Shown here: positions 1 through 64,000 of the stretch, piece after piece
Layout of the letters: each line of letters starts with the position of its first letter
Numbering within the stretch: the stretch's first letter is position 1
Assembly (NCBI RefSeq): GCF_014191255.1
Contig: NZ_JACHWH010000005.1
Location: forward strand, 1-64,000
Reading direction: 5' to 3'
Length of the DNA: 64,000 nt
Origin: Amycolatopsis bartoniae
GTDB taxonomy: Bacteria > Actinomycetota > Actinomycetes > Mycobacteriales > Pseudonocardiaceae
Made by a program: the position numbers and the translations under genes
Notes under the pieces: model-generated
What the model saw: only the letters and a program-made list of their open reading frames with translations
Told to the model about the DNA's origin: nothing
The model's database searches: none

Positions 1-1
1 C

Positions 2-1438
2 GGCTGGGCGGTGGCGGCCCCGCACGTGCTGGCCGTCGCCGGACCCGGCGACACCGACGCGGTCGAGGTCCTGCGCCGCGCCGCGCACGAGGTGCTCGAG
101 ACGATGTCGGTCACCTCGGCCACGTTCATCCGGCACGCGTTCGACCTGACGCTGCCCGGTGACCCGCTGCGGGGCCCACTGGGCGCCGACGTCGTGGGCG
201 TGCTCATCCGCGCGCGAGATCATGCTGGTGCGACGAGGTTCGCGGACGCTTTGCTGTCCGAAGTGGACGATCCGGACGTGGTGGCGACGGTCCGGCTCCA
301 GCTGCTGCCCCGGTTGTGGTCCGTCGGCGACCGGGCCGAGCTGGCCCGGAGAGCCGAGGGCGTGGCGGGCGCGACGGCGGAGCTTTCCGCGCGGCTGGCG
401 GAGTATCGCGCGATCGCGACCGGCGAGCCGGTGGATCCGGGCGAGGACGAGACCGCGCGGGCACTGGCCGAGATCGCCACGGCGGAGCGGACTCCTTCTT
501 TCGCGGTCGCGGCGGAGTCGTACGCCCGCGCGCGGAAGGCGTTGCCGGGAGCGGCCGGGATGCCCGGCGCGGGAGACCTCGAACTGCGGGAGCTGCTCGC
601 GCGCGCCCGGCTCGACGACCTCGACGGTGCGCTCGCGGGTCTCGCGAGCTACGCGTCCGACTCGTGGCTGGCGCCGCAGGCGGCGTGGCTGCGGGCGGTG
701 GTGTGCCGGGGCGCGGGCAGGCTGGACGAGGCCGCGGAGCATGCGGAGCAGTCGTTGCGGCTGCTGGCGGAGGTGCACGAGTGGCACCTCGAAGGCCGCG
801 TCCGGGCGGTGCTCGCCGAGCTGGCCCTGCTGCGGGGCGAGGCGAACGGGGACGTCGGCGAGCTGGACCTGCCCTGGCCGGAGGAGCGGCTGGTGCACGT
901 CGCGCACGCCGAGGACGAACGGCTGGTGGCGCTGGCGCGGGAGAACCCCGGAGTGGCGAGCGTGCAGGGGGCCGCGGCGCTCGTGACCGGCGATCCCGCG
1001 CGGGCCGTCGAGCTGCTGCGGACGGTGCCGCGACCCCTGTTGCTCGCCCGCGCGGAGGAGGAGCTGGGCCGCACGCTGCTCGCGTCCGGCGACCGTGCCA
1101 CGGCGATCCCGAGTCTCGACAGCGCCCGCGACCGGTTCGCGGCGCTGGGGGCGGCCGCGCCGGCGTTGCGGGTTCAGCGGGTGCTGCACGCGGCGGGCGT
1201 GCGGCGCCGTCGCTGGGCGGCGGTGCCACAACGGCCCGAGCACGGCTGGGACGCGCTGACCGCCATGGAGCGCCGGGTGGCGCTGCTCGTGGCCGACGGC
1301 CACACCAACCGCTCGGCGGCGGCCGCGCTGTCGGTCTCCCCCAGCACGGTCGGCACCCACCTGCGCGCGGTGTTCGGCAAGCTGGGCGTGCACTCGCGGG
1401 TCCAGCTGGCGAAGGTGGTGCTGGAGCGAGACTCGTGA
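2..1438 (+). CDS. LuxR-family transcriptional regulator, 5' end outside window
   Basis: The reading frame is open from base 2, so the gene probably begins upstream and only its C-terminal part is here. The visible protein is Ala/Arg/Leu-rich helical sequence, typical of the TPR-like middle of large LuxR (LAL) regulators. It ends in a LuxR/GerE helix-turn-helix of about 60 residues (TAMERRVALLVADG, then SVSPSTVGTHLRAVFGKLGV). No AAA+ Walker motifs are seen, which fits loss of the N-terminus at the window edge. It converges on another LuxR gene at 1651-4200. The target genes cannot be told from sequence. An internal GTG at 11 could be a start, but no Shine-Dalgarno sequence is visible in the bases available. 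Confidence 0.85.
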   Translation, partial: GWAVAAPHVLAVAGPGDTDAVEVLRRAAHEVLETMSVTSATFIRHAFDLTLPGDPLRGPLGADVVGVLIRARDHAGATRFADALLSEVDDPDVVATVRLQLLPRLWSVGDRAELARRAEGVAGATAELSARLAEYRAIATGEPVDPGEDETARALAEIATAERTPSFAVAAESYARARKALPGAAGMPGAGDLELRELLARARLDDLDGALAGLASYASDSWLAPQAAWLRAVVCRGAGRLDEAAEHAEQSLRLLAEVHEWHLEGRVRAVLAELALLRGEANGDVGELDLPWPEERLVHVAHAEDERLVALARENPGVASVQGAAALVTGDPARAVELLRTVPRPLLLARAEEELGRTLLASGDRATAIPSLDSARDRFAALGAAAPALRVQRVLHAAGVRRRRWAAVPQRPEHGWDALTAMERRVALLVADGHTNRSAAAALSVSPSTVGTHLRAVFGKLGVHSRVQLAKVVLERDS

Positions 1439-1526
1439 CCGCCGCGCGTAGCGCGCGGGTGGCAAGCCGCCCGGCCGCTGGTACGGCAGGCGAGGGCTGG
1501 CGCAGCTGCGGGTGGCGGGCCGACCG

Positions 1527-1565
1527 CCGGACGGCAACCGCGTCAGCGGGCCAGGCCCGCGCGGG
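1527..1565. repeat. Ectopic copy of the 3' end of the neighbouring LuxR gene
   Basis: These 39 bases match 1635-1673 at 38 of 39 positions (mismatch at 1542 versus 1650). The second copy contains the stop codon and last codons of the minus-strand LuxR gene (1651-4200). This one lies in the convergent intergenic space and encodes nothing. The motif ccggacggca occurs a third time near 1597. Confidence 0.85.
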
Positions 1566-1634
1566 CGAGGGATCGCAAGGCGCCCGAAGTACCCGCCCGG
1601 ACGGCACACGCCGCAGCGAGCGAGCGTCACCCGG

Positions 1635-1673
1635 CCGGACGGCAACCGCCTCAGCGGGCCAGGCCCGCGCGGG
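1635..1673. repeat. Parental copy of the duplicated LuxR 3' end
   Basis: This is the partner of 1527-1565, offset by 108 bases. It covers 16 bases downstream of the stop codon and the last seven to eight codons (LTRAGLAR-stop) of the minus-strand LuxR gene. The duplication therefore includes coding end, stop and 3' flank. Confidence 0.85.
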
Positions 1674-4200
1674 TCAGGGCGCCTGCCAGTTCCACCCGTG
1701 AGCGCAGGTTGAGCCGCACGAAGATGTTCCTCAGGTGGTGCTCCACGGTGCGCTGCGAGAGCATCAGGCGGCTCGCGATCTCGCGGTTGGTCTCACCCGC
1801 CGCGACGAGCCGGGCGATCTGCTCCTGCTGCGGCGTCAGGCCCTGCACCGACGGCGTGGCCTGCCGGGCCGCGCTGTCGCCCGCCGCACGCAGTTCCGTG
1901 CGCACCCGTTCCGTCCAGTAGTCCGCGCCGCAGGCCTGCACCAGCCGCAGGGCGTCCCGCAGCTGCGCGCGTGCCTCCCGGGTGCGGCGTTCCCGGCGCA
2001 ACCTGCGCGCGTACAGCAACTCCGTCCTCGCCAGTTCGAGCGTCGCCCCACCGGTGCGGTGCAGATCCAGCGCCGCCTGGAAATGCCGCTCCGCCACCGC
2101 GAAGTCCTCGGCCAGCAGCGCCCGGCACCGGGCCGCCAGCGCTTGCCAGCTCGCTGTGCCGGTCTCCCGCGCCCAGCACTCGTACCGGTCCAGCGCCGCC
2201 TCGGCCGGGGCGCGTTGTCCACACCGGATCGCGGCCTCCACGAGCTGCGGCGCGGCCGCCACCCGCAGCATCGGCCGCGCCGCTTCCCCGCCCAGCAGCG
2301 GCACCAGCCGGCGCAGAGCGTCCTCGGGCTGGTCGTCGAGCAGGTCGAGACATGCGCGGACCCACTGCGCGACCGCGGCCGCCCGGCCCAGCCCGGCCGC
2401 CTCGATCCGCGGCGCCGCCTGGTCCAGGCGGGCGAGTGCGGCCTCCCGGTCACCGAGTGAGGCCGACGCCAGCGCGGCCAGCACCAGGTGGTCGGCCTCG
2501 CTGTTGCGCTGCCCCGCGGCCTGCGCGGCCGACACGCCCCGCACCGCCGCCGCGAGCGCCATCCGCGGGCGGTCGAGCAGCGCGGCGGTGAGCGCCAGCT
2601 GGGCCAGGGCCGCGGGCAGCAGCGTGTCGTCGGCCGCGATGCGTGAACGGCTCACCGCGGCGCACGCCCGGTCGTGCGCGAGCTGCGGCTCGCCCAGGAC
2701 CATCGCCGCCTCGCCGGCCCACAGCGCCGACCGCACGTCCCGGCTCGCGCCGCCTTCCGCGAGCACCTGCCGCAACGCCTCCCGTCCCGTGGCCAGGTTC
2801 CCGCGGAACGTCTCGGCCATCCCGGAGAAGTACGCGGCCATCAGCGGCACGGCCGGCCACGGAGGCACCTGGGGATCCGGCTGCTGCCCGGCCGCGCTGC
2901 GGGCCTCCTCGGCGAGCAGCAACGCGACCGCCGCCTCCTCGGCGGGCAGGTGCTCCGCGGCGAGTGACAGCTCGTGGTAGGCCAGCGCGGGCACGCCGTC
3001 CCGCAGCTCGATTTCGCCTTGCAGCACGAGAATCCGGCCGGTCTGCGCCTCGGTGCCCGCGTGCTCCCGCGCCTGGCGCAGCAGTCCCCGCGCCGGGAAC
3101 GCGGACCCCGCGGCCCAGTACCGGGCGGCCGCCGCCAGCAGCCGGTCGGCCTTCGCCTCGCCGGGTGGGGTGAGGTCCGCGGCCCGGTGCAGGGCCTCCG
3201 CCGCGCGGCCCGGCGCCTCCCGAGCCGCCGCGGCGGCCAGTTCGGCGGCGATCCCGGGGCCCGGTTCGCCCGCGGCGCGGGCGCGGTGCCAGATCCACTG
3301 CGCCCGGTGGCAGTGCCGGTCGAGCGCGCCGGCGAGCGCGCGGTGGGCCGCCCGCCGGTCGTCCTCGGTCGCGTCCGCGTAGACCGTGGCCCGCACCGCC
3401 GGGCTCACGGCGCGGACCTCGTCCCCGCTGACCAGCACGAACTCCGAACGCAGGCATTCGCTCAGCGCACTCTCGTCGCAGTGCGCGAGCACGCGGACGT
3501 CCAGGACGGTGTCGCAGCACGCGATGAGCACCAGCCGCCGGGCGCCGGGTGACAGCGCGGCCAGCTCCTCGGCCAGCCGGGTGCGTTGCCGCCCCAGCGG
3601 CAGCGCACGGGGCAGCGGCTGCCGCCCGGCGAGCTGCGCCGGGGTCAGGGCTCCGGCGAGCGCCAGCAGGTCCGCGGGATTGCCCGCGGCGGAGGCGACG
3701 AGTGTGGTGCGCACCGCCGGCTCGAAGTCCCCCACCAGCTGGTCGGCGTCCTCGTCGGACAGCGCGGACAGCGGGACCTCCGGCAGGCCGGCGAGTGGCT
3801 CGTTCCCGCCCGGCGGCACCGCGAACACGAACCCGGCGGCGCGGTGCGCGCAGCGCCGGGCGGCGAAGGCCAGCGCGTCGAGGGAGGCGCTGTCGAGGCG
3901 GTGGGCGTCGTCGACCAGCACCAGCACGGGCTCGCCGAGCGCGCCGAGCAGGTCATCCGGGCGGCCGCCGGTCAGCCGTTCCAGGCCCGCCCCCGGCAGC
4001 CCGGCCTCGGCGGCGATCCCGGCGAGTCGCAGCACCCGCAGTTCCCCCGCAGCCTCTTCGGCGGCGGTGAGCAGGGCGGACTTTCCCGTTCCCCGGGCAC
4101 CGGTCAGGACGAGCGCGCCGCCCCGGCCGCGGCGGACCGCCTGGACGAGCGCGGTCAACCGGGCCACTTCCGCGTGGCGGCCGTGCAGCGGAGCCGACAT
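1651..4200 (-). CDS. Large ATP-binding LuxR (LAL) family regulator
   Basis: 849-aa protein with an N-terminal AAA+/STAND ATPase and a C-terminal LuxR DNA-binding domain. Walker A is GARGTGKS at residues 34-41. A Walker B-like stretch (VLVLVDDAHRLDS) lies near residue 100. A long helical TPR-like middle follows, then the GerE-type HTH at about 785-845 (ETNREIASRLMLSQRTVEHH). I chose ATG at 4200 because GGTGGGGG precedes it; an upstream in-frame ATG at 4239 has no such site. LAL proteins usually sense an inducer and activate sugar or secondary-metabolite genes, but nothing next to it says which. It converges on another LuxR gene. Confidence 0.9.
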   Translation of the reverse strand: MSAPLHGRHAEVARLTALVQAVRRGRGGALVLTGARGTGKSALLTAAEEAAGELRVLRLAGIAAEAGLPGAGLERLTGGRPDDLLGALGEPVLVLVDDAHRLDSASLDALAFAARRCAHRAAGFVFAVPPGGNEPLAGLPEVPLSALSDEDADQLVGDFEPAVRTTLVASAAGNPADLLALAGALTPAQLAGRQPLPRALPLGRQRTRLAEELAALSPGARRLVLIACCDTVLDVRVLAHCDESALSECLRSEFVLVSGDEVRAVSPAVRATVYADATEDDRRAAHRALAGALDRHCHRAQWIWHRARAAGEPGPGIAAELAAAAAREAPGRAAEALHRAADLTPPGEAKADRLLAAAARYWAAGSAFPARGLLRQAREHAGTEAQTGRILVLQGEIELRDGVPALAYHELSLAAEHLPAEEAAVALLLAEEARSAAGQQPDPQVPPWPAVPLMAAYFSGMAETFRGNLATGREALRQVLAEGGASRDVRSALWAGEAAMVLGEPQLAHDRACAAVSRSRIAADDTLLPAALAQLALTAALLDRPRMALAAAVRGVSAAQAAGQRNSEADHLVLAALASASLGDREAALARLDQAAPRIEAAGLGRAAAVAQWVRACLDLLDDQPEDALRRLVPLLGGEAARPMLRVAAAPQLVEAAIRCGQRAPAEAALDRYECWARETGTASWQALAARCRALLAEDFAVAERHFQAALDLHRTGGATLELARTELLYARRLRRERRTREARAQLRDALRLVQACGADYWTERVRTELRAAGDSAARQATPSVQGLTPQQEQIARLVAAGETNREIASRLMLSQRTVEHHLRNIFVRLNLRSRVELAGALTRAGLAR

Positions 4201-4319
4201 CGCACCCCCACCGGTGCTGAAAATCGTTGTCGAACACATCAGACAACACGGGAATCACCCAGCGCAAGGAGACTCCGGGCACACCGGTGAATACACCGAT
4301 GCGACCCGGCACAGGCCGC

Positions 4320-4612
4320 GGTGAGGCCCTACCAGCACGGCCCCGACCCCACGGAGCCGTCCCGCTCGCGCCGTGGGACCTGAACAAGAACTTCTCCTCG
4401 GTCACCGTGCCCACGTTCATCATCGGCGGGCAGAGCGACACGGTCGCGCCGGTGGCCTCGCACGCCGAGCCGTTCTACGACTCGCTCCCGTCTACAGTGG
4501 ACTGTCGTGGTTCAAGCGCTTCCTCGACGACGACACGCGCTACGACCAGCTCCTGTGCCCGGCCCCGACGGACTCGACGATCTCGCAGTACCTCGACACC
4601 TGCCCGTACTGA
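4320..4612 (+). pseudogene. Remnant of a cutinase / polyester hydrolase (PET-hydrolase-like alpha/beta hydrolase)
   Basis: Two pieces in different frames recall the C-terminal third of actinobacterial cutinases such as the Thermobifida enzymes. Frame of 4320: [17 protein letters not shown] and [13 protein letters not shown], ending near FYDSLPS at about 4490. The other frame resumes at about 4493: [19 protein letters not shown], ending TCPY-stop at 4612. The intact family has about 30 residues between these pieces, carrying the catalytic His; they are missing here, with a frameshift. The N-terminal half with signal peptide and GHSMG nucleophile is also absent. The catalytic Asp (in SDTVAP) and the two C-terminal disulfide cysteines remain. 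The gene cannot be functional. Family identity is from remembered sequences. Confidence 0.8.
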
Positions 4613-4621
4613 GGCCGAAGT

Positions 4622-6547
4622 TCACTGCCAGGCCGGCAACAGCGGGTCGTGCCGGGTGCGGCGGCCTTCGATGCGCACCGGGCTCGCCGTCGGGGCGTAG
4701 CCCGCCGCCACGACGGTGTACTCCCCCGGCGGCAGGCCCTCGATCCGGTACCGGCCCGTCTCGTCGGCCACCGCCCGGTGGCGGACCTCCCCGTCCGCGC
4801 CGACGACGTCCACCCGCGCGTACGGCACCGGGCCCGCGGGGCCGGACACCAGTCCCGACAGGCGCACCGCCCGCTCGAACGCGAAGTCCGCCGTCACCGG
4901 CCCGCCGTCCACCCGCAGCTGCCGCACCACCGGCTCCTGCCCGGGCGCCGACGCCAGCAGCAGGTAGTCCCCCGCCTCGGCGGGCAGCTCGAACGTGCCG
5001 TCCGGGCCCGCGGTCGTGCGCTGGGATTGGTTGGTGCGCAAGGAAGTCAGCGTCAACGTGACCGGTGCGCCCGTCACCGTGCCGCGCACGACGGGGCGGA
5101 CCGCGTCCGCCTCCCGCGGCTTCCGGCGCCGGCCCGACAGCAGGATGTCGCCCAGGCCGACGAGCAGCGCGACCCCGACCAGCACCACGGCGCCGACCAG
5201 CCCGTGTGCCGCCGACGAGTGGTAGTCGCCCCGCGAACGAGTGAGCTGGCCGAAGAACAGCGAGCCGCCGAGCGCGGTCCCGATCGCCGCGCCCACGCGC
5301 TGGCCCGTCTGCAGCACGCCCGCCGCGGTCCCGCCCTCCGCGGGCGGCACCTCCTCCAGCGCGAGCGTCTGGTTGGGCGCGATCACGAACCCACTGCCGA
5401 ACCCGGCCACGAACAGCGGCCCGGCCAGCACGAGTGCCGCGTTCGCGCCGTCGTACTCCCCCACCAGCCAGGCCGTCCCGCCGAGCCCGAGCACGACCAG
5501 CACGATCCCGGACACCACCAGCGGCCTGCCGAACCGGTGCACGATCCGGCCGCCGATCGCGGGCGAGATCGCCGACCCGATCGCGAACGCGAGCAGCGAG
5601 CACCCCGCCTCCAGCGGCGAGTAGCCCAGCCCTTGCTGGAAGAACAGCGTCATGACCAGGAAGATCCCGGTGAACCCGGCGAAGTAGACCATGCCGAGCA
5701 GCGAGCCCATCGAGTAGCTGCGCACCGTCAGCAGCTTGAGGTTCACCAGCGGGTTGCGGCCCCGCGCGCCGAGGAAGCGTTCCCACAGCACGAACAGCAC
5801 GAGCAGCGCCGCGCCCACGCCGATGAGCCACCAGCGCGGCTTCGACGTGGACTCCTCCGCCTCGACCAGCGGCAGCATCACCGCGACCACCGCGAGGCCC
5901 AGCAGCACCGTGCCGAGCAGGTCCGGCGCTCGGCGCGGACCGGCGCGGTGGTCGTGCGGCAGCAGCCGGGCGCCGAACACGATCGCGAGCAGGCCGATCG
6001 GCAGGTTCACGTAGAAGACGTAGCGCCAGCCCTCGTCGATCCCGATGCCCTGGATGAGCAGCCCGCCCAGCAGCGGCCCGACCGCGGTGGACAGCCCCAC
6101 CGTCGCGCCGAACAACCCGAACGCCTTGCCGCGCTCGCGGCCGGAGAACAGCTGCTGGATCATCCCGATGACCTGCGGGTTGAGCAGACCGCCCGCGACA
6201 CCCTGGCACAGCCGCGCGACCACCAGCCACGTCGCGTTCTGCGCCGCGCCGCACAGCACGCTGGTGGCGACGAACAGCAGCAGGCCGAGCAGGAACATCC
6301 GCTTGCGGCCGTAGTCGTCGCCGAGCCGCCCGGAGGGCACGAGCGCCAGGCCGAACGTCAACGCGTAGCCGGACACCACCCACGAGACGTCGGCCGGGGT
6401 GGCGCCGATGCCGTGCTCCATCGACGGCAGCGCGACGTTGACGATGCTCACGTCGAGCAGGGTCATGAAGCCCGCGACGAGACAGATCCACAGCGCGCGC
6501 CAGCGCCGGGGGTCGGGGTTGCCCGTTGAGTTCACCACGTCATCCAC
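4622..6547 (-). CDS. MFS drug exporter (DHA2/EmrB type) with C-terminal carboxypeptidase-regulatory-like domains
   Basis: 641 aa. Residues 1 to about 480 are a 14-helix major facilitator of the DHA2 family: [12 protein letters not shown] in helix 1 and [14 protein letters not shown] in the first cytoplasmic loop. About 155 extra residues follow that look like two beta-sandwich carboxypeptidase-regulatory domains ([17 protein letters not shown], then [18 protein letters not shown]). Such domains are normally extracytoplasmic, yet 14 helices would put the tail in the cytoplasm. The GTG start at 6547 lacks a clear Shine-Dalgarno sequence; a second in-frame GTG lies at 6538. The divergent MarR gene at 6596 and the palindrome between them suggest MarR-controlled efflux. 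The substrate is unknown. Confidence 0.88.
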
Positions 6548-6561
6548 AGTAGATTCGAGAC

Positions 6562-6578
6562 CAGTAAGAAGTTTACTG
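6562..6578. promoter_or_regulatory. Candidate MarR operator
   Basis: Perfect 6-bp inverted repeat CAGTAA-gaagt-TTACTG between the divergent MFS (start 6547) and MarR (start 6596) genes. It is AT-rich in a GC-rich chromosome. Size and placement fit a MarR dimer site repressing both genes. Confidence 0.6.
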
Positions 6579-6595
6579 AGCTAAGGATACCGGCG

Positions 6596-7108
6596 ATGAC
6601 GGGTGGCACACCACGTGACCGGGTCGACATCCTCATGGACGAGATACCCGAGCACAGCGAGGCGGAATCCACCGCGAAGGCGCTGGCCTTCCGGCTGCGC
6701 CGGGTCGCGCACCGGCTGGAGACCGAGCTGCGCCGGGAGCTGGCCGCGTTCGGCATCGAACTGTGGGAGCTGGAGCTGCTGGGCGCGCTGAAGCGGGCCG
6801 GGCCGCCGTACCGGCTGTCCGCGGGCGCGCTGCTCGACAGCATGCGCGTGACCTCGGGCGGGGTGACGAAACGGGTCGCCGGGCTCGAACGCAAGGGCTG
6901 GGTGCGCCGCGAGACGGACCCGGACGACCGCAGGCAGATCCTGGTGGGCCTGACCGAAACCGGCCTGAGCAGGGCGAAAGAGGTGTTCGGCACCAAGACC
7001 CAGACCGAGACGCGGCTGCTGTCGGCCCTGTCCCCGGCGGCGCAGCGGCGGCTCAACGACGACCTGCGCCGGCTGCTCGTCGCACTGGAAGGCGCCGCCG
7101 GGAACTGA
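6596..7108 (+). CDS. MarR-family transcriptional regulator
   Basis: 170-aa winged-helix protein. The MarR fold spans about residues 25-150. The recognition helix region is SAGALLDSMRVTSGGVTKRV and the wing is RRETDPDDRRQILVGLT, the DxRxxxxxLT signature of the family. ATG at 6596 follows AAGGA. It is transcribed away from the MFS exporter at 4622-6547, with a palindrome between them. The classic arrangement is a repressor that releases an efflux pump gene on binding a phenolic or drug ligand. Ligand unknown. Confidence 0.92.
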   Translation: MTGGTPRDRVDILMDEIPEHSEAESTAKALAFRLRRVAHRLETELRRELAAFGIELWELELLGALKRAGPPYRLSAGALLDSMRVTSGGVTKRVAGLERKGWVRRETDPDDRRQILVGLTETGLSRAKEVFGTKTQTETRLLSALSPAAQRRLNDDLRRLLVALEGAAGN

Positions 7109-7112
7109 CGGG

Positions 7113-7811
7113 TCACCAGGGCATTGGGGTGCCGTCCCAGGAGAAGAAGCCGCCGGTGGGGCCGTCGTCCGGCAGCAGGGCGAGCCGGACCGCGCCCGCG
7201 GCGGCCTCGGCCGGGTCGCCGTCACTCGCGGCGGCGCGGGCGTTCAGGTCGGTACGGCGCAGGCCGGGCGCGAGCGCGTTGACCTTGAAGCCGTCGCCGA
7301 GCGCCTGGGCGTAGTACAGCGTGAGCGCGTTGAGCGCCGCCTTCGACGACCGGTACCCCGCGCTCTTCCCGGTCACCGGGAACTGCCCGGCGCCGTTGAG
7401 CGACGCGGTGCCGCTGGAGACGTTCACGATGCGGGGGTGGGCCGAGCGGCGCAGCAGGGGCAGGAACGCGTTCGTCACCGCGAGGACGCCGAACACGTTC
7501 GTCTCGTACATGCGCCGGAGCTCGTCTGCCGTCGCCTCGGCCGGCGTACCCGCGCCGACGGAGATCCCCGCGTTGTTGACCAGGATGTCGAGCCGCTCGA
7601 CGCGCGAGGCCGCCGCCGCGATGCTGTCTTCGCCGGTCACATCGAGGACGAGCAGCCGTGCGCCGCCGCCGAGCTCGTCGACCGCCCGCTGCCCCCGCTC
7701 CGCGTCGCGCGAGCCGAGGAGGACGGTGCAGCCTGCGGCCAGCAGCGCCCGGGCGATCTCTTTGCCGATGCCCTTGTTGGCGCCGGTGACCAGTGCCGTG
7801 GAATCGTTCAT
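7113..7811 (-). CDS. Short-chain dehydrogenase/reductase (SDR)
   Basis: 232-aa classical SDR. The NAD(P)-binding motif TGANKGIG is at 9-16, NNAG at 79-82, the catalytic Ser near 132-133, and YxxxK at Tyr153/Lys157 (YRSSK). A basic residue (K13) in the glycine motif and SRD after beta-2 suggest NADPH. It ends 4 nt from the convergent MarR stop. It is divergent from the XRE regulator starting at 7886, so the pair probably forms a regulator/target unit. Substrate unknown. Confidence 0.92.
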   Translation of the reverse strand: MNDSTALVTGANKGIGKEIARALLAAGCTVLLGSRDAERGQRAVDELGGGARLLVLDVTGEDSIAAAASRVERLDILVNNAGISVGAGTPAEATADELRRMYETNVFGVLAVTNAFLPLLRRSAHPRIVNVSSGTASLNGAGQFPVTGKSAGYRSSKAALNALTLYYAQALGDGFKVNALAPGLRRTDLNARAAASDGDPAEAAAGAVRLALLPDDGPTGGFFSWDGTPMPW

Positions 7812-7885
7812 GGTGCCGACCCTGCTCCCGGCCGGGCGGCCCGGCCAGGGACGGACAGTCCCTGGTTACCGCGAGGAGGTGCGCG

Positions 7886-8680
7886 TTGTCCCGACAGGAA
7901 CTGGCTCGTTTCCTGCGCGATCGCCGTGAGCGGCTGCGCCCCGCGGACGTCGGCCTGCCCGCGGGTTCCCGCCGCCGCACGCCCGGGCTGCGCCGGGAGG
8001 AGGTCGCCGCGCTCGCCGCCATGTCGGTCGACTACTACGTGCGGCTCGAACAGGCACGGGGGCCGCGGCCGTCGCCGCGGATCCTCGACGCCGTCGCCGG
8101 CGCGCTCCGGCTGACCGAGGCCGAACACGGTCACCTGGTGCGCCTCGCCGAGGACGCACCGGCGCCCGCCGGGCCCGTGCGCCGCGTGCGGCCGCACGTC
8201 GCGAACCTCCTGGAGCGGCTGCCGGGAAGCGGCGCGATCGTCACCGACGCGACCTACACCGTCATCGGCTGGAACCCGCTCGCCCGCGCGCTGTACGGGA
8301 ACCTGGCGGCCAAGCCCAACCTGGCCCGCCGTTACTTCCTCGAAGGTCACCGCCCGGAGACGGGCTCCGGAGCCGAGTTCGGCCACATCGCCGTGGCGCG
8401 GCTGCGGGCCGCGGCCGACCGCTATCCCCGTGACGAGCCGCTGCGGCGCCTGCTGGCCGAGCTGCGCGCCGGGAGCGAGGAGTTCCGCGACATCTGGCGG
8501 GCCCATCCGGTGCACGCCCCCGGCCACCGCACCAAGACCGTGGTCCACCCCGAGGTCGGCCGGGTGCGCCTGCACTGCGACGTGCTCACCGTGCCCGAGG
8601 ACGACCAGCAGGTGGTGTTCGTCACCGCCGATCCCGGCAGCAGCGCCGAGCGGGCGCTGCGCCACCTGGTGCACGAGTGA
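7886..8680 (+). CDS. XRE-family regulator with MmyB-like ligand-binding domain
   Basis: 264 aa. The N-terminal helix-turn-helix spans about residues 1-80 (GSRRRTPGLRREEVAALAAM, then DYYVRLEQARG), followed by a C-terminal MmyB-type domain (VTDATYTVIGWNPLARALYG). Start: TTG at 7886, preceded at the right distance by GAGGAGGT (7873-7880). The frame stays open upstream, but an earlier start would overlap the divergent SDR gene. Members of this group usually regulate the adjacent divergent oxidoreductase, here the SDR at 7113-7811. The ligand is thought to be a small hydrophobic molecule in the family; none is indicated here. Confidence 0.9.
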   Translation: MSRQELARFLRDRRERLRPADVGLPAGSRRRTPGLRREEVAALAAMSVDYYVRLEQARGPRPSPRILDAVAGALRLTEAEHGHLVRLAEDAPAPAGPVRRVRPHVANLLERLPGSGAIVTDATYTVIGWNPLARALYGNLAAKPNLARRYFLEGHRPETGSGAEFGHIAVARLRAAADRYPRDEPLRRLLAELRAGSEEFRDIWRAHPVHAPGHRTKTVVHPEVGRVRLHCDVLTVPEDDQQVVFVTADPGSSAERALRHLVHE

Positions 8681-8688
8681 TCTCCGAT

Positions 8689-8716
8689 TTGACCGTGTCC
8701 CGGTCTGCACTACGTT
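8689..8716 (+). promoter_or_regulatory. Candidate sigma-70-type promoter of the GAF-ANTAR gene
   Basis: TTGACC at 8689-8694 and TACGTT at 8711-8716 with a 16-nt spacer. This sits 30 nt upstream of the ATG at 8747, in the only gap between the genes. The match to actinomycete housekeeping promoters is by eye. Confidence 0.5.
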
Positions 8717-8746
8717 GAGTGTCCGAAGCGACGACAGGAGCCGGGC

Positions 8747-9460
8747 ATGACGCAGCCGCCGTGGGAACCGGACGAGCTGGGCAGGACCATTGCCGGCGTC
8801 GCCCGCGATCTGCTGGCCCAGCAGTCCCTGCAGGACACGCTCGACCGCATCGTGTACCACGCCATCCGGGTCGTCGAGGGATGTGAGCTCTCCGGCATCC
8901 TCGCCATCCAGGACGGTGAGGTGCGCTCGCTGGCCGTGACCGACGACGTGGTCACCACCTCCGACCACCTCCAGGGCGAGCTGCGGGAGGGCCCGTGCTT
9001 CGACGCGGCCCGGCGGATCGACGAGATCTACCGGCTGCCCGACCTGGCCGCCGAGGAGCACCGGTGGCCGCGCTACGTGCCCCGCGCGCTGGACCTCGGC
9101 TTCCGCGGCATGATGAGCTTCCTGCTCTACACCGACGACACGCGCGAGAACCTCGGCGCGCTCAACCTGTACTCCACCCGCACCGACGCGTTCACGCCGC
9201 GCTCCGAGCACGCCGGGTGGCTGCTCGCCTCGCACGCGGCAGTCGCGTTCGCCGGTGCCCGGCGGCAGGGTCAGCTGCACGAGGCGATCTCCAGCCGCCA
9301 GGACATCGGCGAGGCGCTGGGCATCCTGATGGAGCGGTACAAGGTCACCCGGGACCAGGCGTTCGAGCTGCTCAAGAAGGCGTCCCAGGACCGCAACATC
9401 AAGCTGCGCGAGCTGGCCCGCACCGTCGCCGACACCGGCGAGGCGCCGCACGGGCGCTGA
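8747..9460 (+). CDS. GAF and ANTAR domain protein (putative RNA-binding antiterminator)
   Basis: 237 aa. A GAF sensor domain spans about residues 15-165 (EGPCFDAARRIDE and FRGMMSFLLYTDD are typical). It is followed by an ANTAR helical domain at about 175-230 (SRQDIGEALGILMERYKVT, then AFELLKKASQ). ANTAR domains bind paired hairpins in leader RNA and prevent termination; the GAF part probably responds to a small molecule or redox cue. ATG at 8747 follows GACAGGAG. No histidine kinase adjoins it. A second GAF-ANTAR gene lies at 38974-39690. Confidence 0.93.
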   Translation: MTQPPWEPDELGRTIAGVARDLLAQQSLQDTLDRIVYHAIRVVEGCELSGILAIQDGEVRSLAVTDDVVTTSDHLQGELREGPCFDAARRIDEIYRLPDLAAEEHRWPRYVPRALDLGFRGMMSFLLYTDDTRENLGALNLYSTRTDAFTPRSEHAGWLLASHAAVAFAGARRQGQLHEAISSRQDIGEALGILMERYKVTRDQAFELLKKASQDRNIKLRELARTVADTGEAPHGR

Positions 9461-9466
9461 GGCGCC

Positions 9467-10603
9467 TCAGATCCGGAACTCCTCCACCGTCCAGGCGCGG
9501 GCCTGCTCGCTGATCGTCACGCCCAGGCCCGGTCGCGCGGACAGGTGCATGCGCCCGCCCGCGATCTCCAGGTGCTCGTCGAACAGCGGGTCCAGCCACT
9601 CGAAGTGCTCGACCCACGGCTCCCGCGGGTAGGCCGCCGCGAGGTGCACGTGGATCTCCATCGCGAAGTGCGGGGCCAGCTGCAGGTGCCGGGCGTCGGC
9701 CAGTGCCATCACCTTGAGGAACTGCGTGATCCCGCCGACGCGCGGGGCGTCCGGCTGCACGATGTCCGCGCCCCCGGCGGTGATCAGCTGGACGTGCTCG
9801 CCCGCGCTGGCCAGCATCTCGCCGGTCGCGATGGGGGTGTCGAAGGCCGCCGCGAGCTGCGCGTGCCCCTCGAAGTCGTAGGCGTCCAGCGGTTCCTCGA
9901 TCCAGCCGAGGTCGAAGCGCTCGAACGCGCGGCACATCCGCCGCGCGGCCGGGCGGTCCCACTGCTGGTTGGCGTCCACCATCAGGGTGACGCCGTCGCC
10001 GATCTTCTCGCGCACCGCGGCGACGCGCGCGAGGTCCGTGGCAGGATCGGGATGGCCGACCTTGATCTTGATGCCGCCGATGCCGCTCGCGACCGACTCC
10101 GCGGCGCGGTCGAGCACCTCCTCGACGGGCGCGTGCAGGAACCCACCGGAGGTGTTGTAGCAGCGCACCGAATCGCGGTGGGCACCGAGCAGCTTCGCCA
10201 GCGGCAGCCCGGCGCGCTTGGCCTTGAGGTCCCACAGGGCGATGTCGAAGGCGGCGATCGCCTGCACCGAAAGGCCGCTGCGGCCGACCGACGCCCCGGC
10301 CCACACCAGCTTGTCCCACAGCCGCGCGATGTCGCTGGGGTCCTCGCCGATCAGCGCGGGCGCGATCTCACGGGCGTGCGCGAACTGGCCGGGGCCGCCG
10401 GCGCGCTTGGAGTAGCTGAAGCCGACGCCTTCGAGGCCCGCCTCGCTCGTGATCTCCGCGAACAGCATGGCGACCTCGGTCATCGGCTGCTGCCGCCCGG
10501 TCAGCACCTTGGCGTCGCTGATGGCGGTGGGCAGCGGGAGCGTGACGGACGACAGGCGCACCCCGGTGATGCGGTCCACGGTGGCGGGTCCGGTGGCGGT
10601 CAT
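9467..10603 (-). CDS. Enolase-superfamily dehydratase, mandelate racemase subgroup (L-talarate/galactarate dehydratase-like)
   Basis: 378 aa. Active-site residues of the mandelate racemase subgroup are all visible: KxK base (K179/K181), metal ligands D210, E236 and E262, and the His312-Asp285 dyad (HFAMEIH). The spacing K-D-E-E-D-H equals that of characterised talarate/galactarate dehydratase as I remember it, so acid-sugar dehydration to a 2-keto-3-deoxy acid is the best guess; other hexarates are possible. ATG at 10603 follows GAAGGGGAA; an upstream frame to 10747 is open but enters the exporter promoter. No sugar-acid kinase or aldolase adjoins it. Confidence 0.82.
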   Translation of the reverse strand: MTATGPATVDRITGVRLSSVTLPLPTAISDAKVLTGRQQPMTEVAMLFAEITSEAGLEGVGFSYSKRAGGPGQFAHAREIAPALIGEDPSDIARLWDKLVWAGASVGRSGLSVQAIAAFDIALWDLKAKRAGLPLAKLLGAHRDSVRCYNTSGGFLHAPVEEVLDRAAESVASGIGGIKIKVGHPDPATDLARVAAVREKIGDGVTLMVDANQQWDRPAARRMCRAFERFDLGWIEEPLDAYDFEGHAQLAAAFDTPIATGEMLASAGEHVQLITAGGADIVQPDAPRVGGITQFLKVMALADARHLQLAPHFAMEIHVHLAAAYPREPWVEHFEWLDPLFDEHLEIAGGRMHLSARPGLGVTISEQARAWTVEEFRI

Positions 10604-10745
10604 GGGTTCCCCTTCGCGGTCGGTGCTGTGGTGCTGGCACCTCCCACCCTTCCCGAATCCGGCCCCGGGAAAAACCCTGACGTTTTTGTCGGTGCCCTCG
10701 CCTACGGTGGGGACCTCGAAAACGGACAGGGGGAAGGAAACGATC

Positions 10746-11720
10746 ATGACTCAGGCGGAGCCGGACCTGGCGGTCCGGGCGCGCGCGCTGGTCAAGACGT
10801 ACGGGGCCACGCGGGCGCTGGACGGCGTCGACCTCGACGTGCCCGCGGGGCAGGTGCTGGGCCTGCTCGGCCCCAACGGGGCGGGAAAGACCACCACGGT
10901 GCGAATCCTGACCACCCTGCTGCGGCCGGACTCGGGGGAGGCGCGCGTGGCGGGGCACGACGTGCTGGCGGAGCCGGACGCGGTGCGCCGCACGATCGGG
11001 TTGTCGGGCCAGTACGCGGCGGTGGACGAGAACCTCACGGGGTTCGAGAACCTGTACATGGTGGGCCGGTTCTACGGCAGGCGGAAGGCGTCGGCGCGGG
11101 CCAGGGCGCGGGAGCTGCTGGCCCGGTTCCGGCTGGAGGAGGCCGCCGACCGGCCCGCGAAGGGGTACTCGGGCGGGATGCGGCGGCGGCTCGACCTCGC
11201 GGGGGCACTGGTCGGGCAGCCCACCGTCGTCGTGCTCGACGAGCCGACCACGGGGCTCGACCCTGGCGGGCGCATCGACACGTGGCAGGTGATCAGGGAG
11301 CTGGTCGCGGACGGCACGTCGGTGCTGCTCACCACGCAGTACCTGGAGGAGGCCGACCAGCTCGCGGACACGATCGTCGTCATCGACTCCGGCCGGGTGA
11401 TCGCCCGCGGCACGGCCGACGAGCTGAAGGCGCAGACCGGGGGCGAGCGGCTGGAGCTGGTGCTGGCGTCGGCCGGAGACCTGCCGGTGGCGCTGGGTGT
11501 GCTGCGGGAGGTCGGTTCGGGCGAGCCGAGCGGGGACGAGCGTGCGCGGCGGGCGGAGATCCTGGTGGACACCGGCCCGAAGGCGCTGATCGAGGCGTTG
11601 CGCAGGCTCGACGCGGCGCAGGTCGTGGTGCAGGACGTGGCGCTGCACCGGCCCACCCTCGACGACGTGTTCCTGTCGCTCACCGGGCACGTGCCGGCAC
11701 CGGTGGAGGAGGCGAAGTGA
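10746..11720 (+). CDS. ABC transporter ATPase, daunorubicin-resistance (DrrA) type
   Basis: 324 aa. Walker A GPNGAGKTT at 42-50, signature YSGGMRRRLDLA near 143, Walker B VVLDEPTTGLDP near 160, switch region TTQYLEEAD. The roughly 100-residue C-terminal extension (typical of DrrA) begins near residue 220. ATG at 10746 follows AGGGGGAAGGA. It powers export of a hydrophobic compound together with the permease encoded next, whose GTG overlaps this stop by 4 nt (GTGA). The divergent neighbour is a sugar-acid dehydratase. No biosynthetic cluster adjoins it, so the cargo is unknown. Confidence 0.93.
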   Translation: MTQAEPDLAVRARALVKTYGATRALDGVDLDVPAGQVLGLLGPNGAGKTTTVRILTTLLRPDSGEARVAGHDVLAEPDAVRRTIGLSGQYAAVDENLTGFENLYMVGRFYGRRKASARARARELLARFRLEEAADRPAKGYSGGMRRRLDLAGALVGQPTVVVLDEPTTGLDPGGRIDTWQVIRELVADGTSVLLTTQYLEEADQLADTIVVIDSGRVIARGTADELKAQTGGERLELVLASAGDLPVALGVLREVGSGEPSGDERARRAEILVDTGPKALIEALRRLDAAQVVVQDVALHRPTLDDVFLSLTGHVPAPVEEAK

Positions 11721-12520
11721 ACGCGCTGGTGAAAGGGCTTTCCGACGGTGGGGTCGTGACGTGGCGGAACCTGCTGAACGTGCGGCGCAACCCGGACTGG
11801 CTGATGGCCGCCACGTTGCAGCCGATCATGTTCGTGCTGCTGTTCGCGTACGTCTTCGGCAACGCCATCGGCGGGGACGCCGGGGGCACCGCGTACCGGG
11901 AGTTCATGATCGCCGGGATCTTCGCGCAGACGGTGGCGTTCAACTCGGCGTTCACGGTGATTGGGTTCGCGAACGACCTGCAGAAGGGCATCATCGACCG
12001 GTTCCGCTCGCTGCCGATGTCCCGGCTGGCGGTGGTGCTGGGGCGCACCACGTCGGACCTGGTGGTGAGCGTGATCGCGCTGGTGGTGATGTCGCTGTGC
12101 GGGCTGCTGGTGGGCTGGCGGATCCGGGGCAGCGCGCTCGACGCGGTGCTGGCGTACCTGGTGATGCTGATGTTCGCGTGGGCGCTGTCGTGGGTGGGGG
12201 CGCTGATCGGGCTGACCGCGCGGAGCGTGGAGGTCGCGCAGAGCGCCGGGCTGATCTGGATGTTCCCGCTGAGCTTCGTCTCGTCGGCGTTCGTGCCGCT
12301 GGACAAGCTGCCCGCGGGGCTGCGGGTGATCGCGGAGTGGAACCCGTTCACGGCGGTGATCAACGCGACGCGGACCCTGTTCGGCAATCGGTTCGGCGCG
12401 CCACCGACGGGCTGGCCCGCGGAGCACGCGGCGCTGTACTCGATCGTGTGCTGCGTGGTGATCATCGCGGTGTTCGCCCCACTGGCGACGGCCAGGTACC
12501 GGAGGGTGGCGAGCAAGTAG
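11717..12520 (+). CDS. ABC-2 type exporter permease, DrrB type
   Basis: 267-aa membrane protein with six predicted helices and the ABC-2 motif region SSAFVPLDKLPAGLRVIAEW before the last helix. N-terminal RNLLNVRRNPDWLMAATLQP is typical of DrrB. GTG start at 11717 overlaps the ATPase stop (GTGA), so translation is coupled. It forms the membrane channel of the exporter with the DrrA-like ATPase. The gene ends at TAG 12518-12520, directly at the edge of the degenerate repeat array. Confidence 0.92.
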   Translation: MNALVKGLSDGGVVTWRNLLNVRRNPDWLMAATLQPIMFVLLFAYVFGNAIGGDAGGTAYREFMIAGIFAQTVAFNSAFTVIGFANDLQKGIIDRFRSLPMSRLAVVLGRTTSDLVVSVIALVVMSLCGLLVGWRIRGSALDAVLAYLVMLMFAWALSWVGALIGLTARSVEVAQSAGLIWMFPLSFVSSAFVPLDKLPAGLRVIAEWNPFTAVINATRTLFGNRFGAPPTGWPAEHAALYSIVCCVVIIAVFAPLATARYRRVASK

Positions 12521-12700
12521 TCCTTTGTGGAGGATGGTTGGCCGTTTCCGCGGCGGGACGGGCGCCCAGGCCGGGTGGGTTGGGCCCCGTGCGTGGCGGC
12601 CCGCCATCCTTCGCGCGGCGTCGCGCCCGCCGACGCGACCAGCCTCGCCAGCGATGCGGCACGGCCGGGGACCACCGAGACACCATAGTCCTTTGTGGAC
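12519..12700. repeat. Degenerate outermost units of the repeat array
   Basis: The segment tagtcctttgtgga occurs at 12518-12531 and again near 12686-12699. Between them, the stretch near 12618-12680 aligns with parts of the 181-bp unit (cgccgac-cgacca, then ccaccgagac), with an internal deletion. It looks like an older, eroded copy. No gene is visible in these 180 bases. Confidence 0.6.
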
Positions 12701-12881
12701 GATCCCGCGCCCTACCCCGCCTTCACCCTGGCGCAGACCCGCCGACACGACCAACCCCGCCAACGACGCGACACGCCCGGGGTCATCGGCAGCCGGGGGA
12801 TCGCCACCCGCAGACGCTCCACCCCCAGGGCACGGGTGGCGCGCCCGGGGGCCACCGAAACCCCGCGATTCAGCTGCGGAG
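12701..12881. repeat. Tandem unit 1 (181 bp): copy of the aminotransferase 3' end
   Basis: About 97% identical to unit 2 (five differences, including one extra C). Read on the minus strand it resembles the last 55 codons of the adjacent aminotransferase gene (RGVSVAPG, then LRVAIPRLP), including the stop codon position and the same 11 bases of 3' flank. It has lost a continuous reading frame. Confidence 0.85.
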
Positions 12882-13061
12882 GATCCCGCGCCCTACCCCG
12901 CCTTCACCCTGGCGCAGACCGCCGACACGACCAACCCCGTCAACGACGCGACACGCCCGGGGTCATCGGCAGCCGGGGGATCGCCACCCGCAGACGCTCC
13001 ACCCCCAGGGCACGGGTGGCGCGCCCGGGGGCCACCGAGACCCCGCGATTCAACTGCGAAG
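12882..13061. repeat. Tandem unit 2 (180 bp): copy of the aminotransferase 3' end
   Basis: It abuts unit 1 and the parental end (13062 onward). The first 34 bases are identical in unit 2 and the parental sequence, after which they diverge to a recognisable but lower identity. Units 1 and 2 are far closer to each other than to the parental end. Confidence 0.85.
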
Positions 13062-13072
13062 GATCCCGCGCC

Positions 13073-14152
13073 CTACCCCGCCTTCACCCTGGCGCGGACC
13101 GCCTGCGCGATCAACCCCGCCAGCGCCGCGACGCGGCCGACGTCGTCGGGCAGCCGCGTGATCGCCACCCGCAGGTGCTCCGCCGCCAGTGGGCGGGTCG
13201 CGCAGCGGGCGCCGGGACCCACCGAGACGCCGTGGTTCACCAGGCTGATCACGGCGCGGGTCTCGTCGGCCGCCGGGACCCACAGTGCCAGGCCGTCCGC
13301 CGCGTCCACCGCGACGCCCTGGGCCCGCAGGGCCTCGGCGAGCGCTTTCCGGCGGCGGGCGTAGCGGGCGCGGGCCCGGCGCAGCAACGCGCCCGTGTCC
13401 GGGTCCTCCACCAGGAACGCCTGCGCGTTCTGCAACACCCGCCCCGGCCACAGCGTGTCCAGCCGGTGCAGGCGCCGCGCCCGTTCCACCAGCTCCGCGG
13501 CCCCAGCGACGACACAGCTGCGCAGCTCGGGCCCGTACGCGGCGCAGTACGAGCGCACGTGCAGCACGCGGTCGGGCACGTACGCGCCCAGGCTCGGCGC
13601 CGGCACCGCGGCCAGCGGGCCGAGCGCGTCGTACTCGACCACCACCGCGTCGGAGTCGCGCACCACCCGCGCCAGCTCGGCCACCCGCTCCGCCGAAAAA
13701 CCCCGCCCCACCGGGATTCCCGCGCCCGGCTGGCACACGAACGCCACCGCCCGCCTGCGCAGCGCCGCCGCCAGCCCGTCCGGGTCGGGTCCCTCGGCGC
13801 CGACCGGCACGGGGAGCACGCGGACCCGCGCCTGCCGCAGGACGTCCACCAGCACCGGCGCCGTCGGCTCCTCGACCGCCACCACGTCCCCGGGCCGGGC
13901 CACCGCGCGGCACGCCACGCGGACGCCTTCCTCCCCGCCGCCCGCCGCGGTCCAGTCCGCCGCGGGAAACGGCCACGTCGGCTCGACCGCCGCGAGCAGC
14001 TGCGCGGTGATCCCGCGCGCGGTGTCCCAGGCGGACCGGGGCGTCCGCGCCCCCGCCGCGACGGCGTCTTCCAGCGGCGGCAGCAACGCGGGGTCGGGCA
14101 GCCCGTGCTCCAGGTCGACCGCCGCCCACAGGGCCGTGTCCATTTCCCGCAC
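13073..14152 (-). CDS. MocR-like aminotransferase-fold protein lacking the PLP lysine
   Basis: 359 aa, fold-type I aminotransferase resembling the C-terminal domain of MocR regulators; the usual N-terminal GntR winged helix is absent. In relatives the PLP-binding segment reads SYSKSHGPDLR; here it is SYCAAYGPELR, so the Schiff-base lysine is replaced by alanine. The usual EYD segment (VVVEYDALG) remains. It is probably a non-catalytic ligand-binding protein, or decayed. GTG at 14152 follows GAGAGGG; an ATG at 14143 is the alternative. It is the last gene of the peptide-transporter operon. Two partial copies of its 3' end lie downstream. Confidence 0.8.
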   Translation of the reverse strand: MREMDTALWAAVDLEHGLPDPALLPPLEDAVAAGARTPRSAWDTARGITAQLLAAVEPTWPFPAADWTAAGGGEEGVRVACRAVARPGDVVAVEEPTAPVLVDVLRQARVRVLPVPVGAEGPDPDGLAAALRRRAVAFVCQPGAGIPVGRGFSAERVAELARVVRDSDAVVVEYDALGPLAAVPAPSLGAYVPDRVLHVRSYCAAYGPELRSCVVAGAAELVERARRLHRLDTLWPGRVLQNAQAFLVEDPDTGALLRRARARYARRRKALAEALRAQGVAVDAADGLALWVPAADETRAVISLVNHGVSVGPGARCATRPLAAEHLRVAITRLPDDVGRVAALAGLIAQAVRARVKAG

Positions 14153-14188
14153 GCTAGCCCTCTCCGACGACGCGGGAAGACCTTCCCA

Positions 14189-15231
14189 TCAGCTGGGAAC
14201 ATCCTCTGTGGACAGTTCGGATTCCCACACCGTCGACGGCAGCTCGCGGCGCACCACCGGCATCACCTCGGCCGCGAACAGCTCCAGCACCTCCCGGGCC
14301 TCGCCGGTGTCCAGACCATCCACCGACACCGCCTGCACCTGGTGCCCGAACGACGCGTGGTAGTCCGCGATCTTGTCGATCACCTGCTGCGGGCTGCCCA
14401 CCAGCGCCGACCCGCCGGCGATCTTCTCCTCCAGAGTGGTGAACTCCGACCGGTTGTGCTGGTACGCCGGGGTCTTCGCCAGCTCCTCGAAGTGCGGCCG
14501 GAACCCCTCGACCGCCGCCTGGGAGGTCTTCGCGACGTACAGCCCGCCCGCACCCGAGCCGACGAGCGCGTCCGCCGGGTCGTGGCCGTACTCGGCCCAG
14601 CGGCGCCGGTAGTGGTCGATCAGATCGGCGTACTTCTTCTTGGGGTGGAAGCCGTTCGCCGTGAACAGCGGGTCACCCCACTTCGCCGCGAGCTCCGTCG
14701 ACTCCGTGCTCGACGCGCTGCCGTGCCAGATCCGCGGTCGCCCGGCGAACGGCCGCGGCTGCGTGGTCACCCCGGTCAGCGGCGGCCGGAAGCGGCCCGA
14801 CCACGTCACCTGCTCCTCGTACCACAGCCGCCGCAGCAGCTCGAACTTCTCCTCCTGGTACTCCCACTGCCGTGCCTCTTCGAGCCCGAACAGCGGGAAG
14901 TGGCGGGGGTCGTTGCCCTTGCCGATCATCAGCTCCAGCCGCCCGCCCGACAGCTGGTCCAGCGTCGCGTAGTCCTCGGCCACCCGCACCGGATCGAGGA
15001 CGCTGATCACCGTCAGCGTGGTCAGCAACCGCACGCGCCGCGTCCGCTCGGCCACCGCCGCCAGGATCACCGGCGGCGCGGACGACAGGAACGGCTCGCC
15101 GTGCCGCTCCCCCACGCCATACGCGTCGAACCCCAGCTCCTCGGCCAGCACCGCGTCGTCGACGACCCGCCGCAACCGCTCGTGCTGGCTGCCGGAGCCG
15201 TGGTGCGCGACGAGCGAGAACAATCCGAACT

Positions 15232-15235
<4 letters not shown>
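14189..15235 (-). CDS. LLM-class flavin-dependent oxidoreductase (luciferase-like monooxygenase)
   Basis: 348 aa, bacterial luciferase-like TIM barrel ([13 protein letters not shown] at the N-terminus, then [19 protein letters not shown]). It resembles the Atu2307/SP_0267 subgroup. These enzymes use reduced FMN or F420 for oxygenation or hydride transfer. Its ATG overlaps the stop of the transporter ATPase gene by 4 nt, so it is cotranscribed with a peptide/nickel-type importer. The coupling suggests that the imported solute, perhaps an organosulfur or peptide-like compound, is its substrate or precursor; this is inference. No flavin reductase adjoins it. Confidence 0.9.
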
Positions 15236-16795
<1,560 letters not shown>

Positions 16796-16803
<8 letters not shown>

Positions 16804-17632
16804 GCCGTTCTCCCTCCAGCGCACGGGAAACGCGGTTGGCCGAGAGCACCACCGCGGCGATCACCAGCCCGGGCAGGGTGGTCATCCACCACGCGCTCGC
16901 CAGGTAGGCCCGGCCGCCCGCGACGAGCGAGCCCCACTCCGGCGTCGGCGGCGCCGCGCCGTAGCCGAGGAAGCTCAGCGCGGAGATCTCCAGCACCGCC
17001 GTGCCGAACGTCAGCACCCCGAGCACCACCACCGGCCCGGCCGCGTTGGGCAGGATGTGCCGCGTCAGCACCCCGAACCAGCGCACCCCGCCCGCGCGGG
17101 CCGCCTCCACGTACACGCTCGCGCGCACGCGCAACACCTCCGCGCGCATCAGGCGAGCGAAGTGCGCCACGTTCGCGACGCCGACCGCGACCGCCACCTT
17201 CGTCGTGCCGAAACCGAGCCCCGCCACCAGCGCCAGCGACAGCAGGATGGGCGGCACGGCCAGCAGCACGTCCATCACCCGCATCAGCACCGAGTCGAGC
17301 CAGCCGCCGCGGGCACCGGCGACGAGCCCGAGCACCGACCCGATGACCAGCGCGATGAGCACCGCGGTGACGGTGGCGCTCAACGACAACGCGGCCCCGT
17401 GCACCACCCGCGCGAACACGTCGCGGCCGGTCTCGTCGGTGCCGAACAGGTGCGCCGCCGACGGGGCCCGCAGCTTCTGCCGCGGCACTCCCGCGAGCGG
17501 GTCGTAGGAGGTGAACAGGCCCGGCGCGAGCGCCCACAGCACGACGACGACGAGCACCAGCACCGCCAGCACGAGCCCGGGCCGCCGCAGCACGAAGCCC
17601 GCGCGGGCGCGCACCGCCAGGACGTCAGCCAT
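16796..17632 (-). CDS. ABC importer permease, DppC/OppC type
   Basis: 278 aa with an N-terminal helix, the OppC N-terminal region ([18 protein letters not shown]) and about five further helices. The EAA-like loop is [20 protein letters not shown]. It pairs with the DppB-like protein to form the membrane pore. Its start at 17632 overlaps the upstream permease stop by 8 nt. Confidence 0.93.
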
Positions 17633-18596
17633 GGACGAGCTCCTTCCCGGTCCTGGCCACCGGATCGCGCCGCACCCGCGGGTCGAGCAGCGGGTACAGC
17701 AGGTCCACGGCGAGGTTGACCGCCACGAAGAAGAACGCGGCGAGCACGATCACCGCCTGCACCACGGGAATGTCCTGTCCGGTGACGGCCGTCGTGGTGA
17801 CGCGCCCGACACCGTCGCGAGAGAACACCGTCTCGGTCACCACCGAGCCCGCGAGCAGCTGCCCCGCCACGACGCCGACCATCGTGAGCACGGGGATCGC
17901 GGCGTTGCGCAACGCGTGTCCGAAGTGGACGCGCGCCTGGCTCGCCCCCTTGGCCCGCACCGTTTCGACGTACGGCTCGGCGAGCTGCGTGCGCAGGCTC
18001 CTGGCGAGCACCTGGCCGATCACCGCGCCCGTCGGCAGGGAGATCGTGAGCGCGGGCAGGATCACCGACGCCAGGCCGGCGTTGCCGAGCGCGGGCAGCA
18101 GCCGCAGCTGGAACGAGAAGATCTGGATCAGCACCAGGCCCACCCAGAACACCGGCAGCGAGATGCCCAGCGGCGGCAGGGACAACAGGAGCGTGCCCAG
18201 CCAGCGCGTCCGCGTGTACGTGCCGGCGAGCGCGGTGCCGCCGCCGAGCAGGACCGCGAGCACGAGCCCGAGCCCGGCGACCGCGAGCGTCGGAGGCAGG
18301 GCGGTCACCACGACATGCGTGGCGCTGTCGCCGGTGGCGATCGAGCGGCCGAAGTCCCCGTGCAGCGCCGCGAGTAAGCGCTTTCCGTACTGCACGGGCC
18401 ACGGGTCGTTCAGCCCGTACTCGGCGCGCGCCTGGTCCAGCTGCGCGCCGGTCACGGTCATCGCCGCTTCCCCGCCGCCGAGTTTCGCCAGCACGGCGTC
18501 GCCCGGCAGCAGGTAGAGGACGACGAACGACAGCGTGAACGCCGCCCACAGCACGACGAGCGCCTGCCCCGCCCGGCGCAGCAGGTAGCCGGTCAC
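17625..18596 (-). CDS. ABC importer permease, DppB/OppB type
   Basis: 323 aa beginning MTGYLLRRAGQALVVLWAAF, typical of DppB/OppB, with six predicted helices. The EAA loop is YVETVRAKGASQARVHFGHA. GTG start at 18596 overlaps the stop of the binding-protein gene by 4 nt. It acts with the OppC-like partner downstream. Confidence 0.93.
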   Translation of the reverse strand: MTGYLLRRAGQALVVLWAAFTLSFVVLYLLPGDAVLAKLGGGEAAMTVTGAQLDQARAEYGLNDPWPVQYGKRLLAALHGDFGRSIATGDSATHVVVTALPPTLAVAGLGLVLAVLLGGGTALAGTYTRTRWLGTLLLSLPPLGISLPVFWVGLVLIQIFSFQLRLLPALGNAGLASVILPALTISLPTGAVIGQVLARSLRTQLAEPYVETVRAKGASQARVHFGHALRNAAIPVLTMVGVVAGQLLAGSVVTETVFSRDGVGRVTTTAVTGQDIPVVQAVIVLAAFFFVAVNLAVDLLYPLLDPRVRRDPVARTGKELVHG

Positions 18597-20197
18597 GAGC
18601 CGGACACCCAGGTGTCGAACAGCTGCAGCCGTGACGACGCCTCGAAGCCGATCGCGTGCGTGTCCTGGCCGAAGGCGACCACCTGGGTCAGCTCGAACAC
18701 CGGAATGGCGTAGGCGTGCTCGACGATCAGCTTCTGCGCCTGCTCGGCCGCGGGCCTGCGCACCGCCGGGTCGAGCGAGGCCGCCTGCGCGTCGAGCTGG
18801 GCGTCCAGCGGGTTGCCGGCGGGCAGCTTGCTGCGGTTGCCCGCCTTGGTGGAGAAGGTGTTGCGCAGGATGTCCGGGTCGGTGCGGGTCACGTTGTACC
18901 AGAGGAAGTCGTAGTTCCCGGCCTGCTGCAGCTGCGTGCTCTCCGCCGTGGTGTGCTGCTCGATGCGCAGGTCGAAGCCGATCTTGCGCAGCTGCTGCTG
19001 CACCAGCTCCAGCACGCTCTGGTTCTGGTTGAACACCGGCGCGAAGACCACCGCCGCGCTCAGCCGCTGCCCGTTCTTGACGCGGATGCCGTCGGGGCCG
19101 GGCACCCAGCCGTCACCGTCGAGCAGCCGCGCCGCGCGTGCCGGATCGAACTTCAGGTCCGCGGACAGGTCGGTGTAGAGCGGGGTCGTCGTGGCGAGGA
19201 TGCTGGTGGCGGGCTTGTAGTTCGGGCTCAGGACGGTATCGACCACCTCCTGCCGGTCGATGCCGGCACTGACGGCCTGCCGCACCACCTCGTCGGTCAG
19301 CACGCCGCGGGTGGTGTTGGCGTGCAGGTTGAACACGATGCCCGGGTTGGGGCGGGTCTGCTCGCCGAAGCCGTTGCCCTGGAACTGGGCCTCGTCGACC
19401 GGCTGCACCTCCGTGGTGGCCGAAAGCTGGCCCGACAGCAGGCTTCCGGTGCGCACGCCGGGTTCGGGCACCACCTTGTAGTCGATCCGGTCGAGGTACG
19501 CCTCGCCCTGGTGCTGCCACAGCGAGGAGCCCCACGCGTAGCCCTTGCGCTTGCTCAGCACGATGTCGGCGTTCTGCTTGAAGCTGGTGAACACGAACGG
19601 CCCGGAGCCGACGAGCCCGTCGCCCTGGCAGCGCTGGTCGGCGCTCTTCGCGTAGGCGGCGGGGGCGAGCACGCCGAGCGACATCGTGGAGCTGGCCTGC
19701 AGGAACTGCGCGCTCGGCGCGGCGAAGTCCAGCCGCACGGTCTGCGGGTCCACGACGGTGGAGCCCTGGTAGGCGGCCAGGTATCCCGAGCCCAGCGCGG
19801 CCTTGACGCCGAGCGCCTTGATCCCGTCGAAACTGGTCTTGACCGCGGCCGCGTCGACGGGGGTGCCGTCGGAGAACGTCGCGCCCGGGCGCAGGTGGAA
19901 GGTGAAGCTGGTGGAGTCGGCGTTGACCTGCCAGGAATCGGCGAGCCACGGCTTGATCTCGCCGGTCTTCGGGTCCTGGTCGGTGAGCGAGTCGACCAGC
20001 TGCCGTCCCACGTTGAGGCTGGCGTTGGTGGACGCCTGCTGCGGGTCGAGGCAGTCGGGGTTCGAGCCGACGGCGAGGGTCAGCGTGCCGCCGGCGCGGG
20101 GCGGTCCGGCGTCCGCGGCGGTCGTGCCGGCCGAGCAGCCGGCCGCGAGCAGGGCCGAAGCGGCGGCGAGTGGCAGGATGCGGGATCTGGGGAACAC
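18593..20197 (-). CDS. ABC importer substrate-binding lipoprotein, family 5 (peptide/nickel type)
   Basis: 534 aa. Signal peptide with lipobox LLAAGCSAG (Cys near residue 21), then the SBP family 5 fold: GGTLTLAVGSNPDCLDPQQ at the mature N-terminus and FTFHLRPGATFSDGTPVDAA near residue 95. It captures the solute outside the membrane for the DppBC-DF complex. First gene of a six-gene minus-strand operon (13073-20197) with 4- to 8-nt overlaps. GTG start. The solute is not identifiable; the flavin monooxygenase downstream hints at an oxidised or organosulfur compound. Confidence 0.92.
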   Translation of the reverse strand: MFPRSRILPLAAASALLAAGCSAGTTAADAGPPRAGGTLTLAVGSNPDCLDPQQASTNASLNVGRQLVDSLTDQDPKTGEIKPWLADSWQVNADSTSFTFHLRPGATFSDGTPVDAAAVKTSFDGIKALGVKAALGSGYLAAYQGSTVVDPQTVRLDFAAPSAQFLQASSTMSLGVLAPAAYAKSADQRCQGDGLVGSGPFVFTSFKQNADIVLSKRKGYAWGSSLWQHQGEAYLDRIDYKVVPEPGVRTGSLLSGQLSATTEVQPVDEAQFQGNGFGEQTRPNPGIVFNLHANTTRGVLTDEVVRQAVSAGIDRQEVVDTVLSPNYKPATSILATTTPLYTDLSADLKFDPARAARLLDGDGWVPGPDGIRVKNGQRLSAAVVFAPVFNQNQSVLELVQQQLRKIGFDLRIEQHTTAESTQLQQAGNYDFLWYNVTRTDPDILRNTFSTKAGNRSKLPAGNPLDAQLDAQAASLDPAVRRPAAEQAQKLIVEHAYAIPVFELTQVVAFGQDTHAIGFEASSRLQLFDTWVSGS

Positions 20198-20215
20198 GTC
20201 GTCACGCTAAAACGC

Positions 20216-20275
20216 GGATCATCCGTCCGGCTGACTTCTCAGATGCCGGGATCCGGAGTCCACAATGGATGATCC
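20216..20275. promoter_or_regulatory. Pair of GGATnATCC palindromes in a divergent promoter region
   Basis: GGATCATCC at 20216-20224 and GGATGATCC at 20267-20275 lie 51 bases apart between the importer operon and the molybdoenzyme gene. They may be one regulator's sites for both directions. Chance is not excluded for 9-mers. Confidence 0.3.
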
Positions 20276-20330
20276 TCCCAGGAAATGGGAACACGTGACA
20301 AAGGCGGCCGGATGCGCCACGGTGTTCCGC

Positions 20331-21503
20331 ATGGCAGAGCGGATACGCCGGCGGACCGCGCTCGCACTGGCCGGGCTCGCGGCCACCGCGCCGTGGTGGC
20401 CGCGCCCGGCGTTCGCGGCGGCGAGCCCGATCGTGAAACCGCTTCCCGAGGACAAGTTCTTCGTCTACGGCACCAACGCCGAGACCCGCTGGGAGGCGTT
20501 GCGCGGCATCGGTGACGTGGTGCCGGTCGACCGGTTCTTCGTCCGGGACCACACCTCCACTCCCCTGCTCGACGCGGACACCTGGCGCCTGCAGCTGTAC
20601 GGCACCGGCCTGCGCGGCTCGCCGACGGCCGACCGGCCCGTCGAGTTCGGGTACCGCGACCTGTTGCGCCTGCCGTCGCGGACGATCACCGCGCGCATCG
20701 AGTGCGCGGGCAACGGGCGCAGTTTCTTCACCACCCAGCAGGGTCAGGCGGTGACCGGCACGGCGTGGCGGCTCGGCGCCGTCGGGGTCGCGCGCTGGAA
20801 AGGGGTGCCGCTCGCGACCGTGCTGCGCCGGGCGGGGCTCACCGCTTCGGCCGTGGACCTGCTGCCGCAGGGGCTCGATCCGAACTACGTCACCGGCGGG
20901 GTCGACCTCGGCCCGGTGCGCCGCCCGCTGCCCGTGCGCAAGGCGCTCGACGACGTGCTGCTCGCGTACGAGATGAACGGCGAACCGTTGCCGCCCGACC
21001 ACGGTCATCCGGTGCGGCTCGTGGTGCCGGACTGGATCGGCGTCGCGTCGATCAAATGGGTCGGCCGTATCGAGGTCGCGGCGAGCGCGCTCGCGTCGCC
21101 GTGGAGCACGCAGTACTACCGGCTCTGGGGCCCGGACTACCCGCCCGAGGGCGTGCTGCTCGGCAGACAGAACACGAAGAGCGCGTTCGAACTGCCGTGG
21201 CAGGCGAGTTTCGATGCCGGGAGGGAGCACGTGCTGACCGGCCGGTCCTGGTCGGGCACCGGCGGCCTCCGGCACGTCGAGGTGAGCACCGACGGTGCCA
21301 CCTGGCGGCGCGCGACCCCGCTCGCCCCCGCCCGCGGGTGGCAGCGCTGGGCCGTGCGCTGGCGTCCCCCGGGCCCCGGCTCGTACACGCTGCGGGCCCG
21401 CGCGACGGACCGCACGGGCGTCGCGCAGCCGGACGTCGCGCCGTACAACACGCAGGGCTACCTCTTCGGCGCCGTCGTCGCCCATCCCGTCACCGTCGCC
21501 TGA
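20331..21503 (+). CDS. Tat-exported molybdopterin oxidoreductase, sulfite oxidase family
   Basis: 390 aa from the chosen ATG. N-terminal RIRRRTALALAGL followed by AFA looks like a Tat signal, cleaved near residue 29. The Mo-pterin domain contains RIECAGNGR with the cysteine ligand (C125). A C-terminal Mo-co dimerisation domain follows (VEVSTDGATWRRATPL). Possible earlier in-frame starts are GTG 20295 and ATG 20265; the latter has GGAG at good spacing, so the N-terminus is uncertain. It should oxidise sulfite or reduce S-/N-oxides outside the membrane. No haem subunit is encoded nearby. It is divergent from the peptide/LLM operon, which fits a sulfur theme but does not prove it. Confidence 0.87.
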   Translation: MAERIRRRTALALAGLAATAPWWPRPAFAAASPIVKPLPEDKFFVYGTNAETRWEALRGIGDVVPVDRFFVRDHTSTPLLDADTWRLQLYGTGLRGSPTADRPVEFGYRDLLRLPSRTITARIECAGNGRSFFTTQQGQAVTGTAWRLGAVGVARWKGVPLATVLRRAGLTASAVDLLPQGLDPNYVTGGVDLGPVRRPLPVRKALDDVLLAYEMNGEPLPPDHGHPVRLVVPDWIGVASIKWVGRIEVAASALASPWSTQYYRLWGPDYPPEGVLLGRQNTKSAFELPWQASFDAGREHVLTGRSWSGTGGLRHVEVSTDGATWRRATPLAPARGWQRWAVRWRPPGPGSYTLRARATDRTGVAQPDVAPYNTQGYLFGAVVAHPVTVA

Positions 21504-21596
21504 CGGTCCGGAGTGGACGGACTCACGGCTGGGCCAGCCGCGGCAAACGGGTGGGCACCTCGGCGCCCGCGCGCAGGGTTTCGCGTTCCGCGCCAC

Positions 21597-22691
21597 TCAC
21601 CAGCCGCGCACCCGTGGCCACACCTCGTCCGTGCCCAGCAGGTGGTACTCGTCGAACTGGGCGGCCGTCGCGCAGGCGTGGTTGGGCAGGATCCGCACCC
21701 GGGCGCCCACCGGGAGATCCGGCAGCACCGCGCCCGGGCGGGCTGTCAGGATGCCGTGCTCCTGACTCGCGCCCGTCATCACCACGCCCGGATACGGCAC
21801 GCCGCCGAGGTCCGTCACCAGGCCGTAGCCCTGGTCGACCCGCTGCGCCGCCGTGCCACGGTCGCGCGACAGTGCCATCCACCCGCCGTCCGTCAGCAGC
21901 CAGCCCTTGTCCCGCCGGTGGCCGATCACCGTGGTCTCCACCGACAGCGCCAGATCCGCCACCTCGCACACGCCGATCCCGGCCATCACCAGGTCGAAGA
22001 ACACGAAGTTGCCCGCCCGCACCTCCGTGACACCGTCGAGGTTCCCGGCGAAATGGGCCGTCGGCGTGGAACCCACGCTCACCACCGGCACCTCGTGCCC
22101 CGCCGCCCGCAGGTCCTCGGCCACCCGCACCGCGGCCCGGCGCTCGCCTTCCGCCGCCGCCGTCAACGCGGCCGGCCCCTCGGCGAAGTACGACTCCCCC
22201 GCGTGTGCCAGCACTCCCCGGAGTCCGTCGCCCAGCACCCGCGCGATCTCTCCCGCGACCGGGTCGCCCGGCAGGATCCCGCCGCGGTGCCCGTCGCAGT
22301 CCACTTCGAGCAGCGCGGGCACCGACGCGGCCGCGGCGGCGATCGCCTGCTCGACACTGTCCAGCAGCACCACCAGGTCCACGCCCCGCTGCCGCAACGC
22401 GGCCGCCCGCGGCAGCTTGCCCGGCGCGATCCCGACGGCGTAGAGGATGTCGGTGAACCCCGCCGCCGCGAACGCCTCGGCCTCCGCGAGCGTGGACACA
22501 GTGATCGGCCCGGTGCCGCCGTCGAACAGCAGCCGCGCGACCTCCACCGACTTCGCGGTCTTCACGTGCGGGCGCAGCGTTCCGCCGAGCGCGGTCAGGT
22601 GCGTGCGCAACCGGGCGATGTTCGCCTCGGCTTTCGTGCGGTCGAGCACGAGGAAGGGGGTTTCCACCCCTCGATCATACAGTTCGTCCAT
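21597..22691 (-). CDS. PLP-dependent D-threonine aldolase / DSD1-like enzyme (alanine-racemase fold)
   Basis: 364 aa. N-terminal alanine-racemase-type barrel with the PLP lysine K44 in RPHVKTAKS. The C-terminal part has the metal-binding His and Cys of D-threonine aldolase and D-serine dehydratase (LPNHACATA, near residue 335). It cleaves D-beta-hydroxy amino acids or deaminates D-serine. Its ATG lies 17 nt inside the 3' end of the preceding SRPBCC gene, so it is the last gene of the ArsR-SRPBCC-SRPBCC unit. Which D-amino acid is used cannot be told. Confidence 0.88.
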   Translation of the reverse strand: MDELYDRGVETPFLVLDRTKAEANIARLRTHLTALGGTLRPHVKTAKSVEVARLLFDGGTGPITVSTLAEAEAFAAAGFTDILYAVGIAPGKLPRAAALRQRGVDLVVLLDSVEQAIAAAAASVPALLEVDCDGHRGGILPGDPVAGEIARVLGDGLRGVLAHAGESYFAEGPAALTAAAEGERRAAVRVAEDLRAAGHEVPVVSVGSTPTAHFAGNLDGVTEVRAGNFVFFDLVMAGIGVCEVADLALSVETTVIGHRRDKGWLLTDGGWMALSRDRGTAAQRVDQGYGLVTDLGGVPYPGVVMTGASQEHGILTARPGAVLPDLPVGARVRILPNHACATAAQFDEYHLLGTDEVWPRVRGW

Positions 22692-23145
22692 CTTCCGGAC
22701 GAACAGTCCAGGATTCGAGGTGCCGTTTCAGGTCGGCGAGGTTGCCCGGCATCTTCCGCCGCGCTTCGGGGCGCACGAGCAGCGGAACCAGCACCCTGCC
22801 GACGCCGTGCCCCTCGAAGTCGACCGCGATCGTCAGCCGGGACCGGCCCTCCGCCAGCGGCGTGACCGTCAGGTCGACCGTGGCCCGCACCGGTCCGTCG
22901 ATCCCCCGTACGCCCCACGCGTTCGGCGGATCGACGTGGGTCACCTCCGCCGTCACCGACCGCCGCGCCCCGCCGATGCGCCGGGTGGTCGAGCACCGCG
23001 TGCCGGGCCGCGCCGGACCGGTCCCGTCCATGTGGCCGCCGACGACACCGGCCTGCCACTCCGGAAACCGGGTGGGGTCGGTGGCGTAGGCGAAGACGTC
23101 GGCGGCGGGCCGGTCCACGTCGACCGTGGTCGTGATCGGTGCCAT
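22675..23145 (-). CDS. SRPBCC-family protein (polyketide-cyclase/START-like)
   Basis: 156 aa beginning MAPITTTVDVDRPAADVFAY, the standard first strand of the helix-grip SRPBCC fold, followed by ATDPTRFPEWQAGV. ATG at 23145 is 1 nt after the preceding SRPBCC stop. These proteins bind small hydrophobic ligands; many are of unknown role. It is part of the ArsR-led operon. Confidence 0.88.
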   Translation of the reverse strand: MAPITTTVDVDRPAADVFAYATDPTRFPEWQAGVVGGHMDGTGPARPGTRCSTTRRIGGARRSVTAEVTHVDPPNAWGVRGIDGPVRATVDLTVTPLAEGRSRLTIAVDFEGHGVGRVLVPLLVRPEARRKMPGNLADLKRHLESWTVRPEDGRTV

Positions 23146-23146
23146 G

Positions 23147-23620
23147 TCAGCCGACCAGCTCGGCGTAGCGGGAAAGGTACAGCGGCCAGCCCCGGTCGCC
23201 CCCGACACCGTCGCCGACCGACTGCCAGCCGGGACCGTGCCGGTCGAGGTGGCGGTGCTCCAGCTCGACGCGCGTGCGGCCGGGGCCTTCGGCGACGAAC
23301 CGCACCTCCACCTCGCTGGTCCGCTCCGGGTCGGTCTCCACCTGCCACTGGGGGCCGATGTCCCAGCTGAACACCACCCGGTCCGGCGGCTCGTAGGCCA
23401 GCACACGCGCCCAGTGACACTCGCTGCCGTCCGTCGCGCGGTCGTAGATGTGACCGCCGACGCGCGGCTCGAACACCGTCTCGGCGATCGGCGTCCGCAG
23501 CAGGTTGTGCTCCGGCGGCTTGAAGTCGCCGAACCGTGCGGTGAACGTGGTGAACGCCTGCTCGATCGCCGCGTTGACCACGACCTGCCTGCGGACCACC
23601 GTGGTTTCGGTTCCGGTCAT
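23147..23620 (-). CDS. SRPBCC/AHSA1-like protein, ArsR partner
   Basis: 157 aa of the AHSA1 (activator of Hsp90 ATPase homologue 1-like) type: RQVVVNAAIEQAFTTFTARF at the N-terminus, VFSWDIGPQWQVETDP in the middle, and the end GWPLYLSRYAELVG. ATG overlaps the ArsR stop by 4 nt. ArsR plus AHSA1-like protein is a frequent pair in actinomycetes; the biochemical role is not established. Confidence 0.9.
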   Translation of the reverse strand: MTGTETTVVRRQVVVNAAIEQAFTTFTARFGDFKPPEHNLLRTPIAETVFEPRVGGHIYDRATDGSECHWARVLAYEPPDRVVFSWDIGPQWQVETDPERTSEVEVRFVAEGPGRTRVELEHRHLDRHGPGWQSVGDGVGGDRGWPLYLSRYAELVG

Positions 23621-23940
23621 GAGCCTTCCTCCGTCGTCTGTTCCGCGACGTCCACGTAGGCGTCCAGTGCCCGCTGCCAGAAGGTGTCGAGCTGGTCGCG
23701 CAACGCGGCCACCGCCGCCGGGTTGAGCCGGTAGATCCGCCGCGTGCCCTCCGCGTGCTCGCTGACGAGACCGGCGTTCTTGAGGATCTTCAGGTGCTGG
23801 GAGACCGCGGAGCGCGTGACCGGCAGGTGCGCGGCGAGCTGCCCCACCGCCTGCGGCTCCTCCGCGAGGCGGCCGAGGATCGCGCGCCGGGTGCCGTCCG
23901 CCAGCGCGCTCCAGCCTTCTCCCACTCGGTCAGTACTCAC
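23617..23940 (-). CDS. ArsR-family winged-helix repressor
   Basis: 107 aa. Compact ArsR fold: SALADGTRRAILGRLAEEP, recognition helix TRSAVSQHLKILKNAGLV, wing EHAEGTRRIYRLN. There are no cysteine metal sites, so it is probably not a metal sensor. GTG start at 23940 lies inside an operator-like sequence (23937-23960). It likely represses itself and the downstream SRPBCC and D-amino-acid enzyme genes. Confidence 0.93.
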   Translation of the reverse strand: MSTDRVGEGWSALADGTRRAILGRLAEEPQAVGQLAAHLPVTRSAVSQHLKILKNAGLVSEHAEGTRRIYRLNPAAVAALRDQLDTFWQRALDAYVDVAEQTTEEGS

Positions 23941-23960
23941 TAACGGTTAGAGTTCACTAA
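23937..23960. promoter_or_regulatory. Candidate ArsR operator
   Basis: Direct repeats TCACTAA at 23937-23943 and 23954-23960 flank the inverted repeat CTAAC-g-GTTAG (23940-23950). The cluster is AT-rich and overlaps the ArsR start codon and the last codons of the PucR-like gene. Confidence 0.5.
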
Positions 23961-25630
23961 TATTGTTCCCGCGTCAAGTCCCGCAGGCGCAGCAGGAGTT
24001 GCAGCTCCAGTGCCCGGCCCGGCTCGCGCCAGCCCTCGCCGAGGAGGCCGTCCAGGGTGCGCAGCCGCTGGTAGAGCGTGTTGACGTGGATCGCCAGCGC
24101 CGTCGCCGCCGCGCGCGGGCGGCGGCCCTCGTCCAGGAACACGCGCAGGGTTTCCAGCAGCGGCACCCCGCGCCGCCGCTCCTCGACGAGCACCGGGCCG
24201 AGCTGCTCGTCGAAAGCCTGCTCCAGGTCGCGGCGGCCAGTGTGGTCGAGCAGGATCCGGTACAGCCCGAGCTGGCTCGCGGTCGCGGCCTCGCCACGTC
24301 GCCCGAGCGCGGTGAGCGCGCCGAGAATCTGCCGCGCCTCGGTGAAGCAGCGGCTCAGCGCGGCCTGCCCGCGCGCGGGACCCGCGACCCCCGCGGCCGG
24401 ACCGTCCGCCGGCCACTCCCGCCGGACACGTCCGGGCTCCGCGGCCGGCGCCACGGCGACGAGCCGTCCGCCGTACTCGGCCAGGAAAGCATTGCGCAGC
24501 AACGGAAGCTGCTCGACCTGCGCCCGCGTGCCGTCGATCACGAGCACCGTGTAGTCCGCTTCCGCGTCGAGCCCGGCCTGACGCATGTCCTGCGGGCGCG
24601 CCGAGGACGCCGTGAGCAGGTCGACGAGCAACGCCGCCCGCGTGCGTCGCGACGCCTCGGCGGCGGACTGCTCGGCGAGCAGCGCCAGCGCGAGCGCGGG
24701 CGCGGCGCGTTCGAGCACCAGCCGGTCGTCCGGCGACGGCTCCCGCTCCAGCACCAGCGCGCCGAACTCCCGTTGCCCCGCGACGACAGGCTGCACCAGC
24801 GCCCCATCACCGCCCCGGCCGGGCACGAACCGGACGGCGCCACGGGTGGCCGAGCGGATCTCCGCCAGCAGGTCCTCCACCCCGCCTCCGCCGAGCACCA
24901 CCCGCGTCAGCCGCTGGTCCCAGCGCAGGGTCTGCTCCAGCTCGCGGGTGCGCCGCGCGAGCTGCTCGTTGGTCTCGGCCAGCTCCGCGACCGAGCGGGC
25001 GTTCTCGATGGCGATCGCGGCGTGCGCGGCCAGCGCCGAGGCCAGCGTCACCTCGTGCTCGGTGAAGTCGCGCTCCTGCCGCTTGCCCGCGAACAGCGCG
25101 CCGAGCACGCGGCCGCGCAGGCGCAGCGGCACCCCCAGCAGGCCGCGCATGTTCTCCACGCCGGCCGCGGCGTCGGCGGTCTCGTCGTGCCGGAAACGCC
25201 GGTCCGCGCGGTAGTCGGCGGTCCAGCGGGGCGCGGCGTGCTCGATCACCTCGCCCACGAGACCGACGTGCAGGGGCAGGTCGAGACCGACCAGCTCGGG
25301 GGTGAGCGCGCCGCTGGTGACCTTGAGCCGCAGCCGGTTCTCCTCGATCAGCCCGAGGTACGCCAGGTCCGCCCCGAGCAGCCGCCGGGCCTGCCCGACG
25401 ATCTCCGGCAGCAGCTCGTCGGGGGCACGCAGGGTGGCCAGGCTGATCGCGATGTCGTTGAGCGCGGCCAGTTCCGAGGCCCGGCGCGCCTGGTCCCGCA
25501 GCACCATCGACAGCCGCAGGGCGTGCGTGGTCTCGCGTTCCGCGGCCGGTCCGGGCAACCCGGCGCCGTGCTGCTGCAGCTCCTCGGGGGTGGCGTCACG
25601 GAGCAGGAGCTCGAACCACGTTTCGGCCAT
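23957..25630 (-). CDS. GAF-domain PucR/CdaR-type transcriptional regulator
   Basis: 557 aa. GAF domain at about residues 50-220 (LGADLAYLGLIEENRLRLKV), a coiled-coil linker near 225-255, a middle region, and a C-terminal PucR HTH near 490-550 (AAATALAIHVNTLYQRLRTL). ATG at 25630 follows AGGGGTGG. Start sites are divergent from the FAD oxidase gene (25723) with 92 bp between them, which suggests it controls that gene, as CdaR/PucR regulators do for glycolate, glycerate or purine catabolism. The inducer would bind the GAF domain. Confidence 0.88.
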   Translation of the reverse strand: MAETWFELLLRDATPEELQQHGAGLPGPAAERETTHALRLSMVLRDQARRASELAALNDIAISLATLRAPDELLPEIVGQARRLLGADLAYLGLIEENRLRLKVTSGALTPELVGLDLPLHVGLVGEVIEHAAPRWTADYRADRRFRHDETADAAAGVENMRGLLGVPLRLRGRVLGALFAGKRQERDFTEHEVTLASALAAHAAIAIENARSVAELAETNEQLARRTRELEQTLRWDQRLTRVVLGGGGVEDLLAEIRSATRGAVRFVPGRGGDGALVQPVVAGQREFGALVLEREPSPDDRLVLERAAPALALALLAEQSAAEASRRTRAALLVDLLTASSARPQDMRQAGLDAEADYTVLVIDGTRAQVEQLPLLRNAFLAEYGGRLVAVAPAAEPGRVRREWPADGPAAGVAGPARGQAALSRCFTEARQILGALTALGRRGEAATASQLGLYRILLDHTGRRDLEQAFDEQLGPVLVEERRRGVPLLETLRVFLDEGRRPRAAATALAIHVNTLYQRLRTLDGLLGEGWREPGRALELQLLLRLRDLTREQY

Positions 25631-25722
25631 CGCCACCCCTGGACGTTCCCTCCGGTGAACGGTGCCGATGGTAGTCGTTCCGCACATTGAAGGCCGTCGT
25701 CCGGCGGACCTACCGTGCAGGT

Positions 25723-27105
25723 ATGCGCGACGAAGCGTGGCTGCGAGAGCTGGACCGGCTGCTGCCTCCCGGACGGCTGGTCACCGATCCGGGCGTGACC
25801 GAGAGCTACGCCCACGACGACGCCGAATGGGCGCCCTACGAGCTGCCCGCCGCCGTGGTCCGGCCGCGGTCGGCCGAGGAGGTGCAGCAGATCGTCGGGG
25901 TCTGCCTGCGGGCGGGCGTACCGATCGTGCCGCGCGGCGCGGGTACCGGGTTGTCCGGCGGTGCCAACGCGACGGCCGGCGCACTGGTGCTGTCCACCGA
26001 GGCGATGACGGCGATCAAGGAGATCGACTGGCGGGAACGGCTCGCCGTGGTCGAACCGGGCGTGGTCAACGACCACCTGCGGGCGGCGTGCGCCGAGCAG
26101 GGCCTGTGGTACCCGCCCGACCCGGCGAGCGCGCCGTGGTCGACGATCGGCGGGAACGTGGCGACCAACGCGGGCGGCGTGTGCTGTGTGAAGTACGGCG
26201 TGACCCGCGACTACGTGCTGGGGCTGCAGTTCGTCACGGGCACCGGTGAGCTGGTGCGGGTCGGGCGGCGCACCGCGAAGGGCGTGGCGGGCTACGACCT
26301 CGCGGGGCTGCTGGTCGGGTCCGAGGGCACCCTGGGCGTGATCACCGAGATCACCGTGCGCCTGCGGCCCTCCCGCGAACCCGAGCACACCGTCGCGGGC
26401 TACTTCGGCTCCGTCGTCGACGCGGGACACGCCGTCGCCGCGGTCGCCGAGGCCGGGCTCGTGCCGTCCGCGCTCGAGATCATCGACCGGCACTGCCTGG
26501 CCGCGGTGGACGAGTGGAAGCACATGGGCCTGTCGACCGAGGCGGACGTCGTGCTGCTCGGCCGCACCGACAGCGCGGGCCCCGCCGGGGAGGCCGAGGC
26601 CGACGCGATGCTCGCGTGCTTCGAGAAGGGCGGCGCGGGCTACGCGGTGCGCTCGACCGACCAGCAGGAGGCGGACGCCCTGTTCGCGGCCCGCCGCCTG
26701 GCCTATCCCGCGCTGGAGCGGCTCGGCCCGGTGCTGACCGAGGACGTCTGCGTGCCCAAGGGCGCGGTGCCGGAGATGCTGGGACGCATCGAGGCCACCG
26801 CGCGGCGGCACGACACGCTGATCGCCAACATCGCGCACGCCGGGGACGGGAACCTGCACCCCCTGCTCATCACGCCCCTCGGTGACGAGTCCGCGAAGCG
26901 CCGCGCGCAGGCCGCGTTCGACGACATCATCGCCGACGCGCTCGACCTGGGCGGCACGGTGACCGGGGAGCACGGCGTCGGCCTGCTCAAGCGCGGCGGC
27001 CTGGGTGCCGAGGTGGGACCGGGCGTGCTGGCGCTCAACCGGGCGGTCAAGGCCGCGCTCGACCCGCACGGGATCTTCAACCCGGGCAAGGTCGTGGCCC
27101 TCTGA
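25723..27105 (+). CDS. FAD-linked oxidase, glycolate oxidase GlcD / D-lactate dehydrogenase type
   Basis: 460 aa. FAD-binding PCMH domain with PRGAGTGLSGGANAT near residue 80, and a C-terminal GlcD-type domain ending EHGVGLLKRGGL then GIFNPGKV. It oxidises a 2-hydroxy acid (glycolate, D-lactate or similar) and passes electrons to the respiratory chain or a partner. ATG at 25723 is the chosen start; an upstream in-frame start at 25687 lacks support. The divergent PucR-like regulator is its likely controller. GlcE/GlcF partners are absent, so this may be a single-subunit enzyme. Confidence 0.9.
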   Translation: MRDEAWLRELDRLLPPGRLVTDPGVTESYAHDDAEWAPYELPAAVVRPRSAEEVQQIVGVCLRAGVPIVPRGAGTGLSGGANATAGALVLSTEAMTAIKEIDWRERLAVVEPGVVNDHLRAACAEQGLWYPPDPASAPWSTIGGNVATNAGGVCCVKYGVTRDYVLGLQFVTGTGELVRVGRRTAKGVAGYDLAGLLVGSEGTLGVITEITVRLRPSREPEHTVAGYFGSVVDAGHAVAAVAEAGLVPSALEIIDRHCLAAVDEWKHMGLSTEADVVLLGRTDSAGPAGEAEADAMLACFEKGGAGYAVRSTDQQEADALFAARRLAYPALERLGPVLTEDVCVPKGAVPEMLGRIEATARRHDTLIANIAHAGDGNLHPLLITPLGDESAKRRAQAAFDDIIADALDLGGTVTGEHGVGLLKRGGLGAEVGPGVLALNRAVKAALDPHGIFNPGKVVAL

Positions 27106-27195
27106 CGATCGTCCACATCGGATAGACCTCGGTGCGGCCGGTCGGTCCCCTGTGGACTTCGGTGACGCTCCGTGAGCACCTGGACCTCCTGCGCT

Positions 27196-27230
27196 CGTAA
27201 CCCGGGCGGCGCTGCGCCATCCGGGTTACG
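27196..27230. promoter_or_regulatory. Strong inverted repeat upstream of ligD
   Basis: CGTAACCCGG at 27196-27205 and CCGGGTTACG at 27221-27230, with a 15-nt loop that itself can pair (GGCG-CTG-CGCC). It starts 90 bases after the oxidase stop and ends 27 bases before the ligD GTG. There is no U-tract. It could be a terminator of the oxidase gene, or a leader or operator element for ligD. Confidence 0.55.
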
Positions 27231-27257
27231 GTCGAGGGCAGGGGAAGGGAGGTCCTC

Positions 27258-29213
27258 GTGGCGCGTGTGCCGGACTGGGTCGAGCCGATGCTCGCCAAGC
27301 CCGACGGCGGGCGGCTGCGCACGGGGCCGGGCTGGGCGTACGAGTACAAGCTCGACGGCTACCGCTGCTGCCTTCGCGTCGCCGCCGACGGGACGACCGT
27401 GCTCACCAGCCGCAACGGCATCGACTTCACCGCCGAGTTCCCGTCGCTGGCCAGCGTGTTCGGCAACGCGCTGGGCCGTGCCGCCGTGCTCGACGGGGAG
27501 ATCGTCGCGTGCACCGAGGACGGGCGGGTCGACTTCGGGCTGCTGCAGGAACGGCGTGGCCGCTACCAGAAGCACCACGGGGACGCGCCCTTCGACGGCA
27601 CGCCGGTCCGGTTCCTCGCCTTCGACCTGCTGCGGTTCGGCCGCGTGAACCTGCTCGACCAGCCCTACGACCGGCGCCGCGAGCTGCTGGAGCGGCTGCC
27701 GATGCCCGACGAAAACCTGGTGACCGTCGTGCCCGCGTACACGTTCGACCAGCTCGACGGCGACGGGCTCACGCCGCAGGACCTGCTGCACCGCGCGTCC
27801 GCCGAGGGGTACGAGGGCCTGATCGCGAAGCTGCGCAGCGCGGGCTACTCCCCCGGCCGCCGCCCGGACTCGTGGCTCAAGCACCCGCTGATCAGGACGC
27901 AGGAGGTGCTGGTCTGCGGCTGGAAACCCGGCCAGCACGGGTTCACCGGCACGCTCGGCAGCCTGCTGCTCGGCGCACACGACCCCGCGACCGGCGAGCT
28001 GGTGTACCTCGGCGACGTCGGCACCGGGTTCAGCCGCCAGGACCGCGCGGACCTGCAGGACCTGCTGGAGAAGCGGGCGCGGCGGACGCACCCGTTCGCC
28101 GTCGCGCCGCCCCGTGAGGACGTCGCCCGCGCGCGGTGGGCCGAGCCGGATCTCGTCGGCGAGGTCCAGTACCGTCAGTTCACCCGCGGCGCCGGCCGGC
28201 TGCGGCACACGTCGTGGCGGGGCCTGCGCGCCGACCGCGAACCCGAGGAGGTGCTGGCCCCCACCGCCATGCCGAACCCCGAACCCGCCCCGCGGCGCCC
28301 GCCGGGCAAGAAGATCACTGTGCAGGCCGGGAAACGCAGGCTCACACTGTCCAATCTGGACAAGCCGCTGTTCCCGGACGGCTTCACCAAGGGCGAGGTG
28401 ATCAACTACTACTCGCACATCGCGCCGCTGTTGCTGCCCCACCTGGCCGGGCGGCCGGTGACGTTCATCCGCTACCCCGACGGCGTCGGCGGGCAGCAGT
28501 TCTTCGAGAAGAACGCGCCGCAGGGCAAGCCGGACTGGCTGAAGACGGCGCTGCTGCCCAGCACCGGTTCACGCGGTTCGGGCGAGGACATCGCGTACCC
28601 GCTGATCGACGAGCTGCCCGCGCTCGTGTGGGCCGCGAACATCGCCGCGCTGGAGCTGCACGTTCCACAGTGGACGGTCGCACCGGGACCGAAGCGCCGC
28701 CCGCCGGACCGGCTGGTGTTCGACCTCGACCCCGGCGAGGGCACCACGATCGTCGAATGCTGCCGGGTCGCGGAGCGGCTGCGCGAGGTGCTGGCCGCCG
28801 ACGGGCTCACCCCGTTCGCGAAGACGTCCGGTTCCAAGGGGATGCAGGTCTACGCCGGGATCCGCACGCGCAGCGCGGACGCGCCGTCGAAGTACGCGAA
28901 GGCGCTGGCGGAGCGGTTCGCGGCGGAGACGCCGGACCTGGTGACGGCGAAGATGGCGAAGGCGCTGCGGCCGGGCAAGGTGTTCATCGACTGGAGCCAG
29001 AACAACCCGGCGAAGACCACGGTGGCGCCGTACTCGCTGCGCGGCCGCGACCGCCCGACCGTTTCGACGCCCATCACGTGGGACGAGGTCCGGCGCTGCC
29101 GCAAGGCCGGACAGCTGGTCTTCACCGCGGACGAGGTCCTCGAACGCGCCGAGGACGTGGGCGACCTGTTCGCGGAGATCGACGAAACCCGGGCGCCGCT
29201 GCCGAAGCGGTGA
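27258..29213 (+). CDS. ligD: LigD-type ATP-dependent DNA ligase with C-terminal polymerase/primase domain
   Basis: 651 aa. Ligase domain first: nucleotidyl lysine K31 in EYKLDGYR, motif VLDGEIV, motif V EGLIAKLRSAGY, then the OB domain. The LigD polymerase/primase domain follows from about residue 350, with the metal-binding DLD in VFDLDPGEG. The 3'-phosphoesterase domain of mycobacterial LigD is absent and domain order is ligase-polymerase, as in Bacillus LigD. GTG at 27258 follows AAGGGAGGT. Role: nonhomologous end joining with Ku, adding nucleotides and sealing breaks. No ku gene is in the window. Confidence 0.95.
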   Translation: MARVPDWVEPMLAKPDGGRLRTGPGWAYEYKLDGYRCCLRVAADGTTVLTSRNGIDFTAEFPSLASVFGNALGRAAVLDGEIVACTEDGRVDFGLLQERRGRYQKHHGDAPFDGTPVRFLAFDLLRFGRVNLLDQPYDRRRELLERLPMPDENLVTVVPAYTFDQLDGDGLTPQDLLHRASAEGYEGLIAKLRSAGYSPGRRPDSWLKHPLIRTQEVLVCGWKPGQHGFTGTLGSLLLGAHDPATGELVYLGDVGTGFSRQDRADLQDLLEKRARRTHPFAVAPPREDVARARWAEPDLVGEVQYRQFTRGAGRLRHTSWRGLRADREPEEVLAPTAMPNPEPAPRRPPGKKITVQAGKRRLTLSNLDKPLFPDGFTKGEVINYYSHIAPLLLPHLAGRPVTFIRYPDGVGGQQFFEKNAPQGKPDWLKTALLPSTGSRGSGEDIAYPLIDELPALVWAANIAALELHVPQWTVAPGPKRRPPDRLVFDLDPGEGTTIVECCRVAERLREVLAADGLTPFAKTSGSKGMQVYAGIRTRSADAPSKYAKALAERFAAETPDLVTAKMAKALRPGKVFIDWSQNNPAKTTVAPYSLRGRDRPTVSTPITWDEVRRCRKAGQLVFTADEVLERAEDVGDLFAEIDETRAPLPKR

Positions 29214-29266
29214 CGCCCTCCGCGCCGTCGGCCTAGAGTGAACGGCGGACCGAGAGGGGATGGGAC

Positions 29267-30106
29267 ATGACCGAGGCGCTGGTACTGGGCGGTGGCGGAG
29301 TCGGCGGGATCGCGTGGATCACCGGGCTGCTGACGGGGCTCGCGGAGGCGGGGAACGACGTCTCCGGCGCGGGCCTGCTCGTGGGCACCTCCGCCGGGTC
29401 GACCGTCGCGGCCCAGCTGGGCAGCGGACTGAGCCTGCCGGAGCTCTACGCCCGGCAGACCGAACCCGCGCTGCAGTCCGCCGAGATCATGGCCGAGGTG
29501 AACCTCGAAACCTTCGCCGAGCGGATGAGTACGCTGCTGCGCGACGCCACGACCCCGCCGGAGGTCCGCCGCGCGGTCGGGAAGTTCGCCCTCGACGCCG
29601 AGACCGTGCCCGAGGCCGAGCGCCGCGCCGTGATCGAGTCGCGGCTGCCCTCACACGAGTGGCCCGCCCGCGCGCTGAAGATCGTCGCCGTGGACGCGGA
29701 AACCGGTGAGCCGCGGGTGTTCGACAACGACTCCGGCGTGGGCCTCGTCGACGCCGTCACCGCGAGCTGCGCCGTGCCGGGCGTGTGGCCGCCCGCGACG
29801 GTCGGCGGCCGCCGGTACGTCGACGGCGGCATCCGCTCCGCCGCCAACGCCGACCTCGCCGCCGGAGCCACCCGGGTGCTCGTGCTCGCGCCACTGGGCG
29901 ACACCGAGATGCTGCCCACGGAGGTCCCGCTGGCGGACGCCGTGGAGCAGCTGCGTGCCGCCGGCGCCGAGGTCGCGGTGGTCGAACCGGACGAAACCTC
30001 GCGCACCGCGATCGGCGAGAACCCGCTCGACCCCGCCACCCGTCGGCCCGCCGCCGAAGCGGGGCGCGCCCAGGGCCGCGCGCTGGACCTCCCCTACCGG
30101 CGCTGA
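29267..30106 (+). CDS. Patatin-like phospholipase/acyl hydrolase
   Basis: 279 aa. Oxyanion glycine loop LGGGGVGG near residues 7-14, nucleophile elbow GTSAG with Ser42, and catalytic Asp in VDGG near residue 186 form the patatin Ser-Asp dyad. No signal peptide, so it acts on cytoplasmic or inner-membrane lipids. ATG follows GAGAGGGGATGGG. A -10-like TAGAGT lies at 29233-29238. Substrate unknown. Confidence 0.9.
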   Translation: MTEALVLGGGGVGGIAWITGLLTGLAEAGNDVSGAGLLVGTSAGSTVAAQLGSGLSLPELYARQTEPALQSAEIMAEVNLETFAERMSTLLRDATTPPEVRRAVGKFALDAETVPEAERRAVIESRLPSHEWPARALKIVAVDAETGEPRVFDNDSGVGLVDAVTASCAVPGVWPPATVGGRRYVDGGIRSAANADLAAGATRVLVLAPLGDTEMLPTEVPLADAVEQLRAAGAEVAVVEPDETSRTAIGENPLDPATRRPAAEAGRAQGRALDLPYRR

Positions 30107-30185
30107 TGGACTGAACCACTCCGCCGCGCTGCCCGTTCTGCTAATTTCCTCCGGAACGGACACAACGGATCGGGGTGGTGCAGTC

Positions 30186-31619
30186 ATGGCCGATCGCGGA
30201 GTCTTCCGCCGCAAGCCCATCGACCAGATCGAGACCGTCGACACCGGCGGTCTGCAGAAGACCCTCGGACTGTGGCAGCTGACGGCGATCGGCATCGGTG
30301 GCATCATCGGCGCCGGGATCTTCTCGCTCGCGGGCTCGGTCGCGAACAAGACCGCCGGGCCCGCCGTGCTGATCTCGTTCCTCGTCGCGGGTATCGCGAG
30401 CGCGGCCGCCGCGTTCTCCTACGCCGAGTTCGCCGGGCTCATCCCCCGCGCCGGGTCGGCGTACACCTACGGCTACGCGGTGCTGGGCGAGCTGGTCGGC
30501 TGGTTCATCGGCTGGGACCTGCTGCTCGAGTACACCGCGATCGTCGCCGTGGTCGCGATCGGGATCTCGGGCTACTTCAACGACCTGCTGAGCTTCCTGC
30601 ACGTCGAGCTGCCGCTGTGGATGTCCGGCGCCCCCGGCACCGAACCCGAGGGCGTGCCGTCCGGGTCGTACAAGGTGGACCTGTTCGCCGTGGTGCTGTG
30701 CCTGCTGATCGCGTTCGTGCTCAACCTCGGCATGCGCTCGGCCGCGCGGTTCGAGACCGTGCTGGTGTACCTCAAGATCGCGCTCGTGCTGCTGGTCATC
30801 GTCGTCGGCGCGTTCCACGTCAGGACCGGCAACTGGAGCGACTTCTTCCCCTACGGCATCAGCGGGGCGTTCACGGGCGCGGCCACGGTGTTCTTCGCCG
30901 TGTTCGGCTACGACGCGATGTCCACCGCGGCCGAGGAGTCGCGGGAGTCGCAGCGGCACATGCCCAAGGCGATCCTGTACTCGCTCGGCATCTCGATGGT
31001 GCTCTACGTGCTGGCCTGCCTCGTGCTGACCGGCATGGTGAACTACCGCGACATCGATCCGGAAAGCGCTTTCTCCAGTGCCTTCGCGTCGGTCGGGCTG
31101 AAGGCGCTGGGCGCGGTGATCGCGGTCGGCGCCATCCTGGGCATCCTCACGGTGCTGTTCACGTTCCTGCTCGGCGCGACGCGCGTGGGCTACTCCATGA
31201 GCCGCGACGGCCTGCTGCCCAAGTGGTTCTCCGGCACCCACCCCACACGCCACGTGCCGGCCCGGATGACGTGGGTGCTGGGCGTCGCGGCGGCGGTGAT
31301 CGCCGGGCTGCTGCCCATCGGGGAGGCCGCGGAGCTGACGAACATCGGCATCCTGCTGGCCTTCGTGGTGGTCTGCGTCGCGGTGATCGTGCTGCGTTAC
31401 CGGCGCCCGGACCTGCCGCGCACGTTCCGCACGCCCGGCATGCCGGTGGTGCCCGCGATCGGCGTGGTGTTCTCGATCTGGCTGATCACGTTCCTCAAGC
31501 CGGAGACGTGGCTGCGGTTCGTGATCTGGTTCGTGATCGGAATGGTCATCTACTTCACCTATTCGCGGCGGCATTCGGTGCTGGGCCGCGACGAGCGCCA
31601 CTCGGGTGACCCCCGGTAG
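30186..31619 (+). CDS. Amino-acid permease, APC superfamily
   Basis: 477 aa, 12 predicted helices. Helix 1 has the family hallmark IGIGGIIGAGIF. SYAEFAGLIPRAGSAYTYGY in helix 3 and VFFAVFGYDAMSTAAEESR in the helix 6 region are typical of the cationic amino-acid transporter (YfnA-like) branch. A hydrophilic N-terminus of about 30 residues precedes it. ATG at 30186. It imports an amino acid with protons. It stands alone; the 79-bp gap upstream separates it from the patatin gene. Confidence 0.92.
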   Translation: MADRGVFRRKPIDQIETVDTGGLQKTLGLWQLTAIGIGGIIGAGIFSLAGSVANKTAGPAVLISFLVAGIASAAAAFSYAEFAGLIPRAGSAYTYGYAVLGELVGWFIGWDLLLEYTAIVAVVAIGISGYFNDLLSFLHVELPLWMSGAPGTEPEGVPSGSYKVDLFAVVLCLLIAFVLNLGMRSAARFETVLVYLKIALVLLVIVVGAFHVRTGNWSDFFPYGISGAFTGAATVFFAVFGYDAMSTAAEESRESQRHMPKAILYSLGISMVLYVLACLVLTGMVNYRDIDPESAFSSAFASVGLKALGAVIAVGAILGILTVLFTFLLGATRVGYSMSRDGLLPKWFSGTHPTRHVPARMTWVLGVAAAVIAGLLPIGEAAELTNIGILLAFVVVCVAVIVLRYRRPDLPRTFRTPGMPVVPAIGVVFSIWLITFLKPETWLRFVIWFVIGMVIYFTYSRRHSVLGRDERHSGDPR

Positions 31620-31918
31620 AAGAAGCACTCGAACGGACCAGCCGTCGTCCCTGATGGCAGCATTTCCGCAGGTCGGCGGGCTGCTGGTTACTTTTGGTGA
31701 CCGGCCGGAGAGGCGTTTTTCGCTCGAACGAGGAAACCGGGACGGCCGTTTTCTACCACACCTGCACGTGCACGTGGCGCGTGCATTTACTCGTGCAGGT
31801 GCGGCTGGTAGCTTGCTGGCTGCAAGATGCACCGCACGGCAGGAGCGTGGGGAACGAGCCCGGATCGCCTTCGGCGGCCGGCCGGTTCCCCGAAGGCGCG
31901 AAGGACGGCGATTCGACG
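31620..31918. promoter_or_regulatory. Structured leader/promoter region rich in inverted repeats
   Basis: This gap of 299 bases holds no convincing gene. ACCTGCACG at 31760-31768 pairs with CGTGCAGGT at 31792-31800, enclosing tandem CACGTG palindromes (31765-31770 and 31771-31776). CTTGC-tggct-GCAAG follows at 31812-31826. A possible promoter is TTTACT at 31786-31791 with TAGCTT at 31809-31814 (17-nt spacer). These lie upstream of the 101-aa gene at 31919. Confidence 0.5.
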
Positions 31919-32224
31919 ATGTGCTCCACGGAGGCGACCCCGGTCGAGACACGGCTGATGGACCTCATCCACCGTGGCTATCGTTTCATCCACCCCCGCG
32001 ACGATGGTGGTGACCTGGTCGCCGTGGTCGGGGTGCGCCCGCACGGGACGGTGATCGACGTCATCCGCCTGGACGCCGAGGACGACGCCACGGCGCTGCG
32101 CGTCCCCGCCGACGAGGACGACATCCTCACGCCGGAGAAGACACTGTGGCACTGCCACGGCACTGCGCACCACGTGCTCGACGAGCTGCTCGCCCTCCCG
32201 GACGGAGTTCCGGCGCGGGGGTGA
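31919..32224 (+). CDS. Conserved-looking small protein of unknown function
   Basis: 101 aa, soluble, acidic, from ATG at 31919. N-terminal part METRLMDLIHRGYRFIHPRD-like helix and strands (the actual text has VETRLMDLIHRGYRF), then VVAVVGVRPHGTVIDVIRLD and a C-terminal helix TAHHVLDELLALPDG. I do not recognise the family. The frame continues upstream to 31694, but the upstream residues are rich in Cys, Arg and Trp and look non-coding. A GTG at 31847 sits just behind AGGAG and is the alternative start. The upstream region is highly structured (31760-31826). A strong hairpin follows the stop. Confidence 0.7.
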   Translation: MCSTEATPVETRLMDLIHRGYRFIHPRDDGGDLVAVVGVRPHGTVIDVIRLDAEDDATALRVPADEDDILTPEKTLWHCHGTAHHVLDELLALPDGVPARG

Positions 32225-32292
32225 GCCGGAGGGTGCCGCGCGCCGTGTACACCGACGTCCTGACCTCGGTGGGGCGCCCCGGATGCGGTTGA

Positions 32293-32318
32293 GCGGTGGC
32301 GCGAGACTGCGCCACCGC
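32293..32318. terminator. Bidirectional terminator hairpin
   Basis: Perfect 10-bp stem GCGGTGGCGC / GCGCCACCGC with loop GAGACT, between the convergent genes ending at 32224 (+) and 32335 (-). There is no U-tract, which is usual for high-GC actinomycete terminators. Confidence 0.75.
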
Positions 32319-32334
32319 CCTCACCTGGACTGTT

Positions 32335-32934
32335 TCAGACGGCAGTCCACTCCTCGTGCCCGGCCGGAACGATGCCCCAGTCCTTGTTCGCGGGATCGAT
32401 ACCGCCGATCCAGTCGTGACCGGCGGGCACCACGCCGCCCATCGAGTCGTGACCGGCCGGGTTGACCCCGTTGATCCAGATGTGACCGGCAGGCACCACG
32501 CCCCAGTCCCTGTTCCCGGCCGTCACGCTGTCGATCCAGATGTGACCGGCGGGCTCGAGACCGCCGATCCACTCGTCCCCCGCCGGGCCGAAGCCGTCGT
32601 GCCAGGGATTGCCGCTCAGGGTGAGCCCGCCGTGCCAGGGGTTGCCCTCCAAAGTAAGGCTTCCATGCCACGGGTTCCCGCTCAGCGTGAGATCACCGTG
32701 CCAGGGGTGGCCCACCGGGACGACCCCGTCTCCCCAGTCATGACCTGCGGAGACCACACCGTCGTCCCACATGTGGCCTGCCGGAAGCGCGTTCTCGTGG
32801 TAGCCGGCCGTGATCACGCCGCCGTCGACGTGGCCCGACGGCGCCGCGTTCGTCTCGTGGCTGCCCGCCAGCAGCACTGCCGCCGCCAGGGCTGGGCCTG
32901 TCAGCACCGCCGCCGCCAGGAATCTGATCCCCAT
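32335..32934 (-). CDS. Secreted protein made of about 16 imperfect 11-residue GHxW repeats
   Basis: 199 aa. A signal peptide (GIRFLAAAVLTGPALAAAVL) is probably cleaved near residue 33. The whole mature chain is about 16 tandem units of 8-11 residues, consensus G(H/N)xWxxGxxPA, for example GHDWGDGVVPV, GNPWHGSLTLE and GHDWIGGIDPA. His, Trp and Gly are strikingly regular; there is no Cys. I know no family with this repeat. A small beta-solenoid or hairpin array, metal- or wall-binding, is conceivable. ATG at 32934 follows AGGAGG; an ATG at 32967 is less likely. It lies downstream of a lytic transglycosylase gene on the same strand. Confidence 0.85.
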   Translation of the reverse strand: MGIRFLAAAVLTGPALAAAVLLAGSHETNAAPSGHVDGGVITAGYHENALPAGHMWDDGVVSAGHDWGDGVVPVGHPWHGDLTLSGNPWHGSLTLEGNPWHGGLTLSGNPWHDGFGPAGDEWIGGLEPAGHIWIDSVTAGNRDWGVVPAGHIWINGVNPAGHDSMGGVVPAGHDWIGGIDPANKDWGIVPAGHEEWTAV

Positions 32935-32991
32935 GACGTTCCTCCTGTATGCCCGAATCCTCCGCACCGAACGCTAGTGGCACGAGCACAC

Positions 32992-33025
32992 GGCGGACGT
33001 CCGCCTCATTACGTATTCCGCGTAA
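32992..33025. promoter_or_regulatory. Two palindromes between the transglycosylase and repeat-protein genes
   Basis: GGCGGACGTCCGCC (32992-33005, perfect 14-bp palindrome) and TTACG-tattccg-CGTAA (33009-33025). They lie 58-91 bases upstream of the repeat-protein start and could be terminator and operator elements. The segment is more AT-rich than its surroundings. Confidence 0.5.
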
Positions 33026-33051
33026 GTAGATTTGCGTACCCGGAAAAAGGA

Positions 33052-33759
33052 TCAGTAGCCCCGGTAGCCGCCGCCGGAGTTGATCGACCTGATGCCCGGG
33101 TGCTCGGAAAACGCACCATAACGGCCAATCGTGTAACGCACGCCCGCGATGATGTTGTCCACCGGATCGAGGATGTCGTCGTGCCCGGGCAGCTTGTTCG
33201 CCTCGAACGTGAAGTCCGTGCACTGCATGAGCCCCTTCGACGGGTGCCCGGCGCGCGCGTTCGCGTCCCACCGGTTCACCGCCTCCGGATCACCGTCGGA
33301 CTCTTTCTCGATCACCGTGCGGATCGCCGGAATGTCCTCAGTAGACACTGGAATTCCTTGTGCCCGCAGGATTTCCACAGCCTCGGTGATCCACTGGGTC
33401 ACCTGGTCACCCACCGGCTCAGCGCTGCCCGCGGGCGGCTGCGGCGGCGCTTCCACCTTCGGCGCCGCCGACTTCGGCTGGGCCAGCGGCAGCACCACAC
33501 CGGGGTCGGCGGCCGTGGTTCCGGGCACACCGAGCACGGACGCCACCGGCAACGGCGCCGACGCGGCCACGACAGGGGCCGGAGGCGTGTCGGTGCCGGC
33601 GAGCGCCACCGGCGCGGCACTGCCGGTGACCGAAAGGGCCAGCACACCGGCGGACACCGTGGTCCGCGCGAGGTTCCGCGAAACGGGGGCGCGGTGCCGC
33701 GGCGGGGAATACGGCGAGTTCTTGCGTCGGGCGCGCGTGTTCGCGCAGTGGTTTCCCAC
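33052..33759 (-). CDS. Secreted lytic transglycosylase (SLT domain)
   Basis: 235 aa. A signal-peptide-like helix (TTVSAGVLALSVTGSAAPVA) is preceded by a long Arg-rich N-region. A Pro/Ala-rich linker follows, then the SLT domain from about residue 120: catalytic Glu in VIEKESDGDPEAVNRWD, then GLMQ and the C-terminal NIIAGVRYTIGRYG. It cleaves peptidoglycan between MurNAc and GlcNAc, aiding wall remodelling. GTG at 33759 has GAGGAG 11 nt upstream; the frame is open to 33792. The 276-base leader (33760-34035) is long and unassigned. Confidence 0.88.
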   Translation of the reverse strand: MGNHCANTRARRKNSPYSPPRHRAPVSRNLARTTVSAGVLALSVTGSAAPVALAGTDTPPAPVVAASAPLPVASVLGVPGTTAADPGVVLPLAQPKSAAPKVEAPPQPPAGSAEPVGDQVTQWITEAVEILRAQGIPVSTEDIPAIRTVIEKESDGDPEAVNRWDANARAGHPSKGLMQCTDFTFEANKLPGHDDILDPVDNIIAGVRYTIGRYGAFSEHPGIRSINSGGGYRGY

Positions 33760-34035
33760 GGGGAAAAGGTCTCCTCGGGTCGGGGTACGCACACCGACCT
33801 GTCGGGGGCCAGGCCGGCCGGGTCCACTGCGGGCGGTGAAACCGCGGATCTCCGCAGGACCTCGGCCAGATTACGAAGAGAAAACGGCAATATCACGCGA
33901 CGGTGACGAGTGCCACAACAACGTCAGGTTTGAACAAGCGGACGAATGGCAAGGAAACCGCTGATCAGCGCTTCTTTTTTACCCTTCGTACAGGATCGAT
34001 TACAGTCGCCGGAAACCGAATTACACGCCGGTAAT
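33760..34035. other. Long 5' leader of the transglycosylase gene
   Basis: No gene is visible. Transglycosylase and Rpf genes in actinomycetes often carry a c-di-AMP (ydaO) riboswitch here, but I cannot find its conserved cores. Near 33970-33982 on the plus strand a CGCTGATCAGCG palindrome is followed by a run of T; no gene would use it as a terminator. Confidence 0.4.
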
Positions 34036-34037
34036 TC
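34018..34037. terminator. Inverted repeat at the end of the six-helix membrane protein gene
   Basis: GAATTAC-acgccg-GTAATTC, perfect 7-bp arms, overlapping the TGA stop of the minus-strand gene at 34036. Its position suits a transcript end, although it is AT-rich and lacks a U-tract. Confidence 0.4.
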
Positions 34038-34647
34038 AGCCCTTGGGCAGCGTGTAGTGCAGCGCCGTGTCGAGGACCGTGGAGAACGTCAGGTACATCA
34101 GCCACAGGCCCGTGACGACGTGGAAGAACCCGAGCGCCCGCTCGCCCGGCCCCGCCGACTCCGGCGACTTCGCGCCGATGCGGAAGCTGGCGAAGAACTC
34201 GCTGACGTACACCGCCGTGAGCCCGGAGAACAGCAGGCCGACCGGCCAGGCGCCCGCGGAGAAGAACACGACCACGCCGAGCACGGAGATGATGGTGAAC
34301 GGGACCGACATGTACCCCGTCGGCCGCACGTCGTTGCCCTGGTAGCGGTTCCAGCCCAGCGCGAACCAGTGGATGCCGTAGGCGGAGAAGGCGAGCGCGG
34401 CCATGTAGAGCACCGGGTCGCGCAGCGACCCGAACCACGTCAGCGCGGCGAACAGGTAGACACCGGTGACAAACTGGCAGAACCCCGGCAGCCAGATCCC
34501 CCACACGCCGTTCGCGCGGTCGACCGCGGCGGAGCGGACCGGGCGCCCGAACAGCTCCTGCGGCCCGTAGATGAGGTATCCGGTTCCGAGCCCGAAGAAG
34601 CCCAGCACCACCGGCACGAACGCGGACGATGCGAACTGGATGCCCAT
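34036..34647 (-). CDS. Six-helix membrane protein resembling the GPR1/FUN34/YaaH (acetate transporter) family
   Basis: 203 aa with six predicted membrane helices. Features recalling acetate/succinate uptake proteins: FVPVVLGFFGLG at the position of their NPAPLGL motif, GFCQFVTGVYLF in helix 2, and MAALAFSAYGIHWFALGW in helix 3 (compare AFSSYGAFW). The match is partial, and the exact NPA motif is missing, so this is a distant member or a look-alike. ATG at 34647 follows GTGAGG. A much longer open frame runs through here, but only this segment has protein-like composition. It is divergent from pbpA. Confidence 0.68.
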   Translation of the reverse strand: MGIQFASSAFVPVVLGFFGLGTGYLIYGPQELFGRPVRSAAVDRANGVWGIWLPGFCQFVTGVYLFAALTWFGSLRDPVLYMAALAFSAYGIHWFALGWNRYQGNDVRPTGYMSVPFTIISVLGVVVFFSAGAWPVGLLFSGLTAVYVSEFFASFRIGAKSPESAGPGERALGFFHVVTGLWLMYLTFSTVLDTALHYTLPKG

Positions 34648-34812
34648 CGCGACCTCACTTCCCTCGCTCCTGCGACCAGCATGCGAGCCCACCCGCCGCG
34701 GCGCACCGCGAATGCCCGAATGGATGACACCCGCGCTGCGCGCGGGCCCCACCGGGACCTCATCCGGGTGGTGGCAGGATGGCGCCGTGCGCGAAACGGG
34801 TGAGTGTCCGAA

Positions 34813-36321
34813 GTGAACAAAGCAATGCGGCGGGTCGGGCTGTTCATGATGAGCCTGGTCGTCCTGTTGGTGGCGAACCTGACCTATGTCCAGGTGGTGA
34901 AGGCGGACGGCTACGCCGACGACGCGCGGAACCCGCGGCGGGTGTACGACCAGTACTCGGTGCAGCGCGGGCAGATCCTCGCGAAGGACGGCACGGTGCT
35001 CGCCTCCTCGCAGGCCACGACCGACAAGCTGAAGTACCTGCGCACCTACGCCAACGGTCCCCTCTACGCGCCCGTCACCGGGTACTACTCGGTCACGTCG
35101 GGCGCGCACGGGATGGAGTACGCCGAGAACCAGTTCCTCAACGGCAGCGACGCCCGCCTGGAGCTGCGCCAGCTGGCGGACCTCAGCGGCGGCGACAAGG
35201 CGGGCGGCACCGTGCGGCTCACCATCGACCCGAAGGTTCAGCAGGCGGGCTACGACGCCATGGTGCACGCGGGTTTCACGGGCGCGGCGGTCGCCATCGA
35301 GCCGTCCACGGGGAAGATCCTCGGGATGCTCAGCGTGCCGTCGTACGACCCGAACACACTGTCCACACACGACAGTGCGGCGGCGAACGCCGCCTACCAG
35401 GGCTACGATCCCGACTCCGTCGACAGCCCGCTGCTCAACCAGGCCACGTCGCAGGCGTACGCACCGGGGTCGACGTTCAAGCTCGTCGTGAGCGCCGCCG
35501 CGCTGTCGAACGGGACGGACGACGAGAACACCGCCGACCTGCCCGCCGACGGCCGGATCACGCTGCCCGGCACCAGCACGCAGCTGGAGAACTACGGCGG
35601 CTCGACGTGCCCCGGTTCGACGGGCGGGCAGGTCTCGATGAAGACCGCGCTCGCCTACTCGTGCAACACGGCGTTCGCGGCGCTGGCGGGGCGGGTCGGC
35701 TCGGCCGCGCTGTCCGCGCAGGCCGCGAAGTTCGGCTTCGGCGACACGGACCTGTCCGTGCCGTTGTCGGTGGTCCCCTCGTGCGTGGGGTCGAACGCGC
35801 AGGGGCAGTGCCTGACCATCCCGAACGGCAAGGCGGGGCTGTACCAGAGCGGCATCGGGCAGCTCGACGTGCAGGAGACGCCGCTGCAGAACGCCATGAT
35901 CGCGGCCACCATCGCCAACGGGGGCACCGAGATGCGGCCGCAGCTGGTCGAGTCCACCGAGGCGCCCGACGGGTCCGTGATCGAGGGGTACACGCCGGAC
36001 GTGCTCGGCTCGGACGTGGTGTCCTCGCAGGTCGCGGCCACCATGACCGACATGATGGAGGCGTCGGAGGCGCACTCGGGCACGGCGAACAAGCTGCCCG
36101 GCATCACGATCGCCTCCAAGACCGGCACCGCCGAGCACGGCCCGGACCCGAAGCACGTGCAGCCGTACGGCTGGTACGTGGCGTTCGCCCCGGCCGAGCA
36201 CCCGCAGGTCGCGGTGGCGGTCGTCGTCACCTCGGGCGGGAACTACGACCTGGCGACGGTCGGGGCGAAGGTCGCCGGGCCCGTGGGGCGGGCGATGATC
36301 AACGCGGCGCTGGGGCGATGA
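34813..36321 (+). CDS. pbpA: Penicillin-binding protein PbpA (class B transpeptidase)
   Basis: 502 aa. N-terminal anchor (GLFMMSLVVLLVANLTYVQ), PBP dimerisation-like region, and transpeptidase domain with SxxK (Ser220, STFK), SxN (Ser283, SCN) and KTGT (near 436, ASKTGTAEHG). It is close to mycobacterial PbpA as remembered, including LENYGG and the N-terminal MN-LRR pattern, which made me prefer GTG 34813 over GTG 34804. It cross-links peptidoglycan in elongation and division. In most actinomycetes pbpA sits in the rodA-pknAB cluster; here it stands alone, so it may be an extra paralogue. Confidence 0.93.
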   Translation: MNKAMRRVGLFMMSLVVLLVANLTYVQVVKADGYADDARNPRRVYDQYSVQRGQILAKDGTVLASSQATTDKLKYLRTYANGPLYAPVTGYYSVTSGAHGMEYAENQFLNGSDARLELRQLADLSGGDKAGGTVRLTIDPKVQQAGYDAMVHAGFTGAAVAIEPSTGKILGMLSVPSYDPNTLSTHDSAAANAAYQGYDPDSVDSPLLNQATSQAYAPGSTFKLVVSAAALSNGTDDENTADLPADGRITLPGTSTQLENYGGSTCPGSTGGQVSMKTALAYSCNTAFAALAGRVGSAALSAQAAKFGFGDTDLSVPLSVVPSCVGSNAQGQCLTIPNGKAGLYQSGIGQLDVQETPLQNAMIAATIANGGTEMRPQLVESTEAPDGSVIEGYTPDVLGSDVVSSQVAATMTDMMEASEAHSGTANKLPGITIASKTGTAEHGPDPKHVQPYGWYVAFAPAEHPQVAVAVVVTSGGNYDLATVGAKVAGPVGRAMINAALGR

Positions 36322-36346
36322 TGGTTCCCGTGCGGGAGGTTTCGTG

Positions 36347-36763
36347 ATGGCGGTACTCGTCGCGGTCGTGTTCACCTGGCTGGGCATGGTGCTCGCGATC
36401 TCGTTCCTGGAAGCGCCGCTGAAGTTCCGGGCGCCGGACGTGACGGTGCGGATCGGCCTGGGCATCGGGCGGCTGGTGTTCCGCGCCCTCAACGCCGTCG
36501 AAGCCGTGTTCGCGGTGGCGCTGGTCGTGGCCGTCGTGGCCGCCCGCGTGCCGGGCGCCGTGCTGGGCACCGTCGTGGCGGCGGTCGTCGTGCTGGCGGT
36601 GCAGCTCCTCGCGGTGCGCCCGGTGCTCAACCGGCGCTCGGACCGCGTGCTGGCCGGGGAGAACCCGCCCCGCTCGCGGGCCCACCTGGTCTACGTGGCC
36701 ACGGAAGTGGTGAAGGTGGGCGTGCTGCTGGCCGCGGGAGTGCTGGCGCTGTCCCGGCTGTAG
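36347..36763 (+). CDS. Small four-helix membrane protein, function unknown
   Basis: 138-139 aa with four predicted membrane helices (VLVAVVFTWLGMVLAISFLE, LNAVEAVFAVALVVAVVAA, LGTVVAAVVVLAVQLLAV, and a last one near VVKVGVLLAAGVLAL). The loop with LEAPLKFRAPDVTVRIGLG is charged. ATG at 36347 is 6 nt from GGGAGGT; GTG 36344 is possible. It follows pbpA by 25 nt and may be cotranscribed. I do not recognise a characterised family. Confidence 0.8.
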   Translation: MAVLVAVVFTWLGMVLAISFLEAPLKFRAPDVTVRIGLGIGRLVFRALNAVEAVFAVALVVAVVAARVPGAVLGTVVAAVVVLAVQLLAVRPVLNRRSDRVLAGENPPRSRAHLVYVATEVVKVGVLLAAGVLALSRL

Positions 36764-36855
36764 CCCAAAGATCACGGTTCGGTCACGGCCGCAACCGCGG
36801 GACCCCTTGCCGGCGCTTTGGGTGCGTCACGTGCCCGAACGACAGGGGGTCCTTT

Positions 36856-37434
36856 TTGACAGCACGGAAAACCTCGCCGCTGCGGCTGCTGCTGGCCGTA
36901 CTCGGCCTGCTGCTGCTCACCGGCTGCACGGCCGCCGGGGCACCGGGAACTCCCGCGGCAACCCCCGCGACCACGGCGGCCACGGCCGTCGCGGCACCGA
37001 GCGCCGTCGACATCCCGAAGATCGGCGCGCACTCCACGCTCGTCCCGCTGGGGCTCAACCCCGACGGCAGCGTGGAGGTGCCGCCGGTGACGAGCCCGCT
37101 GCAGGCGGGCTGGTACCGCAACGGTCCCCAGCCCGGCGAACCGGGGCCCGCGGTGATCCTCGGCCACGTCGACGGGAACAAGCAGAAGGGCATCTTCTAC
37201 CGCCTGCACGAGCTCGCGCCCGGTGACACGGTCACCGTGTCCAGAGTGGACGGTTCCGTCGCCGGGTTCACCGTCACCCGCGTCGAGCAGATCGACAAGG
37301 ACGAGTTCCCCACCGAGGCCGTCTACGGCGACACCGCCGGCGCCGAGCTCCGGCTGATCACGTGCGGCGGCAGCTTCGACCACGCCGCGCACAGCTACCG
37401 CGACAACATCATCGTCTACGCCACCCTCTCCTGA
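36856..37434 (+). CDS. Class F sortase
   Basis: 192 aa. Catalytic triad His104 (ILGHVDG), Cys170 (LITCGG) and Arg182 (YRDNIIVYA), in the order and spacing of class F sortases. The N-terminus LLLAVLGLLLLTGC resembles a lipobox, so the enzyme may be anchored by lipid at Cys24 rather than by a plain helix. Start is TTG at 36856 after AGGGGG. It should transfer surface proteins to the cell wall. The next gene encodes a likely secreted protein ending in a sorting-like motif. Confidence 0.9.
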   Translation: MTARKTSPLRLLLAVLGLLLLTGCTAAGAPGTPAATPATTAATAVAAPSAVDIPKIGAHSTLVPLGLNPDGSVEVPPVTSPLQAGWYRNGPQPGEPGPAVILGHVDGNKQKGIFYRLHELAPGDTVTVSRVDGSVAGFTVTRVEQIDKDEFPTEAVYGDTAGAELRLITCGGSFDHAAHSYRDNIIVYATLS

Positions 37435-37445
37435 AAGGAAAACCC

Positions 37446-37775
37446 ATGTCCGTCAAGGCAATCCTCGCCGGTGCCGGCCTGCTCGCCGCCGCCGGGAGCC
37501 TCGTCGTCCTGCCGTCCGCGAGCGCGACCACGGCCCAGGCCGACTGCGCGGTGCCGACGAGCAAACCCGCCGCGACCCAGGCGCCCAGCCCGGCCTCCTC
37601 GGTGAAGCCCACCGAGCCTTCGGCCACCACCCGGCCGGAGCCACGGGCGACGACCGCGCCCGCCGAACGGAGTTGTGCCACCGCGAGGCCCGCCACTCCC
37701 ACCAGGACGCCGGCCCAGGTCCGGGTCCGCCCGAAGGGCGCCCCGGAAACCGGGGACGGCTCGCTGGCGGGCTGA
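37446..37775 (+). CDS. Small secreted Pro/Thr-rich protein with truncated sortase-signal-like end
   Basis: 109 aa. Signal peptide (LAGAGLLAAAGSLVVLPSASA) is followed by a Pro/Thr/Ala-rich low-complexity stalk and the C-terminal end VRPKGAPETGDGSLAG. The APETGDGS segment looks like the start of a cell-wall sorting signal, but the stop comes before any membrane helix or positive tail. The opposite strand of 37668-37725 reads AGVLVGVAGLAVAQLR, just such a helix, which suggests a local rearrangement. ATG at 37446 is 11 nt after the sortase stop with GAAAGGAAAA between, so the two are one operon. Confidence 0.7.
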   Translation: MSVKAILAGAGLLAAAGSLVVLPSASATTAQADCAVPTSKPAATQAPSPASSVKPTEPSATTRPEPRATTAPAERSCATARPATPTRTPAQVRVRPKGAPETGDGSLAG

Positions 37776-37789
37776 AAATCCCCTCGCGA

Positions 37790-37822
37790 CCGGCGGGCGG
37801 CTGTCGTAGAGTCGCCCGCCGG
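37790..37822 (+). terminator. Hairpin between the sortase operon and the serine hydrolase gene
   Basis: CCGGCGGGCG / CGCCCGCCGG, perfect 10-bp arms with a 13-nt loop. The loop contains TAGAGT (37807-37812), a plausible -10 for the next gene, so the element may combine terminator and promoter or operator. Confidence 0.6.
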
Positions 37823-37841
37823 AACGGCGGGAGGAAAGATC

Positions 37842-38972
37842 ATGCGGGGCACGGCCGACGAGGGGTTCGGGAAGGTCGCCGACGTCTTCGCGCGCAACTT
37901 CGCCGAGTTCTCGGAGCTCGGCGCCGCCGTGACAGTGTTCGCGGGCGGGCGGAAGGTCGTGGAACTGTGCGACGGGCTCGCGGACGAGCGCACCGGGCGG
38001 GCCTGGACCGAGCACACCGTCGTCCCCGTTTTCTCGTGTGCCAAGGCGATCGTGAGCCTCTGCGTCCACCTGCTGGCGCAGGACGGGCAGCTCGACCTGG
38101 ACGCGCCGATCGCCCGGTACTGGCCGGAGTTCGCGCGGCACGGCAAGGAGACCATCACCGCGCGGCTGGTGCTCGGGCACCGCGCCGGGCTGCCGGTACT
38201 CGACGCGTCACCCACCTTCGCCGAGATCGCGGCGTGGGACCCGGTGGTCGCCGCGATCGAGGAGCAGCGGCCGCTGTGGGAGCCGGGCACGGCGTACGAG
38301 TACCACGGCCACGTGTTCGGGTTCGTCCTCGGTGAGCTCGTCCGCCGCCGCACCGGACTGACACCGGGCGCGTACTTCCGCCGCGTGGTCGGAGAGCCGC
38401 TGAAGCTGCGCGCGTGGCTCGGGCTGCCTGCCGCCGAGCTGCCCGCCCTCGCCCGGCTCACCGAAGCCGAGGGACGGCCGCCGATGCCCGGCCCCGAGCA
38501 CCTGCTCACGCGCATCGTGACGATGAACGGCGCGCTCGCCTTTCCCGGCTTGGACTCCCCGCACGGCTGGAACGACCCGGAGCTGCTCGCCATCGAGCTG
38601 CCCGGTGCCGGAGCCGTGGCCTCGGCCACCGGACTCGCCGGGCTCTTCGCCGCCGCGGTCACCGGCATCGACGGCAGCCCGCGGCTGCTGACCCCGGACA
38701 CCGTGACCGACGCGGTGCGGGAGCTGTCGTCCGGGCCGGGGTGGCTGGGGTTCGACAGCGGGGCGCGCTGGGGCTCGGGCTTCCTGCTCGACTCCGCCTT
38801 CCGCCCGCTGCCCGGCCCGCGCAGCTTCGGCAACGACGGCGCCGGCGGCCAGTTCGCCTTCGCCGACGACGAGTCCGGCATCGGCTTCGCCTACGTCGCC
38901 AACCGCATGATCGGGCACGGCGACGAGCGCGCGAACCGGCTCGTCCGCGCCTTGCGCGACTGCCTGGGCTGA
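37842..38972 (+). CDS. Serine hydrolase of the class C beta-lactamase/esterase (EstB) family
   Basis: 376 aa. Nucleophile motif SxxK (SCAK in VFSCAKAIVSLCVH, near residue 65), Tyr of the YxN-like motif in YEYHGHVFGFVLGE near 150, and a C-terminal FGNDGAGGQFAFAD stretch replacing KTG. No signal peptide, so it is probably a cytoplasmic esterase or D-aminopeptidase-like enzyme rather than a lactamase. ATG follows GGGAGGAAAG. Isolated gene. Confidence 0.88.
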   Translation: MRGTADEGFGKVADVFARNFAEFSELGAAVTVFAGGRKVVELCDGLADERTGRAWTEHTVVPVFSCAKAIVSLCVHLLAQDGQLDLDAPIARYWPEFARHGKETITARLVLGHRAGLPVLDASPTFAEIAAWDPVVAAIEEQRPLWEPGTAYEYHGHVFGFVLGELVRRRTGLTPGAYFRRVVGEPLKLRAWLGLPAAELPALARLTEAEGRPPMPGPEHLLTRIVTMNGALAFPGLDSPHGWNDPELLAIELPGAGAVASATGLAGLFAAAVTGIDGSPRLLTPDTVTDAVRELSSGPGWLGFDSGARWGSGFLLDSAFRPLPGPRSFGNDGAGGQFAFADDESGIGFAYVANRMIGHGDERANRLVRALRDCLG

Positions 38973-38973
38973 C

Positions 38974-39690
38974 TCAGCGTCGGCAGCTCTCGGCGACGAA
39001 GCGGGCGGCGACGGCGTTCAGCTTCACGTTTTCGCGCTGGGAGCGGGCGGCCAGCAGCCGGAACGCCTCCTCCTCGCCGATGTGGTGCGCGGCCATGAGA
39101 ATGCCCTTCGCCTGCTCGATGACGGCCCGCGAGTCCATCGCGATGCGCAGGTGCCGCACCTGCTCCCGCGCCTGCACCGCGTGGTGGGACAGCCGCAGCA
39201 CGGTGGTGACGACCAGCGTGTACAGCTCCAGGTACTGCTGGTCCAGGTCGCGGAAGCCGTGTGCGCCGAGGCCGAACAGGTTGATCGCCCCGGCGACCCC
39301 TTCGACCACGAGGAGCGGCGCGGCGAGGTAGCTGGCGACGCCGTGCTCGCGGGCGACGCCGGTGAAGTGCGGCCACAGGCGTTCGGCGGTGCCGACGTCG
39401 ACGCGCACGGTCTCGCCGGTGCGGGCCGCGCGCAGGCACGGCCCGTCGCCCTCGTCGTACTGCGCCGAGTCGATGCTGACCGCGACCTCGGAGGTGCTGG
39501 CCGCCGTGCTCGCCCCGCCGGGGCCGACGAGGGTGATGGACGCCATGTCGGCGCCGGGGACGACCCGCACGACCTGCTCGCACACCGCCTGCAGGAGCTC
39601 GCCCGGCTCGTCGGTGACCTCGACCGTCGCCGACAGCTCCTCGAGCGCGTCCTTCACCTCGTCGAGGTGCGTGCCCGGCTCTTCGGTCAT
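38974..39690 (-). CDS. GAF and ANTAR domain protein (second copy)
   Basis: 238 aa. GAF domain at about 20-165 (DEGDGPCLRAARTGETV), ANTAR domain at about 170-232 (AMDSRAVIEQAKGILMAAH, then EAFRLLAARSQRENVKL). Likely an RNA-binding antiterminator under sensory control. ATG at 39690 follows AGGGGAAG; an upstream frame to 39765 is not supported. Its stop is 1 nt from the convergent serine hydrolase stop. Confidence 0.93.
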   Translation of the reverse strand: MTEEPGTHLDEVKDALEELSATVEVTDEPGELLQAVCEQVVRVVPGADMASITLVGPGGASTAASTSEVAVSIDSAQYDEGDGPCLRAARTGETVRVDVGTAERLWPHFTGVAREHGVASYLAAPLLVVEGVAGAINLFGLGAHGFRDLDQQYLELYTLVVTTVLRLSHHAVQAREQVRHLRIAMDSRAVIEQAKGILMAAHHIGEEEAFRLLAARSQRENVKLNAVAARFVAESCRR

Positions 39691-39801
39691 GGTGTTCGCT
39701 TCCCCTGTCGCAGCCCGCTGGGGCGGACGGCACACGCCGCCCGCCGGAAGCCGCTGACTGGTCAACGAACGGTGCCGATGGTACCGCTAGCCTTCCGGGC
39801 C

Positions 39802-40374
39802 ATGCGCGTGGTCACCATCGCCGGGACGGTCCTGCTCCTGGCCGCCCTCGCCGCCTGCGGGCAGGTCGCCCCCTACGACAACGGGGTGGATCCACGGCTG
39901 CTCACGATCGGTCCGACGCGCTCGCCGTCGCCCGCGCCCGCGGAGCCGGTGCCCGGCCGCTGCCCGGCGCCGGGGCTGTCCGTCGCGGCCGGGCAGGTGG
40001 ACGCGGCGCTGGGGCACCGCGCGAGCGTGCTCACGGCGACCAACTGCGGCGTGGCTCCGCTCGTCCTCGACGGTTATCCCGCGGTGCGGCTGCTCGACGG
40101 CGTCCGGGCGCCGCTGGCGGTCACGGTCGTCCACGGCATGTCGTACATGGCGCGCGACCCCGGGCCCGCCAGGTTCACGCTCGCGCCGGGCGAGCAGGCG
40201 TTGTCGGTCCTGTCGTGGTCGAACACGGTCACCGACGGCGACCCGGCCGCGGGCGAGTACGCCGAGGTCGTCGCGGTGCCCGGCGCCGAGGCGCAGGCCC
40301 TGCCGCTGGACACCGACCTCGGCACCACCGGGCAGCTGACCGTCACCGCGTGGGCGCGCACCCTGCTCAACTGA
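39802..40374 (+). CDS. DUF4232-type lipoprotein
   Basis: 190 aa. Lipoprotein signal with lipobox LLAALAAC (Cys near 18), a Pro-rich spacer, then a beta-rich domain with two Cys (GRCPAP and TNCGVAPLVLDGYP) like DUF4232. Such proteins sit on the outer face of the membrane; the function is unknown. ATG at 39802; no good Shine-Dalgarno is visible. Confidence 0.82.
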   Translation: MRVVTIAGTVLLLAALAACGQVAPYDNGVDPRLLTIGPTRSPSPAPAEPVPGRCPAPGLSVAAGQVDAALGHRASVLTATNCGVAPLVLDGYPAVRLLDGVRAPLAVTVVHGMSYMARDPGPARFTLAPGEQALSVLSWSNTVTDGDPAAGEYAEVVAVPGAEAQALPLDTDLGTTGQLTVTAWARTLLN

Positions 40375-40411
40375 TCGACATCGTGCGCCGGAGCCGACTA
40401 CTTTCGAGTAC

Positions 40412-41728
40412 GTGGCACTCAGAACTCGCATCCGGAACGGGGCCAAGCCCGTCGTGCGGTGGGGCCTGCGGCACGCCGTCCCGCGGACGGCGGTGCGCGC
40501 GGCGGCGCGCCGCGGAGACCTGCAGGCCCGGCTGATCGGGCTCGCCGCGTCGCCCGGTTCGCCGGACCTGACGGGGCTGTTCGACGAGATCCGGGAGCGC
40601 GGCCCGCTGGTCCGCGGCGACTTCGCCTACACCACCGTCAGTCACGCCGCGGTCAAGGAAGTGCTGACCAGCAACGACTTCCGCGCGGGCGTGGGTGCCG
40701 GCGGCAGCGGCCTGCTGAGCCGGCTCGACGCGTGGGCCGCGCCCGGGCACCTGCATCCGGTCGCGCCGCCGTCGCTGCTGGCCACCGAGCCGCCGGAGCA
40801 CACCCGCTACCGCAAGCTCGTCACGCGCGTGTTCACCGTCAAGGCGGTGGAGAACCTGCGTGAGCGCACCGAGCAGATCGCCGCCGACCTGCTCGACGCC
40901 CTCGATCCGGCGGGTCCGGTGGATCTTGTCGAGGCCTACTGCGGCCTGCTGCCCGTCACGGTCATCGCCGAGATCCTCGGCGTGCCGCCGGAGGACCGCC
41001 GCCGCGTGCTGGAACTGGGCAGCGCGGCGGCGCCGAGTCTCGACATGGGGCTGTCGTGGCGGCAGTTCCGCGCGGTGGACGCGGCGCTGGTGGCGTTCGA
41101 CGCCTGGCTGAGCGACCACCTGGCCCGGCTGCGCGCGAACCCGGGCGACAACCTGCTCAGCCGTCTCGCCGCCGCGACCGAGGACGGCGTCGGGCTGACC
41201 GACCTGGAGCTGCGGGCCACGGCGGGTCTGGTGCTGGCCGCCGGGTTCGAGACCACCGTGAACCTGCTGGGCAACGGCATCGCGCTGCTGCGGGGAAACC
41301 CGGCGGAGCTGGCGGAGCTGCGCCGGGAACCCCAGCTGTGGCCGAACGCGGTCGAGGAGGTCCTGCGCGTCGATCCCCCGGTGCTGCTCACCGGCCGCAC
41401 GTGCCTGCGTGACACCGAGGTCCTGGGCACGCGGGTGCGGGCCGGGGCGGTGGTGACCACGGTGCTCGCGGGCGCCAACCGGGATCCGGCGGTGTTCGCC
41501 GACCGGGCCCGGTTCGACGTGCGCCGCGAGAACGCGCGCGAGCACGTGTCCTTCTCCGCCGGGCGGCACTACTGCCTGGGTGCCGCGCTGGCCCGGATGG
41601 AGGGCGAGGTGGGCCTGCGGGCGCTGTTCGACCGGTTCCCGGACCTGCGGCTGCTGCCCGGCGCGAGCCGCCGCGGCACCCGGGTGCTGCGGGGCTACGA
41701 GCACCTGCCCGCCCTCCTGCGCGGCTGA
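40412..41728 (+). CDS. Cytochrome P450
   Basis: 438 aa. Haem-binding loop FSAGRHYCLGAALARME (Cys ligand near residue 385), I-helix oxygen-binding AAGFETTVNLL, K-helix ExxR in VEEVLR, and the HTRYRKLV segment in the C-helix. Bacterial soluble class I type, so it needs a ferredoxin and reductase; none is adjacent, but the FprB-like gene at 43370 could serve. GTG start at 40412. It lies 64 bp before an alpha/beta hydrolase gene on the same strand. Substrate unknown. Confidence 0.94.
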   Translation: MALRTRIRNGAKPVVRWGLRHAVPRTAVRAAARRGDLQARLIGLAASPGSPDLTGLFDEIRERGPLVRGDFAYTTVSHAAVKEVLTSNDFRAGVGAGGSGLLSRLDAWAAPGHLHPVAPPSLLATEPPEHTRYRKLVTRVFTVKAVENLRERTEQIAADLLDALDPAGPVDLVEAYCGLLPVTVIAEILGVPPEDRRRVLELGSAAAPSLDMGLSWRQFRAVDAALVAFDAWLSDHLARLRANPGDNLLSRLAAATEDGVGLTDLELRATAGLVLAAGFETTVNLLGNGIALLRGNPAELAELRREPQLWPNAVEEVLRVDPPVLLTGRTCLRDTEVLGTRVRAGAVVTTVLAGANRDPAVFADRARFDVRRENAREHVSFSAGRHYCLGAALARMEGEVGLRALFDRFPDLRLLPGASRRGTRVLRGYEHLPALLRG

Positions 41729-41792
41729 GCGGTGCTGAACCTGCGGACGCTGGCCCCGTTTGTTCCCCGGTGACCGGGGTAGGTTCCGGGCC

Positions 41793-42542
41793 ATGATCGG
41801 CTGGCGTTCGGAGTTCACTTCCGTCGGCGGGGTCCGGATGCACGCCGGGGAGCTCGGGTCGGGCCCGGAGGTCGTGTGCGTGCACGGGCTGGGCTGTTCG
41901 CACCGGTACTTCCTGCCGCTGGCACGGGAACTGGCGCCGCGGACGCACGTGACGGCCCCGGACCTGCCCGGCTTCGGACGCACACCGGGACCGCGAGAAG
42001 CCCTCGACGTCCGGGGCCTGTCGCGGGCGCTCGGGAGCTGGTTGCGCGCGACGGGGCGGGAGGGCGCGCTGCTCGTCGCCAACTCCGCGGGCTGCCAGGT
42101 GGTCGCGGACCTCGCCACGCACTCGCCGGAGCTGCTCGGCCCGGTCGTGCTCATCGGCCCGACGACCGATCCGCACCTGCGTTCGTGGCCGCGGCAGGTA
42201 CTGGGCCTGCTGGCGGACGTCCCGTGGGAGCATCCGGCGCTCGTGCTGCCCATCGTCCGCGACTACGCGACCTGCGGCCCGCGGCGGTTCCTGGCGACGT
42301 TCCGGCACCTGCTCGCCGACCCGTTCGAGCGGCACCTGCCCTGCCTCCCGACGCCGACGGTCGTGCTGCGCGGCACCCGGGACCCGCTCGTCACGGGCAC
42401 GTGGCTGCGGGAGGCCGCGGCACTGGTGCCGGACGGGCGGCCCGTCGAGTTCCAGGGCAGGGGCCACGCGCTGAACTTCTCCGCGCCCGCCGAGACCGCC
42501 CGGGTGGTGCTGTCCCTGCTCGGCGAGCAGCTCGTCAGCTGA
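41793..42542 (+). CDS. Alpha/beta-hydrolase fold esterase/hydrolase
   Basis: 249 aa. Oxyanion motif VHGLGCS near residue 29, nucleophile elbow NSAGC near residue 93, acid in RGTRDPLV near 192, and His in GRGHALNF near 223. No signal peptide. ATG at 41793. It may be cotranscribed with the P450. Substrate unknown. Confidence 0.9.
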   Translation: MIGWRSEFTSVGGVRMHAGELGSGPEVVCVHGLGCSHRYFLPLARELAPRTHVTAPDLPGFGRTPGPREALDVRGLSRALGSWLRATGREGALLVANSAGCQVVADLATHSPELLGPVVLIGPTTDPHLRSWPRQVLGLLADVPWEHPALVLPIVRDYATCGPRRFLATFRHLLADPFERHLPCLPTPTVVLRGTRDPLVTGTWLREAAALVPDGRPVEFQGRGHALNFSAPAETARVVLSLLGEQLVS

Positions 42543-42622
42543 CCTCGCCCCGCCCCTGCCACGGGCGCACCAGCACCACGAACAGCGCGCGGGGCGCGGC
42601 CTGTCCCCCGCGTGAGGTCAGC
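42538..42622. repeat. Inverted repeat joining two convergent gene ends
   Basis: GCTGACCTC at 42538-42546 and GAGGTCAGC at 42614-42622 are perfect complements, each overlapping a stop codon (hydrolase at 42542, MBL enzyme at 42618). The intervening 67 bases hold no gene. Confidence 0.5.
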
Positions 42623-43352
42623 GTCGCCGCGCGATGGCGACCGCGTCGGCGAGCGGGCCGAGCCACGGCTCGCCGTGGCCGGGAGCGACGATGTCCGCTT
42701 CGAGCGCCCCGAGGGCGTCCAGCGTCTCGCGCACCTGCGCGGGGTCGTGGGCGAAGAACTCCGGCAGCAGCTGCGGGCCGCTCAGCCGCGACAGCGGATG
42801 CGCCGTGACGAGCGCGTCGCCGGTCGCCGCCACCCCCTGGTCCGGCAGCAGGTACGCGGTGTGCCCGGAGGTGTGGCCGGCGCACAACACCGGCACCGGG
42901 TGGCCCGGCAGGTCGAGCGCGCCCTCGGCGGGGAACGGCTGCGCGAACGGCACCGACGGGTGCGTCAGCGCCCCGGCCCGCACGATCCGCGCCGCCCAGC
43001 CCAGCCCGCCCGGCCGGACGGTCTGCTTGAGCACGTCCAGCGGGCTCGCCTGCTCCAGCCGCTCGCGCCGCGCGTGCGCGACCTCCACCGGATGCGTGTA
43101 CACCGGCACGCCGTAGCGCTCGTGCAGCGGGTTCAGCGCGCCGAGGTGGTCGAGGTGCGCGTGGGTCAGCAGGATCGCGCGGATCCCCTCGGGACGGCAG
43201 CCGATCTCGCGCACCGACTCCGCGACCGCGCCCGCGTCACCGGGCCAGCCGCCGTCGATGAGCGTCACGTCGTCCCCGTCGCGCACCAGCACCCAGTTCA
43301 CGTCGGTGCCCTGCGCCAGGTGGACGTTCTTCGCGATCTCCCGTACTGCCAT
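42618..43352 (-). CDS. Metallo-beta-lactamase-fold hydrolase
   Basis: 244 aa. The metal site THAHLDH (near 63-69), AGHTSGH (near 157) and GDALV with Asp complete an MBL dinuclear site; C-terminal PGHGEPW. Members hydrolyse thioesters, lactones or similar. ATG at 43352. Its start is 18 nt from the stop of the FprB-like gene, so it may be the last gene of the AurF-FprB unit. Confidence 0.9.
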   Translation of the reverse strand: MAVREIAKNVHLAQGTDVNWVLVRDGDDVTLIDGGWPGDAGAVAESVREIGCRPEGIRAILLTHAHLDHLGALNPLHERYGVPVYTHPVEVAHARRERLEQASPLDVLKQTVRPGGLGWAARIVRAGALTHPSVPFAQPFPAEGALDLPGHPVPVLCAGHTSGHTAYLLPDQGVAATGDALVTAHPLSRLSGPQLLPEFFAHDPAQVRETLDALGALEADIVAPGHGEPWLGPLADAVAIARRR

Positions 43353-43369
43353 GCCGCCGAGGGTAACGG

Positions 43370-44854
43370 TCAGGACCGCCTGAGCAGGCCGCGGCGCCGC
43401 TTCGAGCCGCCGATCGCACCCGCGACGGCGTCCTCCAGCAGGGTGCCCACGGTCTCCTTCGCGTCGGCCCGGTTCGCGCCGATACCGCCCGACGGCCCGC
43501 GCTTGATCCAGCCGACGACGTACGTCCCCGGCCGTCCCGTGACCCGTCCGCCCTCGTTCGGGATCGTGCCGGTGTCCTCGTCGAACGGCAGGCCCGGCAG
43601 CGGGGCGCCGCGGTAGCCGACCGCGCGGACCACCTGCCCGGCCGCGATCTCCGTGCCGCCGGTGTCACGCAGCCCGCGCACCTGGCGGTCGCCGAGGATT
43701 TCGGCCGTGGCGGAGTGGAAGCGCAGCACGATGCGCCGCCGCTCGTGCCCCGGTGGGACGGACCAGTCGACGCGCTCGCGCGGAACTCCTTGCAGCAGCG
43801 CGGCTTTGCTCCCGGGCCCGGCCGCGTCGATGGTCTCGGTCACCCGCGGGTCGTGCGCGTCGACGACGAGGTCGACCGAGTCCAGCTGGGTGAGCGCGAG
43901 CAGTTCGGGCGTGGTGTAGGCCGCGTTCTCCGGCCCGCGGCGGGCGAGCAAAACGACCTCGCGCACCTTGCTGGAGCGCAGCCGGGAAAGCGCTTCCCGC
44001 GAGATCGAGGTGTGCTCCAGCGAGGCCGGATCGGCGGTGAGGATCCGCGCCACGTCGAGCGCGACGTTCCCGGTGCCCACCAGGACCACGCGTTCGGCGG
44101 ACAGGTCGACCGCGTCCGCGGGCACGTCGGGATGGCCGTTGTACCAGGCCACGACCGTGGTCGCGGCGAGACTGCCCGCCAGGTCCTCGCCGGGGACGCC
44201 GAGGCTGCGGGCGGCCGAGGCACCCACCGCGTAGATCACCGCGTCGTGCCGCTGCGCCAGCTCGTCGACCGTCACGTCCCGGCCCACCTCCACGCCCAGC
44301 CGCAGCCGCAGCCGCGGGTGGTGGTGGAAGCGCGCGAAGGTCTCGCCGATCTTCTTGGTGGACGGGTGGTCCGGCGCGACGCCGTAACGGACGAGCCCGC
44401 CCGCGGTCTCCAGGCGGTCGATCAGCGTGACCCGCGCGTTGGTGTGCAGCAGCAGGTCCTCGACGGCGTACATGCCCGCCGGGCCGGTGCCCACCACCGC
44501 GATGTCCAGCGGCGCGAGGTCGCTGGGGATGTTCCGCGAGAAGACCGGCGGGCCCCACGCGTGGAAGTTCGGCGCGTGGCTGAGCACGTCGACCTGGGGC
44601 ACGCGATCGTAGTAGCCGGCGTTGAGGTCGGCGTAGACCCGCATCGGGCCGGTCAGGGCGTCCCCGGGGAAGATCGCGTCGACCGGGCACGCGTCGGCGC
44701 AGGCGCCGCAGTCGATGCACACGGCCGGGTCGACGTAGAGCATCTCCGTGGTCCCGAAGTCCGGTTCGTCCGGGGTCGGGTGGATGCAGTTGACCGGGCA
44801 GACGCTGACGCACGAGGCGTCGTTGCAGCAGGTCTGGGTGATCGCGTAGGCCAT
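43370..44854 (-). CDS. Ferredoxin/FAD-NADP reductase fusion, FprB-like
   Basis: 494 aa. Residues 1-70 hold a bacterial ferredoxin domain with two cysteine clusters (CVSVCPVNC and CIDCGACADACPV). The rest is an adrenodoxin-reductase-like flavoprotein: FAD motif VVGTGPAGMYAVED and NADP motif VLVGTGNVALDVARIL. It is much like mycobacterial FprB. It passes electrons from NADPH through FAD to its own iron-sulfur clusters. It starts 4 bp after the diiron oxygenase stop, so it likely reduces that enzyme; the P450 nearby is another possible partner. Confidence 0.93.
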   Translation of the reverse strand: MAYAITQTCCNDASCVSVCPVNCIHPTPDEPDFGTTEMLYVDPAVCIDCGACADACPVDAIFPGDALTGPMRVYADLNAGYYDRVPQVDVLSHAPNFHAWGPPVFSRNIPSDLAPLDIAVVGTGPAGMYAVEDLLLHTNARVTLIDRLETAGGLVRYGVAPDHPSTKKIGETFARFHHHPRLRLRLGVEVGRDVTVDELAQRHDAVIYAVGASAARSLGVPGEDLAGSLAATTVVAWYNGHPDVPADAVDLSAERVVLVGTGNVALDVARILTADPASLEHTSISREALSRLRSSKVREVVLLARRGPENAAYTTPELLALTQLDSVDLVVDAHDPRVTETIDAAGPGSKAALLQGVPRERVDWSVPPGHERRRIVLRFHSATAEILGDRQVRGLRDTGGTEIAAGQVVRAVGYRGAPLPGLPFDEDTGTIPNEGGRVTGRPGTYVVGWIKRGPSGGIGANRADAKETVGTLLEDAVAGAIGGSKRRRGLLRRS

Positions 44855-44858
44855 GGCG

Positions 44859-45776
44859 TCAGATGAGGTTGGCGCGCTTGTAGAAGTACAGCGACGGCTT
44901 GGTGAGCAGGCCGCAGGAGTCGAGGAACTCCATCAGCCCGGCGCAGCTGGAGCGCAGCATCGACTTGTGGTGCTCGTTCGCCTTCGCCTCGCGGACCGCG
45001 CGCCGGGTGTCGAGCCCGGCGTTGGCGTAGACCTTGCGGTTCCACATGCTGCTGACGATGTAGTACGCGGCGATCGAGACGACCAGCGCGTTGTACTGCC
45101 GGCGCAGCCTGCTCGCGCCCTTGAGGTGCTCGCGGGTCTCCTCGCGGGCGAACTTCATGTGCCGCGACTCCTCGACCACGTGGATGTTGTTGATGGTGCG
45201 CACGAACGGCACCACCCGCTCGTCGCGCATCCAGTCGCGCTGCATGACGTCGAGGACCTCTTCCGCGACGAGGATCGCGGCGTACGCCGCCTCACCCGTC
45301 GCGGTGGTCTTGAAGAAGCGGCCCAGCTCGACGGCGACGCGCCGCGGCCGGTACGCGGGCGCGCCCAGCTTCGCGGCACCGCGGGCGAACATGATCGAGT
45401 GCCGGCACTCGTCGGCGATCTCGGTCAGGGCCCACTGGAACGCCGGGTCGGTCGGGTCCTTGGCGTAGAAGTCGCGCAGCATCATCTGCTGCAGGATCAT
45501 CTCGAACCAGATCCCGGTGCTCGCGACGGACGCCGCCTCCTGGCGGGTCAGCTCGCGCTGCTGCTCCGGGGTCATCTCCTCCCAGTACCGGGTGCCGTAG
45601 AGCGTGCTCCACTCCGGGCTCGCCCCGTGGTAGCTCTTGTCGAGCGGCGTCTCCCAGTCGACCTCCTTGACGGGGTCGTAGGACAGGGTTTCCGACGAGT
45701 CCAGCAACCGCTGCGCGACCTCCTGACGGCCGGGCTGGGACTCCTCCGCTCGCTGCGTGGTGCCGACGCTGGTCAT
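44859..45776 (-). CDS. AurF-type diiron oxygenase
   Basis: 305 aa. Helical diiron protein of the AurF (p-aminobenzoate N-oxygenase) family. Ligand-bearing segments are EIADECRHSIMF, ILVAEEVLDVMQ and HVVEESRHMKF, i.e. the ExxxH pairs of both half-sites. Known members oxidise aryl-amines to nitro groups or hydroxylate; this orphan copy has no antibiotic cluster beside it, so the substrate is open. ATG at 45776 follows GGGAGCTGCC. The palindrome at 45811-45827 lies just upstream. It is cotranscribed with the FprB-like reductase. Confidence 0.9.
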   Translation of the reverse strand: MTSVGTTQRAEESQPGRQEVAQRLLDSSETLSYDPVKEVDWETPLDKSYHGASPEWSTLYGTRYWEEMTPEQQRELTRQEAASVASTGIWFEMILQQMMLRDFYAKDPTDPAFQWALTEIADECRHSIMFARGAAKLGAPAYRPRRVAVELGRFFKTTATGEAAYAAILVAEEVLDVMQRDWMRDERVVPFVRTINNIHVVEESRHMKFAREETREHLKGASRLRRQYNALVVSIAAYYIVSSMWNRKVYANAGLDTRRAVREAKANEHHKSMLRSSCAGLMEFLDSCGLLTKPSLYFYKRANLI

Positions 45777-45810
45777 GGCAGCTCCCTGAGTTCCTGTTAC
45801 CGAGGTTTAC

Positions 45811-45827
45811 TGTTACCTAAGGTAACA
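45811..45827. promoter_or_regulatory. Palindromic operator upstream of the diiron oxygenase operon
   Basis: TGTTACC-taa-GGTAACA, perfect 7-bp arms, with a further TGTTACC 16 bp away at 45795-45801. It resembles TetR-family sites. It lies 35 bases upstream of the AurF-type ATG. No TetR gene is adjacent; the regulator may be elsewhere. Confidence 0.65.
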
Positions 45828-45905
45828 CGATCTGGGTCACCGTAAACAGGGGTGCGGGGAAAAACAGGATGGACGCTGCGGATACCCGCTTCCCCGAGCG
45901 GGAAA

Positions 45906-46808
45906 TCAGCCCAGCCTCAGGTGGTCGCGCAGGCGGCGGGCAACGTGGGCCATCGCGGCCTCCGCGCCGGGCTGGTCGGCGGCGGGCACGCGGGACTCGG
46001 TGAGCGCCACGACGGCGAAGCAACCGCCGTCGGCGTGTTCGACGACCCCCGCCTCGTGCCGCAGCGTCAGCAAGGTGCCGGTCTTGCCGGACCACGTCGA
46101 GGCGCCGGAGCTGAAGTCGGGCGCGAGCCGGTGGCGGAACACCGTGTGCCGCAACAGTTCCCGCACCCGCGCGGCGACCTCCGGGGCGATTTTCGCGGGC
46201 CTCCACAGCGCGTGCAGCAGATCGGCGAACGCGCGCGCCGACCCGGAGTTCGCGCGCGTGACGTCGAGCTGGGGAATGCGGTGCCCGCGCCCGGCGGTCC
46301 CGGCGTCGATGGCCAGCGAGTGGGCCAGGTGCACGTCGTCGCGGCCGAAGCGCTCGGCAGGGGTGTCGGCCAGCTCGGACACGGCGTGGCGCAGCGTGAT
46401 GCCGCCGATGCCGAGGTCGCGCAGCAGCCGGGTGACCTCGGCGGGCGGGGTGAGGGCGAACAGGGCGTCGCTCGCGGCGTTGTCGCTGATGCCGACGCTG
46501 AGGTACAGCAAATCGTCCACGGCGATCGTCGCCGGATGACGGAACCGGCTCACGCCCGTGGGCCCGGGCGTGGTGACGCGGCCGGGCGCCAGGTCGATCC
46601 GGGCCGCGCCGTCGAGCTCGCCGATGCGGACGCGCTCCAGCGTGGCGACCGCGAGCGGCACCTTGGCCAGCGACGCGACCGGCCACTGGACGTCCGGTTC
46701 GAGGCCGATCTCGTCGCCGGAACGCAGGTCCCGCACCAGGAACGACCCGCGCAGCCCCGCGTCGTCGAGCATGGCACGCAGTTCGCGCAGCAGCACCTCG
46801 GTCGTCAC
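45906..46808 (-). CDS. Beta-lactamase-fold serine hydrolase without signal peptide
   Basis: 300 aa. Class A-like motifs: SxxK at Ser46 (SLAK), SDN at 108-110, and KTGT near 240. The Glu166-type ExxLN motif is not found in the omega-loop region and there is no signal peptide. It is therefore probably a cytoplasmic acyl-enzyme hydrolase or peptidase rather than a periplasmic lactamase. ATG at 46808 overlaps the LysR stop by 4 nt, so the two are translated together. The divergent true class A beta-lactamase is at 47771-48610. Confidence 0.85.
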   Translation of the reverse strand: MTTEVLLRELRAMLDDAGLRGSFLVRDLRSGDEIGLEPDVQWPVASLAKVPLAVATLERVRIGELDGAARIDLAPGRVTTPGPTGVSRFRHPATIAVDDLLYLSVGISDNAASDALFALTPPAEVTRLLRDLGIGGITLRHAVSELADTPAERFGRDDVHLAHSLAIDAGTAGRGHRIPQLDVTRANSGSARAFADLLHALWRPAKIAPEVAARVRELLRHTVFRHRLAPDFSSGASTWSGKTGTLLTLRHEAGVVEHADGGCFAVVALTESRVPAADQPGAEAAMAHVARRLRDHLRLG

Positions 46809-47689
46809 GCCTCCCCCTCGCCCGGCGCCCCCAGGCAGCGGGCGATCGCGCGCGCGAGCGGCCGGAGGCGGTCCGCGTCGTCACTGTAGGTCGTGGCCAG
46901 CGCGAAGCCGCGGACCAGGCCGACCTCGCCGACGGGCCGCCAGTGCAGGTCCAGCTCCACGGCCTGCGCCGCCGAGCACAGCAGGAGGTCGGCGGAACCG
47001 AGGACGTCCGCGGTGGCGGAGACGAGCGAGTCCGCGACGGCGACCTGCGAGGGCCGCAGGCCGAGCTGGTCCCGCAGGTGCACGAGGCGGTCGCGGACGT
47101 GCGGCACGTCGTCCTCGGGCTGCAGCCACACGCGGGGGGCACGGGTTCCGGCGGCGCCCCGGCCCGGGCGCAGCGTTTCGAGGTACACGGTGGGCGCGGC
47201 GGGCGGCAGCGCGGCGGCCACGCCGAGCGGGACGGTCCAGTGTGCCTCGTCGGCGGGCACCGCGGCGAGCGCTGCGCGGACCTCCCGCGTGCGCAGCAGG
47301 TCGGCGCGGACGGCGGGCGGCGCGGGCCGGAAGTCGAGGACGACGTCGTGGTCGCGGGCCTCCGCGTCGAGGTGGGCCAGCTCGCGGGGCGGGCACCAGT
47401 CCGGGACGGCCAGGCGCAGCGGGCGGCGGCGGGCCTGGCGGGCGTCGTGTTCGAGCGCGTCGGCGAGGCGCACGAGCCGCTGCGCCGCGGGCAGCACGTC
47501 ACGGCCGAACGGCGTCAGCACGGCGCGGCGGGTGGCGCGGTCGAACAACCGGTCGCCGAGGTGTTGTTCGAGCGCGGCGATGCGGCGGCTGGCGACGGAC
47601 TGCGGAATGCCGGCGGCCGCGGCGCCGAGCGTGAAGCTGCCGCGCTCGCTGACGCTGGCGAAGGCCCGGCAGGCACCGACGAGATCCAC
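46805..47689 (-). CDS. LysR-family transcriptional regulator
   Basis: 294 aa. N-terminal LysR HTH (ERGSFTLGAAAAGIPQSVAS, then ALEQHLGDRLFDR), C-terminal co-inducer domain of the periplasmic-binding type. It is divergent from a class A beta-lactamase gene, with a T-N11-A palindrome at 47701-47715 between them, and is followed by a lactamase-fold gene it overlaps. The layout copies the ampR-bla arrangement, so it probably senses a cell-wall fragment or beta-lactam; this is inference. Confidence 0.91.
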   Translation of the reverse strand: MDLVGACRAFASVSERGSFTLGAAAAGIPQSVASRRIAALEQHLGDRLFDRATRRAVLTPFGRDVLPAAQRLVRLADALEHDARQARRRPLRLAVPDWCPPRELAHLDAEARDHDVVLDFRPAPPAVRADLLRTREVRAALAAVPADEAHWTVPLGVAAALPPAAPTVYLETLRPGRGAAGTRAPRVWLQPEDDVPHVRDRLVHLRDQLGLRPSQVAVADSLVSATADVLGSADLLLCSAAQAVELDLHWRPVGEVGLVRGFALATTYSDDADRLRPLARAIARCLGAPGEGEA

Positions 47690-47700
47690 CTCGCGATCCT

Positions 47701-47715
47701 ATGCCGCTTCGGCAT
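47701..47715. promoter_or_regulatory. LysR-type T-N11-A box
   Basis: ATGCCG-ctt-CGGCAT, perfect 6-bp arms, containing T47702-N11-A47714, the classic LysR recognition pattern. It sits 12 bases outside the LysR start and 56 bases upstream of the beta-lactamase start. Confidence 0.65.
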
Positions 47716-47770
47716 GGAAGTGGTCGTTTCGGTCTTGGACAGCATGTAGTCGGCGCGGAAGGCTGCCGGT

Positions 47771-48610
47771 ATGCGTGTTCTCCTGCTTGTCCTGCTCCTG
47801 CTCACCGGCTGTGCCGCGCCGCCCGCCGCCCCGCCCGTCGTCCCCGCGGCGCCGCCGTTCGCGGACCTGGAAGCCCGTTTCGGCGCCCACCTCGGGGTGT
47901 ACGCGCTCGACACGGGCAGCGGCCGGGACGTCGCGTACCACGCCGACCAGCGGTTCGCGTACGCGTCGACGATCAAGGCCCTCGCCACGGGAGCCGTGCT
48001 GCGCAAGGAGTCCGATGTGGACAAGATGCTGACGTACTCACCCGCCGAGGTCGTCTCGCACTCCCCCGTCACCGGTGACCGGACGAGCGTGACGTTGCGG
48101 GAGGCCGCGCGGGCGGCGCTGCAACAGAGCGACAACACGGCGGGAAACCTGCTGTTCCGCGAGCTGGGCGGGCCGCAGGGGCTGGACGCGGCGCTGCATG
48201 AGGTCGGCGACACGACGACGCACGCGGACCGGACGGAGGTGACGCTGAACGAGGCGGTCCCGGGTGACGTCCGGGACACGAGCACGCCCCGCGCGATGGC
48301 GACGAGCCTGCGCACGTTCCTCCTCGGGGACGCACTGCCGGCGGACGCCCGCGCGCTGCTGGCAGACTGGATGCGCGGCAACACCACGGGCGCGACGCTG
48401 ATCCGCGCGGGGCTACCCGCACAGTGGACAGTCGCGGACAAGTCCGGCGCGGGGAACTACGGGACGCGCAACGACATCGCGGTGGCGTGGCCGCCGTCGG
48501 GAGCACCGGTCGTCCTCGCCGTGATGTCCACGAAGGACGCCAAGGACGCCGCCTACGACGACGGGTTGGTCGCGCGGGCGGCTTCGGTGGCGCTCACCGC
48601 GCTGGGATGA
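47771..48610 (+). CDS. Class A beta-lactamase, lipoprotein
   Basis: 279 aa. Lipobox LLTGC (Cys14) and a Pro-rich linker. Active-site motifs: S66-x-x-K69 (STIK), SDN at 120-122, Glu156 in EVTLNEA (the Glu166 equivalent, ExxLN), and KSG at 224-226. All residues of a working enzyme are present; the KSG variant is common in actinomycetes. It hydrolyses beta-lactams outside the membrane. Its 3' end overlaps the convergent TetR gene by 17 bp. Confidence 0.94.
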   Translation: MRVLLLVLLLLTGCAAPPAAPPVVPAAPPFADLEARFGAHLGVYALDTGSGRDVAYHADQRFAYASTIKALATGAVLRKESDVDKMLTYSPAEVVSHSPVTGDRTSVTLREAARAALQQSDNTAGNLLFRELGGPQGLDAALHEVGDTTTHADRTEVTLNEAVPGDVRDTSTPRAMATSLRTFLLGDALPADARALLADWMRGNTTGATLIRAGLPAQWTVADKSGAGNYGTRNDIAVAWPPSGAPVVLAVMSTKDAKDAAYDDGLVARAASVALTALG

Positions 48611-49154
48611 CCTCCGCCACCAGGCGCGCCGGATAGCCGGCGTCGAGGGAACCCGGCCGGAACAGGATCCGGTACATGATCGGCGCCACGACGCGGTCGA
48701 GCACCGTCTCGACGTCCGGCGCGGGCTCGCCGCGCGCGGCCGCCCTGGCGAGGATCACGTCGACCTGCTCCGCCGCGTACGCCGAGCACTGGCCCGCGTT
48801 GGTCCCGTCGGGGTCGCCGAGCAGGGCGTCGCGGATGTAGGCGCGGCCGGGCGGCGAGGACATCTCCTCCAGGAACTGCCCGGCCCACGCCCGCAGATCC
48901 TCCGCCAGGCCGCCGTGGTCCTCCGGAGGCGCCTCGGGCCGCAGCCGCTCCACGGCGACGTCCGACAGCAGCTCGCGCAGGTCACCCCAGCGACGGTAGA
49001 TCGTCGACGGGGTGACCCCGGCCTTCGCGGCGATCGCCGGGACCGTCAGCGCCGTGCGCCCGGCCTCGGCCTCCAGTTGGCGCACGGCGGCGTGCACCGC
49101 CTCCTGCACGCGGGCACTGCGCCCGCCGGGACGGACCATCGGCCTGGGACTCAC
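48594..49154 (-). CDS. TetR-family regulator
   Basis: 186 aa. N-terminal TetR HTH (LTVPAIAAKAGVTPSTIYRRWG) at about 35-75, C-terminal helical ligand domain of the TetR_C type. ATG (rc of 49152-49154), divergent from the creatininase gene. AT-rich repeats in the gap (49163-49187 and 49208-49216) also occur in the MBL/amidase promoter at 51447, so this protein may control all three units. Confidence 0.9.
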   Translation of the reverse strand: MSPRPMVRPGGRSARVQEAVHAAVRQLEAEAGRTALTVPAIAAKAGVTPSTIYRRWGDLRELLSDVAVERLRPEAPPEDHGGLAEDLRAWAGQFLEEMSSPPGRAYIRDALLGDPDGTNAGQCSAYAAEQVDVILARAAARGEPAPDVETVLDRVVAPIMYRILFRPGSLDAGYPARLVAEVIPAR

Positions 49155-49162
49155 GACAGCAG

Positions 49163-49187
49163 CTTAAGGCAAATCCGTTGCGTCAAG
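49163..49187. promoter_or_regulatory. Inverted repeat in the TetR promoter region
   Basis: CTTAAGGCAA-n5-TTGCGTCAAG: 8 of 10 positions pair. It contains the TTGC/GCAA half-sites also seen in the palindrome at 51447-51466. Likely autoregulatory operator. Confidence 0.45.
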
Positions 49188-49207
49188 CCGGTCCGGCGCC
49201 TACTCTC

Positions 49208-49236
49208 GCTTAACGCTTATTCTTAGCTTTAGGAGG
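49208..49236 (+). promoter_or_regulatory. Operator half-site and leader of the creatininase gene
   Basis: GCTTAACGC at 49208-49216 is the exact reverse complement of bases 51449-51457. AGCTTTAGGAGG (49225-49236) includes the Shine-Dalgarno and is identical to the leader of the amidase operon (reverse complement of 51429-51440). Confidence 0.55.
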
Positions 49237-49240
49237 GTTC

Positions 49241-49990
49241 ATGGTCGAACACCGCTGGAACCGCCTGACCGCCCCGCGGTTGCGCGAGCTCGCCGCGCAG
49301 GACGCCGTCGTCCTGCTGCCGGTCGGCTCGACCGAGCAGCACGGCGAGCACCTGCCCACCGGTGTCGACGACTTCCTCGCCACCGAGGTGTGCCGCCGTG
49401 CCGCGGCACTGGCGAGCGTGCCGGTCGTCGTGGCCCCGTCGGTCTCGTGCGGCCTCGCCGAGCACCACATGGCGTTCGGCGGCACGCTGACGTTGTCGCT
49501 GTCCACCCTGCACGCGCTCCTGCGTGACGTCTGCCGTTCGATCCTGCGCGCCGGGTTCCGGCGCATCCTGCTGGTCAACGGCCACGGCGGCAACGTCACC
49601 GCGCTGCAGGCGCTCGTTCCGGAACTGACCGCGGAACTGGCCGCCCCCATCGCGGTCACCAGCTACTTCACCGCGGGCCGGACCGCCATCGCGGAGGTCC
49701 TCGAAACGCAGTCGCACCTCATGCACGCGTGCGAAGGCGAGACGTCCATGGCGCTCGCGGCCTTTCCGGAACTCGTGCGCACCGACCTGCTGCCGCGGGC
49801 GGCCGGTCCCGCGATCGCCCTGCAGGCCGAGGATCCCGCACCCGTCCACCGGTTCGTCCCGTTCGGGGAGACCACCGCGAACGGGGTGGCGGGGGACGCG
49901 CGCACAGCCACCGCGGACAAGGGTGCGGCGCTACTGGACGGCTGTGCGCGCGCTCTCGCCGACCTGCTGGTCAGCCTGCCCGCGACGTGA
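49241..49990 (+). CDS. Creatininase-family amidohydrolase
   Basis: 249 aa. Metal-binding signature STEQHGEHLPTGVDDF near 26-42, and VNGHGGN near 107 with His. The family includes creatinine amidohydrolase, the mycofactocin peptidase MftE and pyrimidine-pathway hydrolases. No mycofactocin genes are near, so an amide or cyclic-imide substrate shared with the amidase next door is likelier. ATG at 49241 follows AGGAGG. The 3' end overlaps the convergent amidase gene by 20 bp. Confidence 0.88.
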   Translation: MVEHRWNRLTAPRLRELAAQDAVVLLPVGSTEQHGEHLPTGVDDFLATEVCRRAAALASVPVVVAPSVSCGLAEHHMAFGGTLTLSLSTLHALLRDVCRSILRAGFRRILLVNGHGGNVTALQALVPELTAELAAPIAVTSYFTAGRTAIAEVLETQSHLMHACEGETSMALAAFPELVRTDLLPRAAGPAIALQAEDPAPVHRFVPFGETTANGVAGDARTATADKGAALLDGCARALADLLVSLPAT

Positions 49991-51290
49991 CCTCGTAGGC
50001 GTGCCCGGCGCCCAGCAGCACCGCTTCGCCGTGAGGCCGTCCCAGCAGTTGCATCCCGATCGGCAGGCCCGCGCTGTCCCGCCCCACCGGCACCGTCAGC
50101 GACGGCACCCCGGCGAGGTTGGCGGGCGCGGACAGCCGGACGTAGGCGTCGGAGACGCTCTCCTCCACGCCGTCCGGCCAGGTCACGGTTTCCTGCCCGA
50201 TCGGGACGGCGGTCATGGGCACAGTCGGGGCGGCGATGAGGTCGACGTCCTCCAGCAGGCGCAGCCATTCGCGCCGGAACAGCGTCCTGGCTCGCCGTGC
50301 TCGCAGGTAGTCCGTGGCGGACACCACCTTCCCGGCTTCGAGCAGCAGCCGGACGTCCGGCGCGTAGAGCTCGGCGCTCGTCCGCAGGGTCGGTTCGTGG
50401 TAGGCGGTGGCCTCGGACACCATCAGGCCCCACTGGATGGCCTGGACGTAGCGCGTCATCGGGATCTCCACCTCGACGGGCCGCGCGCCGAGGGACGCCA
50501 GCCGGTCGACCGCCGCCAGTACCGCCGTTTCGACCTCCGGGTGGACCCGCTCGAAGTAGTAGTTGCGCGGCACGCCCACGCGCAGCCCGGCGACGCCGGC
50601 CTCGTCCACAGTGGAGCTAGTGAGTCCACTCAGGACGATCGCGATGTCCTCGACCGTGCGGGCGAGGGGGCCGACGTGGTCCAGCGACCAGGACAGGGGA
50701 ACCACGCCGCGGCGCGAAAGGAGGCCGTAGGTGGGCTTGAGCCCGGCGACCCCGTTCAGCGCCGCGGGCACCCGGATCGAACCACCGGTGTCGGTGCCCA
50801 GCGCGAACAGCGCCGTGCCGGCCGCGACCGCCACGGCCGAGCCACCGCTGGATCCGCCCGCGACGCGCCCGGCGTCCCTGGCGTTGACCGTCTGCGGGGT
50901 GATTAGCCCGTAGCCGAACTCGTGTGTGTGGGTCTTGCCGACGAGCACCGCTCCGGCCGCGCGGAGACGGGCGGCCACCGCACTGTCGGCGGCCGCCCGG
51001 TGGCCCGCGCGCACGCGCGAGCCGGCGGCGATGGGCAGTCCCTCGGCGTCGATGAGGTCCTTGAGCCCGAAGGGGATTCCGTGCAGCGGACCGCGGTAGT
51101 GCCCGGCGGCGATCTCCCGCTCGGCCTCCCGCGCGGACTTCCGCGCCTGCTCGGCGGCGACAGCGGCGTAGGCGTTCAGCCGGGGCTCCACCTCGTCGAG
51201 GCGCGCCAGCACGGAGCCGGTCAGCTCGACCGGCGACAGCTGCCGGGTCCGCAGCGCTTCCGCCGCGGCGGCGAGGGTCAGCTCAGGCAT
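49971..51290 (-). CDS. Amidase signature family enzyme (GatA/AtzE-like)
   Basis: 439 aa. Ser-cisSer-Lys triad: Lys77 (GLKDLID), cis-Ser in GGSSGGSA (about 147), nucleophile Ser171 (DTGGSIRVP). It hydrolyses an amide. ATG at 51290 overlaps the stop of a 46-aa upstream ORF by 8 nt, the arrangement of a small GatC/AtzG-type subunit with its catalytic amidase. An alternative longer frame to 51425 reads the same DNA in a different frame from that ORF and has no start signal. Probable functions: 1-carboxybiuret-like, carboxamide or hydantoin-derived amide hydrolysis. Confidence 0.9.
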   Translation of the reverse strand: MPELTLAAAAEALRTRQLSPVELTGSVLARLDEVEPRLNAYAAVAAEQARKSAREAEREIAAGHYRGPLHGIPFGLKDLIDAEGLPIAAGSRVRAGHRAAADSAVAARLRAAGAVLVGKTHTHEFGYGLITPQTVNARDAGRVAGGSSGGSAVAVAAGTALFALGTDTGGSIRVPAALNGVAGLKPTYGLLSRRGVVPLSWSLDHVGPLARTVEDIAIVLSGLTSSTVDEAGVAGLRVGVPRNYYFERVHPEVETAVLAAVDRLASLGARPVEVEIPMTRYVQAIQWGLMVSEATAYHEPTLRTSAELYAPDVRLLLEAGKVVSATDYLRARRARTLFRREWLRLLEDVDLIAAPTVPMTAVPIGQETVTWPDGVEESVSDAYVRLSAPANLAGVPSLTVPVGRDSAGLPIGMQLLGRPHGEAVLLGAGHAYEVTSRAG

Positions 51291-51423
51291 CGGCGTCCTC
51301 CGGCGGGAAGACCGGCGTCGTCGCATCGAGGTCGAGCTCCCGCAGGACGGACACGACGGACCGGATGTGCTCGGCGGTCGCAGTGACGGCAGCGGACCAG
51401 GTGTCCGGGGCGTCTTCGGACAC
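51283..51423 (-). CDS. 46-aa ORF, candidate GatC/AtzG-like small subunit of the amidase
   Basis: GTG at 51423 is preceded 5 nt upstream by a perfect AGGAGG. The stop lies inside the amidase start (ATGCCTGA), so translation is coupled. The protein is mostly one amphipathic helix followed by LRELDLDATTPVFPPED, the pattern of the GatC C-terminal end and of the AtzG/DUF4089 small subunits that wrap and stabilise their amidases. It is about half the usual length. Similarity is pattern-level only, judged by eye. It is too short for standard ORF cut-offs. Confidence 0.72.
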   Translation of the reverse strand: MSEDAPDTWSAAVTATAEHIRSVVSVLRELDLDATTPVFPPEDADA

Positions 51424-51446
51424 ACCCACCTCCTAAAGCTAGATTT

Positions 51447-51466
51447 TTGCGTTAAGCTTAGCGCAA
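51447..51466. promoter_or_regulatory. 20-bp palindromic operator between amidase operon and MBL gene
   Basis: Half-site TTGCGTTAAG and its mirror CTTAGCGCAA match at 18 of 20 positions around the centre. It lies midway between two divergent start codons, each with an AGGAGG. It shares GCGTTAAGC with 49208-49216 (reverse complement). Confidence 0.7.
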
Positions 51467-51489
51467 AGTTTTAGCGTTAGGAGGACCTC

Positions 51490-52341
51490 GTGGAGTGGCA
51501 GGTGGGCGAGCTGACCGTCCGGCGGATCGACGAAGTACTGCTCCCTCCGGCGACCGGCGCGTGGCTGCTGCCCGGGGCGACACCGGAGCTGGTGGAACAG
51601 CACGGCTGGCTGCGGCCGGGCTTCGCGGCGGCGGACGGCACGCTGCGCCTGTCCAGCCACAGCTTCGCGGTCACCGCGGGCGGGCTGCGGATTGTCGTCG
51701 ACACCGGGATCGGCAACGGCAAGCAGCGGGCGAACCCGGCGTGGCACGACCTGCGGACGGACTACCCGGAGCGGCTGGCCGCGGCGGGTTTCGCGCCGGA
51801 GTCGGTCGATCTGGTGGTGCTCACCCACCTGCACACCGACCACGTCGGCTGGAACACGCGGGAGGTGGACGGCGAGTGGGTGCCGTCGTTCCCGCGCGCC
51901 CGCTACCTGGTCTCGCGCGTGGAGCGGGAGTTCTGGGCGGGCTACGCGATGGACGACGCGCGGCGGCAGCTGTTCCGCGACTCGGTGCACCCGGTCGAGG
52001 AGGCGGGGCTCCTGGACCTCGTGGACGTCCCGGCGGAAGGCACCGAGGTGGCGCCGGGGGTGCGGCTGCTGCCGACACCCGGGCACACGCCGGGCCACGT
52101 CTCGGTGCGGCTGCGAGACGGTGACGCGAGCGCCCTGATCACCGGGGACAGCCTGCACCACCCGGTCCAGGTGCCGCATCCGGAGCTGGGCAGCTGCGTG
52201 GACGTGGACCCCGCGCAGGCCGCCGCGACGCGGCGGGCGTTGCTGGCTTCCCTCGCCGGCACGGACACCCTGGTGCTCGGCTCCCACTTCCCCCCGCCGA
52301 CGGCGGGCCACATCGGCCGGGAGCGAGCGTTCGTCAGCTAG
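51490..52341 (+). CDS. Metallo-beta-lactamase-fold hydrolase (lactonase/amidohydrolase-like)
   Basis: 283 aa. THLHTDHVGW (near 113-119), PGHTPGH (near 198-204) and TGDSLHH make up the dinuclear zinc site. The type resembles AHL-lactonase/AttM-like and YtnP enzymes. GTG at 51490 follows GGAGG. It is divergent from the small-ORF/amidase operon, with a shared palindrome, so it probably acts in the same pathway, e.g. opening a lactone or cyclic imide. The 3' end overlaps the convergent FUSC gene by 8 bp. Confidence 0.9.
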   Translation: MEWQVGELTVRRIDEVLLPPATGAWLLPGATPELVEQHGWLRPGFAAADGTLRLSSHSFAVTAGGLRIVVDTGIGNGKQRANPAWHDLRTDYPERLAAAGFAPESVDLVVLTHLHTDHVGWNTREVDGEWVPSFPRARYLVSRVEREFWAGYAMDDARRQLFRDSVHPVEEAGLLDLVDVPAEGTEVAPGVRLLPTPGHTPGHVSVRLRDGDASALITGDSLHHPVQVPHPELGSCVDVDPAQAAATRRALLASLAGTDTLVLGSHFPPPTAGHIGRERAFVS

Positions 52342-54025
52342 CGAGCGCGCCGGCCAGCAGCTGGGTCGCGGCGCTGGTGCGGGGGTAGCCGGGAAGCGCG
52401 GGCGGGTGCCGGTCCGGTGGTGGGGTGCCGCGGCTCAGGGCATCGGCCAGCTGTTCCAGGCGAGACAGCAGCGCTTCGGCTTCCGGGCGGGGTGGGTGCG
52501 GGCGGCCGAACGGCACGCCGAGGGCGAGGAACGCCAGCTCGTCGACGGCGAGGCCCACCTGGTCCCACCGCTCCCCGAACGCGTCCTGCGTGACGTTGTG
52601 CAGGTCCAGCACCGCCTCCTGCAGCCGTCGCCGGGCGGGGACCTGGTCGCCGCCGAGCCAGCGGGCGCCGAACAGGCCCGCCACCGCACGCAGGGTCCGC
52701 GCCTGCACCTGCGGCAGCCGGGCCGCGGTCGCCTTCGGCCAGAGCACCAGCCGCAGCACCAGGGCGAGCACCGCGCCGAGGGCGGTATCGAGCGCCCGCG
52801 CCCCGACCGCGGCGCCGATCTGCGCGCCCGGCGCGGCGAGGTCGAAGATCGCGAGCGGGACGAGCGTCACGAAGGCCACCGCGAAGCCGTACGAGACGGG
52901 CATGAAGACCTCGGCGACGAGCTGGGCCAGCAACGCCACCAGTGCCACGGCGAGCGCGGGCGGGTGCGGCGCGAAGACGGCCGCGGCGAGCCCGACGCCG
53001 ACGGCGGTTCCCGCGACCCGGTGCAGCGAGCGCCGCCGCAGGAGCGTGAGGTTGGTGGCCTGCAGCACGGCGGCGACGGTGAGGCCCACCCAGTAGGCGT
53101 GCGCCAGCCCGAGGAGCCGCCCCAGCGCGTAGCCGATCGCGACGGCGACACCGATGCGGGCCGCCGCGGGCAGCACGACGGCGTGCGGGCTGAGCGCCTC
53201 CCGCAGCCGTTCGCCGAGGCCGCGGTGCTCGGGTTCGGGGAGGTCGTGCTGCTCGCCGCGCAGGATGCCGTCGGCGGCCTCGCGTGCCCAGCGGAGCCCG
53301 GGAACGTCCGCGTCCGGGGGCAGCGGTTCCCGCGCGTCGAGGGACACCGACAGCGCGGAGGCGAGGACGACCTCGGCCGCGGCCAGCTCACGCAGGCGGT
53401 CGTCCGTGCCCGGCACCCGGGCCTGGCGCAGCAGGTCACGAGCACGGGCCACGTCGGCGACCGCGCGGCGGCGGGTACCGGCGGCGCCGGGAGTGCCGGC
53501 GGTGCGCAGCACGTCCTGGACGGCGAGCCACGCCCGCCGCACCGCCCGGTTCTGCGGCGGTTCGCGGGGCACGGGCACCGCGGCGACGAGCAGTCCGACG
53601 AGCGCCCCGGCGGCGACGAGGGCGGCTTCGCGCAGGGGCTCGGCGGCGACCCCCGTGGCGACGAGTGCGGGGAGGATGATCAGGTACTCACGCGGCGGCG
53701 GTACGCGCAGGGCGAGGCAGCCGAACCCGGCGAGCGCCGCGACCACCCCGACGAACGCGACGGAGAGCCACGGGTGCGCGGCGCAGAGGCTGCTGACCGG
53801 CACGACGACGGCGAGCGTCACCCCGACGGCGGCGACGAGCCGCATCCGGTGGCGGCGCGGTGAGTCGGCGCCGTAGACCCCGGCGATACCGCCGAGCGAA
53901 GCCACCGCGCCCCAGTCCGGATGCCCGGCGAGCACCCCGGCGACGAGCGGCAGCCCGACGCTCAGCCCCGCCCGCACCCCGACATACCACCGCGCGCGGA
54001 ACGCCTCACTCAGCCACCGGATCAT
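52334..54025 (-). CDS. FUSC-family membrane protein (aromatic-acid exporter/threonine exporter-like)
   Basis: 563 aa. Two blocks of about six helices: residues 10-150 (GLSVGLPLVAGVLAGHPDWG) and about 300-425 (YALGRLLGLAHAYWVGLTVA). A cytoplasmic helical domain lies between and a soluble tail follows. This is the duplicated FUSC architecture of YccS/AaeB-like exporters. ATG at 54025, or GTG at 54028; no Shine-Dalgarno is seen. The cargo is unknown. Confidence 0.88.
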   Translation of the reverse strand: MIRWLSEAFRARWYVGVRAGLSVGLPLVAGVLAGHPDWGAVASLGGIAGVYGADSPRRHRMRLVAAVGVTLAVVVPVSSLCAAHPWLSVAFVGVVAALAGFGCLALRVPPPREYLIILPALVATGVAAEPLREAALVAAGALVGLLVAAVPVPREPPQNRAVRRAWLAVQDVLRTAGTPGAAGTRRRAVADVARARDLLRQARVPGTDDRLRELAAAEVVLASALSVSLDAREPLPPDADVPGLRWAREAADGILRGEQHDLPEPEHRGLGERLREALSPHAVVLPAAARIGVAVAIGYALGRLLGLAHAYWVGLTVAAVLQATNLTLLRRRSLHRVAGTAVGVGLAAAVFAPHPPALAVALVALLAQLVAEVFMPVSYGFAVAFVTLVPLAIFDLAAPGAQIGAAVGARALDTALGAVLALVLRLVLWPKATAARLPQVQARTLRAVAGLFGARWLGGDQVPARRRLQEAVLDLHNVTQDAFGERWDQVGLAVDELAFLALGVPFGRPHPPRPEAEALLSRLEQLADALSRGTPPPDRHPPALPGYPRTSAATQLLAGALAS

Positions 54026-54168
54026 CACGCCGGGGGTTTCCCGGTGGCGCGGGTTTCATTCCTGGGTCGTGGCCGTCCCGGCCCGGCTCGCGCACGCGGT
54101 CCACATCGGACTGTCCACAGCGGATCCAGGCGCAGGGTCGGCCTGGTCGGCGGCTCCTCGACACGCGG

Positions 54169-54849
54169 TCAGCGCTCCGCCGAGGCCAGGACCTTCCGCA
54201 GCTCTTCGGCGCTCACCGGGTGCCCCGGAACGTCCATGAAGTTCTCCGCCCCGCCCGCGTACGGCGGGCCGTACGCCGGGGTGCCGGGCTGGAACCGCCA
54301 GCCCTCGGACAGCGGGCCCGCGTCCACGGTGTCGTAGCCGAGGTCGTCGAGGAACGCGGTCACCGTCGCCTTCGCGCCGGCGTCGTCGCCCGCGATGGCC
54401 AGTGCGCTGCGGTCCGCCGCGCCCGCCGGGCGGGCCAGCTCGCCCAGGTGCCGGAAGAAGATGTTGTTGAACGCCTTCACCACCTTCGCGTCCGCCAGGT
54501 GCCGCTGCACCAGCTCGGTCTGGGTGGTCGTGCCGTCCGCCAGCTCGGCGATCTCGCCGTCGCGGGCCGGGTAGTAGTTGCCCGTGTCGATGACGACCTT
54601 CCCGGCCAGCGGCGCGGCCGGCACGTCCCGGTAGCGGCCCAGCGGGATCGAGACCACCACCAGGTCACCCGCCTCGGCGGCCTCCGCCGCCGTCGCCGCG
54701 CGCGCCTTCGGACCCAGCTCCGCCACCAGCTCGCCCAGCGTTTCCGGGCCGCGCGAGTTGCTGAGCACCACGTCGTATCCGGCGGCGACGGCGAGGCGCG
54801 CCACGGTCGACCCGATGTGGCCGCTGCCGATGAGTCCCAGTGTTGTCAT
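54169..54849 (-). CDS. NAD(P)-binding reductase, F420-dependent NADP reductase (Fno) type
   Basis: 226 aa. Rossmann motif LIGSGHIGSTVARLA at 5-19 and SNSRGPETL after beta-2 (NADP-phosphate binding), then VVKAFNNIFF. It resembles Fno/NADPH-dependent F420 reductase and the related NAD-binding domain proteins. It may shuttle hydride between NADPH and F420, or use another partner. ATG at 54849; 28 nt downstream of the aldolase stop on the same strand, so it could be read through from the sugar operon. Confidence 0.88.
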   Translation of the reverse strand: MTTLGLIGSGHIGSTVARLAVAAGYDVVLSNSRGPETLGELVAELGPKARAATAAEAAEAGDLVVVSIPLGRYRDVPAAPLAGKVVIDTGNYYPARDGEIAELADGTTTQTELVQRHLADAKVVKAFNNIFFRHLGELARPAGAADRSALAIAGDDAGAKATVTAFLDDLGYDTVDAGPLSEGWRFQPGTPAYGPPYAGGAENFMDVPGHPVSAEELRKVLASAER

Positions 54850-54877
54850 GTACGCAACCAACGCCGCCCGCCGCGGG

Positions 54878-55717
54878 CTATTCCCGGTTCGCCCGGTCGA
54901 GCAGCACCAGGAGCCGCTCGATCTCGTCCGCCACCGCGTCCCGGCCGGGGCGGAGGTACTTGCGCGGGTCGACCACCTGCGGGTTGTCGTCGAGAAAGCG
55001 CTTCACCGCGCGGGTGAACAGCCCGTTCAGGTGCGTGGAGATGTTGATCTTCGTCATGCCACTGCGGACCGCGGCCCGCAGCTCGTCGTCGGACAGCCCG
55101 GACGAACCGTGCAGCACCAGCGGCACCGGCACCGTCTCACGCAGGCGTCCGATCAGTTCCCGGTCGACCGTCGCGACGCGGGACCGCATCGCGTGCGACG
55201 TGCCGACCGCGACGGCCAGCGCGTCCACGCCCGTCGCCGCCACGAACTCCCGGGCCTCACCCGGATCGGTCCGCGCGCCCGGCGCGTGCACGCCGTCCTT
55301 GCCGCCGACCTCGCCCAGCTCCGCCTCCACCGCGATCCCCGCGTCGTGGCACAAGGTCACGATCTCCCGCGTCGAGCGCACGTTCTCCTCGTACGGCAGG
55401 CGCGAACCGTCGTACATGACGCTGTGCACGCCGAGCGCGACACCCTCGCGCACGAGTCCCGGGTCCTCGATGTGGTCGAGGTGCACGAGCACCGGCACCG
55501 CCGCCCGTCGCGCGATCTCCAGCGACGCGCACGTGACCGGGGCCAGGCCGCCGTGGTAGCGCACGCAGTTCTCGCTGATCTGCAGCACCACCGGCGTTCC
55601 GGCACGCTCGGCACCGGCCGTGATCGCCTCGGCGTGTTCGAGCAGGATCACGTTGAACGCCCCGACGCCGCCGCCGCGTTCCCGTGCCGCGGCGAGGATC
55701 CGGTCGAAGGTGGTCAT
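54878..55717 (-). CDS. Class II fructose/tagatose-bisphosphate aldolase family protein
   Basis: 279 aa, TIM barrel of the GatY/KbaY/FbaA family. Zinc His in LVHLDHIEDP near 79-82, further ligands in VEAELGEVGGKDG and VLHGSSGL near 200, phosphate loop INISTHLN near 225. It cleaves a ketose-1,6-bisphosphate to DHAP and glyceraldehyde-3-phosphate. The start overlaps the kinase stop by 4 nt, so it acts on that kinase's product (tagatose- or fructose-bisphosphate). Confidence 0.92.
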   Translation of the reverse strand: MTTFDRILAAARERGGGVGAFNVILLEHAEAITAGAERAGTPVVLQISENCVRYHGGLAPVTCASLEIARRAAVPVLVHLDHIEDPGLVREGVALGVHSVMYDGSRLPYEENVRSTREIVTLCHDAGIAVEAELGEVGGKDGVHAPGARTDPGEAREFVAATGVDALAVAVGTSHAMRSRVATVDRELIGRLRETVPVPLVLHGSSGLSDDELRAAVRSGMTKINISTHLNGLFTRAVKRFLDDNPQVVDPRKYLRPGRDAVADEIERLLVLLDRANRE

Positions 55718-56604
55718 GCAGGTGCTCCGTTCGAGTCGAGGAAGTCTTGGTACGCCAGGAGATCGACCTCGCCGGCCACCGGGCAGAGGACGGCCGCCGC
55801 GCCGAGTGCGGCGGCCCGGCGCAGGGTTTCGCCCAGCGGCAGCCCGGCCACGAGCCCGGCGGCCAGACTCGCGGTGGCCGCGTCACCCGCCCCCGTGGGG
55901 TTGCCGCGCACGCCCGGCACGGCGGGCACTTCAAGGACACCGTCCACGGTGTACGCGGCCATTCCGGCGGCACCACGGGACACCACGACGAGCCCGGCGC
56001 CGGAGAGAGCGGCGACACCGGCAGCCTCGTCGGAAGCCCCGGTCGCCGCCAGCAGTTCGGCGACGTTCGGCTTGAGCACGTCCGCACCGGCCCGCGCGGC
56101 GGCGAGCAGCGCCGCGCCGGAGCAGTCCACCAGCGTGCGCACTCCGGCTGCCCGTGCCTGCCGCACCCAAGCGGAGACAAGATCCGGATCGGCACCGCGG
56201 GGCAGGGAACCGGAGATGACGAGCAGGTCCGCACCGGCGAGTCGCTCACCGAGCAGGGAGGCCACCGCGTCCCACTCCGTCACCACCGGTCCGGGTTCGA
56301 CGTAGACCGTGGGATGCGCGGCGCTGCCGTCGGTGATGGTCACGGTGGTGCGCGTCTCCCCCGCGATTTCCGCCGTGGCGAAGGGAATGTCGAGGGCACC
56401 GGCGATCCAGCGGCCCGCCTCGCCGCCGAGCGGCAGCAGGGCGAGCGCGTCGACGCCGAGCGCGGCGAGCACCCGCGCGACGTTGAGCCCCTTGCCCCCG
56501 GGACGGCGGCTGACCTCCTCGACGCGGTTGGTCTCCCCCGGCACGTGCCGCGCCAGGTGGTAGGTCACGTCCACGGCCGGGTTCGGGGTGAGGACGACGA
56601 TCAC
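55714..56604 (-). CDS. PfkB-family hexose-phosphate kinase (1-phosphofructokinase/tagatose-6-phosphate kinase type)
   Basis: 296 aa. PfkB motif 1 RRPGGKGLNVARVLAALG near 33-50, motif 2 GNPTGAGDAATASLAAGL near 242-258 with the catalytic Asp; the serine after GAGD is Ala here. N-terminal VVLTPNPAVDVTYHL is typical of FruK/LacC. Phosphorylates fructose-1-phosphate or tagatose-6-phosphate. It precedes the aldolase gene directly. Confidence 0.92.
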   Translation of the reverse strand: MIVVLTPNPAVDVTYHLARHVPGETNRVEEVSRRPGGKGLNVARVLAALGVDALALLPLGGEAGRWIAGALDIPFATAEIAGETRTTVTITDGSAAHPTVYVEPGPVVTEWDAVASLLGERLAGADLLVISGSLPRGADPDLVSAWVRQARAAGVRTLVDCSGAALLAAARAGADVLKPNVAELLAATGASDEAAGVAALSGAGLVVVSRGAAGMAAYTVDGVLEVPAVPGVRGNPTGAGDAATASLAAGLVAGLPLGETLRRAAALGAAAVLCPVAGEVDLLAYQDFLDSNGAPA

Positions 56605-56689
56605 GCGGCCCTACCTTCAAGGACGCGGCAAGCCGCGGCAGCGTCATCGGCCAGCGTGGCGCTCAATGGTTCGGACCTGCAAGCAGTCC

Positions 56690-57535
56690 TCACGCGGCGA
56701 CCTCCCGCGCCAGCAGGGTCGCGCCCACGACCGCCGCCGCGTCGCCGTGCGCCGCCCGCACCAGGGCCGGGGTCCGCAGCACGCCGGTGCGGGCCGCCAC
56801 CTCGCGGGCGAGCGGGTCGAGCAGGAGCGGCCCGGCCTCGGCGAGCCCGCCGCCGACGACCACGGTCGAGCAGCCCGCGACCGCGACCGTCCACGCGATC
56901 GACTCCGCGAGCACGCGCACGCAGTCCTCCCACACCGCGCGCGCCTTCGGATCACCTTGCCGGACAAGGGAAGCGACCGTGAGCGCGTCCGGCGCGCCCG
57001 CCCGGCGGGCGACTGCGGCGGCGGACGCGATCTCCTCGACGCGCGCACCGGCGTGCGGGCCTTCGGCCAGCAGCACCTGCCCCAGCTCCCCGGCCCAGCC
57101 GCCGGAGTCCAGCACCTCACCACGCACGACCAGCGCCCCGGCTAGCCCGGTACCGACCGGCACGAACAACACCGTCCCGCCGTCCCCGGCGGCCGCGCCC
57201 GTACGGAACTCGGCGAGCGCGCCCGCACGCACGTCCTGCCCGAACGCCAGCGGCACTGCCAGCTCCGCCGCCACCACGTCCCGCACCGGCACGTCATGCC
57301 AGCCCAGGTTCACCGCGAGCAGGCACCGCCCGTTCCGCTCGTCGACCACGCCGGGCACGACGAGCCCCACCGCGTCGACCGGATGCCGTTCGGTGAACCT
57401 CCGCACCATCGCCGCGAGCGCGGCGACGTCTCCGTGGGGTGTCGGCTCACGCCACTGCGCCAGCACTGCGCCGTCCTCGCCGGTCACCCGCGCCTTGACG
57501 CTGGTGCCGCCGACGTCGATCCCGAGGACCGGCAT
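56690..57535 (-). CDS. ROK-family sugar kinase
   Basis: 281 aa. Phosphate-1 motif GIDVGGTSVKA at 5-15, ATP-binding segment FVPVGTGLAGALVV near 125. The usual ROK zinc motif CxCGxxGC is absent; the segment reads SGGWAGELGQVLL. Likely a hexose or hexosamine kinase. ATG at 57535 overlaps the SIS-domain stop by 1 nt. An 85-nt gap separates it from the PfkB gene. Confidence 0.9.
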   Translation of the reverse strand: MPVLGIDVGGTSVKARVTGEDGAVLAQWREPTPHGDVAALAAMVRRFTERHPVDAVGLVVPGVVDERNGRCLLAVNLGWHDVPVRDVVAAELAVPLAFGQDVRAGALAEFRTGAAAGDGGTVLFVPVGTGLAGALVVRGEVLDSGGWAGELGQVLLAEGPHAGARVEEIASAAAVARRAGAPDALTVASLVRQGDPKARAVWEDCVRVLAESIAWTVAVAGCSTVVVGGGLAEAGPLLLDPLAREVAARTGVLRTPALVRAAHGDAAAVVGATLLAREVAA

Positions 57536-58413
57536 CAGCCGAGGATCACCGAGCGGGTCAGCGCCCGCGGGTGGTCGGGGTCGAGGCCGCGGCGCGCGGC
57601 CTGCGCGACCGCGAACCGTTGCGCCACCACGAGTCCCGCGAGCGGGTCGAGGTCGTGGTGGACGAACTTCGCGCCGGTGCGCGCCACGTCCTCGGCGATC
57701 CCCTCCGGCGTGGTGCCCAGCGACCAGACGAGCCTGCCGGGCTGGGCGATCGCGATCGGGCCGTGCCGGTAGTCCATCGCCGGATACGACTCGGCCCAGA
57801 ACTGCGCGGCCTCGCGGGTCTTCAGCGCCGCCTCGTACGTCAGGCCGACCGCCTCGCCGACGCCGATGAAGCTCACCTGTTCGGCGTCGAGGAGGTCGTC
57901 GATCGGCACCTGGAGGGCCTGCTCCGCCTGTACGGCCAGGGTTTCCACGTCGTCACCGAGGCCCGCGCGCAGCAGCGCGAGCGTCGCGGTGGCGAACCTG
58001 GTCTGGACCACGGACCGCTCGTCGGCGAACGGCAGCTCGACGACGTCGTCCGCGACGGCCGCCGCCGGGCTGTCGCCGACGCCGGTGATGAGCACGGTGC
58101 GCTGCGAACCGAGGGCGCCCAGCAGGTCGACGATCTCGGTCGTGGTGCCCGAGCGCGAGAGCGCGACGACGCGGTCGTATTCGCGGCCGCGGGGGTACTC
58201 CGAGCCCGCGAACGCGTCGGTGAGGCCGTGCCCGCGCTGCTCGCGCGCGACGGCGTAGCTCATGGCGATGAACCAGCTGGTGCCGCAGCCGACGACCGCG
58301 ACCCGCTCCCCCGGCTGCGGCAGCCGGTCCGCCACGGAGGGCAGGAGCGCGGCCGCCGTGCGCCAGGTCTGCGGTTGGGACGCCAGCTCGGTGGCGACGA
58401 AGGAGTCGGACAT
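57535..58413 (-). CDS. SIS-domain sugar isomerase (AgaS-like, ketosamine-6-phosphate)
   Basis: 292 aa with two SIS domains (VVGCGTSWFIAMSYAVAREQ near 40-60 and VSFIGVGEAVGLTYEAALK near 178). Phosphate loop SRSGTTTEIVDLL near 91. Related to AgaS and the isomerase half of GlmS, so an amino-sugar-6-phosphate deaminase/isomerase is likely. ATG at 58413 follows GAAAGGTC. The frame stays open to 58503. First gene of the minus-strand arm. Confidence 0.88.
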   Translation of the reverse strand: MSDSFVATELASQPQTWRTAAALLPSVADRLPQPGERVAVVGCGTSWFIAMSYAVAREQRGHGLTDAFAGSEYPRGREYDRVVALSRSGTTTEIVDLLGALGSQRTVLITGVGDSPAAAVADDVVELPFADERSVVQTRFATATLALLRAGLGDDVETLAVQAEQALQVPIDDLLDAEQVSFIGVGEAVGLTYEAALKTREAAQFWAESYPAMDYRHGPIAIAQPGRLVWSLGTTPEGIAEDVARTGAKFVHHDLDPLAGLVVAQRFAVAQAARRGLDPDHPRALTRSVILG

Positions 58414-58435
58414 GGAGACCTTTCGCTCGGGACGC

Positions 58436-58480
58436 TGCGATGATCGCGAATCGAGCATAGACGATCGTTCGTGATCGATG
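58436..58480. promoter_or_regulatory. Inverted-repeat region between the two arms of the sugar locus
   Basis: GATCGCGAA (58442-58450) and TTCGTGATC (58469-58477) pair at 8 of 9 positions around an 18-nt spacer. The region also holds GCGAATC, the half-site sequence of the palindrome at 59435-59460. It lies between the SIS and DeoR starts. Confidence 0.5.
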
Positions 58481-58578
58481 GGAAGGTTAAACGTCAGATC
58501 CAATCACACCAGTTTGGCTTGACCGGCCTCTAGGATAGGTCGGTCCCGCCCCCTGACCAGGAACGTGAGCCGCCCGCG

Positions 58579-59367
58579 ATGACGCCACAGCAACGACTGA
58601 ACGCCCTGCTCGAGTTGGTGAGCGAACGGGGCAACGTGACGATCGCGGAGATCGGCGACGCGCTCGGGATCTCCCCCGCCACCGCCCGCCGGGACCTCGC
58701 CACGCTCGCCGAGCAGCGCCTGATCACCCGCACTCACGGCGGCGCCTCGGCGCTGGGCAGCGGCTACGAGCTGCCGCTGCAGTACAAGATCGCCCGTCAG
58801 GCCGACGCGAAGACCGCCATCGCGCGCGCCGCGGCGCAGCTGATCACGCCGGGCGAGACCGTCGGCCTCAACGGCGGTACCACGACCACGGAGGTCGCCC
58901 GCACGCTCGGCAAGAGCGAGCGGTTCCGCCGCAGCGAGGGCGAAGCCGGGCTGACGATCGTCACGAACGCGCTCAACATCGGCTACGAGCTGTCCGTGCG
59001 GTCGCACGTCAAGATCGTCGTGACCGGCGGCGTGGCCCGGCGGCAGTCCTACGAGCTCGTCGGCTCGCTCGTGGCCGGCACGCTGTCCGCCTTCGCGCTC
59101 GACACCGTGATCCTCGGCGTCGACGGGCTGTCGGCACAGTACGGCGCCACCACGCTGCACGAGGGCGAGGCCGAGGTCAGCAGGCATTTCGGCAGCGTCG
59201 CGAAGCGGACCGTTGTGGTCGCGGACTCGACGAAGCTGATGAAGTCCACCTTCGCCCGCATCTGCCGCCTGGACGAGATCGACGTGCTGGTCACCGACAG
59301 CCCGGTACCGGACTCCTTCGCCGCGGAGCTGGCCGCGGCCTCGGTCGAGCTCGTGGTCGCGGGCTGA
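58579..59367 (+). CDS. DeoR-family transcriptional regulator
   Basis: 262 aa. N-terminal DeoR HTH (VTIAEIGDALGISPATARRD), followed by TRTHGGA and a C-terminal sugar-phosphate-sensing domain (GLNGGTTTTEVARTL near 94). Regulators of this class respond to phosphorylated sugars. It sits between the two arms of the sugar locus, so it probably controls both. ATG at 58579. Confidence 0.93.
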   Translation: MTPQQRLNALLELVSERGNVTIAEIGDALGISPATARRDLATLAEQRLITRTHGGASALGSGYELPLQYKIARQADAKTAIARAAAQLITPGETVGLNGGTTTTEVARTLGKSERFRRSEGEAGLTIVTNALNIGYELSVRSHVKIVVTGGVARRQSYELVGSLVAGTLSAFALDTVILGVDGLSAQYGATTLHEGEAEVSRHFGSVAKRTVVVADSTKLMKSTFARICRLDEIDVLVTDSPVPDSFAAELAAASVELVVAG

Positions 59368-59434
59368 CGTTTCCGGCGCGTAACGGCTCGTTCTCGGCGT
59401 GATCACCTGTCGGCCCACCTGTTGTGCATTCATG

Positions 59435-59460
59435 ATTGATTTGCCATGATGCGAATCAAT
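59435..59460. promoter_or_regulatory. 26-bp palindromic operator before the importer operon
   Basis: Half-sites ATTGATTTGC and GCGAATCAAT pair at 9 of 10 positions with spacer CATGAT. Strongly AT-rich, it ends 11 bases before the oxidoreductase start at 59472. Likely site of the DeoR-type regulator or another repressor. Confidence 0.7.
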
Positions 59461-59471
59461 ATCACGCAGAG

Positions 59472-60650
59472 ATGGGAACCCAGGTGGGAGAACAGCTGCG
59501 CGTGGGCGTCGTCGGGATCGGCCAGCGCGCCGTCATCGGCCGCCACGTGGCCGAGTCCGGCGTGCCCGCGCGGATCGTCGCGGCGGCCGATCCGGCACCG
59601 GCGGGCCGCGCCCGTGCCCAGGAGCTCTTCGGCGCGGACCTCACCGTCACCGCCACCCACGGCAAGCTGATCGAGCGCGGTCTCGTCGACGCCGCCGTGG
59701 TCACCTCGCCGGACTGGACGCACGCGGAGATCACCGTCGACCTGCTGCGCGCCGGAATCGCCGTCTACCTCGAAAAACCGCTCGCGATCACGCTCGAAGG
59801 CGCCGACGCCGTGCTCGCCGCCGCGCAGGAGTCGGGCACCCCGCTCTACGTCGGGCACAACTTCCGGCACGCCGCGGTGGTGCGACAGCTGCACGAAATC
59901 GTCGCGCGCGGTGAGCTGGGCGAGGTGAAGGCCGTGTGGTGCCGCCACTTCGTCGGCAACGGCGGCGACTACTACTTCAAGGACTGGCACGCCGACCGCC
60001 GCCGCGTGAACTCGCTGCTGCTGCAGAAGGCCAGCCACGACCTCGACGTCATCCACCTGCTCGCGGGCGGCTACACGCGCCGGGTGAGCGCCATGGGGCG
60101 ACTCGCGGTCTACGGCGAGGTCACCGACCGGCGAGACCGCCGCGGCGAGCTGATGACCGACTGGTTCTCCTACGACAACTGGCCGCCGCTCGCGCAGACC
60201 GGCCTCAACGAGGTCGTCGACGTCGAGGACCTCTCGATGGTGCACCTGGCGCTCGACAACGGCGTGCTCGCGAGCTACGAGCAGTGCCACTTCACCCCCG
60301 ACTACTGGCGCAACTACACGGTGATCGGCACCGAGGGCCGCGCGGAGAACTTCGGCGACACCGGCGGCGGTGTGGTCAAGGTCTGGAACCGCCGCCGCAC
60401 CTGGTCGGCCGAGGGAGACCGCGAGTACCCGATCACCGGTGTCGAGGAGGGCCACGCCGACGCCGACCTACTCACCATGACCGAGTTCCTCCGCTCCGTC
60501 GTCCACGGCGAAACCCCGTCGCTGTCCCCGCTCGCCGCCCGCGAGGCCGTCGCCGCCGGAGCGCTGGCGACCCGCTCCCTGCGTGCGGGCTCGATCCCGC
60601 TGGACGTACCGCCGCCGCCCAAGGCCGTGCTCGACCACTTCGCCCGCTAG
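59472..60650 (+). CDS. Gfo/Idh/MocA-family oxidoreductase
   Basis: 392 aa. N-terminal NAD-binding fold (RVGVVGIGQRAVIGRHVAES), EKPLA near 110, and the C-terminal GFO_IDH_MocA_C domain (GDYYFKDWHADRRRVNSLLL). It oxidises a sugar or, in the GH109 branch of this family, cleaves glycosides by an NAD redox mechanism. ATG at 59472; GTG 59484 is the alternative. It leads an operon with the ABC importer genes, so its substrate is probably the imported sugar. Confidence 0.9.
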   Translation: MGTQVGEQLRVGVVGIGQRAVIGRHVAESGVPARIVAAADPAPAGRARAQELFGADLTVTATHGKLIERGLVDAAVVTSPDWTHAEITVDLLRAGIAVYLEKPLAITLEGADAVLAAAQESGTPLYVGHNFRHAAVVRQLHEIVARGELGEVKAVWCRHFVGNGGDYYFKDWHADRRRVNSLLLQKASHDLDVIHLLAGGYTRRVSAMGRLAVYGEVTDRRDRRGELMTDWFSYDNWPPLAQTGLNEVVDVEDLSMVHLALDNGVLASYEQCHFTPDYWRNYTVIGTEGRAENFGDTGGGVVKVWNRRRTWSAEGDREYPITGVEEGHADADLLTMTEFLRSVVHGETPSLSPLAAREAVAAGALATRSLRAGSIPLDVPPPPKAVLDHFAR

Positions 60651-60671
60651 CCCCCGCCGAAAGGACTCCCG

Positions 60672-61973
60672 ATGCCCCACCTTCCCCGCACCCTGCTGCG
60701 GCTGGCCGGCGCCGCCGGTGCCGCCGTGCTGCTCGCCGCCTGCTCCTCCGGCGGCGGTTCATCCACTTCGGACGCTCCCTACAGCGCACCGGAACCGAAC
60801 CTGTCCGCGCACCTGACCTACGCGGTGTGGGACCAGACGCAGGTGAAGGCGATCGACGCCAACCTCGCGGAGTTCGCGAAGAAGTATCCGAACATCAAGG
60901 TCGACGTCGACGTCACGCCGTACAACAACTACTTCACCAAGCTGCAGACCGAAGCCTCCAGCGACAGCCTGCCCGACGTGTTCTGGATGAACGGCCCGAA
61001 CTTCCAGCTGTACGCGAGCAACGGCAAGATCGAGCCCATCACCGGCGAGGTGAAGGCCGGAGCCGTCGACCCGGCGAACTACCCGGACTCGCTCGACAAG
61101 CTGTACACAGTGGACGGTGTGCAGTACGGGGTGCCGAAGGACTTCGACACGATCGGCATCTGGGTCAACAAGGCCCTGTTCGCCAAGGCCGGGATTCCCG
61201 TGCCGGACCCGAGCTGGACGTGGGCCGACTTCCAGAACACCGCGAAGCAGCTGTCGCAGAAGCTCGGCGGCGAGGGGATCTACGGCGTGAGCGCCGGAAT
61301 CGACAGCGGGCAGACCACGTACTACAACACGATCTTCCAGTCCGGCGGCTCGGTGATCTCGCCGGACGGGAAGACCTCCGGCTACGACTCGCCCGCCACG
61401 GCCAAGGGCATCCAGTTCTGGACCGACCTGATCTCCAGCAAGGCGATGCCGAACATCAAGCAGCTCACCGACACCACCGGTGACCAGTGGTTCGTCTCCG
61501 GCAAGTCGGCGATGTTCCAGGGCGGCAGCTGGAACCGCTCCGAGATCGCCGACTCGCCGATCGCCAAGGACGTCACCGTGCTGCCGCTGCCCAAGGGCGA
61601 CCAGCAGGCCACCGTCATCCACGGGGTGTCCAATGTGGTCGCCGCGAGCAGCCAGAACAAGCAGGCCGCGCAGGCGCTGCAGGTGTTCCTGGCGAGCAAG
61701 GAGGCCCAGCAGCAGCAGGGCGACCTCGGCGCGGTGATCCCCGCCTACACCGGCACGCAGACCGCGTTCGCGCAGTCGATGCCCGGCGTGAACCTGCAGG
61801 TGTTCCTCGACGAGCTGCCGTACGCGAAGGCGCTGCCCGTCTCGAAGAACACCGCGGCGTGGAACAACTCCGAGTTGTCGCTGCTGCCCGACGCCTTCGA
61901 CGGCACCAAGCCGGTGGACGCGGTGCTCAAGGAGCTGGCCGGCCAGATGAACCAGGCGCTGTCGCAGGAATGA
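60672..61973 (+). CDS. Sugar ABC transporter substrate-binding lipoprotein (family 1)
   Basis: 433 aa. Lipobox VLLAACSSG (Cys near 24), then the family 1 fold: LTYAVWDQTQVKAIDANLAE, PYNNYFTKLQTEASS, DVFWMNGPNFQLYASNG. It captures a mono- or oligosaccharide for the permeases that follow. ATG at 60672 follows GAAAGGA. Its stop overlaps the permease start by 4 nt (ATGA). Confidence 0.93.
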   Translation: MPHLPRTLLRLAGAAGAAVLLAACSSGGGSSTSDAPYSAPEPNLSAHLTYAVWDQTQVKAIDANLAEFAKKYPNIKVDVDVTPYNNYFTKLQTEASSDSLPDVFWMNGPNFQLYASNGKIEPITGEVKAGAVDPANYPDSLDKLYTVDGVQYGVPKDFDTIGIWVNKALFAKAGIPVPDPSWTWADFQNTAKQLSQKLGGEGIYGVSAGIDSGQTTYYNTIFQSGGSVISPDGKTSGYDSPATAKGIQFWTDLISSKAMPNIKQLTDTTGDQWFVSGKSAMFQGGSWNRSEIADSPIAKDVTVLPLPKGDQQATVIHGVSNVVAASSQNKQAAQALQVFLASKEAQQQQGDLGAVIPAYTGTQTAFAQSMPGVNLQVFLDELPYAKALPVSKNTAAWNNSELSLLPDAFDGTKPVDAVLKELAGQMNQALSQE

Positions 61974-62440
61974 GCACGGTGCGCGCCGAGAAAACCGCCC
62001 CCCGGAGCCGCTGGGGCGGCCCGTGGCCCTGGCTGTTCGTGCTGCCGCTGCTGGCCGGGGTGCTGGTGTTCTACATCTGGCCGATCCTGCAGACCGCCTA
62101 CTACTCCTTCACGAAGTGGGGCGTGTTCGGCGGGTCGAAGTGGACCGGACTGGCCAACTACAGCCGCCTGTTCGCCGACCCGGACCTGTACCGGTCGCTG
62201 GCGAACACCGCGATCTACACCGCCGTCGTGCTGCTCGGGGTGCCGATCGCGGCGTGGCTGGCGAGCCTGCTCAACACCCCCGGCCTGCGGTTCGCCCAGC
62301 TGTACCGGGTGCTGTTCTTCCTGCCCTACGTCGCGATGCCCGCCGCGGTGGCGCTGGTGTGGCGGATCATCTTCAACGGTGACTTCGGCATCCTGAACTG
62401 GGCGCTGTCGCGGGTGGGCATCGAAGGCCCGTCTGGGTGA
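61970..62440 (+). CDS. Sugar ABC permease, MalF type, N-terminal half
   Basis: 156 aa. N-terminal helix (WPWLFVLPLLAGVLVFYIWP) and two or three more helices, matching the first half of a MalF-like permease. It ends prematurely at TGA 62438-62440, just after GIEGPSG. The rest of the permease continues in another frame from 62437. The expected protein would read GPSWVNTP here; one missing base near 62432 explains the break. Either a frameshift mutation, a sequencing error, or a split subunit. Confidence 0.85.
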   Translation: MSTVRAEKTAPRSRWGGPWPWLFVLPLLAGVLVFYIWPILQTAYYSFTKWGVFGGSKWTGLANYSRLFADPDLYRSLANTAIYTAVVLLGVPIAAWLASLLNTPGLRFAQLYRVLFFLPYVAMPAAVALVWRIIFNGDFGILNWALSRVGIEGPSG

Positions 62441-62877
62441 ACACGCCCGGGTTCGCGCTGGCCGCGGTGTCGGTGGTGGGCCTGTGGTCGACGCTCGGGT
62501 TCTCGATGATCGTGCTGGGCGCGGGGCTGAAGAACATCCCGCCGGAGCTGTACGAGGCGGCGGAGCTGGACGGGGCGGGCCGGTTCCGGCAGTTCCGCTC
62601 CGTCACGCTGCCGCTGCTGGCGCCGAGCCTGTTCTTCGTCACCGTGGTGACGACGATCGCGAGCTTCCAGCTGTTCGACCTGCTCTACGCCCTGCTGTCC
62701 AACCGCAACCCGGTGCTGCGCAAGACGATGTCGCTGGTCTACTACTTCTACCAGGCCGGGTTCATGAACAACGACAAGGGTTTCGCGGCCGCGATCGCCA
62801 TGGTGATCTTCGTGCTGATCGGCCTGGTCACGCTCGTGCAGTTCCGCTTCCAGCGCCGGTGGGTGAACCATGGCTAG
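62437..62877 (+). CDS. Sugar ABC permease, MalF type, C-terminal half
   Basis: 146 aa from GTG 62437 to 62877. It holds the remaining helices and the EAA loop (YEAAELDGAGRFRQFRSVTL) with TLPLLAPSLFFVTVV. The GTG overlaps the stop of the first half (GTGA), like coupled genes in this genome, so translation of both halves is imaginable. Together the pieces make a MalF of about 302 residues. Confidence 0.85.
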   Translation: MNTPGFALAAVSVVGLWSTLGFSMIVLGAGLKNIPPELYEAAELDGAGRFRQFRSVTLPLLAPSLFFVTVVTTIASFQLFDLLYALLSNRNPVLRKTMSLVYYFYQAGFMNNDKGFAAAIAMVIFVLIGLVTLVQFRFQRRWVNHG

Positions 62878-63694
62878 GCCCCGCCGCGGCTCGCACGCGC
62901 TCATCCACGTGGTGCTGGGCGTGGGCGGGTTCGTCATGGCGTTCCCGTTCCTGTGGCAGCTGATCATGTCGCTGTCGACGAATGCCGAGGTGCAGAGCGT
63001 CACGCCGACGTTCTGGCCGGCGCACCCGCAGTGGGGCAACTACGCGGCGGTGTTCGAGCGCCTGCCGTTCCTGTCCCAGCTGTGGACGTCGGTGCTGATC
63101 ACGGTGATCCGCGTGGCGGCGCAGATCGTGCTGTGCACGCTGGCGGGCTACGCGTTCGCGCGGCTGCGGTTCCCCGGTCGCGGGGTGCTGCTGGGGCTGG
63201 TGCTGTCGATCCTGCTGGTGCCGTCGCAGGTGTACCTCATCTCGCAGTACCAGATCGTGCAGTCGCTGGGCTGGCTCAACACGGTCGCGGGCATCGTCGC
63301 GCCCGGGTTGTTCAGCGCGTACGGCACGTTCCTCATGCGGACGGCGTTCCTGAACCTGCCGCAGGAGCTGGAGGAGGCGGCGCGGATCGACGGCAGCGGC
63401 ACGTTCCGGACGTTCTGGAGCATCATGCTGCCGCTGGTGCGGCCGAGCATCAGCGTGCTGGCGATCAGCGCGGTGCTGTGGTCGTGGAACGAGCTGCTGT
63501 GGCCGCTGGTGGTCTCGACGCGCGCGGCGAACATGCCGCTGGCCGCCGCGCTGGCGACGCTGGCCGGCGACGTGACGGTGAACTATCCGGTCCTGATGGC
63601 GGCGAGCCTGCTCGCGATCGCCCCGGTGCTGATCCTGTTCGTCCTGCTGCAGCGGCGGGTCATCGACGGGCTGGCGTCGTCCGGGCTCAAGTGA
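62870..63694 (+). CDS. Sugar ABC permease, MalG type
   Basis: 274 aa. Six predicted helices and the EAA motif EAARIDGSGTFRTFWSIMLP. Partner of the split MalF-like permease; the ATPase (MsiK/UgpC type) is not in the window, as commonly for actinomycete sugar importers that share one ATPase. ATG at 62870 overlaps the preceding stop by 8 nt. Confidence 0.93.
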   Translation: MARPRRGSHALIHVVLGVGGFVMAFPFLWQLIMSLSTNAEVQSVTPTFWPAHPQWGNYAAVFERLPFLSQLWTSVLITVIRVAAQIVLCTLAGYAFARLRFPGRGVLLGLVLSILLVPSQVYLISQYQIVQSLGWLNTVAGIVAPGLFSAYGTFLMRTAFLNLPQELEEAARIDGSGTFRTFWSIMLPLVRPSISVLAISAVLWSWNELLWPLVVSTRAANMPLAAALATLAGDVTVNYPVLMAASLLAIAPVLILFVLLQRRVIDGLASSGLK

Positions 63695-63699
63695 CGCCC

Positions 63700-63716
63700 G
63701 TTCAGCTAGGCTGAAC
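63700..63716. promoter_or_regulatory. Palindrome immediately before the IclR start
   Basis: GTTCAGC-tag-GCTGAAC, perfect 7-bp arms, ending 3 bases before the ATG at 63720. It may be an autoregulatory operator, or a hairpin terminating the importer operon; there is no U-tract. Confidence 0.55.
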
Positions 63717-63719
63717 GCC

Positions 63720-64000
63720 ATGGCCGAACCCCCGGTGCGCAGTGTCGACAAGGCGCTCGTGGTGCTGCAGCTGCTGGGCGACCGGGGGCCGGAGGGGCTG
63801 TCACTGGTGGACGTCGCGCAGGCGCTGGGCAGCCCGAAGAGCGGGGCGCACCTGACGCTGTCGGCGTTGCGGCACCGCGGTTTCGTGACCCAGGACCGCG
63901 ACAGCGGCCGGTACCGGCTCGGCGGCGAGGCGCTGCGGGTGGCGGCGTCCTACGAGGAGAAGCTGAGCTTCCGCACCAGTCTGCTGCCGCTGCTGCGGCG
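63720..64000 (+). CDS. IclR-family transcriptional regulator, 3' truncated by window edge
   Basis: 93 residues are visible: RSVDKALVVLQLLGDRGPEG, then LVDVAQALGSPKSGAHLTLS and the wing RDSGRYRLGGEALRVAASYE. This is the winged helix and linker of IclR. The effector domain lies outside. It follows the importer operon by 25 nt and may regulate it or the neighbouring catabolic genes. Confidence 0.87.
   Translation, partial: MAEPPVRSVDKALVVLQLLGDRGPEGLSLVDVAQALGSPKSGAHLTLSALRHRGFVTQDRDSGRYRLGGEALRVAASYEEKLSFRTSLLPLLR

Follow-up and report, generated by a model that had tools for sequence, protein, structure and literature searches.

Introduction

The reading frame at positions 32335–32934 of the 64,000-nucleotide window (the whole stretch of DNA analysed here) raises the question of whether it encodes a lone secreted protein of GHxW repeats, as a sequence-only reading had proposed, or a representative of a wider family, and what such a chain might do outside the cell. 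The answer is developed from the gene and its array, through the relatives and their surroundings, to the readings of function.

Results

The repeat gene and its array

The frame 32934–32335 is a genuine gene whose product consists of repeats behind a signal-like start. Its features are as follows.

32335..32934, minus strand: coding sequence, 199 amino acids plus TGA (codon-position GC pattern, translation)
32845..32934, minus strand: signal-peptide-like N-terminus, residues 1–30, cleavage placed by eye at about SHETNA/A
32338..32844, minus strand: repeat array of 15–16 units, period mostly 11 residues, types GHxDGG and G[HN]xW (parsing, self-identity)
32940..32946, minus strand: Shine-Dalgarno-like AGGAGGA, 5 nt upstream of the ATG (sequence)

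The coordinates and frame of the sequence-only reading are right, with the gene on the minus strand running from an ATG at 32934 to a TGA at 32335–32337 and the AGGAGGA ahead of the ATG. The protein begins with MGIRFLAAAVLTG and continues as array only. Codon-position GC is 0.705/0.54/0.855, a pattern that resembles the 0.688/0.567/0.838 of the neighbouring gene and is the one that a translated frame should show; it thus speaks against the untranslated frame that had been named as a possible refutation. Moreover, G[HNQY]x[WDE] motifs reach 6.1 per 100 aa in the repeat frame, the runner-up among the 433 stop-to-stop frames of at least 80 aa in the window reaching 2.1. Compared in all pairs, which are non-independent, the nine G[HN]xW units of the gene give pS 0.63 and pN 0.38, so that synonymous change exceeds replacement. 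A chance reading frame was rejected in view of the codon pattern, the shuffles and the relatives. Judged by eye from its signal-like start, the protein is probably exported.

When the mature part is compared with itself at a shift of 11 residues, the identity is 0.40; the highest value at any lag from 1 to 44 in 2000 residue shuffles was 0.22. The 169 residues following the approximately 30 signal-like ones parse into 15 units. Since one of these is overlong and hides a second, degenerate unit, the earlier count of about 16 is a fair one. The chain is, as had been described, secreted-looking and repeat-only, with units running from the signal-like start to the stop, and the reported absence of Cys is correct. 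The proposed G(H/N)xW unit holds in part: the array is real, and a strict fit to G[HN]xW is found in only nine units. The first two units, GHVDGG and GYHEN, are of another kind and are followed mostly by W units, several units have no His or Trp at the expected position, and the chain ends in GHEEWTAV. DNA repeats of period 33 lie within the array at 32390–32571 and 32594–32712. Elsewhere in the window, a 180-bp DNA tandem repeat at 12697–13203 (2.8 copies, 90% match) is open in more than one frame and lies mostly between the minus-strand ORFs 11680–12675 and 13073–14152.

The repeat unit across eight members

Eight distinct members are recognised: the window protein, those of genomes G011, G012, G017, G850 and G915, and those of Actinomadura fibrosa (L007) and Nonomuraea gerenzanensis. 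Rather than the lone GHxW protein first described, the window protein is thus one of an eight-member, patchy family. All eight share an architecture of a signal-like start, judged by eye, followed by 9–11 residue G-[HNQY]-x-[WDE] units and no other domain, with about 30 extra residues ahead of the array in G011. For parsing, units were cut at a Gly that follows A/V/T/S/L/E/N/P/I/G, precedes H/N/Q/Y/D/E/R/F and lies at least 8 residues past the previous cut; the start was picked by eye for each protein, and later positions were not used in cutting.

The position three residues after the Gly (G+3) holds W in 32, D in 26, E in 13 and S in one of the 72 parsed units, giving W/D/E in 71 of 72, counts that come from eight related proteins and are not independent. 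By this parsing the unit is G-[H/N/Q/Y]-x-[W/D/E], broader than GHxW. The regularity of His and Trp noted earlier belongs to the W unit type, which is one of two, the fixed position being occupied by W, D or E. Both types, W (GHDWIGG) and D (GHVDGGV), coexist within single chains, and the Nonomuraea chains are nearly all of D/E type with a closing W cap. Separately, the G011 array (L005/L047) alternates W-type with D/E-type units to form a 20-residue super-repeat; as its locus is syntenic with that of the window, the order of units can differ at a conserved locus.

His is present in 64 of the 72 parsed units, Asp or Glu likewise in 64, one or the other in all 72, and Lys or Arg in four. Splitting two 20-residue units yields 74, with His in 64, Asp/Glu in 65 and either in 73, the degenerate GASGVTFVPA of A. 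fibrosa being the sole unit that lacks all three residues. Each repeat region carries 0–2 Lys/Arg and a net charge of −4 to −18 (G011 is counted from residue 60, leaving out the approximately 30 residues that precede its array). Number, order and type of units vary between members, from 4 to 15 units per chain. The C-terminus falls six residues into a W-type unit in six of the eight chains (GHDWVG, GHDWIG, GNPWHG, GHPWDN); this cap is missing in the window protein and in G011, which ends in GQFEVVP, and is therefore frequent without being defining.

Relatives and rejected matches

Across the actinomycetes searched, the family is patchy, and eight members are a lower bound, since candidate lists were often partly scored and the queries reach near members only. 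In the organism's own genus, 4 of 19 genomes match at E 0.001 (its own, G011, G012 and G017), all confirmed by reading. The own family gives six matching genomes among 297, comprising these four and two with pentapeptide-repeat proteins, and the G012 protein as query matches 5 of 220 family genomes, three of them true (own, G011, G017) and two false. A search of genome contigs yielded the A. fibrosa protein as one relative among 31 candidate stretches; used as a query, this protein matches 3 of 250 genomes of another family, one truly (G850). The N. gerenzanensis protein comes from the plasmid collection at a weak E of 9e-3; reading of the sequence and the G850 query (3e-18) both confirm it. 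Seven of the 54 genomes of G850's genus match, the true ones being G850, G915 and G907. The G907 protein is identical to that of N. gerenzanensis, with which it is counted once, and on this identity G850 and G915 are provisionally assigned to Nonomuraea. The G915 protein matches 2 of 220 genomes, one truly (G850).

Other searches mark the reach of the queries. In a class draw of 128 genomes, the G850 query returned one false match and missed the window gene, and hence does not reach W-type members. Profile A1, run over 394 class genomes, returned the own genome alone among the matches listed, with 17 of the 26–114 candidates per genome scored in the 21 genomes listed, and a codon-restricted pattern over the same number of class genomes missed even the own gene, so that its result carries no weight. 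Phages, viral contigs and, with the G012 protein as query, plasmids gave no relevant match.

Several matches were set aside. The pentapeptide-repeat proteins L002, L008 and L009, with E down to 5e-8, score through their period and W/F/D content and were judged compositional on reading; unlike the repeat family, they have a 5-residue period and a long non-repeat N-terminal part. The actinomycete S8 proteases L048 and L049 resemble the family in being bacterial and secreted-looking and in carrying tandem G-H/S-x-W, but their period is 5 residues, the repeat is the tail of an enzyme instead of a stand-alone chain, and PAGHxDGG units are absent; L051–L053 match that pattern again at these two loci. 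The C-terminal GHTWSG/GSAWTG repeats of these proteases, seen in two genomes of one genus, are another Trp/His repeat in their own right. Also rejected were L050 (an unrelated frame), L056/L057 (kinase-like on reading), L062–L065 (other low-complexity frames, among which L064 reads as PAGH repeats but outside the frame of the likely peptidase gene there), L072 and L073 (on reading their sequences) and L076 (trypsin-like by eye). L067 (25% identity, three internal stops, E 6.7e-5) was dropped without full reading, and four Borrelia plasmid matches to the G850 query (E 1e-4 to 1e-3) were assumed to be chance. Because false matches reach E 5e-8, kinship was judged by architecture, start and end motifs and G011 synteny. 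The probable homology of the W-rich and D-rich groups is accordingly based on mixed chains and on motifs shared at the start, in the unit and at the end, and not on E-values.

Family and structure libraries

Neither Pfam nor NCBIfam contains a match to the window protein at E up to 10, PHROGs contains none either, and no PDB chain matches the protein or an 8-row profile at E up to 10, in agreement with the earlier view that it is unlike known families. The eight members give weak, single-member matches only, the best at E 0.1 (Pfam), 0.036 (NCBIfam) and 0.012 (PHROGs), and their Pfam matches at E up to 1 include no chaplin model. Rfam over the window gave nothing relevant, and no description of such repeat proteins was recognised in the openings of the abstracts searched. 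The repeat family as found here is, as far as its sequences tell, absent from the libraries searched. Structure prediction, which the sequence-only reading had suggested, was run and produced no fold: AlphaFold2 gives a mean pLDDT of 32.0 for the full protein (2-row alignment) and 36.1 for the mature protein (single sequence), with no residue above 70 in either. Such low values fit disorder without proving it, AlphaFold on one or two sequences often being poor for repeats.

Flanking DNA and neighbouring genes

Three further features surround the gene.

32291..32320, minus strand: G+C-rich hairpin, 12-bp, directly past the stop codon, terminator-like, no T run (folding)
33018..33038, minus strand: upstream element TACGCAAATCTACTTACGCGG, conserved with the syntenic G011 gene (comparison with G011)
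33052..33792, minus strand: lytic transglycosylase-like protein, secreted-looking, SLT domain, upstream neighbour (Pfam PF01464, E 7.4e-10)

The window-gene hairpin has a z of −2.47, with 6 of 200 shuffles folding as well. A hairpin lies directly 3' of the gene in seven of the eight members (z −2.1 to −6.2), the exception being G011 (z 0.22). A scan at the window gene found no sigma-70-type promoter or T-run terminator. The upstream element occurs once in its own genome with up to 3 mismatches allowed, and such a single core motif is not an obvious regulon site. The 117-bp gap between the repeat gene and the transglycosylase gene is conserved in blocks with G011. The repeat gene may thus be its own transcription unit, with its own promoter and terminator.

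The adjacency to a lytic transglycosylase, to which the sequence-only reading had drawn attention, is present here and in G011 and does not characterise the family as a whole. All 19 genus genomes contain a transglycosylase-like match at 1e-20, and the repeat gene lies beside it at 2 of 13 close full-length loci (own and G011; L015–L027, 1.5 kb downstream). The N. gerenzanensis gene is flanked by genes for a GH43 xylosidase and a CBM-bearing GH10 xylanase, an arrangement that recurs by eye in G915, and in G850 a DUF2867 gene separates the repeat gene from the nearby GH43 gene. Different genes, as judged by eye, adjoin the repeat genes of G012, G017 and A. fibrosa (two of G012's neighbours were scanned by model). 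No single partner gene emerges from these neighbourhoods. A RiPP precursor was considered and rejected, given the signal-like start and with no modifying enzyme recognised among the listed neighbours. Additionally, the first residues of the minus-strand gene at 54169–54861 resemble those of the F420/NADP oxidoreductase gene flanking the G012 repeat gene (L045:7829–8509); within the window, this gene and the repeat gene are about 21 kb apart.

Between the window and G011, the repeat gene shows pS 0.74 (near saturation) and pN 0.44, against 0.42 and 0.23 for the transglycosylase. By these alignments the repeat gene evolves faster than its neighbour, with aligned non-matching units inflating both pS and pN. 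The three Nonomuraea genes differ from each other by pS 0.28–0.35 and pN 0.19–0.25. Constraint on the repeat-protein sequence looks weak.

Discussion

A sticker-and-spacer polymer as the preferred reading

A free number and order of units, combined with fixed unit chemistry, next to no Lys/Arg and no predicted fold, speaks for a polymer whose stickers matter and against a folded enzyme or domain. The reading preferred here, to which we give a probability of roughly one in three (about 0.35), is that the chain is a disordered acidic His/Trp polymer that forms, outside the cell, a condensate or coat responding to pH or metal, by analogy with the squid-beak GHGxY proteins. The mature chain would remain intrinsically disordered after export, presenting His, Trp and Asp/Glu after each Gly as regularly spaced stickers, with flexible spacers of Gly/Pro/Val/Ala, for instance GVVPAG, in between. 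Few Lys/Arg and a net charge of −4 to −18 would keep chains soluble alone; pH, a divalent metal or a polysaccharide surface would bring them together by neutralising or bridging them, and the associated chains could then cover the wall or cell surface as a condensate, gel or coat. The mode of working would be that of the squid-beak proteins, without kinship to them.

The squid proteins HBP-1 and HBP-2 are like the repeat family in being extracellular, disordered and poor in trypsin sites (two only in HBP-2) and in carrying a Gly/His/aromatic tandem motif (PMC6884462). The same source describes tandem GHGLY peptides that phase-separate at four repeats or more, through a switch in which His is deprotonated and His–Tyr contacts follow (PMC6884462). 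The squid proteins are animal and built of Tyr pentads, whereas the family has 9–11 residue units with Trp or Asp/Glu; no evidence of homology was found. Tandem GHGxY pentads are absent from the family, the units being mostly 9–11 residues with W/D/E at G+3. Squid HBPs are also less acidic than the repeat family, and an acidic chain may resist self-association, which counts against a condensate, as do the 8 of 72 units without His and the degenerate A. fibrosa unit that has neither His nor an acidic residue. The short C-terminal cap in six of eight members suggests some specific recognition, for which a plain polymer has no need. The more far-reaching proposal, that these exported polymers toggle the sticker between Trp and Asp/Glu unit by unit to give a tunable condensate or gel, and so form an independent prokaryotic counterpart of the squid-beak coacervate proteins, is a doubtful one, given clearly lower odds.

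Alternative readings

The closest rival is an extracellular metal-binding chain in which His with nearby Asp/Glu/Asn (and Trp) would buffer, scavenge or present Cu, Zn or Ni, in the manner of prion octarepeats or histidine-rich glycoprotein; this reading is tentative, with the odds some three to one against it, and it could share a mechanism with the condensate. The composition is favourable, with His and Asp/Glu each in 64 of 72 units and one or the other in all 72 (73 of 74 once split), and the nine GNPWH units, in which N replaces the first H, carry His three residues on. Against it, eight of the 72 units have no His, among them three of the eight of G012, and inspection of the gene surroundings by eye revealed no metal transporter or regulator (10 neighbours scanned by model). 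The prion octarepeat is reported to bind Cu(II)/Zn(II) (PMC2663819, PMC10249355). Its PHGGGWGQ unit shares with the family His and Trp in a Gly-rich tandem repeat, but it is 8 residues long, with three Gly between His and Trp where the family has one residue, and it is part of a larger protein; homology was not seen (no PDB sequence match). HGGGW is the copper coordination motif of the octarepeat, and none of the 72 parsed units contains it, H-x-W or H-x-D/E being found instead.

An unlikely reading is that the repeats stack as a beta-solenoid or an amyloid-like fibre at the surface of cell or spore, in a chaplin-like role, with Gly-His/Asn turns and V-V-P or L-T-L strands as the rungs. The regular 9–11 residue period and the hydrophobic stretches between polar cores are consistent with it, and ladders could arise from the fixed position occupied by a polar residue or Trp. 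AlphaFold, however, gives only scattered low-confidence strands, many spacers contain Pro, and a family match is absent. Chaplins, which are small surface proteins that actinomycetes secrete and which carry Gly-Asn motifs, consist of a single amyloid-forming domain and are not known to have an 11-residue array.

Less probable again is a wall- or polysaccharide-binding protein, as the sequence-only reading had considered, partnering the neighbouring lytic transglycosylase or plant-polymer hydrolases. Exposed Trp is common in sugar binding, the transglycosylase adjoins the gene here and in G011, and the GH43 and GH10-CBM genes flank it in N. gerenzanensis and, by eye, in G915. Against this reading, the 1.5 kb downstream of 11 of the 13 close transglycosylase orthologues contains no repeat gene, different genes adjoin it by eye in G012, G017 and A. 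fibrosa, and the Nonomuraea repeat regions hold only 1–2 Trp.

Most improbable is a multi-copy precursor, comparable to yeast alpha-factor, that an exported protease would cut into many similar peptides for signalling or for acting on other cells: short tandem units behind a signal-like start and the common stop point six residues into a unit in six of eight chains accord with it, but there is no common basic cleavage motif (0–2 Lys/Arg per repeat region), the units of one protein differ widely, and no maturation enzyme was recognised among the listed neighbours.

Implications

Annotation readily misses secreted proteins of low-complexity repeats; no feature is listed for the N. gerenzanensis repeat gene, a weak indication given that the gene table holds just 10 features for the whole record. 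Should neither the condensate nor the metal reading be true, the family would still be a fast-changing secreted one that the searched libraries lack. If either is true, it would provide short, simply coded Trp/His polymers with natural variants of 4 to 15 units, and such polymers would be handy for testing the effect of sequence on extracellular assembly in actinomycetes.
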